A stretch of 43,827 bases of DNA, taken from assembly GCA_001577055.1 (NCBI GenBank), contig LSCG01000004.1, forward strand, positions 1 to 43,827. The letters run 5' to 3'. Positions within the stretch are counted from its first letter, which is position 1. Each line of letters starts with the position of its first letter. Positions 1-43,827 of this stretch are shown piece after piece. A model generated the notes under the pieces. It made no database searches, was not told where the DNA came from, and saw only the letters and a list, made by a program, of their open reading frames with translations. Made by a program: the position numbers and the translations under genes. The stretch comes from Fidelibacterota bacterium TCS56. Lineage in GTDB: Bacteria; Fidelibacterota; Marinisomatia; Marinisomatales; TCS56.

Positions 1-104
1 CACGGTGCAGTCCCCTTTTTTGTTAACTTGCGCACTTGAAATCGGCAAATCATGGTGTAATTTCAATCAAATTTGTTCCCAACAATTTCGGTGGAGGATC
101 AGGT

Positions 105-2330
105 ATGCGTGTTACCCACAGAATTATCCTGTCATTAATCGTGCTGGCCAGCCTGGCCTGGTGTGAACCCATTGCCCGCGTTATCAAAACCAGCGGTACC
201 GTCAGGATTAAAAAGGTCCAAAATAACGATTTTTCGCTGCTGGCCAAGCCGGGCGTGGCCATCGAAAACGGTGATTTGTTAAGAGTTGAAAGCGCCAGTT
301 TTGCCGTGGTGATGTATCTGGACGATAAGTCCATCGTCAAGATGAAAGAAAATAGTCAGTTCCAGTTTGTTGATACTGAAAACACACGCACGATTGAAGT
401 CGAAATCGGAACGGTAATCAATGAAATCAAAAAGGAGAACCGCACCAAAACCTTTCGCGTGGAGACCCCCACGTCGGTGGCATCGGTCAAAGGGACTATC
501 TTTGCCGTATTGGTAGATGCTTCGGGTGTGGATCAGTTTTTCGGTCAGGAGGGCGTATTTGAAGTATTTAATATGGTGAGTGGCGAGACGATAAACGTTG
601 GTGCGGGCCAGAAGGTGCTATCCAGCTCCACCGGAAATATGATCGCCGCCCAGGCCGCCCCCAGTGAATTCCCCGCCGACCCTGATCCCAACCTGAAAGT
701 GGAAGATGCCAGTGAGCTGCTGGAAGATTTGCCGGAAGTCGAACCGGAAGTGATCGAGGAAGCACCGGAACCTGAAGCTGATCAGCCCGAAAGTCAGCAG
801 CCGGAAGAAACCGAACGGTTGGAAGGGGAGGAAGAAACTCCTCAGGTCCCTGAAAACGCCGAACCCAGCGGCAAACCTTTCGAGCTGGGGGCCGGTGTGG
901 GATCTGCCACGATTGACGGCACGGATTACAAACAGTTCTCCCTGCGCCCGGTGATCAATTTCGGTAAGTTGGGAATTGGTCTTGATTTGGTATTTTACCT
1001 GGATAATGACGGCAATTTTCGGAAAGAGGAATGGGACGACGCCAGTGATATTGTTGATAAGATCCAGTTTATTCGCTGGGGAAGTAAAGGCGAACCATTC
1101 TGGCTAAGGCTGGGCACGCTGGAGAATGTGAGTCTGGGGTATGGTGGTTTGGTGAACGGTTATTCCAACATGATGGAATTTCCCACCGTCCGGCGGGTAG
1201 GGATCAATGGCGGATTCGGTTTTGCCGGATTCAAAGCGGAATTATTCCTGGCTAATGTAAAGGATTTTGCCCGTGGCGGAACGTTAAGCGGTATCCGGGG
1301 ATCTTACACGATTTCGGATAATTTCCCCTTGGAAATCGGCGCTAATTTTGTAATCGATATGAATCAGTTAGCAGGATTTATCGATACTGATGGAGATAAT
1401 TATCCGGATATTTTCGATGATTTTCCCAATGACCAAAAACTGGTGAACGACACCGATGGTGATGGTTTGTCCGATCCTGTGACCGGGTTGGATTCCAGTT
1501 ACTGGGACATTGATGCCGATGGCGATAATATTTTGGATTCCTGGCATGGTGGTAGCGACACTTCCGTGACACTGAAAGAACTGCCACTGCGATTAGCCGA
1601 AAATCAGGTCCAGGCATTGGGTTTCGGCTTCGATATTGGCTATCCGATAATAAAATCTAAATTGGTCAATCTGACGATATTTACCGAATGGAGCCAATTA
1701 TCTTTCCCCCGGGAAGGAGATCCCCAGGCGGATTTCTACCGCCCGGTTGATCGCAATGGGACCAATCTCACCATTCCCGGTCTCAGAGCTACGTTGTTTA
1801 AAATGCTTCATTTAAAATTGGAATACCGCTTGAAATCCGGGTACTACGTACCGGGTTTCTTCGATCAGTCCTACGATATTTCACGGGCGGTGCCGGTTTA
1901 CGGCGACAGCACCAGTCTGTTTACTAAAGATATGTTGGTTTTCCAGGATGAAAACAGCGATGCTTCCCTCAGTGGGTATTTTGGGTCCGCCGGTATGGAT
2001 TTGTTCAATTTCGTTTCTTTCCAGGCTTCCTATTCCAGCATGGTGCGCGATACCCTCAAGTTCAACAGTTTCAACGCCAATCTGGGTTTGAATACTGCGG
2101 TTATTCCCAAGTTGAGCGCCGCCAGTATTTATTATCAGCGCAATAATGATGAAAATCCCTTTGATTTCAGAAATCCGTCGATTAATACTATCATCGGTTA
2201 CCGTCTGGGTTATGAAATGGCTCCCGGCGTCAGTTTGATATGGGATTTCCGCCAGTTCTATCGTGATGACGGCACCGGTAAATTGAAAGCCGTGCCCCAG
2301 ACCAGAATCGAAACGGCATTCAAACTTTAG
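105..2330 (+). CDS. FecR-domain protein with Pro/Glu-rich linker and predicted outer-membrane beta-barrel carrying DxDxDG calcium-type repeats
   Basis: ORF 36-2330. ATG at 105 follows a GGAGG-like SD and starts a signal peptide (MRVTHRIILSLIVLASLAWC). FecR-like core (RIKKVQ...VETPTSVASVKGTIFAV), E/P-rich linker, then alternating amphipathic strands ending in ...RIETAFKL. Confidence 0.75.
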   Translation: MRVTHRIILSLIVLASLAWCEPIARVIKTSGTVRIKKVQNNDFSLLAKPGVAIENGDLLRVESASFAVVMYLDDKSIVKMKENSQFQFVDTENTRTIEVEIGTVINEIKKENRTKTFRVETPTSVASVKGTIFAVLVDASGVDQFFGQEGVFEVFNMVSGETINVGAGQKVLSSSTGNMIAAQAAPSEFPADPDPNLKVEDASELLEDLPEVEPEVIEEAPEPEADQPESQQPEETERLEGEEETPQVPENAEPSGKPFELGAGVGSATIDGTDYKQFSLRPVINFGKLGIGLDLVFYLDNDGNFRKEEWDDASDIVDKIQFIRWGSKGEPFWLRLGTLENVSLGYGGLVNGYSNMMEFPTVRRVGINGGFGFAGFKAELFLANVKDFARGGTLSGIRGSYTISDNFPLEIGANFVIDMNQLAGFIDTDGDNYPDIFDDFPNDQKLVNDTDGDGLSDPVTGLDSSYWDIDADGDNILDSWHGGSDTSVTLKELPLRLAENQVQALGFGFDIGYPIIKSKLVNLTIFTEWSQLSFPREGDPQADFYRPVDRNGTNLTIPGLRATLFKMLHLKLEYRLKSGYYVPGFFDQSYDISRAVPVYGDSTSLFTKDMLVFQDENSDASLSGYFGSAGMDLFNFVSFQASYSSMVRDTLKFNSFNANLGLNTAVIPKLSAASIYYQRNNDENPFDFRNPSINTIIGYRLGYEMAPGVSLIWDFRQFYRDDGTGKLKAVPQTRIETAFKL

Positions 2331-2379
2331 TGGAAACCGGGTTAAATTTGAAATACAGAATATGAAATAAGGAAAAGAA

Positions 2380-2601
2380 ATGATCATCAAGATTGAGTAT
2401 TGTAACGAGTGAAATTATTTACCTAGAGCGGCCAGTTTGGCCAGCGATATTTTAAGTAGATATGGTACGGCGGTGAAGGAAATGACCCTGATTCCATCCG
2501 GTGGTGGAGTATTTGAAATTACCAAAAACGACCAATTGATTTTTTCCAAACGGCAAAATGGACGCTTCCCGGAAAAGGATGAGGTCTTCGACCAATTATA
2601 A
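2380..2601 (+). CDS. SelW/Rdx-family selenoprotein (UGA at 2410-2412 read as Sec; MIIKIEYCNEUNYLPRAASLASDILSRYGTAVKEMTLIPSGGGVFEITKNDQLIFSKRQNGRFPEKDEVFDQL)
   Basis: Hand translation through an in-frame TGA gives a full Rdx-fold pattern: YCxxU-NYxPRAxxL, GGGVFEI, LIFSKRxxGRFP. SD-like 'ggaaaagaa' upstream. Stop TAA at 2599-2601. Confidence 0.86.
2428..2445 (+). promoter_or_regulatory. Candidate bacterial SECIS hairpin downstream of the Sec UGA
   Basis: gc-ggcc-agttt-ggcc-a-gc: stem GGCC/GGCC extended by GC/GC with one bulged A; 5-nt apical loop AGUUU with G at loop position 2; loop about 22 nt 3' of the UGA. Confidence 0.7.
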
Positions 2602-3352
2602 AACGATTTACCTTATCCTGCTGGTGGCTTGTGGAATGGTTGCAGCCCGGGAGGTGGTTCCCCTAAGCTCCAAGGTGGGAATGACGGTTGATGCGGAAGA
2701 AAATTCCATTTATGGTATCTTTCCGGAAGTGATTGGATTTCATGATGCTCAGTTCATTCAGGTTTCAATCGACCACTATCAGGCCCGTATTTCCTATCAA
2801 TCAAAAGGGCGTGTAAAGGTTGTTAACCGACAATTCACCGCCCGGCAGTTTATCGCCTTAAAACACCGGGTGGACAAACTGCCACCGATCACGGAAACCA
2901 TGCGACTGGATTTACGGGAAAACCTGACATACCTGCACGCCGTCGATATCCTGGAAGCAATACCTACGGGGCAATTTGTGGTTGTGGGGCATGTCAATGG
3001 ACAACGGATGAGGGGAATTCTGCTGCCATTCAGTAATCAGCAGCTCAATCTGCAGACGACGGTTAAGAAAATCAGCGTCCCTTACCACGAGGTAGAGACC
3101 ATCGCCTATCGAGAGCAGATTATCGCCCGGCCCGGACTGCAAAAATGGATCTACGGTATTTGTGCCGCGATTGGCGTCGGACTGGCTGAAATCTGGAATT
3201 CCCAGACTGCGGACCGCGGCGATCAGCAATGGCATTACCGTTCAATGGGGGTGCTGCTGGGTCTGCTGGCCGGGAGTGAGTTGGGCGAAGCGGTAAATAT
3301 ATTGGCTTCACCAAAAACTAGTTTTAGCTTAATACCCGAAGCTGCTCAATAA
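2558..3352 (+). CDS. Hypothetical membrane/exported protein (start may be 2579)
   Basis: 264-aa ORF with N-terminal hydrophobic segment and C-terminal glycine-rich hydrophobic segments. Overlaps the 3' end of the selenoprotein ORF. Confidence 0.7.
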   Translation: MDASRKRMRSSTNYKTIYLILLVACGMVAAREVVPLSSKVGMTVDAEENSIYGIFPEVIGFHDAQFIQVSIDHYQARISYQSKGRVKVVNRQFTARQFIALKHRVDKLPPITETMRLDLRENLTYLHAVDILEAIPTGQFVVVGHVNGQRMRGILLPFSNQQLNLQTTVKKISVPYHEVETIAYREQIIARPGLQKWIYGICAAIGVGLAEIWNSQTADRGDQQWHYRSMGVLLGLLAGSELGEAVNILASPKTSFSLIPEAAQ

Positions 3353-3381
3353 ATTAGGAATTTTGACAAACAGGAGGATAT

Positions 3382-3756
3382 ATGCCGGTCAGTAAAACCA
3401 CTAAAAAGACCGCTGATAAAAAAGCACCGGAGAAGGATAATCAAATCAGCAATAAGCTGGCGAAGGTGTTGGACAATATCGGTTCCCAGTATGGTGAATC
3501 CCTGCAGAATGAGCTTATGAATCGTCTGGAGCGCACCATCAGCGAATTCAACGATGAAGTCAACGAGATGATCGAAGAGTTACAGCGCCGCTCTCTGGAG
3601 CGCAAGGAGCAGCTCAGCACCTTGTGGGAAAAACGCAATGAGGAGGAGCCGGAGGAAGTCAAACCGGAGGCCAAAGAAACGCCGGCGGAAACTGATGTTG
3701 AAGAAATGAGCGATTGGGAAAAACGATTGGAAATGCTGGACGCGAAAAACCGTTAG
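3382..3756 (+). CDS. Hypothetical coiled-coil protein with C-terminal DWEKRLE motif (paralogue of 27999-28322)
   Basis: SD aggagg upstream of ATG; YGESLQNELMNRLERTISEFNDEV...SDWEKRLEML shared with the second locus. Confidence 0.75.
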   Translation: MPVSKTTKKTADKKAPEKDNQISNKLAKVLDNIGSQYGESLQNELMNRLERTISEFNDEVNEMIEELQRRSLERKEQLSTLWEKRNEEEPEEVKPEAKETPAETDVEEMSDWEKRLEMLDAKNR

Positions 3757-3790
3757 ACTGTCTCTATCAATTTGATAATTCAGCGGATCA

Positions 3791-4159
3791 ATGTATTATC
3801 GGCTGCACCTGGTAATCCTGGGATTGCTGCTTGGATTTATCTATGGTCAGAGTAGTCATAAGTTCAAGGAGATCACTGAATTAAAGAAGAGAGTGTATAA
3901 TTTTACCAAAGTTGAATTCATTACTGAGGAAGGGGAGTTCAACGAGTCCATCCGCACTCTGGTTATTCCCGATTTCAAGGCCGACAGCCCACCATATGTT
4001 GCCATCTATTACCGGCGGAATGAATCAGAATGGTTTACCGAGTCTTTATATCGTAAACGGGTACGCTTCAGATTCCAGGACGGAGTGATAAAGCTGGATC
4101 GGGCTAATTTCTGGGACTGGACGGAATTGGATGAGATTCGGGTGATTATCATTTATTAA
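3791..4159 (+). CDS. Hypothetical exported protein
   Basis: 122-aa ORF with signal-peptide-like N-terminus (MYYRLHLVILGLLLGFIYGQ). Confidence 0.6.
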   Translation: MYYRLHLVILGLLLGFIYGQSSHKFKEITELKKRVYNFTKVEFITEEGEFNESIRTLVIPDFKADSPPYVAIYYRRNESEWFTESLYRKRVRFRFQDGVIKLDRANFWDWTELDEIRVIIIY

Positions 4160-4260
4160 GTTTGGCCGCCGGTCAGTGAAATCAAATGGATTTTGAATAG
4201 ACTTCTGTTTTAAGCCTGTAGTAAGTTTACGTTTGTCTTTAGCAGACAATTATTGACATT

Positions 4261-4333
<73 letters not shown>

Positions 4334-4362
4334 CATACACTCGCGCAGAGTTAATTGACATT

Positions 4363-4638
4363 GTGGTCGTACTAGACGGGGAGGTAGCGGTGCCCTGTGA
4401 CCTGCAACCCGCTATAGCAGGGTTTAATTCCAGCAGGCGGTTAAGGCTGCATCGGCTTGATCCAAAAAGCGATGTTGAAGTTTCAATCCGCGGCGATGGT
4501 CTTTGATTGAACCCCGTCAGGACCGGAAGGGAGCAGCGGTAAATCAGAAACCACCCGGCCGTGGTATCCTGGAGCGGAGTTGGCTCTTGGGTCCAGGCGG
4601 ATATCCAGAATTAATCAAATAATGGTGTACGGCCACTT
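4363..4638 (+). ncRNA. ffs: Signal recognition particle RNA, large bacterial (Alu-domain containing) type
   Basis: Core GTCAGGACCGGAAGGGAGCAGC; Alu-domain motif GGGGAGGTAGCGGTGCCCTGTGACCTGCAACCCGCTATAGCAGGG; termini GTGGTCGTAC/GTACGGCCAC pair, followed by a T-rich tract; sits directly upstream of dnaX. Confidence 0.92.
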
Positions 4639-4653
4639 CTTTTCGAGCTAAAA

Positions 4654-6309
4654 ATGGCATATCAGGTATTATCACTCAAATGGCGCCCGCATAAATTTTC
4701 AGAAGTCGTCGGCCAGGAGCACGTGACCGCCACTCTGGAAAACGCTTTCCGCAAAGAACGGATTGCCCAAGCCTACCTGTTTACCGGTCCCCGGGGCGTA
4801 GGTAAAACCACCGCTGCCCGTATCCTGGCGGCGACCCTGAATTGCCAATCCGAAGACATTGATCATCCCTGCAACCAATGCAGCAATTGTCAGGAGATCG
4901 CCGGCAGCCGCAACATGGATGTGCTGGAAATCGACGGCGCCTCCAACCGGGGTATTGAAGAAATCCGCAACCTGCGTGAGATGATCAAATATGCTCCGGT
5001 CAACGCCACTTACAAGATTTTTATTATTGACGAAGTCCACATGCTGACGGGACCGGCATTCAACGCTTTGTTAAAAACACTGGAAGAACCGCCGCCCCAC
5101 GGCAAGTTTATCCTGGCAACCACCGATATCCATAAAGTGCCGCCTACGATTATATCGCGCTGCCAGCGCTATGATTTTAACCGTATTTCTGTGCAGAATA
5201 TCAGCCAGCGACTGGAAGAAATCCTGGCTGCCGAAAAAATTGAATTTGATCGTGAATCCCTGGCTGCAATTGCCCGTAAAGCCGATGGCAGTATGCGCGA
5301 CGGTCTCAGCTACCTGGACCAGGTCATCGCTTATTGCGGCGACAAAATTGATTATCCATCGGCCGCCAAAGTACTTGGTGTAATCCCGCTGGATTTACAG
5401 TTTAACCTGACTGAAGCAATCCGTAATCGGGATGTGGAGGCGGCTTTAAAGATTTTGAATAAAATCCATTTTTCCGGCACGCCGGTGGTTGATTTCCTCG
5501 ACAGCCTGAATCAACACTTGCGCAGTCTGTTGATCGCTGCCAAAATCCAGGCCGGTACCGGTATCAGCGAGGAAATATTGCCCCTTTATCAACAAGAGGC
5601 CGCGAACTGGGATTATCGTGATTTGTTGCGCTTGTTGAATATGGTAATGGGTATCGATGCCGGTATTCGCCGTGCCAGCCATCCTTATCTGCAATTGGAG
5701 GTTCTGGTACTGAAGATGCTGGAAATGGACCGGGCCGTGAGTCTGGATAAAGTATTGTCACAAATGAACAGCGGACAACCGGCCGGAGTGCCGGCCACAC
5801 CGCCCCAGGCCCCAAAAAAGGCCGCGCCACTGCAGGAAACGCCCGCTGCACCACCACCGGTAAAGCAAAAACCGGAAACGGCTGAAGACTCTGCCGCCCA
5901 ACCGGAGCAAGCCCGCTCAAAGGTATCGCTGACCGGGCTTCGCAAGCAATGGCCGAAAATTGTAGGTTCAGTTAACAAAGATAGCGCCTCGCTGGGGACG
6001 ATTCTGGAACAAAGCGCCGTGCTGGCAGTTGAGGGTAATCGTGTGACTGTCGGCGTAGTAAATTTATCGAATTTCAATGCCCGGCGACTGGAAAAGAAAA
6101 CCAGTTTAATTACCTCAGCCGCCGAAAAATTACTGTCCGCGGCAATGCGTTTTGAATTTCAGGCTACCGTGGCTGAGGAACAGCAAGAGTTGATCGAAGA
6201 GCCTGACCCGCCGGAAGCGTCATCCCCGCCGGACGAGAATCCCCAGGCTCGGCGGGAGGCGGTAGTCGATAGAATTGTGGAATTATTTGATGGCGAGCAG
6301 TTAAGATAG
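4654..6309 (+). CDS. dnaX: DNA polymerase III subunit gamma/tau
   Basis: YQVLSLKWRPHKFSEVVGQEHV, GPRGVGKTT, zinc module CNQCSNCQEI, SRCQRYDFNRI. Confidence 0.97.
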   Translation: MAYQVLSLKWRPHKFSEVVGQEHVTATLENAFRKERIAQAYLFTGPRGVGKTTAARILAATLNCQSEDIDHPCNQCSNCQEIAGSRNMDVLEIDGASNRGIEEIRNLREMIKYAPVNATYKIFIIDEVHMLTGPAFNALLKTLEEPPPHGKFILATTDIHKVPPTIISRCQRYDFNRISVQNISQRLEEILAAEKIEFDRESLAAIARKADGSMRDGLSYLDQVIAYCGDKIDYPSAAKVLGVIPLDLQFNLTEAIRNRDVEAALKILNKIHFSGTPVVDFLDSLNQHLRSLLIAAKIQAGTGISEEILPLYQQEAANWDYRDLLRLLNMVMGIDAGIRRASHPYLQLEVLVLKMLEMDRAVSLDKVLSQMNSGQPAGVPATPPQAPKKAAPLQETPAAPPPVKQKPETAEDSAAQPEQARSKVSLTGLRKQWPKIVGSVNKDSASLGTILEQSAVLAVEGNRVTVGVVNLSNFNARRLEKKTSLITSAAEKLLSAAMRFEFQATVAEEQQELIEEPDPPEASSPPDENPQARREAVVDRIVELFDGEQLR

Positions 6310-6317
6310 GAGTAACA

Positions 6318-6644
6318 ATGTTTAATAAAGGTAATATGACCAATATTTTAAAACAGGCACAGGAAGTGCAAAAGAGAATTGAATCCGTCCAGAATGAATT
6401 GGATGATCTGACCATCGATGCCGAAGCCGGCGGTGGACTTATCACCGTCAAAGTGAATGGCAAACAGGAAGTACTTGAGTTGAAAATTCAACCGGAAGCC
6501 CTGGAAGAAGAAGTGGAAATGCTGGAAGATTTAATCATCTCTGCCGTAAATATGGGACTGCGGAAATCGCAGGAAGAATCGCAGAGTCGTATGAATTCCG
6601 CCACCGGCAATATGCTGGGAGGAATGAAAATACCCGGAATGTAA
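6318..6644 (+). CDS. YbaB/EbfC family nucleoid-associated protein
   Basis: Small protein between dnaX and recR; GGGLITVKVNGKQEVLELKIQPE. Confidence 0.94.
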   Translation: MFNKGNMTNILKQAQEVQKRIESVQNELDDLTIDAEAGGGLITVKVNGKQEVLELKIQPEALEEEVEMLEDLIISAVNMGLRKSQEESQSRMNSATGNMLGGMKIPGM

Positions 6645-7238
6645 ATGGGAATTATACCAGACAGTGTCAATCGACTGATCGAGGAATTAGCCCGATTTCC
6701 GGGCATCGGCCACAAGACTGCCCGCCGCCTGACTTTTCATATTTTAGGCGCGCCGGAGAAAAATGCCACTGATCTGGCCCGGGCCGTGATCGATATCAAA
6801 GCCAAAATCCGTTTCTGCACTATCTGTGGCGGAATAACCGAAGATGATGTTTGTGGAGTATGCCAGGATACTAAACGCGATCCCCGATTGATATGCGTAG
6901 TGGAAGAACCGGCCGATATTTACACCTTCGAGCGCACCAATAGTTTCAGTGGTCTTTACCATGTACTCGGTGGCGTATTATCACCGCTGGATGGCGTGGG
7001 ACCGGATGAATTGAATGTTGATTCGCTGCTGGAACGCGTTAGTGACGGCTGTGAGATAATCGTAGCCACCAATCCCAGTGTTGAAGGTGAAACCACCGCT
7101 CTATACCTGGCAAAATTGTTCAATGAACGCGGCTGTACCGTGACCCGTTTAGCCCGCGGGTTGCCGGTAGGTGGAGATTTGGAGTATATTGATGACGCCA
7201 CCTTAATCCGTGCAATCGAAGGAAGAACTTCTTTATGA
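6645..7238 (+). CDS. recR: Recombination protein RecR
   Basis: LIEELARFPGIGHKTARRLTFHIL, CTICGGITEDDVCGVCQD zinc finger, TOPRIM VVEEPADIYTFE, ARGLPVGGDLEYIDDATL. Confidence 0.97.
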   Translation: MGIIPDSVNRLIEELARFPGIGHKTARRLTFHILGAPEKNATDLARAVIDIKAKIRFCTICGGITEDDVCGVCQDTKRDPRLICVVEEPADIYTFERTNSFSGLYHVLGGVLSPLDGVGPDELNVDSLLERVSDGCEIIVATNPSVEGETTALYLAKLFNERGCTVTRLARGLPVGGDLEYIDDATLIRAIEGRTSL

Positions 7239-7825
7239 TCCTGACACTACCGAATATTCTAACGGTCTTGCGAATCATCATGACCCCCTTTTTTATTATC
7301 TTTTTATTCTATGATCATCCCTGGGCACGTACCTGGGCTCTGATCATCTTTATCGTGGCATCGATTACCGATGCCTATGACGGTTACCTGGCCCGGAAAA
7401 ACGACCAGGTTACCAATACCGGCCGCTTTCTCGATCCGCTGGCGGATAAAATCCTGGTGTCATCGGCCTTTATTTCCTTTGCCGTCATTGGTATTGTGGA
7501 ATACTGGATGGTAGCCTTGATCATCTTCCGCGATCTGTTTGTCACCGGTTTACGAGTGGCTATGTCGCATAAGGGTTTTACGATGATTACCAGCCGGATC
7601 GCGAAGTTGAAGACCGGCACACAGATCGGCATCATCATTTTCATCCTGACATTTTTAGGTTTGAAAGCCCTGAACCTTGAGCCATTACGCTTCATCCTGC
7701 ACGTCATCATGGATTACCACCTGATTTACTGGCTGACCCTGGCCGCCACAATTTTCACCGTTATAACCGGTTTAACCTATTTGAAGTCCAACCGTCGGGT
7801 TATCCGCCAGTTTTTTTCGGCCTGA
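7235..7825 (+). CDS. pgsA: CDP-diacylglycerol--glycerol-3-phosphate 3-phosphatidyltransferase
   Basis: CDP-alcohol phosphatidyltransferase motif DAYDGYLARKNDQVTNTGRFLDPLADK. Confidence 0.94.
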   Translation: MILTLPNILTVLRIIMTPFFIIFLFYDHPWARTWALIIFIVASITDAYDGYLARKNDQVTNTGRFLDPLADKILVSSAFISFAVIGIVEYWMVALIIFRDLFVTGLRVAMSHKGFTMITSRIAKLKTGTQIGIIIFILTFLGLKALNLEPLRFILHVIMDYHLIYWLTLAATIFTVITGLTYLKSNRRVIRQFFSA

Positions 7826-7826
7826 A

Positions 7827-8282
7827 GTGATACAATCAATCTGTGAATGGATCGCTACCGTCGGCAAACTGGGCAAGATTCCGGGAGCACCCGGGACCTA
7901 CGGCAGCCTGGCCGCCGTGCTGGTCTGGCTGATATTGCCTCATCCGCTCAATCCCATAATTTTCATAGCAATACTGGTGATATTATCAATGATCGGTTGG
8001 TACACTTCCGCCAGGGTCGAGGCCAGCACCGGCCGGATTGATCCTTCTGAAGTAATCATTGATGAATGGGTCGGACAGTGGATCGCCCTGATAGCCGTGC
8101 CGCTTCACTGGCCGCTGATTGTACTGGCCTTTATCGGATTCCGCCTGTTTGATATTGTGAAACCCTGGCCAATTCGTCAGTTGCAGCATTTACCCGGCGG
8201 CGTGGGCATTATGATTGATGATATTCTGGCTGGCGGGGCAGCCTTGCTGTTAACGCACCTGGCACGCTACTGGTGGTTTTGA
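7827..8282 (+). CDS. pgpA: Phosphatidylglycerophosphatase A
   Basis: GKIPGAPGTYGSLAAV, DPSEVIIDEWVGQW, RLFDIVKPWPI, GGVGIMIDDILAG; GTG start. Confidence 0.94.
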   Translation: MIQSICEWIATVGKLGKIPGAPGTYGSLAAVLVWLILPHPLNPIIFIAILVILSMIGWYTSARVEASTGRIDPSEVIIDEWVGQWIALIAVPLHWPLIVLAFIGFRLFDIVKPWPIRQLQHLPGGVGIMIDDILAGGAALLLTHLARYWWF

Positions 8283-9493
8283 TGTTGGGAATTCTGACGA
8301 TCGGGACCGAATTGCTCACAGGTTTCATCGACGACACCAATTCCTCCTGGCTGGGTCGTGAGCTGACTACGGCCGGGTTGTCTCCCAAGATTAAGATATC
8401 CGTCTCCGACGGTGTGGCCGACATTGTCAAAGCCATAGAAAGCTTTCCTGATGATGTGACCGACCTGATCATCACCGGTGGACTGGGACCCACCCACGAC
8501 GATATAACCCTGAAATCCATCAGCGATTATCTGGGCATCGAATTGGAATTCGATCAACAATACTGGGAATTCCTCAGGGAACGCTTTCGCCGGCGCGGTC
8601 GGGAAATTCCCGAAATAAATCGAAATCAGGCGCTGGTAGCCGCGGATCAGGACATTATTCCCAATCCCGTGGGTTCGGCCCGGGGGACGATTTTCAAGAG
8701 CGGTAAACGGCGGATTTTCCTGTTGCCCGGCGTACCGGATGAGATGAAAGCCATGTTCACAGCATCGGTTTTACCGTTGCTGTCAACCGCTTCAGAAGAT
8801 ATGCAGGTGAAAATTATCCGCACCACCGGAATCTGGGAATCGGTCCTGGCGGAGAAGCTGGCAGCTATATTAGAGCGCTACCAGGATATTCAGGTGGCGT
8901 TCCTGCCGCGGATGATCGGCGTGGATATTCGGCTGATTTCGTCGGATACGGCGCGGATTGAAGCCCTGAAGCTGGCGCTGGTAAACAAATGCGGACCGTA
9001 TTTCTACGGCTTCGATGAAACCGGTCTGGAAGAAGTGGTGGGAGAAAGGCTGGTGGAAAAAGGCCTTACGATCGCCACGGCGGAATCCTGCACTGGTGGC
9101 TTGATTAGTCACCGGCTCACGGAAACACCCGGCAGTTCGCGATATCACCTGGGAAGTGTGGTGGCCTACAGCAATGCGGTGAAAATGAAGCAATTGGGCG
9201 TAAATCAAGATACTTTGGCAACCCACGGTGCCGTCAGTGAAGCCACAGCGCTGGAAATGGCCGGCGGTGTGCGGCAGGCGCTGGGAGCCGATGTGGGTAT
9301 TGCCACCACCGGTATAGCCGGTCCCGACGGGGGCACGGCCGAAAAACCGGTGGGCACGGTGTATATTGGATATGATGATGGGGACACGCGCCGGGCCAAT
9401 CGTTATCAATTCCATTTTAACCGCTACTGGAATAAACGCATTAGTAGCCAAGTTGCCCTGAATATGATTAGACTCGAGCTGGAAAATGCCTGA
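8282..9493 (+). CDS. cinA: CinA family competence/damage-inducible protein (MoCF domain plus nicotinamide-nucleotide amidase domain)
   Basis: MLGILTIGTELLTGFIDDTNSSWLGREL, GGLGPTHDD, C-terminal TAESCTGGLISHRLT, TGIAGPDGGTAEKPVGTVYIG. ORF track start is GTG 8273. Confidence 0.95.
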   Translation: MLGILTIGTELLTGFIDDTNSSWLGRELTTAGLSPKIKISVSDGVADIVKAIESFPDDVTDLIITGGLGPTHDDITLKSISDYLGIELEFDQQYWEFLRERFRRRGREIPEINRNQALVAADQDIIPNPVGSARGTIFKSGKRRIFLLPGVPDEMKAMFTASVLPLLSTASEDMQVKIIRTTGIWESVLAEKLAAILERYQDIQVAFLPRMIGVDIRLISSDTARIEALKLALVNKCGPYFYGFDETGLEEVVGERLVEKGLTIATAESCTGGLISHRLTETPGSSRYHLGSVVAYSNAVKMKQLGVNQDTLATHGAVSEATALEMAGGVRQALGADVGIATTGIAGPDGGTAEKPVGTVYIGYDDGDTRRANRYQFHFNRYWNKRISSQVALNMIRLELENA

Positions 9494-10058
9494 GAGACTG
9501 CTGAGAACCTTCATAGCCATCGCCGTTCCTCGTACCGTAAACGAGGTGCAGGGAATGTTGAAAACCACGATTGACAAACGTGATAAAGCTATCAAATGGG
9601 TGAAACCAAATTCGATTCATCTGACGCTGAAGTTTATCGGTCCCACACAGCCGGACATGGTGCCAATAATCAGCGAACGTCTGCAGAAATTGGTGCTTGA
9701 TTTCCAACCATTGGAACTACGTATTACCGGTACCGGCTGCTTCCCGGACCCCCGGCGTCCGCGGGTTCTGTGGCTGGGAATGGAGGGTGATACAGACGGG
9801 TTAAAATCAGTGGCGAAGGCCGTGCACGGTTCGCTGGTTGATTTAGGCTTTCCTGACGAGAGCAAGAAATTTGTTCCCCATATCACCCTGGCGCGCATCC
9901 GGTATCCGCAAAAGAAAACACCGGATATTGATTCTTTCCTGTCCAGTGAATACAATAATATTACCATGCGTACCGATCGCATCCATTTACTTTCCAGTGA
10001 ATTATTACCGTCGGGAGCGGTGTACAGTAATCTGGGGACTTTTCATTTTACATCTTAA
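9486..10058 (+). CDS. thpR: RNA 2',3'-cyclic phosphodiesterase (2H phosphoesterase)
   Basis: Two HxTx motifs (SIHLTLKFIG, VPHITLARIRYP). Confidence 0.92.
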   Translation: MPERLLRTFIAIAVPRTVNEVQGMLKTTIDKRDKAIKWVKPNSIHLTLKFIGPTQPDMVPIISERLQKLVLDFQPLELRITGTGCFPDPRRPRVLWLGMEGDTDGLKSVAKAVHGSLVDLGFPDESKKFVPHITLARIRYPQKKTPDIDSFLSSEYNNITMRTDRIHLLSSELLPSGAVYSNLGTFHFTS

Positions 10059-10075
10059 TCTGATGAGGAGGTATT

Positions 10076-11101
10076 ATGGCCGACAAAGATAAAAAAACCA
10101 GGGCTTTGGAATTGGCAATCACGCAGGTGGACCGCCAGTTCGGTAAGGGCTCGATAATGCGTCTGGGCAGTGACAAGCCGCGTATTTCCAGTAATGTGGT
10201 TTCCACCGGTAGTTTATCGCTGGATATCGCTTTAGGCGTTGGGGGCGTACCCCGGGGCCGGATAGTTGAAATCTACGGACCGGAAGCCGGCGGGAAAACC
10301 ACTCTTGCGCTGCACATAATTGCCCAGGCCCAGAAAAATGGCGGCTATGCCGCTTTCATCGATGCTGAACACGCCCTGGATCCGGAATATTCCGGCAAGC
10401 TGGGTGTGGATACGGAGCAACTGCTGGTTTCCCAACCGGATACCGGTGAACAGGCGCTGGAGATCACCGAAACGCTGGTGCGCAGTGGCGCCCTGGATGT
10501 AATTGTAATCGATTCGGTGGCCGCCCTGGTACCACGGGCCGAACTGGAAGGAGAGATGGGAGATTCATTTGTTGGACTGCAGGCCCGTCTCATGTCCCAG
10601 GCCTTGCGTAAATTGACTGGTACGGTTCACAAATCCAATACCTGTGTCATCTTTATCAATCAGATTCGTGAAAAAATCGGTGTCATGTTCGGTAACCCCG
10701 AAACTACTTCCGGTGGCCGGGCCCTGAAATTCTATACCTCGGTTCGCATGGAAATCCGACGGATCACCTCGATCCAGGACAGTGGCGAGAATGTCGGTAA
10801 CCGGGTACGGGTGAAAGTGGTGAAGAACAAGGTGGCTCCGCCTTTCAAACAGACCGAGTTCGATATTATGTTCGGATCGGGGATTTCCTATGAAGGCGAT
10901 ATTCTCGATCTGGCAGTGAAGGGCGATATTATCCAGAAAACCGGATCGTGGTACTCGTTCGGTGATGAGCGCATCGGACAGGGGCGGGAAAACGCCAAGA
11001 ATTACCTGAAAGATAACGAGGATACACTGGCCAGCGTAATTTCCCAGGTCCGTTTGTTCATGGGTCTCGATGAAGAATCTGAGGAGAAGGCCGACGACTA
11101 A
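10076..11101 (+). CDS. recA: Recombinase RecA
   Basis: Full-length Rec[14 protein letters not shown] Walker [29 protein letters not shown]. Confidence 0.98.
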
Positions 11102-11714
11102 AATTCTTAAAATTACCGAGCAGAAACGTCGGAACGACCGGCGGACCGTATTTTTGGACGATGGACGCGTCTTCGGGATTTCCGGAGACGTTTTCATTAC
11201 CAGCGGGATTGCCGCCGGTGACGAGTTGTCCGAGCAGGATATTACCCGGTTGGAACAGGCCGAGAATCGGCAGAAAGTTTTAGCGGCGGCCTTGAACCTC
11301 TTAAGCTATCGTCAGCGTAGCCGCGGAGAACTGGCCGACCGCCTGCGGAATAAGGGCTGGCCGGCGGATGCGGTTGTTCCCGTTCTGGATCAGTTGGAAG
11401 AACAGGGTTATCTGAATGACAGGGAGTTCGCCCTGGCCTTTGGCCGCGACAAAATACGGTTCCGGTCACTTGGTCCACAAGCCCTGCGGGCAGAGTTACG
11501 CCAAAAACGCGTGGAAGCCTCAGTAATCGACACGGTGATAAATGAGCTGTATCCGGAAGGGTTTGAAGCGGAATTGATTACCAATCTGCTGGAAAAAAAG
11601 CGGATCGATCGGCATAATTTGTCGGCCGGGGAATGGAAGAAGATCAGCGACTTACTGGCCCGCAAGGGCTTTAACTGGTCAGTTATTAAACAAGTTTTAC
11701 AGACCAACGAATAA
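11070..11714 (+). CDS. recX: Regulatory protein RecX
   Basis: Adjacent to and overlapping rec[41 protein letters not shown]. Confidence 0.92.
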
Positions 11715-11716
11715 TT

Positions 11717-13678
11717 ATGAATAAGAGCGGAAACACCGGACATTTGCACCAAACGGATATTGAAATCCTCAATCGAACACTGGGGCGGGCTGCTTCAGAA
11801 GCGGAAAAGATAGTTATTGGCGAAATTTGGGGTAGTTATAAACGGGATTTTCCTTATCAGGATATGATAAGAAGGTCCCACTCCAGTTCCGATGAGGTCC
11901 CGATTTATGAAGAGCAGCATACCGAATCGGAACAACACCTATTTTCGTTAGTCCGGGGTAATATTACCAAGAGTAAAGTCGGTGAAGCAATATTGGCGGG
12001 TTTACAACAAATGATCAGCCGTCGAGTTTACCCTTCCGTTGTGGCGGTTAACCGGAATGTACCTGATGTTGCCGGGTCTGCGGAAAAATCTAATATTGCC
12101 AAACCCCGCTTTCTGGCCGGGATACCCGCTTTGCACTGGTCGGAACTTATGCCGGTCATGGCGGCCGATATCAAGAGGGAAACAGCTAATTTGATAATTG
12201 CCGGCCAACCTGCTACGGTGGATATCAATGCTGACTATACGGGAACCGGCAAGTTAATCGCCCTGCAGGAACCGGCAACAAGTTCGGTAAAAGCGAGTGA
12301 GAAAATACTGACATTCCTGGTTGATTTGATTGCCAGACCGTGGATTTACGGAATAATAGAAAATACTGATAAAAAGGCAATTACAGCGATTACCTCATAC
12401 TTAGGTGAAAGTAAAACAGGTCTCCGGGTTAGACTGCCGCAAAACGCTGAAGCACACCATTATTATCTGGGGCAATTCGATCAAATGCTCGGTTTTATCC
12501 ACCTGCAGGCAGGATTTGAGCAGGAGTTGCAGACCGGCGCCAGCGCTGCCGGAATATCAACCAGAGAAGTGGGTAATATTACCAGGCAACCTATCCTGGA
12601 AATCGGGACCAAGCTTAATAAACAGGTTGAGATGCCAATCGCCATTTTCACGCCTGACAGCCAGATTTTGACTACCTATGATTTGCATCCCCCGGGACAG
12701 CGGCCGCAGGCAACCTCGGCTGACACGACGTTAAAAACAGCGGGTGTTCAGGATTTTAATAAAATAATCAAACGCCTTTTACCAGCAGTTGTAATGGATA
12801 TCAGCAAGAATTATCAGGGAGAAACTCCTGCCGACGCCGATGGCTCAATCCATGTCAGCCTTTCCCGTAATCAGTGGTTGGGAAGGTCAAATCCACAGTT
12901 GGCAGCCATGATGGCCGTGGCCGAAGGAGCCCGCTGGGTGGCATGTCGCGGTGGTAAACCGCAGGCGGTCGCCGGCCACCTGCCGGTCTCAGCCGTACAC
13001 CAGAGCAAGCGACTGGGTATATTTCAACAGGTGGCACGGGGCATTGCCGAGGCCGGGCGAAACCTGGGATTATCCACTCATGATTTAACCATCGATTATA
13101 CGGCCGGCGATGGTATCACTCAACCGGTGGTTGGAGTGACGGGATTTTGTAAAAACCGCGGCAATGATCTGCCGGCCCGCCGTTTTCGGTCCGCCGAGCA
13201 GTTTATTACAATCCTGGGAAGTTTGCGGGGAGAGTTGGGAAACTCACTTTATCGTCAGCAGATTTATGATGACGATGCTGGTACGCTGCCTGCTATTGAT
13301 TTCGGCATGGAACGACGCCTGGGTGAAGTACTGACACAGGGCACGCAGGAAAGATTAGTGCAGTCAGCCTGTGCCATCGGGCGGGGCGGACTGGCAATGG
13401 CTTTGGCCGATTGTTTGATCAGGTCTGAGGCGGGAATCGGCGCCCGCATTCACCTTTCCCGGAAATTGCTGCCCGAAGAATTGCTGTTTGGCGAAACCCA
13501 GGGGACGGTGATGATCGCTCTGGAGGAAAATGATTTGATGGAATTTGAGCGGATATGCATGAATGTGGGGATTCCTTCAACAACCATCGGGCGGGTCACT
13601 GATGATGATCATTTTCGCTTTAATGATTTAATCGATATAGCGGTTAATGACTTACGAAAGGTGCTGGGTAATCAGTGA
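11717..13678 (+). CDS. Divergent PurL-like (phosphoribosylformylglycinamidine synthase-fold) protein lacking canonical catalytic motifs
   Basis: PurL-like order: LHQTDIEILNRTLGRAASEAEKIVIGEIWGSYKRDF; AVAEGARWVACRGGKPQAVAGHLPVSAV; GIAEAGRNLGLSTHDLTIDYTAGDGITQPVVGVTGF; VQSACAIGRGGLAMALADCLI; LLFGETQGTVMIAL. Confidence 0.75.
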   Translation: MNKSGNTGHLHQTDIEILNRTLGRAASEAEKIVIGEIWGSYKRDFPYQDMIRRSHSSSDEVPIYEEQHTESEQHLFSLVRGNITKSKVGEAILAGLQQMISRRVYPSVVAVNRNVPDVAGSAEKSNIAKPRFLAGIPALHWSELMPVMAADIKRETANLIIAGQPATVDINADYTGTGKLIALQEPATSSVKASEKILTFLVDLIARPWIYGIIENTDKKAITAITSYLGESKTGLRVRLPQNAEAHHYYLGQFDQMLGFIHLQAGFEQELQTGASAAGISTREVGNITRQPILEIGTKLNKQVEMPIAIFTPDSQILTTYDLHPPGQRPQATSADTTLKTAGVQDFNKIIKRLLPAVVMDISKNYQGETPADADGSIHVSLSRNQWLGRSNPQLAAMMAVAEGARWVACRGGKPQAVAGHLPVSAVHQSKRLGIFQQVARGIAEAGRNLGLSTHDLTIDYTAGDGITQPVVGVTGFCKNRGNDLPARRFRSAEQFITILGSLRGELGNSLYRQQIYDDDAGTLPAIDFGMERRLGEVLTQGTQERLVQSACAIGRGGLAMALADCLIRSEAGIGARIHLSRKLLPEELLFGETQGTVMIALEENDLMEFERICMNVGIPSTTIGRVTDDDHFRFNDLIDIAVNDLRKVLGNQ

Positions 13679-14340
13679 TTAATCCGGCAACCGTAATCAA
13701 TCCCGTCACCGGAAAACACCAAGCGGTGCGTAATATCTATTGTGTTGCGCGGAATTATATCTCACATGCCGCTGAACTAGGCAATTCGGTACCTTCAGAA
13801 GCGGTCTTTTTCCAGAAATCCACCACCAGCCTGACCACCGACCGGGTGGTGGAACTGCCGGATTCGGGAATGATCCATCATGAACTGGAAATCGTGGTTT
13901 TAATCGGTCAGGCTGGGAAGAATATCACCAGTGAAAAAGCCTGGGAACATGTTGCCGGTATCGCCCTGGGATTGGATTTCACCGATCGATCTGCTCAACA
14001 ACGCTTGAAAGAACGGCGGCTACCCTGGTTCTGGGCCAAGTCCTTCAGTAACGCCGCTTTCGTGACATCCTTCGAACAATTTGATGAAGCGCGCTGGCAA
14101 CAGCCCTTCACCCTGACTGTCAATGATAATGATGTTCAACGGGGTATAATGGCCGAGATGGTTTTCCCGATTCCCGAACTGCTGACCAGGCTGTCATCCC
14201 GGATACCGTTGGTGAGCGGTGACTTGCTATTCACCGGCACCCCCGATGGCGTGGGGCAAATAACCGATGGTGACCGGTTGGGCATTTCACTGGGCAATAA
14301 ACAATTTGCCACGATCATGATTAAAATGACGGAGCATTGA
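13675..14340 (+). CDS. Fumarylacetoacetate hydrolase (FAH) family protein
   Basis: IYCVARNYISHAAELGN, HHELEIVVLIGQAGKNI, FTGTPDGVGQITDGD. Confidence 0.92.
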   Translation: MINPATVINPVTGKHQAVRNIYCVARNYISHAAELGNSVPSEAVFFQKSTTSLTTDRVVELPDSGMIHHELEIVVLIGQAGKNITSEKAWEHVAGIALGLDFTDRSAQQRLKERRLPWFWAKSFSNAAFVTSFEQFDEARWQQPFTLTVNDNDVQRGIMAEMVFPIPELLTRLSSRIPLVSGDLLFTGTPDGVGQITDGDRLGISLGNKQFATIMIKMTEH

Positions 14341-14343
14341 GGT

Positions 14344-15063
14344 ATGCGAAGATTAGTGTTATTAAGTAACTCAACCAATTACGGCCAGCCGTTTTTGCTC
14401 TATCCGGAGCATGCCATTAAACAATTTCTGGGCACGATTGACAAACCGCTCCTATTTTTTCCTTTCGCCGGAGTTACGATTTCCTGGGATCATTATTATC
14501 AAAAGGTTAATGATCGTTTTTCAGCCATGGGATATGATCTTCAGGCAATCCATCTGGCAGATGATAAAGAGTCGATAATAGCTCAAACTGGTGGGATCAT
14601 AATCGGTGGCGGAAATTCATTTCAATTGATTGCGAAACTACATGAGTATGGATTAATTGAACCGATTCAACAGGCAGTCGAAAACGGCACGCCCTATATT
14701 GGCTGGAGCGCCGGATCCAATGTTGCCTGTCCCACGATAATGACTACCAATGATATGCCGATTGTGGAGCCTGTTTCAATGCAGGCATTAGATTTATTTC
14801 CCCATCAGATTAACCCCCATTATACCGGTGATACAATTGCCGGACACGGTGGTGAGTCCCGGGACGATCGACTTAAAGAATACTGTCTCCTGAATCCGCA
14901 TCAAACGGTAATTGGTCTTCGTGAAGGAACGATGCTGCAGGTAAGCGGTAAGAAAATTGTTTTAAATGGGAAAAATAGTGCGCGGATCTTCAAACATGAT
15001 TATGATCCTTACGAGCTTGAGCCTGGTGTGGTAAGCTTTGAAATACCCCTGAACCGTGAGTAA
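14344..15063 (+). CDS. pepE: Dipeptidase E (peptidase S51)
   Basis: IIIGGGNSFQLIAKLHE, nucleophile elbow GWSAGSNVACPTI, NPHYTGDT. Confidence 0.92.
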   Translation: MRRLVLLSNSTNYGQPFLLYPEHAIKQFLGTIDKPLLFFPFAGVTISWDHYYQKVNDRFSAMGYDLQAIHLADDKESIIAQTGGIIIGGGNSFQLIAKLHEYGLIEPIQQAVENGTPYIGWSAGSNVACPTIMTTNDMPIVEPVSMQALDLFPHQINPHYTGDTIAGHGGESRDDRLKEYCLLNPHQTVIGLREGTMLQVSGKKIVLNGKNSARIFKHDYDPYELEPGVVSFEIPLNRE

Positions 15064-18000
15064 CAGCAAAAACATGTCCACTGACAAATTTGACGCTCAA
15101 ATTACAGCCGCCTGGCAGGCGATTGTAGCCAGTTCGCCCAATACTGTGGTGGTGTTAGATAAAGATTACATCATTCGCTATATCAATCATTCCTATCGCG
15201 GACAATCGGTTTCCGACTTGACTGGAAGCCCGGTATTAGAAACGGTATTTAATTCGCAGACCAGCGATATTGCGGCTGCTAATCTGGCCCGGGCCCAAAG
15301 CTCAGATGACTTACTCTCATTCCAGATCGAGCAGCGGGATAATGATGTTCAGGTCACCAGTCAGTTAATCTACATCAAGACTGTTCGTGGCGACGATGAT
15401 GACGATTTGAGCTACACATTGTTAATCACCGATATCAGTGATCACGCCAAAATCAAATCGGAATTGGACCGCAGTGAACAGGAGTGGAAGAATACTTTTA
15501 ATGCCATGTCCGACTGGGTGGCTATAATTGATGTTGAATCAAACCGGATAATCCGTTCCAATGATCGCTGGCATGAAATTTTCCCTGGCAAAGAGTCAGT
15601 TTTGGACGTTACCTGCTATGAGGTTGTCCACGGTACTCTAAAACATCATCCGAATTGCCCGCTAGTTCGTTGTAAAAAAACTAAGATGCGGGAGAGCATG
15701 GAATATGAGCTGGAAACGGGTAAATGGATTTTGATTACCGTCGATCCGATCTTTTCGCCGGACGGGGAAATCACGCAGTTTATACATAATGTTCGCGATG
15801 TCACCAGCCGCAAATTGTCGGAAAAGGCCTTAATCAGCAGTGAACGCCGTTACCGTCTGCTTATTGAAAATACGGCCCAGCCTATTATCTATCTGTCGCT
15901 GAAAAAGAAAGTCATGGTGATCAATGCGGTGGGCGCCGTTCACATTGGCGGAGTACCGGACGACTATATTGGCAAGTCTATCTCTGAAATACCCGAGCTG
16001 GTTCCAAAACGGCTTAATAAATATTTATCGGTAGTACAGACCAGCGAGCAAGGATCAGAATTCGAGGCCTGGTACGACTTACCGGCGGGGCAAATGTGTT
16101 TTTCCACCGCCATCCAACCGGTTTTTGACCGGCAGGGCTTGCTGTTTGCTTTTCAAATAATTCTGCAGGACATTACCGAGCGGAAAACGGATGAGCTGAT
16201 AATTGCCCGGAAAAATCAGGAACTGGCGGCAGTCAATGAAATTGCCATGTCGATTACCGCTTCCCTGGACCTGCAAACCATCCTGATCGACGTACAGAAA
16301 CAAGTTCTGAAAGTATTCAAAAGCAAGTTTGCACCAATCTTTTTGTTTTATTACGATGAACAGGATTTGTTGTCGGTTATGTTGACCGATATTCAGAGTG
16401 ATCGTGTCGCCGATCTGGAGAATATCCTAAAAGGAAAGTTAGATCAATCAGTGATTCCACTGAGTGATTTGAATCCGGAGTTACAGAAGGCGATTAGAAA
16501 TCACCAGCCCTGGACAACCGACCAGGCTATCTCCCTGGCGGACAATTTTTACGATCCCTCCTTGTTGGAAAAAGCTCAGAAAACCATGGGTGTTCAACAT
16601 ATTGTGATTTTTCCGCTGTGGTCTAAAGATAACCTGATCGGTGTCATGATGCACTTCAGCATCAGCGATCAGGAACATCTGGAAGATGAAATCTCTTTTC
16701 TGACGGCTTTGGGAAACCACTCGGCGATTGCCATCGATAATGCCCGCCTGTATGAGGCTTCACAACGAGCCCTGGCGGTTGAGTCGGTCCTCTATGGCAT
16801 TACCCGGGCCGGGCATCAGGCAATGAATATTGATGTGTTTTTCGAGACAATCCGGCTCGAACTGAGTAAAGTCCTGAATACTGATAATATGTACATTGCC
16901 TTATACGATAATCACAGCGAAACTCTGAGTTTTCCATTATGGTATGATCAACATGATCGTCCGGATGACCGGATGCCCCTGGGGAAAGGGATTACGGCCT
17001 ACGTTATTCGCCAATGCCGGAGTATTCTCTTAAAGAAGGATGATATTGAAGATTTAGTCAAGAAGAAACTCATTGAGACACACGGGACATCAGCCAAAAT
17101 TTGGTTGGGCGTACCGCTAATGGTTGGCAAGGAAATTTTGGGCGTGGTATCGGTCCAAAGCTACATGGATGAAAATGCTTATTCCGATCGTGACCTTGAG
17201 TTACTGGAATTTGTATCGAATTCAGTCAGTGAAGTGATTATCAAAAGACGATCCGCCGAAGCGTTGCGGGAATCAGAGGAACGTTTTCGCCAGTTGAATG
17301 CCCTGGCCCCGCTGGGTGTCTTTTTAACCGATGTGGACGGGAATTGTATCTATGTCAATGAGCGCTGGCGTGAGATGTCCGGTATGAATATGCGCTCCAT
17401 TCGCGGCCAGGGATGGACCCAGGCCCTGCATGAGGATGATCGTCAGTGGGTGACCGAAAAATGGTATGAATCCAAAGCAGCCCGCCGCGGCTGGGATGAG
17501 GAATACCGTATCATGAACCAGAAAACCGGTGATGTAACCTGGGTTTACGGACTGACCAATCCTTTGCGTGGTGGTGATGGAGAAGTGACTGGATTTATCG
17601 GGGCAAACGTTGATATTACCGATCGCAAAGAAGTTGAAGACGAGATTCGGCGCTACAGCAATGAATTGAAAAATTTATCCACTCATTTACAAAATGTGCT
17701 CGAGAATGAGCGCACCCGGATTGCCCGGGAGATACATGACGAACTGGGGCAGGCGTTAACGGCCTTGAAATTTGATGTTTCCTGGCTGGAAAAAAATGTG
17801 CCGGACTCCCAGGCTGTGGATGCCAAGTTTGATACGGTGAAATCCCTGATTGATGTCACCGCTAAAAAAATTCAGCGTATTACCAGTGAGTTAAGACCAG
17901 GCCTTCTGGATGACCTGGGTCTGGCGGCGGCAATCGAATGGCAGGCCCGGGAGTTTGAAGAACGGACCGGAATTAAGGCAAGTATCCACATACCTGAGCC

Positions 18001-18322
18001 TGAGATAGCAGTGGATAATCCCAGATCAACTGCTATTTTTCGGATTTTCCAGGAAGCTTTGACCAATATTGCCCGTCATTCTCAGGCCACTGAGCTGAAA
18101 GTCAGTTTGATTGAAGGCCAGAACACTATATATTTAACCGTTATCGATAACGGTATCGGCATCGATAAAAGCGATCTTGAAGATAAAAGTGCCTTCGGGT
18201 TAATGGGGATTAAAGAGCGGATCAGTTTTTTTCATGGTTCAGCCAGGCTTTCCGGTAAACAGGGAGAAGGTACCACAATCGAGGTCAGTTTACCAAAACA
18301 GGAGAATAACGAATCGCAATAA
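15056..18322 (+). CDS. Soluble multi-PAS/GAF sensor histidine kinase, HisKA_3 (NarX/DegS) type
   Basis: Multiple PAS and two GAF-like regions; ARIAREIHDELGQALTALKFDVSWLE-type HisKA_3 box (TRIAREIHDELGQ), NRPGLL-like ELRPGLLDDLGL, HATPase EALTNIARHSQAT...DNGIGID...FGLMGIKERI. Confidence 0.93.
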   Translation: MSNSKNMSTDKFDAQITAAWQAIVASSPNTVVVLDKDYIIRYINHSYRGQSVSDLTGSPVLETVFNSQTSDIAAANLARAQSSDDLLSFQIEQRDNDVQVTSQLIYIKTVRGDDDDDLSYTLLITDISDHAKIKSELDRSEQEWKNTFNAMSDWVAIIDVESNRIIRSNDRWHEIFPGKESVLDVTCYEVVHGTLKHHPNCPLVRCKKTKMRESMEYELETGKWILITVDPIFSPDGEITQFIHNVRDVTSRKLSEKALISSERRYRLLIENTAQPIIYLSLKKKVMVINAVGAVHIGGVPDDYIGKSISEIPELVPKRLNKYLSVVQTSEQGSEFEAWYDLPAGQMCFSTAIQPVFDRQGLLFAFQIILQDITERKTDELIIARKNQELAAVNEIAMSITASLDLQTILIDVQKQVLKVFKSKFAPIFLFYYDEQDLLSVMLTDIQSDRVADLENILKGKLDQSVIPLSDLNPELQKAIRNHQPWTTDQAISLADNFYDPSLLEKAQKTMGVQHIVIFPLWSKDNLIGVMMHFSISDQEHLEDEISFLTALGNHSAIAIDNARLYEASQRALAVESVLYGITRAGHQAMNIDVFFETIRLELSKVLNTDNMYIALYDNHSETLSFPLWYDQHDRPDDRMPLGKGITAYVIRQCRSILLKKDDIEDLVKKKLIETHGTSAKIWLGVPLMVGKEILGVVSVQSYMDENAYSDRDLELLEFVSNSVSEVIIKRRSAEALRESEERFRQLNALAPLGVFLTDVDGNCIYVNERWREMSGMNMRSIRGQGWTQALHEDDRQWVTEKWYESKAARRGWDEEYRIMNQKTGDVTWVYGLTNPLRGGDGEVTGFIGANVDITDRKEVEDEIRRYSNELKNLSTHLQNVLENERTRIAREIHDELGQALTALKFDVSWLEKNVPDSQAVDAKFDTVKSLIDVTAKKIQRITSELRPGLLDDLGLAAAIEWQAREFEERTGIKASIHIPEPEIAVDNPRSTAIFRIFQEALTNIARHSQATELKVSLIEGQNTIYLTVIDNGIGIDKSDLEDKSAFGLMGIKERISFFHGSARLSGKQGEGTTIEVSLPKQENNESQ

Positions 18323-18335
18323 ACTCCGGGGTATC

Positions 18336-18968
18336 ATGATTAATATATTTATTGCCGATGATCATCCTGTGGTACGGGCAGGACTGAAACAGGTCATCAA
18401 TGAAACGTCAGATTTAGCAGTAGTTGGCGAAGCTTCGCAGGGAGGCGAAGTTATCGCTTCTGTAATGGAAAGCAAGCCTGATGTAGTCATTCTTGATTTA
18501 TCAATGCCCGGTCGCGACGGGATTGATATCCTCAAACAATTAGTCGGTTTGAAGCCGGAATTGCCAATCCTGATATTAAGTGTTTATCCGGAAGAGCAAT
18601 ACGGCATCCGCGTGTTGAAGGCCGGTGCAGCCGGGTACATGAATAAAAATGAAGCACCTGACAAATTGATTGAAGCCATCCGGCGCATTGCAGCCGGCAG
18701 AAAATACATCAGTCCGGTTATTGCCGAACGCCTGGCTCTGGACCTGGATTCGGGCCACCGGGCCACCGGGATTGAAACTCTATCTGATCGTGAATTGCAA
18801 GTCCTTAAGATGATTGCCGGCGGTAAAACCATCTCTGAAATTGCCGATGAATTGATGCTAAGCGTTAAAACCATAAGTACTTATCGCTCACGGATTTTGG
18901 AAAAACTGAATCTGCGCACCAATGCCGAGATTACCCATTACGCCTTCCAGAATAATATTATCGAATAG
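18336..18968 (+). CDS. NarL/FixJ-family response regulator with LuxR-type HTH
   Basis: ATG at 18336: MINIFIADDHPVVRAGLKQ; DVVILDLSMPGRDG; HTH LSDRELQVLKMIAGGKTISEIADELMLSVKTISTYRSRILEKL. The ORF-track N-terminal extension overlaps the kinase and is probably not translated. Confidence 0.95.
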   Translation: MINIFIADDHPVVRAGLKQVINETSDLAVVGEASQGGEVIASVMESKPDVVILDLSMPGRDGIDILKQLVGLKPELPILILSVYPEEQYGIRVLKAGAAGYMNKNEAPDKLIEAIRRIAAGRKYISPVIAERLALDLDSGHRATGIETLSDRELQVLKMIAGGKTISEIADELMLSVKTISTYRSRILEKLNLRTNAEITHYAFQNNIIE

Positions 18969-19084
18969 TTTGATACCGGATTTTGTATTTTTTTGTAGGA
19001 CAAACCCTGACATATCACTACCGGTATTTCTTACAATGAAATCAGAATGAGTCTGATACCTTAGGTCATATATTCCCAATATAA

Positions 19085-19498
19085 TTGAGTGCGAATATGG
19101 TTGCCGATAAGGAAAAAAGGAAAATGCGAGTCTTTATTGCCGATGATTCAGATTTGCTGCGTGAGCGCCTGATTGGCCTCATTACTGAGATTCCCGGTGT
19201 CATGATTAGTGGTCAGGCTGATAATGTCGGTGACGCTATAAGCGCCATTCAGATTGAAAAGCCGGAAGTAATTATCCTTGATATTAGAATGCCGGGCGGT
19301 AGCGGGATTGATGTGTTAAAGACGGTCAAGTCCGATCTCCCCGCCTCGGTGGTTATCGTTCTTACCAATTATTCTTATTCCCAGTATCGCAAGATTTGTC
19401 TGGATGCCGGCGCCGATTATTTTTTTGAGAAAACCAGTGAATTTGATCGTATTCCCGCCATTCTGAACGAGCTGCGCCTACCCATCGCCGAATCTTGA
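19085..19498 (+). CDS. Stand-alone receiver-domain response regulator
   Basis: VFIADDSDLLRERL, VIILDIRMPGGSGID, VIVLTNYSY, FFEKTSEFD; no output domain. Confidence 0.9.
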   Translation: MSANMVADKEKRKMRVFIADDSDLLRERLIGLITEIPGVMISGQADNVGDAISAIQIEKPEVIILDIRMPGGSGIDVLKTVKSDLPASVVIVLTNYSYSQYRKICLDAGADYFFEKTSEFDRIPAILNELRLPIAES

Positions 19499-20305
19499 AT
19501 TGACCTGGTTTTCCCGCTCCAGCTCTTCTTGAAGTATATTGTGCAGTAACCCGTTGGATGCTAAAATCTGATCATCGAAGATGGAATAGGCACTGCCATC
19601 GAATCGGGAGATACAGCCACCGGCTTCCGTAACCAGCAATAATCCTGCTGCCGTATCCCAGGGATGGAGATCGTACTCCCAGAAACCATCTGCCTTGCCA
19701 CTGGCTACGTGGGCCAAATCAACGGCAGCGGCTCCCAGCCGGCGAACGCCCTGAGTAATGTCTGTCAGGTGTTTAAAAAGGCCCATATTCTTTTCCCATT
19801 TCCGGCCATGGTGGTAGCCAAAACCAGTTACCAGCAGTGATTTCCTCATTTCGGTGGTCCGTGAAACGCTAATAGACTGGCCGTTACAAAAAGCGCCTTT
19901 CCCGACACTGGCGGTATAAGTGTTGCCGGCCGGTAGTTCAACGATTACCGCTACCACCGGTTGGCGTTGGAAAAATATGCCGATCGAAACCGCATACGAA
20001 GGGTAGCCATGGACAAAATTAGTGGTCCCGTCCAGCGGATCGATGACCCACAGATAATCTGACTTCAAGGCACTCCAGCCGCTTTCTTCCGCCAGAATTT
20101 GATGATGGGGATATACAGTCCTGATTCGATCAGTGATAATTTGTTCGGAATTATGATCGACTTCGGTAACCAGGTCGGTTGCGCCTTTGTAATCTATCTC
20201 AAGTACTTTATCGCTGCTTCTACGAATATATTCGGCCGCTGTTTCTCCCGCTTGAACGGCCGTCCGTTCTAATTCCGTCAGGATAGCCGGGTCACAATCA
20301 ATCAT
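19478..20305 (-). CDS. suhB: Inositol monophosphatase family protein (SuhB-like)
   Basis: ILAEESGW, WVIDPLDGTTNFVHGYPSYAVSIG, WDTAAGLLLVTEAGG. ATG at 20305 preferred over the extended track start at 20344. Confidence 0.93.
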   Translation of the reverse strand: MIDCDPAILTELERTAVQAGETAAEYIRRSSDKVLEIDYKGATDLVTEVDHNSEQIITDRIRTVYPHHQILAEESGWSALKSDYLWVIDPLDGTTNFVHGYPSYAVSIGIFFQRQPVVAVIVELPAGNTYTASVGKGAFCNGQSISVSRTTEMRKSLLVTGFGYHHGRKWEKNMGLFKHLTDITQGVRRLGAAAVDLAHVASGKADGFWEYDLHPWDTAAGLLLVTEAGGCISRFDGSAYSIFDDQILASNGLLHNILQEELERENQVNSRFGDG

Positions 20306-21905
20306 TATAGGTTTTTTTAATGTAAGGCTGGTGATCCCGGGCAAAATACGATTTGCTCATCTTTCGCAGTGCGCCGGCCAGCAGGATGATTGATATCAAA
20401 TTGGGAAAGGTCATAAATCCCAGGGCCGCATCGCCGAAAGCCCAGGCCGCCTCCAGCGGAATAATCGCCCCGAGAAAAATAAAGACCACGTACACCCAGC
20501 GATAAGGCAGGATGGCCTTATTCCCGAACAGATATTCGGAGGCGCGGTCACCGTAAAACGACCAACTGATAGCAGTGGAAATGGCAAACAACAGCACCGA
20601 AATTGTTACGATTTTATCACCACCAGGAAACAGCCAGGCCAGACCTGATTCAAAAGCCATCGAGGTTAGCAGGCTGCCATTGAGTAATTCGGTGGTGAAA
20701 TTTGGATCGATTCGATTGACATAGAAGGCTGTATGCTTCCAGGCGCCGGTGGTTAAAATCGTCAGGCCGGTGAGCGTACAGATCGTAATCGTATCGATAA
20801 ACGGTCCCAGCATAGCAACCGTCCCTTCACGAACCGGGTGTTTTGTCTTCGCGGTGGAATGGGCGATGGCAGCGCTGCCCTGACCGGCTTCATTGGAATA
20901 TAATCCTCTTTTGATTCCCCAGAGCATCGTGTTCATGAACACCAGAAAAGCACCACTGCCTACACCGGCAATCTCGGCCGGCGGATTAAAGGCCCAACGG
21001 AATATCATTCCCAGACTGGTGCCTAAAGCTCCCAGATGTGACAGTACAATTAAAAGCGTGGCCGATACGTAAACCAGCGCCATAAACGGAGCCAGGATAC
21101 CGGTTACATGACCGATCCGCCGGATACCGCCGATAATTACCATGGCCACCAGCACCGCCATGATAATACCATTGATCACCTGCTGGACGGATAGTGCGAA
21201 TCCGTCGAATAACTGGTGCTTTAAAGTCAGGAAATGGGTGGTTCCCACAATTTGCGAAACTTCAGAATATACCTGGTCCGAAACAGTGAATGACTGCACG
21301 GCATTGCCGGTGGCAAATGAACAAATGATGGCAAAAGCAGCAAAAGCCACCGCCAGCCAGCGCCATTGCCGGCCCAGGCCATGTTCGATCGTGTACATGG
21401 GGCCGCCGGCTGTGGCCCCATCAGGGCGTATTTCCCGATATTTCATGGACAGGGTACATTCAGCGTATTTCAGGGTTGTGCCGAAAAAGGCTGTTATCCA
21501 CATCCAGAAAATGGCGCCCGGACCACCGTAGTAAATGGCAGTGGCCACCCCGGCGATATTGCCGATGCCGACCGTGGCCGAAAGGGCGGTTGTTAAGGCA
21601 CGGAAATGATTGAGGTCCCCGGCGTCTTGGGGATCATCATAAACACCCATGGTAACTTTAACACCATGCCAGAAATGGCGGATTTGGGGAAAGCCCAGTT
21701 TTACCGTAACAAAAACCCCGGTACCCACCAGAACCAGTACCATGAGCGGGATGGCGCCCAGTGGTAAATCTTCACTGGGGAAATTCTTGATAAAATCGAA
21801 ATTGCCCGGGAATGACCACACCGCCTCAAAGGGGCCGATGCCCAGTATAATTAAGATAGTGGCAATAATCCCAAATGCAATCAGTCCGGCGGTGGCGCGA
21901 TTCAT
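20298..21905 (-). CDS. Sodium:alanine symporter (AGCS) family protein
   Basis: Polytopic; VGIGNIAGVATAIYYGGPGAIFWMWITAFFG, GLYSNEAGQGSAAIAHSTAKTKHPVREG. Confidence 0.95.
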   Translation of the reverse strand: MNRATAGLIAFGIIATILIILGIGPFEAVWSFPGNFDFIKNFPSEDLPLGAIPLMVLVLVGTGVFVTVKLGFPQIRHFWHGVKVTMGVYDDPQDAGDLNHFRALTTALSATVGIGNIAGVATAIYYGGPGAIFWMWITAFFGTTLKYAECTLSMKYREIRPDGATAGGPMYTIEHGLGRQWRWLAVAFAAFAIICSFATGNAVQSFTVSDQVYSEVSQIVGTTHFLTLKHQLFDGFALSVQQVINGIIMAVLVAMVIIGGIRRIGHVTGILAPFMALVYVSATLLIVLSHLGALGTSLGMIFRWAFNPPAEIAGVGSGAFLVFMNTMLWGIKRGLYSNEAGQGSAAIAHSTAKTKHPVREGTVAMLGPFIDTITICTLTGLTILTTGAWKHTAFYVNRIDPNFTTELLNGSLLTSMAFESGLAWLFPGGDKIVTISVLLFAISTAISWSFYGDRASEYLFGNKAILPYRWVYVVFIFLGAIIPLEAAWAFGDAALGFMTFPNLISIILLAGALRKMSKSYFARDHQPYIKKTYND

Positions 21906-22027
21906 CTTGACCCCTCAAATATGGTTTTAAGTGAGCGACAAATTATAATTTCTGTTTTACCAGACAAAACAGAAAAAGGCCCAAAACTGTAATTTGATAC
22001 TTTGTAATTATTAATGCAAATTATGCT

Positions 22028-24514
22028 ATGATTTCTAATCGAATATATACGTACTATAGGACATATCCGGCGGTATTCCTGGCAGGCTGTCTGATTATCG
22101 GAATTCTTATCGGTCGAAATATTAATTCAATTATACCGGCATTTATGCTGATGTTAATCTGCGGACTGTTGTTGATTGTCGCAGGTCGCCCCGCATTGAC
22201 CTGGTGGCTGGTCCTGGTGATTGGCTGCGGTTGGTTAGGCAGCGGGTTAGACATGATCGAGAGGAGGGCAAAAAGTAAGGCGATTCACCATTTCCAGCGT
22301 AACCAGGTTCGATATCGCGGGGTGGTAAACCATGTTAGTTCAAGTAGTGACCGGCAGCGGATAGAGATGATTAATTTGTCACTCGTGGCGAACGGGCAGC
22401 GATATACCGGTGCTGCTAAATTTCTGGTTTACCTCGAGGAAAACTTACCGGTGGCGATCGGAGATACCGTCAGCGGCTCTGGTCGGTTTTATGAATTAGC
22501 CGGGAAGCGTAATCCCGGTGACTTTGATTTCAGAAGCTACTACCAGCGGCAAAATATCTTCGGGCGGATCTATCAGGGGAATAAAACAAATCCAGTGATT
22601 TATCCGGACAGTAGTGTTTCGGCGCGGCGAACCTTGGATAATATCCGGCAGGCGATTCGTCTGATGATTGATCGTCAGGCAGGTGGCCAGGCCGGCGGAT
22701 TGGTCAACGCCCTGATTCTGGGAGACAAATCAGGCATCGATCCGGATACAAGGGACGCTTTCATTATCTCCGGTGTTGTGCACGTACTGGCGGTGTCAGG
22801 CTTGCATGTGGGGTATGTTTTATTGATTTTTACTGCCATCGGGGGAGACAAATCAGGCATCGATCCGGATACGCGGGACGCCTTTATTGTCTCCGGTGTT
22901 GTACATGTGCTGGCGGTGTCAGGATTGCATGTCGGATACGTATTACTGATATTTACCGCCCTCGGCCGCATACTACGTCTTCCCTGGGGCTGGGATAAGC
23001 TGATGGTAATATTAGCCTTGATGGCCTTTGCCACCCTCACCGGCGGCAAACCCAGTGTGGTTCGCGCAACTCTGATGGCAGCGGTCTATGTTCTAGCCCC
23101 GCTGGTCAACCGCAATTCCAATTTGGCTAATATTATCGCGGTCTCCGCTCTGGTTTTGTTGTTGATTAAACCGGATTATATCGTTGATCCCGGGTTTCTG
23201 CTAAGCTTCACTGCCGTTATCTCGATTGTCATCTTCTATAACCTGTTCAATAATCTATTGCCGCTCAATTGGCGCGTGAATGAAATTAAGAACCCTGGAC
23301 TTAAAACGCTTTGGGGATTGACACTGGTTTCATTAAGCGCCCAGTTAGGCACGCTTCCATTGACAATTATGTATTTTCAAAGGATTCCGGTGATTGCCTT
23401 ACTGGCCAACCTGATGGTGGTGCCGCTGGTGGGAGTGCTGGTAGCCTGTGGTTTCCTGTTATTGCTGGTCGGGTGGTTCCCATTGATCGGGTTTATCGTC
23501 GGCAGTGCGGCTAAACTGGTGGCAGAGACCATAATTATCCTGACCAGCGGACTGGCACGGATACCCAACGCCTCACTTAATTTCACGCAACCGGACTGGC
23601 TTGATCTCACCGTATATCTGGCACTCGTCTCGATTCTGTTCCTGATCAAATATCAAAAATTCAGCAAAGTGCTCATCATTAGCCTGGTAACCGCAAATTT
23701 AGTTGTCTGGCAATGGGCCGTTGAGCGCGATACCATGGATCTGGTTTTTATGGATGTGGGTCAGGGAGATGCCTGTTTAATTGTGACTCCCGATCATCAG
23801 GCTGTGCTGATAGATGCAGGAGAGAAAAACTATAGGGTTGATATGGGATCCAGGGTGGTTTTACCGGTATTGCGGCAGTTATCGGTGGAAAGAATCAAAT
23901 ACCTGGTGATGACCCATCCCCACAGTGATCATATCGGCGGTGTGACGTCGGTATTAAATGAGGTCTCGGTGGATACCATCTGGGATACAACGATAGATCA
24001 TCATTCGCAAATGTACGATGATATCAAAACGCAACTGCAGGTGAACGAAACTGCTTTAATCCATCCATTTGCCGGTGATACTCGCTGGTTGTTTCCAGCC
24101 CTGCATTTAGCCGTGCTGCTGCCAGACAGCGCGTATTTCAATCATTTGAAAAGTATCAATAATCGCAGCATCATTATTAAACTTATTTACGGAACTTGCA
24201 GTTTCCTGTTAATGGCCGATCTGGAACAGGAGGGTGAGGAGATTCTGTGCAGCCTGGGCGGGGGACTTAAAGCGGATATATTGAAAGCCGGTCATCACGG
24301 ATCAATCACCAGCACCCGGCCACGGTTTTTAGATCTGGTCGATCCTGAAATTGCTGTTATCTCTGTCGGAACGGGGAATAAGTTTCAACATCCATCGGCA
24401 ACCGTTATCAGCAGATTAACTGCGGCCGGTGTTCAACTTCACCGTACTGACCGGCAGCAGGCTTTGTGGCTCAGATCGGATGGCAGAAAAATATGGAAAA
24501 TGAACTGGAAATAA
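22028..24514 (+). CDS. comEC: ComEC/Rec2 DNA-internalisation protein with internal 41-aa tandem duplication
   Basis: Competence domain HVLAVSGLHVG (twice) plus C-terminal metallo-beta-lactamase-like DVGQGDACLIVTPD...THPHSDHIGG...LKAGHHGS. Confidence 0.94.
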   Translation: MISNRIYTYYRTYPAVFLAGCLIIGILIGRNINSIIPAFMLMLICGLLLIVAGRPALTWWLVLVIGCGWLGSGLDMIERRAKSKAIHHFQRNQVRYRGVVNHVSSSSDRQRIEMINLSLVANGQRYTGAAKFLVYLEENLPVAIGDTVSGSGRFYELAGKRNPGDFDFRSYYQRQNIFGRIYQGNKTNPVIYPDSSVSARRTLDNIRQAIRLMIDRQAGGQAGGLVNALILGDKSGIDPDTRDAFIISGVVHVLAVSGLHVGYVLLIFTAIGGDKSGIDPDTRDAFIVSGVVHVLAVSGLHVGYVLLIFTALGRILRLPWGWDKLMVILALMAFATLTGGKPSVVRATLMAAVYVLAPLVNRNSNLANIIAVSALVLLLIKPDYIVDPGFLLSFTAVISIVIFYNLFNNLLPLNWRVNEIKNPGLKTLWGLTLVSLSAQLGTLPLTIMYFQRIPVIALLANLMVVPLVGVLVACGFLLLLVGWFPLIGFIVGSAAKLVAETIIILTSGLARIPNASLNFTQPDWLDLTVYLALVSILFLIKYQKFSKVLIISLVTANLVVWQWAVERDTMDLVFMDVGQGDACLIVTPDHQAVLIDAGEKNYRVDMGSRVVLPVLRQLSVERIKYLVMTHPHSDHIGGVTSVLNEVSVDTIWDTTIDHHSQMYDDIKTQLQVNETALIHPFAGDTRWLFPALHLAVLLPDSAYFNHLKSINNRSIIIKLIYGTCSFLLMADLEQEGEEILCSLGGGLKADILKAGHHGSITSTRPRFLDLVDPEIAVISVGTGNKFQHPSATVISRLTAAGVQLHRTDRQQALWLRSDGRKIWKMNWK
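22721..22966 (+). repeat. In-frame direct tandem repeat, two 123-nt copies (22721-22843 and 22844-22966) within comEC
   Basis: Hand alignment: 18 mismatches in 123 nt; first 29 nt identical; 16 of 18 differing codons synonymous. Confidence 0.97.
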
Positions 24515-25437
24515 TTGCGGGCGTGGATGAAGCCGGACGGGGTCCGCTGGCCGGGCCGGTGACGGCTGCGGCGGTGATCCTGCCAGAAGAATACGATTTG
24601 CCTGGACTTAACGATTCCAAAAAATTAACCACAAGGCGCCGCAATATTCTCTACGATCAAATCAAAAACTGCGCCATTGGTGTCGCTGTCGGCTGGGTCG
24701 AACCGGGGGAAATTGATCAAATAAATATTCTGAATGCCACCTTTAAGGCCATGAAGATCGCCTTGGGAAATTTACCGGTGACTCCAGATCGCGCCTTGAT
24801 TGATGGCGTCCCACTACCCACCCAGTTTATTCCCAATGAAGGCATCGTTAAAGGCGACGAGCAGATTGATTGCATCAAAGCCGCCTCGATTGTGGCCAAG
24901 GTGGAGCGTGATCGATACATGCAGCAGATGGAAGTTGTTTTCTCCGGGTATGACTTCGCTTCCAACAAAGGATATGGAACCGCGCGCCACCTGGAAGCAT
25001 TAGCAGAAAATATGGCCTGCCCAATTCATCGTCAGAGTTTTAATCCGGTTGCCAAGTACTATCCTACCGTAAATAGTCTCAGAAAATCCAATCGTCTGGG
25101 GTGGTGGGGTGAAAGGCTGGCCTGTCTTCACATCAATCGCCGGGGTGGCAAAATCCTGCAGACAAATTGTAATTGTCCGCCTTTTGGTGAGATTGATATC
25201 GTAGCTCAATGGGAGAATGAACGGGTCTTCACCGAGGTAAAAACCATAGCCAAATCTCAAATGGGTACTCCGGAGGAGAAAATCCAGAGAAGTAAGTTGG
25301 AGAAACTGCAACGTGCGATTGATAGGTATTGCCAGGAGAATGATTATCAGGGCGATATACGCCTGGATGCCTGCATTGTTAGAATCGACCGTGATGCGGC
25401 TCATCTTAAGTATTACCCGGGACTGTGGCTGGATTAG
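24493..25437 (+). CDS. rnhB: Ribonuclease HII fused to YraN/UPF0102 nuclease-like domain
   Basis: N-term IIAGVDEAGRGPLAGPVTAAAVIL ... KAASIVAKVERD; C-term WWGERLACLHINRRGGKILQTNCNCPPFGEIDIVAQWENERVFTEVKT (YraN). ATG at 24493 overlaps the comEC 3' end. Confidence 0.93.
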   Translation: MENELEIIAGVDEAGRGPLAGPVTAAAVILPEEYDLPGLNDSKKLTTRRRNILYDQIKNCAIGVAVGWVEPGEIDQINILNATFKAMKIALGNLPVTPDRALIDGVPLPTQFIPNEGIVKGDEQIDCIKAASIVAKVERDRYMQQMEVVFSGYDFASNKGYGTARHLEALAENMACPIHRQSFNPVAKYYPTVNSLRKSNRLGWWGERLACLHINRRGGKILQTNCNCPPFGEIDIVAQWENERVFTEVKTIAKSQMGTPEEKIQRSKLEKLQRAIDRYCQENDYQGDIRLDACIVRIDRDAAHLKYYPGLWLD

Positions 25438-25482
25438 AAAAAATGGTATAGCGTTGAAATTGAATGGTCTAAATTTGACGAT

Positions 25483-26457
25483 ATGAATAATAAAGTAATT
25501 CGCGAAATCAAGTCAATCGGCATCATAATTGTAATTGCCTTCACGCTGAAGGCCACGATTATCGAGGCCTATATCGTACCTACCGGCAGCATGGAAAACA
25601 CGATCATGACCGGTGATTTTTTAATCGGATCGAAATTTGTTTACGGAATGCGCACTCCGGATTGGCTTGGGATTCCCTATACCGATATCGGCATTCCTTT
25701 GCCCTATATCCAGTTTCCTGAATTTCGCGAACCACGACCCGGTGATGTGATAATTTTTAAGTATCCACGGGATATTTTCCAAAAATATGTCAAACGCTGT
25801 GTTGCCGGTCCTGGCGATACGGTGGAGGTGCGCGATAAACTGTTATACGTGAACAGGGAGGAGTTTATACTGCCACCGGATGGAAAATACCTGGCGCCGG
25901 CCCTCTCAGCCGATTTTCGTCAGCCGGGTATATTTTTGCACGATCAGGGTAATCGTGATTATTTCAAGCCCTTGCGAATACCCGCCCAAGGTGATATAAT
26001 TCCTATTAACGAAAACACTGACTGGGAATATCTGCTTCCCATCCTGCTGCTGGACGACCATCGAGTCACGGTGAAAAAAGGCGATATGGAATATGAGTTT
26101 ACCATGTTTGAGCCCCAGGATGTTATCCGGCGTAAAAAACGGACGTCACCCCAGGAAATACTGGCGGAATATTTTCCTCAGGGCAAAAAACTGACGCCGT
26201 GGTCAGTCAAATACGATCCTTCCGTGGTAGCCGCCATATTGATTGACGGAAAGCCGGTAAACGAAATCTCGTCCTATGCGGTGGAACAGGATTACTACTG
26301 GATGATGGGCGACAACCGTGACGACAGTGCTGATTCACGTTTCTGGGGTTTTGTGCCCCGTAAATATGTTTTAGGCGAAGCAGTTTTCTCCTATATGTCC
26401 ATTGATTTCAATACCTGGTTACCCAGATTAAATCGAATAGGAACGATAATTCATTAA
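25483..26457 (+). CDS. lepB: Signal peptidase I
   Basis: VPTGSMENTIMTGDFLIGSKF, KYVKRCVAGPGD, YWMMGDNRDDSADSRFWGFVPRKYVLGEA. Confidence 0.96.
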   Translation: MNNKVIREIKSIGIIIVIAFTLKATIIEAYIVPTGSMENTIMTGDFLIGSKFVYGMRTPDWLGIPYTDIGIPLPYIQFPEFREPRPGDVIIFKYPRDIFQKYVKRCVAGPGDTVEVRDKLLYVNREEFILPPDGKYLAPALSADFRQPGIFLHDQGNRDYFKPLRIPAQGDIIPINENTDWEYLLPILLLDDHRVTVKKGDMEYEFTMFEPQDVIRRKKRTSPQEILAEYFPQGKKLTPWSVKYDPSVVAAILIDGKPVNEISSYAVEQDYYWMMGDNRDDSADSRFWGFVPRKYVLGEAVFSYMSIDFNTWLPRLNRIGTIIH

Positions 26458-26557
26458 CTTGTTTGGACTTGCGTCTCTTAAGATAGCGCTGTATTTTGCC
26501 CTGTTTATCGGGCTAAATTTCCCTTAACAAGAATTATCGGAATCGAGGAGTATCCGT

Positions 26558-27448
26558 ATGCGAAAGACCACTATCGTGTTGACCTTTATCCTGGTTGCGG
26601 CCCATGCCCAGGAATTAGCCGATTCGGCCCAGGTAACCACCCCTGCCGATTCCGTTCAGTTGGCTGTTGATTCCGTCGCTGTAGCGCCAGACACAAATGT
26701 CGTTGTGCAAATGGACTCGGCTGCCGTGGGCGATTCGCTGGCTGTCCAGTCGGATTCGGATACTACCGCGATTTTGACCGAAGCCGGTGAAACGGACACG
26801 GTGGTCGCAGGCGAAGCGGCGCTGGTTCCTGAAATCATGCTCCATGATTCAATTCTGGCAATAATAAAATCTCCCGGGGGAAATGTACCTCCTGAATTGA
26901 GTTACGGGTACAAAGGATATCAGTGGGGCAGTACCAGCAATCAGATTCCGCGATTGGAATTTGCAGACTCCGTCCTGCAGTATGACACTACGATGCTGAG
27001 TTTATTGGCTACCCTCGGTCTTGATAATGTTCAAATGTCTTATTTCTATGCCGACAGCGGATTCTGGAAAATGGAAATTGTGTATCGTAACCTTGGATTT
27101 GATGTGGATTCACAGATTGATCAATTTTTAAGAATTGAAAAGAGCATCAGCGAGATATATGGTGTGCCGGCCAATACCAACCAGATTTTCAGTGGTCCGT
27201 CACCGTCATATAATGACCCACTGGATGTCAATTTTGCCCGGGTATTCTACCGCTCATCCTGGGTGCCGATCCCGGCGCGGATTGAGTTGCTGCTAACCAG
27301 TAATTTGGAACAAACCGCCATGGCCCTGCCGGTGTTTAGCGGTGATTTCAGTACTTTGCGCCTGGTGTATTATAATCCTGATTATCTCTACCATGATCCC
27401 GATTATCGCCAGGCCCGGGAAGTACCCAGTATTTTCGAAATATACTAG
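26558..27448 (+). CDS. Hypothetical exported protein with Asp/Ser/Val-rich N-terminal region
   Basis: Signal peptide MRKTTIVLTFILVAAHA, low-complexity segment, then a conserved-looking domain (YGYKGYQWGSTSNQIPRLEF). Confidence 0.75.
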   Translation: MRKTTIVLTFILVAAHAQELADSAQVTTPADSVQLAVDSVAVAPDTNVVVQMDSAAVGDSLAVQSDSDTTAILTEAGETDTVVAGEAALVPEIMLHDSILAIIKSPGGNVPPELSYGYKGYQWGSTSNQIPRLEFADSVLQYDTTMLSLLATLGLDNVQMSYFYADSGFWKMEIVYRNLGFDVDSQIDQFLRIEKSISEIYGVPANTNQIFSGPSPSYNDPLDVNFARVFYRSSWVPIPARIELLLTSNLEQTAMALPVFSGDFSTLRLVYYNPDYLYHDPDYRQAREVPSIFEIY

Positions 27449-27450
27449 TT

Positions 27451-27897
27451 ATGCGGATTAATCCCGCCTTCTTCGGTGCGGTAATATTGTCAATCCAGTT
27501 TTCGTCTTGTCCGGAGCCAACCCGCATGGCCTGGCAGTTTGAATTTAACCAGCCCAAAGCCCGGGCATTCGCCCAATGCAGGACGGTGCTGGAAGATAAC
27601 GGCTACGATATTGAGGTCTATGCACCGGAAAGCTATTTCATTGTTACGACCGAGCGCAGCGATCACCATTTGCTGCAGAAATTTGATTACGCCCTGGTAC
27701 TGGTTTTCAATGACCGCTTGGATATTTATATCACAGCCAGCAAATATGTTTATAAACGTGGTTCTCAGTTGGCCTTACTGGGGCGTGAGATGTTGAATCA
27801 GGAAGCGGCTGATCGCCTACCTTATCGCCTGCAACGAAAAATTATCGAGCCGCTGCAATTATCCTTACAGGAATATCAAATTCTGCCAGTGCAATGA
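27451..27897 (+). CDS. Hypothetical protein, possible lipoprotein/exported
   Basis: 148-aa ORF just downstream of 26558-27448; hydrophobic N-terminus FFGAVILSIQFSSC. Confidence 0.65.
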   Translation: MRINPAFFGAVILSIQFSSCPEPTRMAWQFEFNQPKARAFAQCRTVLEDNGYDIEVYAPESYFIVTTERSDHHLLQKFDYALVLVFNDRLDIYITASKYVYKRGSQLALLGREMLNQEAADRLPYRLQRKIIEPLQLSLQEYQILPVQ

Positions 27898-27998
27898 ATT
27901 TTGTGGGAAAACCGTGCATAGGGGCTGATTTATCCCGCAGGCATAATTAAATTAGATTTCAATTTTCACGCTTCCATAGGTAAACTCGAGTCAAGAAA

Positions 27999-28322
27999 AT
28001 GGCACTTGATTTTCAAACAGAGACCGGCCGCAAGGATTATCTGATCGAAAAATTAGATGATCTGACGGACGGTATAAATGCCACTTACGGCAAATCATTA
28101 TTAGACGAATTAGTAAATCGTCTCGAAAACACTGTGCAAGATTTTAATGATGAAGTCACTGAATTGATGGGACAATTAAAAGAAAACATGGCCCGCAAAC
28201 AGCAGATGCTTCACAATATTAAATCCGTAAAACCTGAACCTGAATCACCAACTCCCGTTGAACCTGCAAGCTCCGATTCCAATTTGAGTGAATGGGAGAA
28301 ACGCCTGGAGAATTTGGGATAA
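27999..28322 (+). CDS. Hypothetical coiled-coil protein with C-terminal EWEKRLE motif (paralogue of 3382-3756)
   Basis: YGKSLLDELVNRLENTVQDFNDEVTELM ... LSEWEKRLENLG. Confidence 0.75.
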   Translation: MALDFQTETGRKDYLIEKLDDLTDGINATYGKSLLDELVNRLENTVQDFNDEVTELMGQLKENMARKQQMLHNIKSVKPEPESPTPVEPASSDSNLSEWEKRLENLG

Positions 28323-28343
28323 TAACTACCTACAGGGGATAAC

Positions 28344-28883
28344 ATGAACGTCAAGGATAAAATCATATTTGGATTAATCGTCGTATTATTAGTCGGAGGC
28401 GGGTATATTTATTATACTTATACCCAAATTATTGACACGATGGACCTGCTGGCCTCACAGGATGCTTTTACCAACGCTAGCGTGGAAAATCCTCTGATCG
28501 ATACTCATGTTACCGATGTTAATACCGATTTCGAAGAGCGTCTGGAGAAATTACGCCTGCAGTTTATTGGTCGTGCCAAACACGTGCGCAATAATAAGCT
28601 TGGCATAGAGGCCAACACCGAATTGATTGATTACAACACCGATTCGCTGTCCACACGCATCAGCGACGTGCAATTCAATCTGGATGAATTCGCCCGTGTT
28701 ACCGAGCGCGATTTGAAGAACCTGGAGCGTGATATTGAAGATGCCCAGGCCAGTTTTGATAATTATCGTCGCCGCACTTCCCGCAAAATTAGTGATATCG
28801 AGCAGACTGTTACTTCAGTTCAGAATGATGTGACCAAGTTGAACGAAGAAGTTTTCGAGAAGGAGAACGGGAAGGACCGCTAA
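28344..28883 (+). CDS. Hypothetical membrane-anchored coiled-coil protein
   Basis: One N-terminal TM (IIFGLIVVLLVGGGYIYYTY) followed by a long heptad-like charged region; FEERLEKLRLQ. Confidence 0.75.
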   Translation: MNVKDKIIFGLIVVLLVGGGYIYYTYTQIIDTMDLLASQDAFTNASVENPLIDTHVTDVNTDFEERLEKLRLQFIGRAKHVRNNKLGIEANTELIDYNTDSLSTRISDVQFNLDEFARVTERDLKNLERDIEDAQASFDNYRRRTSRKISDIEQTVTSVQNDVTKLNEEVFEKENGKDR

Positions 28884-28902
28884 GCAATAATATCGCTAAG
28901 AT

Positions 28903-28935
28903 AAAAAAAGGGTCTTGAAAAAGACCCTTTTTTTT
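28903..28935. terminator. Bidirectional intrinsic terminator
   Basis: AAAAAGGGTCTT-GAAA-AAGACCCTTTTTTTT between the + strand coiled-coil CDS and the - strand tRNA-Leu. Confidence 0.88.
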
Positions 28936-28936
28936 G

Positions 28937-29020
28937 TGCCGAGGGCCGGGATCGAACCGGCACTCCACGAATGGAACTGGTTTTTGAGACCAGCGCGTCT
29001 ACCAATTCCGCCACCCCGGC
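28937..29020 (-). tRNA. tRNA-Leu (anticodon CAA)
   Basis: Reverse complement GCCGGGGTGGCGGAATTGGTAGACGCGCTGGTCTCAAAAACCAG...GGTTCGATCCCGGCCCTCGGCA; long variable arm; CCA not encoded. Confidence 0.94.
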
Positions 29021-29112
29021 ATATTTTCCAAAAAACCAGTGCAAAAATTACGAGAATCTCTTAATATATTGTCAATATATTTGACTCAATTTCATTCAGT
29101 GGAGGAGCTATC

Positions 29113-30903
29113 GTGGAAATTCAAACCATACCTCAGTTATTTCTGCGCTCGGTAGAAAGTCTGCCCGATCATCCGGCCTATTATGATAAAATAGACGGCC
29201 AGTGGCAAGAAATTACCTTCGGCCAGGCCGGAGAGATTGTCGCTACCCTGGCGGCAGGCTTATCGGCCATCAATATTGCTAAAGATGATAAAGTCGCCAT
29301 TCTGGCAACCAATAATTCCAAGTGGAACCTCAGCGACTATGCCATTGCCGGTATCGGCGCCGCCACCGTCACTGTTTACCCGACCCTGATTGCGTCGCAA
29401 ATCAAGTATATCCTGGAAAACTCCGACTCACAGGCCATCTTTGTTGAGAATCAGGAACAATTCGATAAAGTCGATGAAATCCGCTACCAGCTTCCCAAGC
29501 TGAAATCAATCATCCAGATGGATCAGAAACAAATGGACGGCGACGATCTTTATGGATTTGACGAATTTCTGGAAAAGGGGCGCCAATACCAGCAGGATGA
29601 AGGATTTGATTTTAAAAAGATTTCTGAGAAGGTACATCCGGATGATCTATTGACCCTGATATACACCAGTGGAACAACCGGCGATCCGAAGGGCGTTATG
29701 TTGTCCCATCGCAATTTGGTATCCAATGTAACCAATGGGCGCAAGGCAATTTTGATCGGGCCGGAAGATTCCATGCTTTCCTTCCTGCCGTTGAGTCACA
29801 GTTTCGAACGGATGGTAGGCCATTTTTCCGCCTTTTCCGCTAACAGCACGGTCTATTTCGCCGAAGACCTGGATTCGGTCGCCGCCAATATGGTGGAAGT
29901 ACATCCCACAGTGGTAGTGGCCGTACCACGGTTCTTTGAAAAAGTCCACGGTCGTGTTCTGGAAAAGGTCAGTAATGATCCGGCTCTGCGTCAAAAGATC
30001 TTTAACTGGGCATTAAGCGTGGGACGTGACAGCGCCAAATACCTGACGCGCGGCAAAAAACCCACCGGTTTCCTGGCTGCCAAATTCGCCCTGGCCGATA
30101 AGCTGGTTTTTTCCAAGCTGAAGGAGCGCGTTGGTGGCAAATTGCGGTTCTTTGTCTCCGGGGGCGCCCCCTTGTCGAAGGAGATCGGTGAATTTTTTGC
30201 TTCGGCCAATATTCCCATTCTGGAAGGTTACGGCCTGACAGAGACCAGTCCGGTAATTACCGTTAATCGGGTGGAATTATTCAAATTCGGTACAGTCGGG
30301 TCAACCATTGAGGGCGTGGAAGCCAGGATTGCCGACGATGGTGAGATTCTGTGCCGTGGCGATAATGTGATGCAGGGTTATTATAAAAATCCTGAAGCCA
30401 CGGCCAAGGCGATTGACGCCGAGGGCTGGTTCCACACCGGTGATATCGGACATTTTGATGATGAAAATTATCTGATAATTACTGATCGCAAGAAAAACCT
30501 GTTAGTGACTTCCGGCGGCAAGAATATTGCCCCTTCACAACTGGAAAATGCCCTGCTGTTATCCAGATATATCGAACAGTGCATTGCCATTGGCGACCGA
30601 CGCAAATTTGTCAGCGCCCTGATTGTCCCATCCCAGGAAAATCTCACCTCCTGGGCTGAAGAGCAGGGATTGCCAGTGGATGATTACCCGGCATTACTGC
30701 AACAGACGACGGTTATGGAGCTGCTGGAAGGGGAGGTGGAACGGGCCATGGGACCCTTCGCCCGTTATGAAAAAGTGAAGAAAATTGCCTTGCTCCCCGA
30801 TCTGTGGACGATTTCCGGTGGTGAAATTACGCCGTCACTTAAAGTTAAAAGACGGGTGGTGGAAGATAAATATTCTGATCAAATTGAGGCGATCTATTCC
30901 TGA
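29113..30903 (+). CDS. AMP-dependent long-chain fatty-acid--CoA ligase
   Basis: LIYTSGTTGDPKGVMLSHRNL, GYGLTETSPVITVNR, GWFHTGDIGHFDDENYLIITDRKKNLLVTSGGKNI. Confidence 0.95.
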   Translation: MEIQTIPQLFLRSVESLPDHPAYYDKIDGQWQEITFGQAGEIVATLAAGLSAINIAKDDKVAILATNNSKWNLSDYAIAGIGAATVTVYPTLIASQIKYILENSDSQAIFVENQEQFDKVDEIRYQLPKLKSIIQMDQKQMDGDDLYGFDEFLEKGRQYQQDEGFDFKKISEKVHPDDLLTLIYTSGTTGDPKGVMLSHRNLVSNVTNGRKAILIGPEDSMLSFLPLSHSFERMVGHFSAFSANSTVYFAEDLDSVAANMVEVHPTVVVAVPRFFEKVHGRVLEKVSNDPALRQKIFNWALSVGRDSAKYLTRGKKPTGFLAAKFALADKLVFSKLKERVGGKLRFFVSGGAPLSKEIGEFFASANIPILEGYGLTETSPVITVNRVELFKFGTVGSTIEGVEARIADDGEILCRGDNVMQGYYKNPEATAKAIDAEGWFHTGDIGHFDDENYLIITDRKKNLLVTSGGKNIAPSQLENALLLSRYIEQCIAIGDRRKFVSALIVPSQENLTSWAEEQGLPVDDYPALLQQTTVMELLEGEVERAMGPFARYEKVKKIALLPDLWTISGGEITPSLKVKRRVVEDKYSDQIEAIYS

Positions 30904-30905
30904 AT

Positions 30906-31925
30906 ATGACTGATACAAATTTAAATATCTCCGTGCTGGGTTGTGGATCCTGGGGTGGTACGGTAGCCCAGATGCTGGCCGAGACCGGGTACCCGGTCAC
31001 CGTTTGGCATAAATTTCCCGATGAACTGGCCGAGATGCAAGCCACTCGCCGTCATCCGTTTATCTCTGATTTGACCTTCGATTCCAAGATTGAATTCACC
31101 GGTGACCTGGGCACGGCTGTTACCGGATTCGATTATATCATTGTGGCCGTTCCCTCGCATATTGTCAGGGCGATCATGGGTGAAATCCGTTCGCTGGTGG
31201 ACCCTGAGGCCGTAATTGTTAACCTGGCCAAGGGTGTGGAGAATGACAGTCTGCTGACCATGAGTGCCGTGATCAGGGATGCCGGTGGCATCGAAGCCCG
31301 GCAGGTGGTAACGGTTTACGGTCCCAGTCATGCCGAAGAAGTGGCGCGCAGGGTGCCGACTACACTGGTGGCGGCCGGATCGGATCTGGCTGTGGCGGCC
31401 CAGGTTCAGCGGATATTTTCCAACCCCCGTATGCGGGTCTATACCAATGACGATATTCTGGGAGTTGAACTGGGTGGTTCCCTGAAAAATGTCATCGCTA
31501 TCGCCGCTGGTATCTGTGACGGTATAGGTTACGGCGATAACACCAAAGCGGCTCTGCTGACACGCGGTATTACCGAGATGACCCGTTTAGGGACCAAGAT
31601 GGGCGCCAGTCCCGAGACATTCGCCGGTTTGAGTGGAATCGGTGATTTAATAGTGACCTGTCTCAGTCGCCATAGCCGTAACCGGCATGTGGGTGAGGAA
31701 ATCGGCCGCGGGCGATCTTTGGATGAAATACTGAGCAAAATGAAAATGGTGGCAGAAGGAGTGAAGACCGCCACCTCGGTTCATCAATTACGGGAAAAAT
31801 ATGCCGTTGAGATGCCCATATCCGAAGCTATTTATAAAGTGTTATTTGCTGGTTTAAATCCCGAAGTTGCTGTCCGCAATTTGATGACCAGGGATTTGAA
31901 ACACGAATCAGATTTTATCGTGTAA
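30906..31925 (+). CDS. gpsA: Glycerol-3-phosphate dehydrogenase [NAD(P)+]
   Basis: VLGCGSWGGTVAQMLAETG, GPSHAEEVARRVPTTLVAA, GSLKNVIAIAAGICDGIGYGDNTKAALLTRGITEM. Confidence 0.96.
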   Translation: MTDTNLNISVLGCGSWGGTVAQMLAETGYPVTVWHKFPDELAEMQATRRHPFISDLTFDSKIEFTGDLGTAVTGFDYIIVAVPSHIVRAIMGEIRSLVDPEAVIVNLAKGVENDSLLTMSAVIRDAGGIEARQVVTVYGPSHAEEVARRVPTTLVAAGSDLAVAAQVQRIFSNPRMRVYTNDDILGVELGGSLKNVIAIAAGICDGIGYGDNTKAALLTRGITEMTRLGTKMGASPETFAGLSGIGDLIVTCLSRHSRNRHVGEEIGRGRSLDEILSKMKMVAEGVKTATSVHQLREKYAVEMPISEAIYKVLFAGLNPEVAVRNLMTRDLKHESDFIV

Positions 31926-31970
31926 TTTACTGTTTATCCTAATATCAATCTTGAATTAATTTCGTTGGCT

Positions 31971-32044
<74 letters not shown>

Positions 32045-32086
32045 CGGTTTTTTATCATTGTTTACAGGACGAAAACGGGAGTTTTA

Positions 32087-32776
32087 ATGCTTAAACCGAA
32101 GAAAAAGATTACCAGAAAAGAAATTAAACGCGATCCGCTGATTGAATCGACATACAAGGTGCAAAATTATATCAATGAAAATAAATCAATGCTGATCCGC
32201 CTCGGTACTGGTATTGTAGCGGTGATCGTTATCCTGATCTTGATCATTGGCAAAAATAATCGTACTAATGCCGAAATACAGACGGCCATGGGCAAGGCAG
32301 TAACAGCTTATGCCCGGAGTGATTTTGAAAATGCACAATTTCAATTCGAATACTTGATCGATCAGTATGGCAGTAATAAGCATGCACGCCAGGCTGGGTT
32401 TTACCTGGGGAAAATATTTCACGAGCAGGATAATGCTGAGTTGGCCCGTCGCTATTTGGAAGAATTCCTGAAAGTGGCTGAAATCGATATGCTGATCAGC
32501 GCCGCCCATATTATCCTGGCTGATATTGATCAGCGTGCCGGCAACCTGCCTCAGGCGATCAAGCATATGAAATCCGCGGTAAAATCCGCCGAAACCAACG
32601 CGAAGCAAGTACGAGCCAAGGTTGAATTGGCGCGATTGGAACTTATTGACAGCGATGTGGAAGCGGCGAAAAAACTGATTACCGGCATTCTGGAAGATGA
32701 AGAAATTCCACCCAATTTGAAACAACCGGCGGAGGAACTCTCCGGGCTGTTATTAGCGTCCGGTGCTCGACGATAA
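32087..32776 (+). CDS. Membrane-anchored TPR-like protein (YfgM-like)
   Basis: One TM (LGTGIVAVIVILILIIG) followed by TPR-like helices (AYARSDFENAQFQFEYLIDQYGSNKHARQAGFYLGKIFHEQ). The track start at 32036 lies inside tRNA-Arg, so ATG 32087 is preferred. Confidence 0.82.
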   Translation: MLKPKKKITRKEIKRDPLIESTYKVQNYINENKSMLIRLGTGIVAVIVILILIIGKNNRTNAEIQTAMGKAVTAYARSDFENAQFQFEYLIDQYGSNKHARQAGFYLGKIFHEQDNAELARRYLEEFLKVAEIDMLISAAHIILADIDQRAGNLPQAIKHMKSAVKSAETNAKQVRAKVELARLELIDSDVEAAKKLITGILEDEEIPPNLKQPAEELSGLLLASGARR

Positions 32777-32818
32777 TTGGCTTGATAAAGTAAATAAATA
32801 CAAGTAATATCAAGGCTG

Positions 32819-32849
32819 AAAAGTGGGTTGACAACGCCCACTTTTCGTT
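32819..32849 (+). terminator. Intrinsic terminator/leader hairpin upstream of rimP
   Basis: AAAAGTGGG-TTGACAACG-CCCACTTTT followed by CGTTTA. Confidence 0.7.
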
Positions 32850-32865
32850 TACTTGAGCTGCAAAT

Positions 32866-33306
32866 ATGGAATTGGAAAAACTGGTAAAAGAACTGGTAGC
32901 CACTGAAGAAGTGGTGGTCTTGGAAGTACGCGGTGACGGTATTAACTCACCGTTAAAAGTGATTGTAGATGCGGAAATACCGATCTCAATTGACCTGGTA
33001 ACCAGAATTACCAAACTGATTCGTGACAGCGCTGAAATGGAAACGGTTTTTCCCGACGGATTCCAGTTGGAGGTTTCTTCTCCCGGGATCGAAGCTCCGT
33101 TACAGTTTCCCTTTCAGTATCGAAAGAATATTGAGCGAAAATTGAAAGTAGCATTTTTTGAACAACAGGTTGAAAAGGAGATTACTGGCAAACTTACCCG
33201 TGTAGATGACGACGGGATTTTTTTGAACAGTCGCACGAAACAGAATTTGTTCATTGCGTTTGAGCGGATTCTGCGAGCTAAAACAATTATTTCCTTCAAA
33301 GGTTAG
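32866..33306 (+). CDS. rimP: Ribosome maturation factor RimP
   Basis: Position upstream of nusA; LEVSSPGIEAPL, FPFQYRKNIERKLKV. Confidence 0.9.
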   Translation: MELEKLVKELVATEEVVVLEVRGDGINSPLKVIVDAEIPISIDLVTRITKLIRDSAEMETVFPDGFQLEVSSPGIEAPLQFPFQYRKNIERKLKVAFFEQQVEKEITGKLTRVDDDGIFLNSRTKQNLFIAFERILRAKTIISFKG

Positions 33307-33317
33307 CGGAGGTTTCC

Positions 33318-34637
33318 TTGATTAACCGTGAGTTAATTGAAGTTTTTTCCGAGATTGCTCGGGAAAAAAATGTTGAGCGTTCAGAACTGGGTTCAATTAT
33401 CGAGCAATTGTTTCTATATATCATTGAAAAACAACGTGGTGATTCAGAGAATTGCAGTGTAATTGTCAATATTGACAAAGGCGAAATTGAGATTTATGCT
33501 GAAAAAACCATCGTGGAAAAAGTCGATGATCCCACCCATGAGATTTCCCTGGATGATGTCCGCCGCCTGGAACCGGATATTGCCGACCTGGATGTGGGGG
33601 ATGATTATATTGAGGTGATTGATCCTACCGTTTTCGGCCGCCGCCTGGTGGCAACTGCCAAGCAATTTTTTGCCCAGCGCATTCAGGATGTGGAGAAGAA
33701 ATATATCTACGAAGATTATAATCAGCGTGTGGGCGAGATTGTAATCGGCGCCGTCCATCAGGTCCAGAAGGATAATATTTTTATCAATATCGAACATGCC
33801 GAATTGCGCTTGCCGAAAAGGGAGCAAATTCCATCGGAACGCTACCGCCGCGGCGACACTGTACGAGCGATAATCAGATCAGTGGAAGTAACCGCCAAGG
33901 GTCCCGATATTGTCGTCTCACGCAGCAGCAATGAATTCCTGTACAAATTATTCGAAATGGAAGTGCCAGAGATTGAAGATGGCATCATCGAAATTACCAA
34001 GATATCCCGGCAACCGGGCGAACGGGCAAAAATTATTGTCAAATCGCAGGACCGGCGGATTGATGCCGTCGGCGCTTGTGTGGGGATGCGCGGCAGCCGA
34101 ATTCAAGCGATCGTGCGGGAATTGAATAACGAGAAAATTGACATTATCAACCATAGCGAACAGTCTGAGATATTGATCAGCCGGGCCCTGTCGCCGGCAA
34201 AACCCATGAATCTGTATATTGACGACGACCGCATGTATTGCGCCGCTATTTTTGGTAATGATGATTTGGATACGGCGATTGGAAAAGGTGGTGTTAATAT
34301 CAATCTGGCCGCCCGTGTCACCGGTTACCGTATCGATGCATACGGTAAAGACGAATATGAAAAACAGCAACGTGACCAAGGTACGGCGTTGTCGGAAATC
34401 CCCGATTTTGACAGTGACTTGACTGAGAAGCTGTCCGCGGTCAATATTAATACCGTTGCTGAAGCGCTGGCCGCCGATGAGGACCAATTCCTGGCTGCGG
34501 AAGGAGTTACGGCAGAACAAATAGATATCATCTATGATAGTATTCAGAATTTTATCGAAGGAACCACGGAGTCGGAGCAGGTTGAAGAAACCGCTGAAGA
34601 AATCGAAACCGACCAGGAAGCCGTCAGCGAAGATTAA
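33318..34637 (+). CDS. nusA: Transcription termination/antitermination protein NusA
   Basis: S1 and KH domains: VDAVGACVGMRGSRIQAIVRELNNEKIDII-like segment, DDDLDTAIGKGGVNINLAARVTGYRID-like segment; TTG start. Confidence 0.96.
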   Translation: MINRELIEVFSEIAREKNVERSELGSIIEQLFLYIIEKQRGDSENCSVIVNIDKGEIEIYAEKTIVEKVDDPTHEISLDDVRRLEPDIADLDVGDDYIEVIDPTVFGRRLVATAKQFFAQRIQDVEKKYIYEDYNQRVGEIVIGAVHQVQKDNIFINIEHAELRLPKREQIPSERYRRGDTVRAIIRSVEVTAKGPDIVVSRSSNEFLYKLFEMEVPEIEDGIIEITKISRQPGERAKIIVKSQDRRIDAVGACVGMRGSRIQAIVRELNNEKIDIINHSEQSEILISRALSPAKPMNLYIDDDRMYCAAIFGNDDLDTAIGKGGVNINLAARVTGYRIDAYGKDEYEKQQRDQGTALSEIPDFDSDLTEKLSAVNINTVAEALAADEDQFLAAEGVTAEQIDIIYDSIQNFIEGTTESEQVEETAEEIETDQEAVSED

Positions 34638-34651
34638 GGTGAATTGATTAT

Positions 34652-37183
34652 ATGGCCAAACGACCAATGCGAATTTTCCAGATAGCGAAGGAATTAAATA
34701 TCTCGCATCAGGAAATTATGACCTTCCTGAAAAATGATGGGATGGAGATATCCAGCCACATGTCGCCGGTGGATGATGAGGCATATCAGAAAATATTAGC
34801 CGAATTTGCCAAAGACAAAGAGGTGGTGGATCGCTATCGCAAGGACCAGGTGCGACGTGAAATTCATGAATCACGCCTGAAAGAAGAACAGCGCTCCGGG
34901 ATGAAGATCCTGTCGCTTGAAGAACAGCGCGCATTGGAAGAAGAAGAAAAGGTCAAGGCGCAGAAGGAAGCGGAAGCGGCACGCAAACGGGCTGAGGAAG
35001 AAGAAAAAGCGCGACTGGCAGAGGAAAAGCGCCAGCAGGAGGAAGAGCGAAAAGCCAAAGAGGCAGCCGAAGAAGCGGCCAAGCAAGCGGCGAAAGCAAA
35101 AGAAATTGGCAAAAAGCCCGGGAAGAAACCAATTGAAACCAAGAAAGCCGATAAATCCAAGGATACCACACCCAAGCCTGGTAAGAAACGCAAGCTGCGA
35201 AAGATCGACCTGTCAGAAATCGAATCGCAGATCGGCGTCAGTGGAGGCAAAGGCAAGGATAAGAAGGGTAAGGGCAAAAATAAATCCAAAACGGTTAATG
35301 CAAATGTAAAAGATGCCGTTCGACGTACACTGGCGGGAATCGACAGCAAATCCAAGAAGAAATCCTATTCTAAATCGCGCGGCGGCAAGCGTGGTGACGC
35401 CGAAGTGAGCGAAATCGATCAGATTCTGCAGATACCGGAATTCTCCAATGTGGAAGAATTATCAAAGATTTTTGAAGTACCACCCAGTGATATTATCCAG
35501 AAGTGTTTCGCATTGGGGGTGCTGGCTACGATCAATCAGCGATTGGATTGGGATACAATTGAGTTGCTGGCCAGTGATTACGGCTTTAAAGCCGAGCAAT
35601 TGACCGAGATCGGAGAGGATTTATTCTCGCTGGATACGACTGAGGAAGATTTTGAGAAAGCCCAATCGCGCTCACCGGTTGTGACGGTAATGGGGCATGT
35701 TGATCATGGAAAAACTTCGATCCTGGACTACATTCGCAAGACCAATGTGGTGGCGGGAGAATCGGGTGGAATTACCCAACACATCGGTGCCTATCAGGTA
35801 GAAACCGACGAGGGAAAAACGATCACCTTCCTGGATACGCCCGGTCACGAGGCCTTCACCGCCATGCGAGCCCGAGGCGCTCAGGTTACTGATATTGTGG
35901 TACTGGTGGTGGCGGCCAATGATGCGGTCATGCCGCAAACGGTTGAAGCCATCAATCATGCCCGGGCCGCCAATGTCCCGATTATTATTGCCATCAATAA
36001 GATTGATCTGGCCGGAGCCGATATTGATAAAGTCAAGCGTGAGCTGTCGGAAAAAGAAGTACTGGTGGAGGACTGGGGCGGAAAAGTCCAGGCTATACCA
36101 GTTTCGGCCAAGACCGGTGAAGGTCTGGAAGATTTACTTACAGCGATTGTGATGGAATCGGAACTGCTGGAACTGACAGCCAATTATGATACGCTGGCAC
36201 GGGGTACGATCGTGGAAGCCAGGCTGGATAAAGGACACGGACCCATTGCCACGCTGCTGATTCAAAAAGGTACTTTGCATGTAGGCGATCCCTTTATCTG
36301 CAATAATTATCCCGGCAAAGTACGCGCCATTATGGATGAGCGGGGCAAGCGCATTAAGGAAGCTGTTCCCTCGGATGCCGTCCAAATTCTGGGCTTCGAT
36401 CAGGTGCCCCAGGCGGCGGACATTTTTGCCACTGTAGAAAATGAACGTGACCTGAAACGGGTTGCCGCCGATCGTCAGCGGGTAAAACGTGAAATAGACC
36501 AGAAGAAGATTGCCACCCAGTCACTGGATGCCATCTCCGCCAAAATCAAAGAAGGCAGCATGAAGAACCTGCCATTGATTATCAAAGGTGACGTTGACGG
36601 ATCGGTAGAAGTGTTGGCCGAAACGCTGGAGAAATTGAATACGGAAGAAGTGGGGGTCCAGATAATCCATAAGGCTGTCGGCATGGTGATGGAGTCAGAT
36701 GTATTCCTGGCGGTAACCTCCGGTGCAGTCATCATTGGCTTTCAGGTTCAGGTGCATTCCAATGCGACATTATTGGCCAAGCAAGAAGGTATTGAAATTC
36801 GGGCCTATAGCATTATTTACAATGTTGTAGAGGATATACGTCTGGCACTTGAAGGTATGCTTGAGCCTGATTCAGTGGAAGAGGTTATTGGACGTGCCGC
36901 AGTTCAAGCAGTGTTTAAGATACCCAATCAAGGTTATATCGCCGGCTGCAAAGTAAATGAAGGATTGATTAAACGCAGCGCCAAAGCCCGCTTGATTCGT
37001 GATGGAGAGGTTATCAGCACCGGAACTATTTCTTCACTGAAAAGATTTAAGGACGATGTGAAAGAAATCAAAGAAGGCATGGAGTGCGGTATTGGGATTG
37101 ATTCGGTCTCAAAATACAAAGAGGGTGATGAAATCGAATCATTTGTGATCAAGAAAATAAAGCGAAAACTTGCAGCGAATTGA
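34652..37183 (+). CDS. infB: Translation initiation factor IF-2
   Basis: VTVMGHVDHGKTSILDYIRKTNV, FLDTPGHEAFTAMRARGAQ, charged N-terminal extension. Confidence 0.98.
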   Translation: MAKRPMRIFQIAKELNISHQEIMTFLKNDGMEISSHMSPVDDEAYQKILAEFAKDKEVVDRYRKDQVRREIHESRLKEEQRSGMKILSLEEQRALEEEEKVKAQKEAEAARKRAEEEEKARLAEEKRQQEEERKAKEAAEEAAKQAAKAKEIGKKPGKKPIETKKADKSKDTTPKPGKKRKLRKIDLSEIESQIGVSGGKGKDKKGKGKNKSKTVNANVKDAVRRTLAGIDSKSKKKSYSKSRGGKRGDAEVSEIDQILQIPEFSNVEELSKIFEVPPSDIIQKCFALGVLATINQRLDWDTIELLASDYGFKAEQLTEIGEDLFSLDTTEEDFEKAQSRSPVVTVMGHVDHGKTSILDYIRKTNVVAGESGGITQHIGAYQVETDEGKTITFLDTPGHEAFTAMRARGAQVTDIVVLVVAANDAVMPQTVEAINHARAANVPIIIAINKIDLAGADIDKVKRELSEKEVLVEDWGGKVQAIPVSAKTGEGLEDLLTAIVMESELLELTANYDTLARGTIVEARLDKGHGPIATLLIQKGTLHVGDPFICNNYPGKVRAIMDERGKRIKEAVPSDAVQILGFDQVPQAADIFATVENERDLKRVAADRQRVKREIDQKKIATQSLDAISAKIKEGSMKNLPLIIKGDVDGSVEVLAETLEKLNTEEVGVQIIHKAVGMVMESDVFLAVTSGAVIIGFQVQVHSNATLLAKQEGIEIRAYSIIYNVVEDIRLALEGMLEPDSVEEVIGRAAVQAVFKIPNQGYIAGCKVNEGLIKRSAKARLIRDGEVISTGTISSLKRFKDDVKEIKEGMECGIGIDSVSKYKEGDEIESFVIKKIKRKLAAN

Positions 37184-37560
37184 ACAACGAACCGTACAGA
37201 CGGCCCGATCGGGTCGCTCAGCAAATTCTTCAGATAATAGGTGAAATAGCAACCAAGTATATTGACCTGAGTTATCTGGGCTTTATTACTTTTTCAAAAG
37301 TTCTACTTTCTAACGACCTGAAGTATGCCAAAGTGTTTTACAGTGTTATCCAGCCGCGCTATTCGCAGGCTGAACTAAATGAAAAACTCAACCACCAGGC
37401 CAGTGTGTTTCGCAAGCATCTGGGAGCGGAAATGCGCATCAAGCATACACCGGAAATCAAGTTTATCCACGATGAGTCATTTGAATACGCTGAGAAAATG
37501 AACCGCCTGATTTCACAGGTAATCCACGACGACACCGCCGATGATACTGATGCTGAATAA
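37180..37560 (+). CDS. rbfA: Ribosome-binding factor A
   Basis: RPDRVAQQILQIIGEIATKYI...LSNDLKYAKVFYSVI...HTPEIKFIHDESFEYAEKMNRLI; TTG start overlapping the infB stop. Confidence 0.92.
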   Translation: MNNEPYRRPDRVAQQILQIIGEIATKYIDLSYLGFITFSKVLLSNDLKYAKVFYSVIQPRYSQAELNEKLNHQASVFRKHLGAEMRIKHTPEIKFIHDESFEYAEKMNRLISQVIHDDTADDTDAE

Positions 37561-38194
37561 GCCGGCGGGTTGGACTTCCTTCGACGTGGTACGCAAAATT
37601 CGCAACGTAACAAGGGAGAAAAAGGTTGGCCACGGCGGGACCCTGGACCCCTTTGCCACGGGTCTGCTGATTCTGGGCACGGGCCGGGATACCAAACGAC
37701 TGTCAGCGATTACCCAGAGCCGGAAGACCTATGAAGCCCGCTTGTTATTGGGCAAAGCAACCGATACCATGGATTCCGAGGGTAAAATTGTGGAAACCGC
37801 TGACGTACCACCGTTAACAACCGATTCGATTACAGCAACCCTGAAAGCTTTCCACGGAATTCAGAAGCAAGTTCCGCCCATGTATTCGGCCAAAAAAATT
37901 GATGGTAAACGGCTGTACAAACTGGCACGGCAAAATATCGAGGTTGATCGTCCGGCCGTTGAGATTGAGGTCCACAAGATGGAATTAATGGCCTGGAATG
38001 ACCCGGTTCTGGATTTCCGTGTAACCAGCAGCAAGGGTACTTATATCCGCGTTCTGGGTGCCGATCTGGCGCGGGCCTTAGGTTCGGTAGGGCATCTAGT
38101 GGAATTAAAGCGGACTGCGATCGGTGATTATCAACTGGGGGATGCACTGACAATCGAAAAATTCATACAGCAATGGAAATCTACCGCAACATAG
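37541..38194 (+). CDS. truB: tRNA pseudouridine(55) synthase TruB
   Basis: LNKPAGWTSFDVVRKIR, KVGHGGTLDPFATGLLILGTGRDTK, VPPMYSAKKIDGKRLYKLAR. Confidence 0.96.
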   Translation: MILMLNKPAGWTSFDVVRKIRNVTREKKVGHGGTLDPFATGLLILGTGRDTKRLSAITQSRKTYEARLLLGKATDTMDSEGKIVETADVPPLTTDSITATLKAFHGIQKQVPPMYSAKKIDGKRLYKLARQNIEVDRPAVEIEVHKMELMAWNDPVLDFRVTSSKGTYIRVLGADLARALGSVGHLVELKRTAIGDYQLGDALTIEKFIQQWKSTAT

Positions 38195-39111
38195 CCGAAT
38201 TACCGGGAAATACCGGCAGTTTCCTGACGATTGGATCTTTCGATGGGTTACATCGTGGTCATCAGGAAATTATCAAGAAAACTGTGTCATACGCCCAGGC
38301 CCAGGAACAGCAGTCAGTTGTAATTACCTTTGACCCCCACCCGCGCCATGTCTTAGGGAATACCGGCGACCCTCTGCCCTTAATCATGGGAATTGAACAA
38401 AAGATCGCCATCCTGGAGCAATTACAGGTGGATCAATTACTGATAATTCCCTTTACCTGTGAATTTTCGCAGATGACCGCCGCTGATTTTCTCGATGAAG
38501 TGGTAATCAAATATTTTGCCCCGCAGAAAGTGATTATCGGTTACGACCACCATTTTGGACATCGACGTGAAGGATCGCCTGAGTTCAGTCAGGGATTCCT
38601 GGAGCCGCGGGGCATCGATGTGGAAATCATTGCACCTTTCCGTGATGAAAACTTGATTATCTCCAGTACCCATATTCGCGAGCTGATCATGCAGGGATTT
38701 GTCCGTCGGGCATCTTTCGAGCTGGGCTGGGTTTATGGTTTCGAAGCCCAGGTGGTAAGCGGCGCCGGTCGGGGCCGGGAGTTAAATTATCCCACGGCCA
38801 ATTTTATTCCATTGGTAAAAAACCAGTTGCTGCCCGGCCCGGGGGTATATCTGACCCGTGGAAGACTTAATTCCAAAAATATCTATGGCATGTGTAACTT
38901 AGGTACTCGCCCGACCTTCGGGGAGGATATTTTTGTCATGGAAGTCCATTTTTTCGGTGAAAGTGACCACGATTTATACGGTACTCAAATCACGATCGAG
39001 TTTCTTGAAAGAATTCGCGATGAGCACAAATTCTCATCGCCAGCAGCTTTAATAAAACAATTGAACGAAGATAAAAAGTCATGTTTGTTATTGATTAGCA
39101 AATATAAATAG
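38173..39111 (+). CDS. ribF: Bifunctional riboflavin kinase/FAD synthetase
   Basis: LTIGSFDGLHRGHQEIIKKT, GYDHHFGHRREG, GRGRELNYPTANF. Confidence 0.96.
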   Translation: MEIYRNIAELPGNTGSFLTIGSFDGLHRGHQEIIKKTVSYAQAQEQQSVVITFDPHPRHVLGNTGDPLPLIMGIEQKIAILEQLQVDQLLIIPFTCEFSQMTAADFLDEVVIKYFAPQKVIIGYDHHFGHRREGSPEFSQGFLEPRGIDVEIIAPFRDENLIISSTHIRELIMQGFVRRASFELGWVYGFEAQVVSGAGRGRELNYPTANFIPLVKNQLLPGPGVYLTRGRLNSKNIYGMCNLGTRPTFGEDIFVMEVHFFGESDHDLYGTQITIEFLERIRDEHKFSSPAALIKQLNEDKKSCLLLISKYK

Positions 39112-39119
39112 GAGTGACT

Positions 39120-39395
39120 ATGCCCCTTAGCAATGAGAAGAAAAAGGAATTGATTTCTAAATTTGGCAAGGACGAAAACGATACCGGTTCCGTTGAAGCA
39201 CAGATAGCGATGCTGACGCAGCGCATTCGTGACTTGACCGAACATGTGAAGACGCATAAAAAAGACAGCCATTCCCGGCGGGGACTGGTGATGTTGGTAG
39301 CCAAAAGAAGAAAATTGATTAAGTATTTAAGAAAAACAAATCAGCAGTCTTACGTGAATCTGCTGAAAGAATTGTCCATACGAGGTAATATTTAG
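39120..39395 (+). CDS. rpsO: 30S ribosomal protein S15
   Basis: DTGSVEAQIAMLTQRIRDLTEHVKTHKKDSHSRRGLVMLVAKRRKLIKYL. Confidence 0.97.
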   Translation: MPLSNEKKKELISKFGKDENDTGSVEAQIAMLTQRIRDLTEHVKTHKKDSHSRRGLVMLVAKRRKLIKYLRKTNQQSYVNLLKELSIRGNI

Positions 39396-39398
39396 CAT

Positions 39399-41567
39399 AT
39401 GATAAAACATGAAATGGAAATCGGCGGTCGTACACTGTCGATACAAACTGGCCATGTGGCCAAGCAGTCCTCTGGTTCGGTCTTGATCACCTATGGCGAG
39501 ACTACAATTTTAGCGGCAGTAAATGCTGCGAAAACATTACGTGAGGATATTGATTTTTTCCCTTTACAGGTTGAATACCGTGAACGTTTCTATGCCGGCG
39601 GTAAAATCCCCGGAGGATTCTTCAAACGTGAAGGACGTCCCAGCGAAAAGGAAATTCTGACCTGCCGTTTAACCGATCGACCAATCCGGCCCCTCTTTCC
39701 CAAAGAGTTCAGGTATGAAACTCAGGTGATTATCACCGCCCTGTCAAGTGATGGAGAAAATGCTCCCGATATCCTGGCAGGAGTCGGCGCTTCGGCAGCC
39801 CTGATGATTTCGGATATCCCCTGGGATGGACCCATTTCCACGGTCAAAGTCGGACGGATAAATGGCGAATTCATCATTAATCCCACCCTGGATCAAATGG
39901 ATATCAGTGATTTGGAAATCACCGTTTCCGGGACCAAAGAGTCGGTTGTCATGGTTGAAGGTGAATCTGATGAAATCTCAGAAGAAACTTTAATAGACGC
40001 GCTGGAATTTGGTCATAAATACATCGTGCAGTTGAATGAATTGCAGATGAAGCTGGTTGCTGATTGTGAGATCACCAAACGTGAAATCCCCGTTGCCGAG
40101 GTAAATGATGAATTGACCGCCGCCGTGGATAAACTGGTGGGGAACCAGGTTAAGGATATTGTTGCCATTGAAGATAAAATGGCCCATTATGAAGCGCTGG
40201 ACAACCTGATCGCCGAGACCCAGGAAAAGCTGGAGGAAGAATACCCGGAAAACGAAGGGGTAATCGCCGAGCAGATTCATGACCAGCATAAAGAGATTAT
40301 GCGTGATCGTATCTTGTCGCGCGGGGTCCGAATTGATGGACGTGATACTAAAACTGTCCGTCCGATTACCATCGAACCCGGATTTCTGCCGCGCCTGCAC
40401 GGTTCAACCCTGTTTACCCGGGGTGAAACCCAGGCCCTGGTGACGATCACCCTTGGTACCAAGCGCGATGAACAGATCATCGATGATATCGACCGTGACA
40501 CGACTAAGCGCTATATGCTGCACTATAATTTCCCACCTTATTGTGTTGGGGAAGTCCGGCGATATTTTGGCACCAGTCGCCGGGAAGTCGGTCATGGAAA
40601 TCTGGCGGAACGAGCATTGAAACCCTTTATCCCCAGTGCCGAAGATTTTCCCTACACCGTTCGGATTGTGTCTGATATAATGGAATCCAACGGATCATCC
40701 TCAATGGCTTCAATCTGTGGCGGTTCGCTGGCCCTGGCCGATGCCGGAGTCCCGATTAAGCAACATGTGGCCGGAATTGCCATGGGCTTGATTAAGGATG
40801 AAGATAAACACGCCGTTCTCACGGATATACTGGGTACCGAAGACCATCTTGGTGATATGGATTTCAAAGTGGCCGGGACCCGCGACGGTATTACGGCCAT
40901 TCAGCTTGATCTCAAAATAGCCGGTATCAGTTTTGATCTGATGCGGGAAGCGCTGTCCCAGGCACGGGAAGGACGCCTGTTCATCCTGGATAAGATGTAT
41001 CAGGCCTTGCCAGAGGCGCGGACCGAGTTATCACCTTATGCTCCCAAGATTCTGACACTGCAAATCAGTCCGGAGAAAATCGGAGCATTGATCGGTCCAC
41101 AGGGTAAAAATATTAAGAAGATCATTGCTGATACTGAGTGTGGCATTGATGTTGACGACGACGGCACGGTAGTCGTTTCCGGTATAGATATCGAGAAATG
41201 CCGTGACGCTGTCGATTGGATCAAAGCAATTGCCTTCGAACCGGAAGTGGGTCAGGAGTTTGACGGGGTGGTCACCCGCTTGATGACCTTTGGCGCTTTT
41301 GTAGAATTCGCTCCCGGTCGGGAAGGTCTGGTTCATATCTCTGAACTTGACTGGAAACGTGTTGAAAAAGTAGCGGATGTCCTCAATCCCGGTGATAACG
41401 TCAGAGTTAAACTGATTAAGGTGGATGACCAGGGCCGCTACGATTTCAGTCGCAAGGCACTCTTGCCAAAACCCGAGGGTTGGGTTGAGCCTCCCAAACG
41501 TCACAGCGACCGTAATCGCCGTGGCGGCAACCGAGGCAACCGGCCCCCACGTAAGAAGCGTTTTTAA
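39399..41567 (+). CDS. pnp: Polyribonucleotide nucleotidyltransferase
   Basis: RNase PH repeats, KH (IGALIGPQGKNIKKIIADTECGIDVDDDGTV) and S1 domains; downstream of rpsO. Confidence 0.98.
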   Translation: MIKHEMEIGGRTLSIQTGHVAKQSSGSVLITYGETTILAAVNAAKTLREDIDFFPLQVEYRERFYAGGKIPGGFFKREGRPSEKEILTCRLTDRPIRPLFPKEFRYETQVIITALSSDGENAPDILAGVGASAALMISDIPWDGPISTVKVGRINGEFIINPTLDQMDISDLEITVSGTKESVVMVEGESDEISEETLIDALEFGHKYIVQLNELQMKLVADCEITKREIPVAEVNDELTAAVDKLVGNQVKDIVAIEDKMAHYEALDNLIAETQEKLEEEYPENEGVIAEQIHDQHKEIMRDRILSRGVRIDGRDTKTVRPITIEPGFLPRLHGSTLFTRGETQALVTITLGTKRDEQIIDDIDRDTTKRYMLHYNFPPYCVGEVRRYFGTSRREVGHGNLAERALKPFIPSAEDFPYTVRIVSDIMESNGSSSMASICGGSLALADAGVPIKQHVAGIAMGLIKDEDKHAVLTDILGTEDHLGDMDFKVAGTRDGITAIQLDLKIAGISFDLMREALSQAREGRLFILDKMYQALPEARTELSPYAPKILTLQISPEKIGALIGPQGKNIKKIIADTECGIDVDDDGTVVVSGIDIEKCRDAVDWIKAIAFEPEVGQEFDGVVTRLMTFGAFVEFAPGREGLVHISELDWKRVEKVADVLNPGDNVRVKLIKVDDQGRYDFSRKALLPKPEGWVEPPKRHSDRNRRGGNRGNRPPRKKRF

Positions 41568-41590
41568 CCTAAAAAGACAGGGGGCACACT

Positions 41591-42709
41591 ATGCGAATTG
41601 GTGTACCAAAAGAAATTAAGAATAACGAATCCAGGGTCGCTCTGACGCCCCACGGCGCACTGGAACTGGTGAATCAGGGACATGAAATACTGGTCCAGAA
41701 GAGCGCCGGGATCGAGAGTGGTTTTACCGATGAAACTTATAGTGATGTAGGCTGCCGTTTGATTGACACGGCCAAGGAAGTCTTCGATAATGTGGAAATG
41801 ATAGTGAAGGTGAAAGAACCACAGCCGGTGGAAATCGAGATGTGCCGGCCGGATTTGACCATGTTTACTTATTTTCATTTTGCCGCCGAAGAAAAATTGA
41901 CCCGTGATTTTCTGGCTACCGGCGCCACGGCCATCGCTTATGAAACCATCATGACCGATGATGGCAAACTGCCGTTGTTAATCCCCATGAGTGAAGTAGC
42001 CGGCCGGATGGCCACCCAGGAAGGAGCCAAATATCTGGAACGACCATTCGGCGGGAAAGGTATCCTGCTGGGCGGCGTTCCAGGTGTGAAACCGGCTACG
42101 GTCACCGTGCTTGGTGGTGGTGTGGTCGGTACCAATGCCGCTAAAATTGCGGCCGGGTTCGGGGCCAAGGTGTATATCCTGGATAATAACCTGGATCGCC
42201 TGCGTTACCTGGACGATGTCATGCCGCGCAATGTCCGCACCTTGTACAGCAATCAATACAATCTGATGGAATTACTGCCGATTACCGATCTGCTGATTGG
42301 CGCCGTCCTGATTGTGGGAGCCAAAGCACCCAAGCTGGTGACCCGCGATATGCTGAAATTAATGAAACCGCGCAGTGCCATCGTTGATGTTTCGGTGGAC
42401 CAGGGTGGTTGTATCGAAACCTGCAAACCCACTACTCACGAGCATCCCACATTTGAGGTGGATGGCGTGATTCATTATTGTGTGGCCAATATGCCCGGTG
42501 CCGTTCCGTTTACATCCACGGTAGCCCTTACCAATGCCACCGCGCCTTACATGCAGAAACTGGCCAATAAAGGCGTTCTGGAAGCATTGAATTCCGACCC
42601 TTCACTGTTGTTAGGTTTGAATACCTATCGAAAGCAGATCACCCATCTGGGTGTGGCGGAAGCTTTCGGCATGGATTATGTCGATCCAGCCACTGCAATT
42701 TCCGGCTGA
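41591..42709 (+). CDS. ald: Alanine dehydrogenase
   Basis: MRIGVPKEIKNNESRVALTPHGALELVNQGHEI, VTVLGGGVVGTNAAKIAAGFGAKV, DVSVDQGGCIETCKPTTHEHPTFEVDGVIHYCVANMPGAVPFTST. Confidence 0.97.
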   Translation: MRIGVPKEIKNNESRVALTPHGALELVNQGHEILVQKSAGIESGFTDETYSDVGCRLIDTAKEVFDNVEMIVKVKEPQPVEIEMCRPDLTMFTYFHFAAEEKLTRDFLATGATAIAYETIMTDDGKLPLLIPMSEVAGRMATQEGAKYLERPFGGKGILLGGVPGVKPATVTVLGGGVVGTNAAKIAAGFGAKVYILDNNLDRLRYLDDVMPRNVRTLYSNQYNLMELLPITDLLIGAVLIVGAKAPKLVTRDMLKLMKPRSAIVDVSVDQGGCIETCKPTTHEHPTFEVDGVIHYCVANMPGAVPFTSTVALTNATAPYMQKLANKGVLEALNSDPSLLLGLNTYRKQITHLGVAEAFGMDYVDPATAISG

Positions 42710-42805
42710 TTCCGCAACAATATCTTTGACAAAATGGCTTGTATTGATTCCCGATAGGGAGTTAATATCAAGTGTTGCTTTAATTCCGAATTCGGAGAAT
42801 CGATT

Positions 42806-43204
42806 GTGGATCAGGGCATAAAAAAACTGTATTATTCAATCAGTGAGGTCAGCAAAATTACCGGCCTTAAGGCCTATGTACTGCGGTACTGGGAGACTGA
42901 ATTCAAGCAGTTGGCCCCGCCTAAAAATCGTGCCGGCAACCGGACTTATCGACAAAAGGATATTGATTTTATTCTACTGTTAAAGGACCTGTTGCACGAA
43001 CAGAAATTCACAATTGAAGGTGCTAGAATAAAGCTGGCGGAGAAACCGGTCAAAACCGAAGAGGTTTATTCGGAGCCGGTGAGCGCACCGACGGTCGATG
43101 AAAATCTTGATACGTCCGATGATGAAGTCGATTCAAGTCATAAAAAAATCCTGCGCCATATCCGTCAGGAATTGGAAGCCGTTTTAGAAATATTGCAAAG
43201 ATAA
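42806..43204 (+). CDS. MerR-family transcriptional regulator
   Basis: LYYSISEVSKITGLKAYVLRYWETEFKQLAPPKNRAGNRTYRQKDIDFILLLKDLL. Confidence 0.92.
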   Translation: MDQGIKKLYYSISEVSKITGLKAYVLRYWETEFKQLAPPKNRAGNRTYRQKDIDFILLLKDLLHEQKFTIEGARIKLAEKPVKTEEVYSEPVSAPTVDENLDTSDDEVDSSHKKILRHIRQELEAVLEILQR

Positions 43205-43206
43205 AT

Positions 43207-43281
43207 CGGGGCATGGCGCAGCCCGGTTAGCGCGCATGACTGGGGGTCATGAGGTCGGGAGTTCAAATCTCCCTGCCCCGA
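43207..43281 (+). tRNA. tRNA-Pro (anticodon GGG)
   Basis: CGGGGCATGGCGCAGCCCGGTTAGCGCGCATGACTGGGGGTCATGAGGTCGGGAGTTCAAATCTCCCTGCCCCGA; loop CUGGGGG; CCA not encoded. Confidence 0.94.
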
Positions 43282-43285
43282 CAAT

Positions 43286-43317
43286 AAAGCCTGGCCGTTT
43301 GGCCGGGCTTTTTTTTT
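43286..43317 (+). terminator. Intrinsic terminator after tRNA-Pro
   Basis: AAGCCTGGCC-GTTT-GGCCGGGCTT followed by a T-run; repeated exactly in the second unit at 43539-43570. Confidence 0.9.
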
Positions 43318-43380
43318 ATTGAGGATAGAGGTCACCTGCACCGCTTACCAGCGGTCTTCGGTGGGCAGGCACGGGGCAAA

Positions 43381-43419
43381 GAGCTTAGAGCTGAGAGCAA
43401 AGAGCAAAGAGCAAAGAGC
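43381..43419. repeat. Short heptamer-type tandem repeat (AGAGCAA)n
   Basis: gagcttagagctgagagcaaagagcaaagagcaaagagc...; second array at 43634-43679 has a different 3' end. Confidence 0.85.
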
Positions 43420-43478
43420 AAAGAAGAGCAGGGGGTGTCGGTGGGATGAGAAGTTTACAGTTAATCGGTCGGGAGTTC

Positions 43479-43517
43479 CCTGCCCGCCAAAGTACGTCGC
43501 AGACGGGCGTCGGCGGG
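43479..43517. repeat. 39-nt palindromic REP-like insert inside a tRNA T-loop-derived sequence
   Basis: CCTGCCCGCCAAAGTACGTCGCAGACGGGCGTCGGCGGG between GGTCGGGAGTTC and AAATCTCCCTGCCCCGACA; outer stem CCCGCC/GGCGGG, inner CGTC-GCA-GACG. Confidence 0.9.
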
Positions 43518-43672
43518 AAATCTCCCTGCCCCGACAATAAAGCCTGGCCGTTTGGCCGGGCTTTTTTTTTATTGAGGATAGAGGTCACCTGCACCGCTTA
43601 CCAGCGGTCTTCGGTGGGCAGGCACGGGGCAAAGAGCTTAGAGCTGAGAGCAAAGAGCAAAGAGCAAAGAGC
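43518..43672 (+). repeat. Repeat unit copy 2, identical to 43265-43419; a third copy starts at 43806 and is cut by the window end
   Basis: AAATCTCCCTGCCCCGACAATAAAGCC... at 43265, 43518 and 43806. Confidence 0.95.
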
Positions 43673-43736
43673 TTAGAGCGCAGAGGTGCCGGGGAGATGA
43701 GGTGATGAGGAGAAAAAACTTGTTTGTCGGGAGTTC

Positions 43737-43805
43737 CCTGTCCGCCGTAGCTTTAGCGCAGGCGGGCCTGCCCGCCAAAGTACGTCGCAGACGGGCGTCG
43801 GCGGG
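43737..43805. repeat. 69-nt compound REP-like insert (30 nt + the same 39 nt) at the same T-loop position
   Basis: CCTGTCCGCCGTAGCTTTAGCGCAGGCGGG + CCTGCCCGCCAAAGTACGTCGCAGACGGGCGTCGGCGGG between GTCGGGAGTTC and AAATCTCCC. Confidence 0.9.
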
Positions 43806-43827
43806 AAATCTCCCTGCCCCGACAATA

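Follow-up and report, generated by a model that had tools for sequence, protein, structure and literature searches.

Does the UGA codon that interrupts a short reading frame at positions 2380–2601 end translation, or is it decoded as selenocysteine (Sec) within a small redox protein? The frame lies on the + strand of a 43 827-nt stretch of DNA, all of which was analysed and which we call the window. It is absent from the window's standard list of ORFs of at least 100 aa; ordinary gene finders miss it because one 'stop' codon is, by our prediction, read as Sec. We consider it almost certain that 2380–2601 is functional and encodes a short selenoprotein of the SelW-like type, whose UGA is decoded as Sec by means of an RNA hairpin. 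The gene and its surroundings are laid out as follows.

36–2330, + strand: upstream gene with a FecR domain (PF04773, 41.5 bits) and a large outer-membrane-type C-terminal region; it adjoins selW in relatives as well.

2370–2374, + strand: probable Shine-Dalgarno sequence of selW, AAGGA, recognized by inspection and by the purine-rich stretches of relatives.

2380–2601, + strand: selW-like gene (Rdx family, CxxU) for a selenoprotein of 73 residues with stop codon TAA, assigned by family profiles, AlphaFold2 (AF2) modelling and Foldseek.

2410–2412, + strand: in-frame UGA, predicted to be read as Sec (residue 11 of C8-N-E-U11) from its conservation and the Sec machinery of the genome.

2428–2445, + strand: predicted bacterial SECIS hairpin, based on folding, covariation and synonymous-site controls, and within the constraints of PMC13188914.

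2579–3352, + strand: downstream gene for an exported or membrane protein to which Pfam assigns no function; likely start ATG 2579.

Read from ATG 2380 through UGA 2410–2412 (translated as U) to TAA 2599–2601, the selW frame yields MIIKIEYCNEUNYLPRAASLASDILSRYGTAVKEMTLIPSGGGVFEITKNDQLIFSKRQNGRFPEKDEVFDQL. A first-pass annotation of this DNA had proposed a hidden SelW/Rdx-like gene with an in-frame UGA; its translation was exact, and the product exceeded the cut-offs of the Pfam family PF10262 (Rdx; 82.7 bits, cut-off 22.6, E 2e-23), the NCBIfam equivalog NF041051 (SelT/W/H; 98.6 bits, cut-off 88) and TIGR02174 (SelT/W/H; 67.9 bits, cut-off 34.2). A sequence search likewise matched it to seven SelW/MIEN1-type PDB chains. 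With 29 natural relatives as input, AF2 returned a model with a mean pLDDT of 97.4 across all 73 residues and the order strand-helix-strand-strand-strand-helix. Since the first strand of this model comprises residues 2–8, the first strand of the SelW domain is supplied by the ten residues that precede the UGA. Foldseek aligned the model with SelW-related crystal structures at TM 0.85–0.93 (2fa8, E 6e-9), and thus with the thioredoxin-like fold of the SelW-like/Rdx family. The CxxU motif follows the first strand as C8-N-E-U11, and both C8 and residue 11 are invariant among relatives. The suggestion that CNEU may be unusual did not hold, as loci L021, L023, L038 and L119 share these four residues and the second x varies; CNEU is an ordinary CxxU variant. 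Ahead of the selW start, most relatives carry a purine-rich AGG/GGA stretch.

Compared with known systems, the product is close to the bacterial SelW-like selenoproteins (PMC1088965, PMC2398784), with which it shares a short single thioredoxin-like domain, CxxU, a UGA-encoded Sec with the SECIS immediately 3′, hosts that are mostly marine and few or no Cys forms among relatives that use Sec; we see no difference in kind. In a 2026 review, the SelW-like family is listed as PF10262 with CxxU and as a high-confidence prediction (PMC13188914). The members in Candidatus Neomarinimicrobiota (Marinimicrobia, SAR406), to which the named records of the near relatives belong, have traits of their own: the x-x is mostly N-x, and the gene has a conserved place beside the FecR/OMP gene. 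SelW-related Cys proteins (2fa8, 2obk, 2ojl, 3dex, 2p0g, 2oka) have the same fold at 34–41% identity, but 2fa8 and 3dex, which were aligned residue by residue, have Cys where the selW product would have Sec, and the solved SelW-related chains are 103–108 residues long as opposed to 73 here. Mammalian SELENOW (2npb) and MIEN1/C17orf37 (2ljk) are distant members of the same superfamily and fold (20–36% identity). The eukaryotic SECIS is positioned in the 3′ UTR.

The existence of Cys-containing SelW homologues elsewhere, e.g. with CTQC in 2fa8, together with the draft state of the assembly, would fit a UGA that arose by sequencing error or by a nonsense mutation in a Cys gene undergoing decay. 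We followed the codon through relatives. A selW relative was present in 43 of the 61 genomes of an order sample and in 143 of the 245 genomes of a phylum sample, and the named-collection record L048 has the same selW sequence, over the compared region, as L028 of the same order. Every match from the two samples that clearly spans the UGA site contains exactly one TGA, and none of these relatives has a Cys codon there; the Cys homologues that, by the first-pass annotation, would have pointed to an error or a pseudogene did not appear among them. The few stop-free matches are of two sorts: some start after the site, for instance as contig-end fragments; the others are marginal (E > 1e-4), lie inside long ORFs and are probably other proteins. 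Few Cys homologues of SelW-like proteins have also been reported in Sec-using organisms (PMC1794560). Outside the phylum, TGA occupies the same site in alpha- and deltaproteobacterial loci, in a planctomycete bin and in SAR324. Downstream of the UGA, dN is about 0.2–0.3 and dS is > 1.6 or saturated, and this part of selW is under strong purifying selection; upstream, dN is 0.14–0.45 with dS mostly saturated. An artefact or a decaying gene is hard to reconcile with such selection and with a UGA at the same place in well over 100 Neomarinimicrobiota genomes and likewise in the alpha- and deltaproteobacterial loci; on the strength of the phylum-wide conservation we rejected this explanation, to which we attach next to no probability.

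Does the organism have the means to insert Sec? The prediction that selA, selB, selC and selD should be present was borne out for all of them in the source genome, G000, a 1.94-Mb draft in 161 contigs that is 88% complete. Its tRNA-Sec scored 69.2 bits (cut-off 47) and has the anticodon TCA; selA (498 bits) and selB (344 bits) are adjacent on contig C36, and the encoded SelB contains a winged-helix domain of the SECIS-binding type, SelB-wing_3; selD scored 394 bits. Because the assembly is fragmented, this full machinery lies on contigs other than that of selW and its assignment relies on correct binning. SelD with Sec is a known selenoprotein, and the selD gene of G000 (contig C51, 18710–19639; L015:1501–2430) itself has one in-frame UGA, which falls within the active-site motif GSGUACK and makes selD a second trap for standard annotation in this genome beside selW.

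A UGA in frame within a conserved protein might also be expected of a variant code, in which one of the usual amino acids (Trp, Gly or Cys) would be assigned to UGA. In the window, however, UGA is a normal stop rather than a reassigned codon, because 10 of the 32 main ORFs end in TGA. With tRNA-Sec, SelA, SelB and SelD present in the genome, and a conserved SECIS hairpin right after the UGA, we rejected a variant code as barely conceivable.

When frames with one or two UGA codons and UGA outside the main ORFs were inspected by eye, no other UGA-containing gene was seen in the window. A selB-like match at 35681–36364 was rejected, being infB/IF-2, and a tRNA-Sec-like match at 28938–29020 proved to be tRNA-Leu. 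Elsewhere in the window, a 323-residue ORF at 24466–25437 (+) combines RNase HII (PF01351) with UPF0102/YraN (PF02021) in an apparent rnhB-yraN fusion, and near-identical direct repeats occupy 43254–43827 (160 nt at 43265 and 43518, 61 nt at 43479 and 43767), starting within the 3′ end of tRNA-Pro (43207–43282) and reaching the window end.

SelW and tRNA-Sec tend to occur together. Counting tRNA-Sec at ≥ 57 bits, we found both in 35 of the 61 genomes of the order sample, neither in 12, SelW only in eight and the tRNA only in six (Fisher p 5e-4, uncorrected for relatedness). The streamlined genus g17 (0.8–1.0 Mb) lacks SelW, and tRNA-Sec above the cut-off was absent from the nine genomes examined. 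Eight of the 43 SelW genomes are without a clear tRNA-Sec, which counts against the selenoprotein reading; missing contigs may be the reason. Four of these are < 85% complete, but the other four, G003, G020, G039 and G043, in which a UGA-containing selW is present, are 92–94% complete.

The hairpin (GC-GGCC-AGUUU-GGCC-A-GC) has a GGCC/GGCC stem, in which 2430–2433 pair with 2439–2442, and a stem extension of C2429–G2444 and G2428–C2445 across the bulged A2443. Its loop, AGUUU (2434–2438), carries a G at 2435, and A2434 and U2438 are able to pair. Between the UGA and the loop there are 21 nt, and 22 bases separate the UGA from G2435. The bacterial SECIS model asks for 16–37 nt from UGA to loop, an upper stem of 4–16 bp and an MFE of at most −7.5 (PMC13188914); the window hairpin lies within these limits, having a loop distance of 21 nt, a continuous stem of at least 4 bp (5 bp with the A–U pair) and an MFE of −9.6. 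The loop pattern NG[U/G]NU was present in 32 of 32 Neomarinimicrobiota rows. Folded alone, the hairpin (MFE −9.6 kcal/mol) is not striking in a single sequence, because its z-score against dinucleotide shuffles is only −1.5; single-sequence folding is thus suggestive but not decisive.

As the hairpin is also coding sequence, two controls were run in which the protein was held fixed. When the synonymous codons of the window hairpin were redrawn, 0.4% of the redrawn sequences folded equally well, and for the Neomarinimicrobiota set the mean MFE was −7.8 kcal/mol in the natural sequences versus −4.3 ± 0.3 kcal/mol in the redrawn ones, which is far outside the null. Covariation of the six pairs named above reached 0.555 in 29 diverse sequences, as compared with 0.144 ± 0.027 after shuffling and ≤ 0.198 in slid controls, and RNAalifold independently picked the four inner stem pairs. 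The third codon positions of Ala17 and Ala21, at which any base leaves the protein unchanged, paired in standard fashion in all 40 relatives (CG 11, GC 10, AU 9, GU 5, UA 4 and UG 1). Because six pair types occur, repeated compensatory change is required; pairing kept by such change, the mark of a bacterial SECIS, is therefore found here. In shuffles that ignore the relatedness of the sequences, 40 of 40 was reached in none of 100 000 (maximum 30), and the runner-up among 73 fourfold-site pairs was paired in 79%. Judged from the alignment, the Ala wobble pairing is evidence for an RNA structure that is independent of the protein. The SECIS-like hairpin that had been claimed just 3′ of the UGA is hence conserved in relatives far beyond chance. 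All checks from the first-pass annotation that were run gave the outcome it had predicted.

We infer that Sec is actually incorporated in this organism, by the following steps. tRNA-Sec would be charged by SelA, with selenophosphate supplied by SelD; at a ribosome that has arrived at UGA 2410, SelB would bind the hairpin at 2428–2445, and Sec would be inserted in place of termination. The predicted product is a 73-residue thioredoxin-like protein in which a C-x-x-U redox pair closes the first strand, and it would most likely serve as a small thiol/selenol oxidoreductase in the cytosol, with glutathione or the thiols of proteins as substrates.

The surroundings of selW bear on whether the UGA might do more than this. 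The gene order FecR/OMP gene, selW, exported/membrane protein and a small coiled-coil-like protein (at 3382 in the window) is conserved in most examined families of the order, contrary to the earlier suggestion that the placement may be unusual. The downstream ORF is open to ATG 2558, and its likely start, ATG 2579, overlaps the selW end in the +1 frame. A start codon of the downstream gene lies within the selW end at 26 of 27 distinct loci, several of which also have a later alternative start. In family f7 (L092–L099, L101 and L102), the downstream gene directly follows the FecR/OMP gene and selW, where found, is on other contigs, which may mean that selW was gained, lost or transposed here; the context of selW is thus conserved, though not obligatory. 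No Pfam family matched the downstream protein of the window above the cut-off, and 25 relatives gave weak, scattered matches only. A structure search with its AF2 model (pLDDT 88) reached no match at E 0.001 and retrieved only a weak Sm/Hfq-like module; besides such a small module, the model suggests two long C-terminal helices.

Sec insertion at bacterial UGA codons is generally incomplete, and with the downstream start inside the selW end, readthrough could influence the downstream gene. Both points count for dual decoding, in which Sec would be inserted when selenium is in sufficient supply, while at lower supply translation would stop or another residue would be used, the UGA being partly a regulatory stop. 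Family f7, with selW elsewhere, argues against an obligatory linkage to the downstream gene, and we regard dual decoding as unlikely. More doubtful still is that translation of the exported protein is coupled to Sec insertion, with the UGA as a gate that senses selenium and controls a protein of the cell envelope; in most Neomarinimicrobiota of the order, the start inside the last selW codons lies about 170 nt past the UGA. Were this true, family f7, in which selW does not occupy this site, would lack the gate.

As a functional SelW-like selenoprotein gene, selW is an ordinary further member of a well-known family, the commonest selenoprotein of ocean microbes, and its recognition corrects a gene overlooked by standard annotation. 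In a 2016 survey, three single-cell genomes of SAR406 appear solely under 'orphan SelD' (PMC5029168), and our search of the open-access literature found no description of selenoproteins in Neomarinimicrobiota. From genome data alone, the synonymous wobble pairing in all 40 relatives demonstrates selection on a SECIS with unusual clarity. With selW relatives in 143 of 245 genomes, Sec use would be a widespread trait of the Neomarinimicrobiota.
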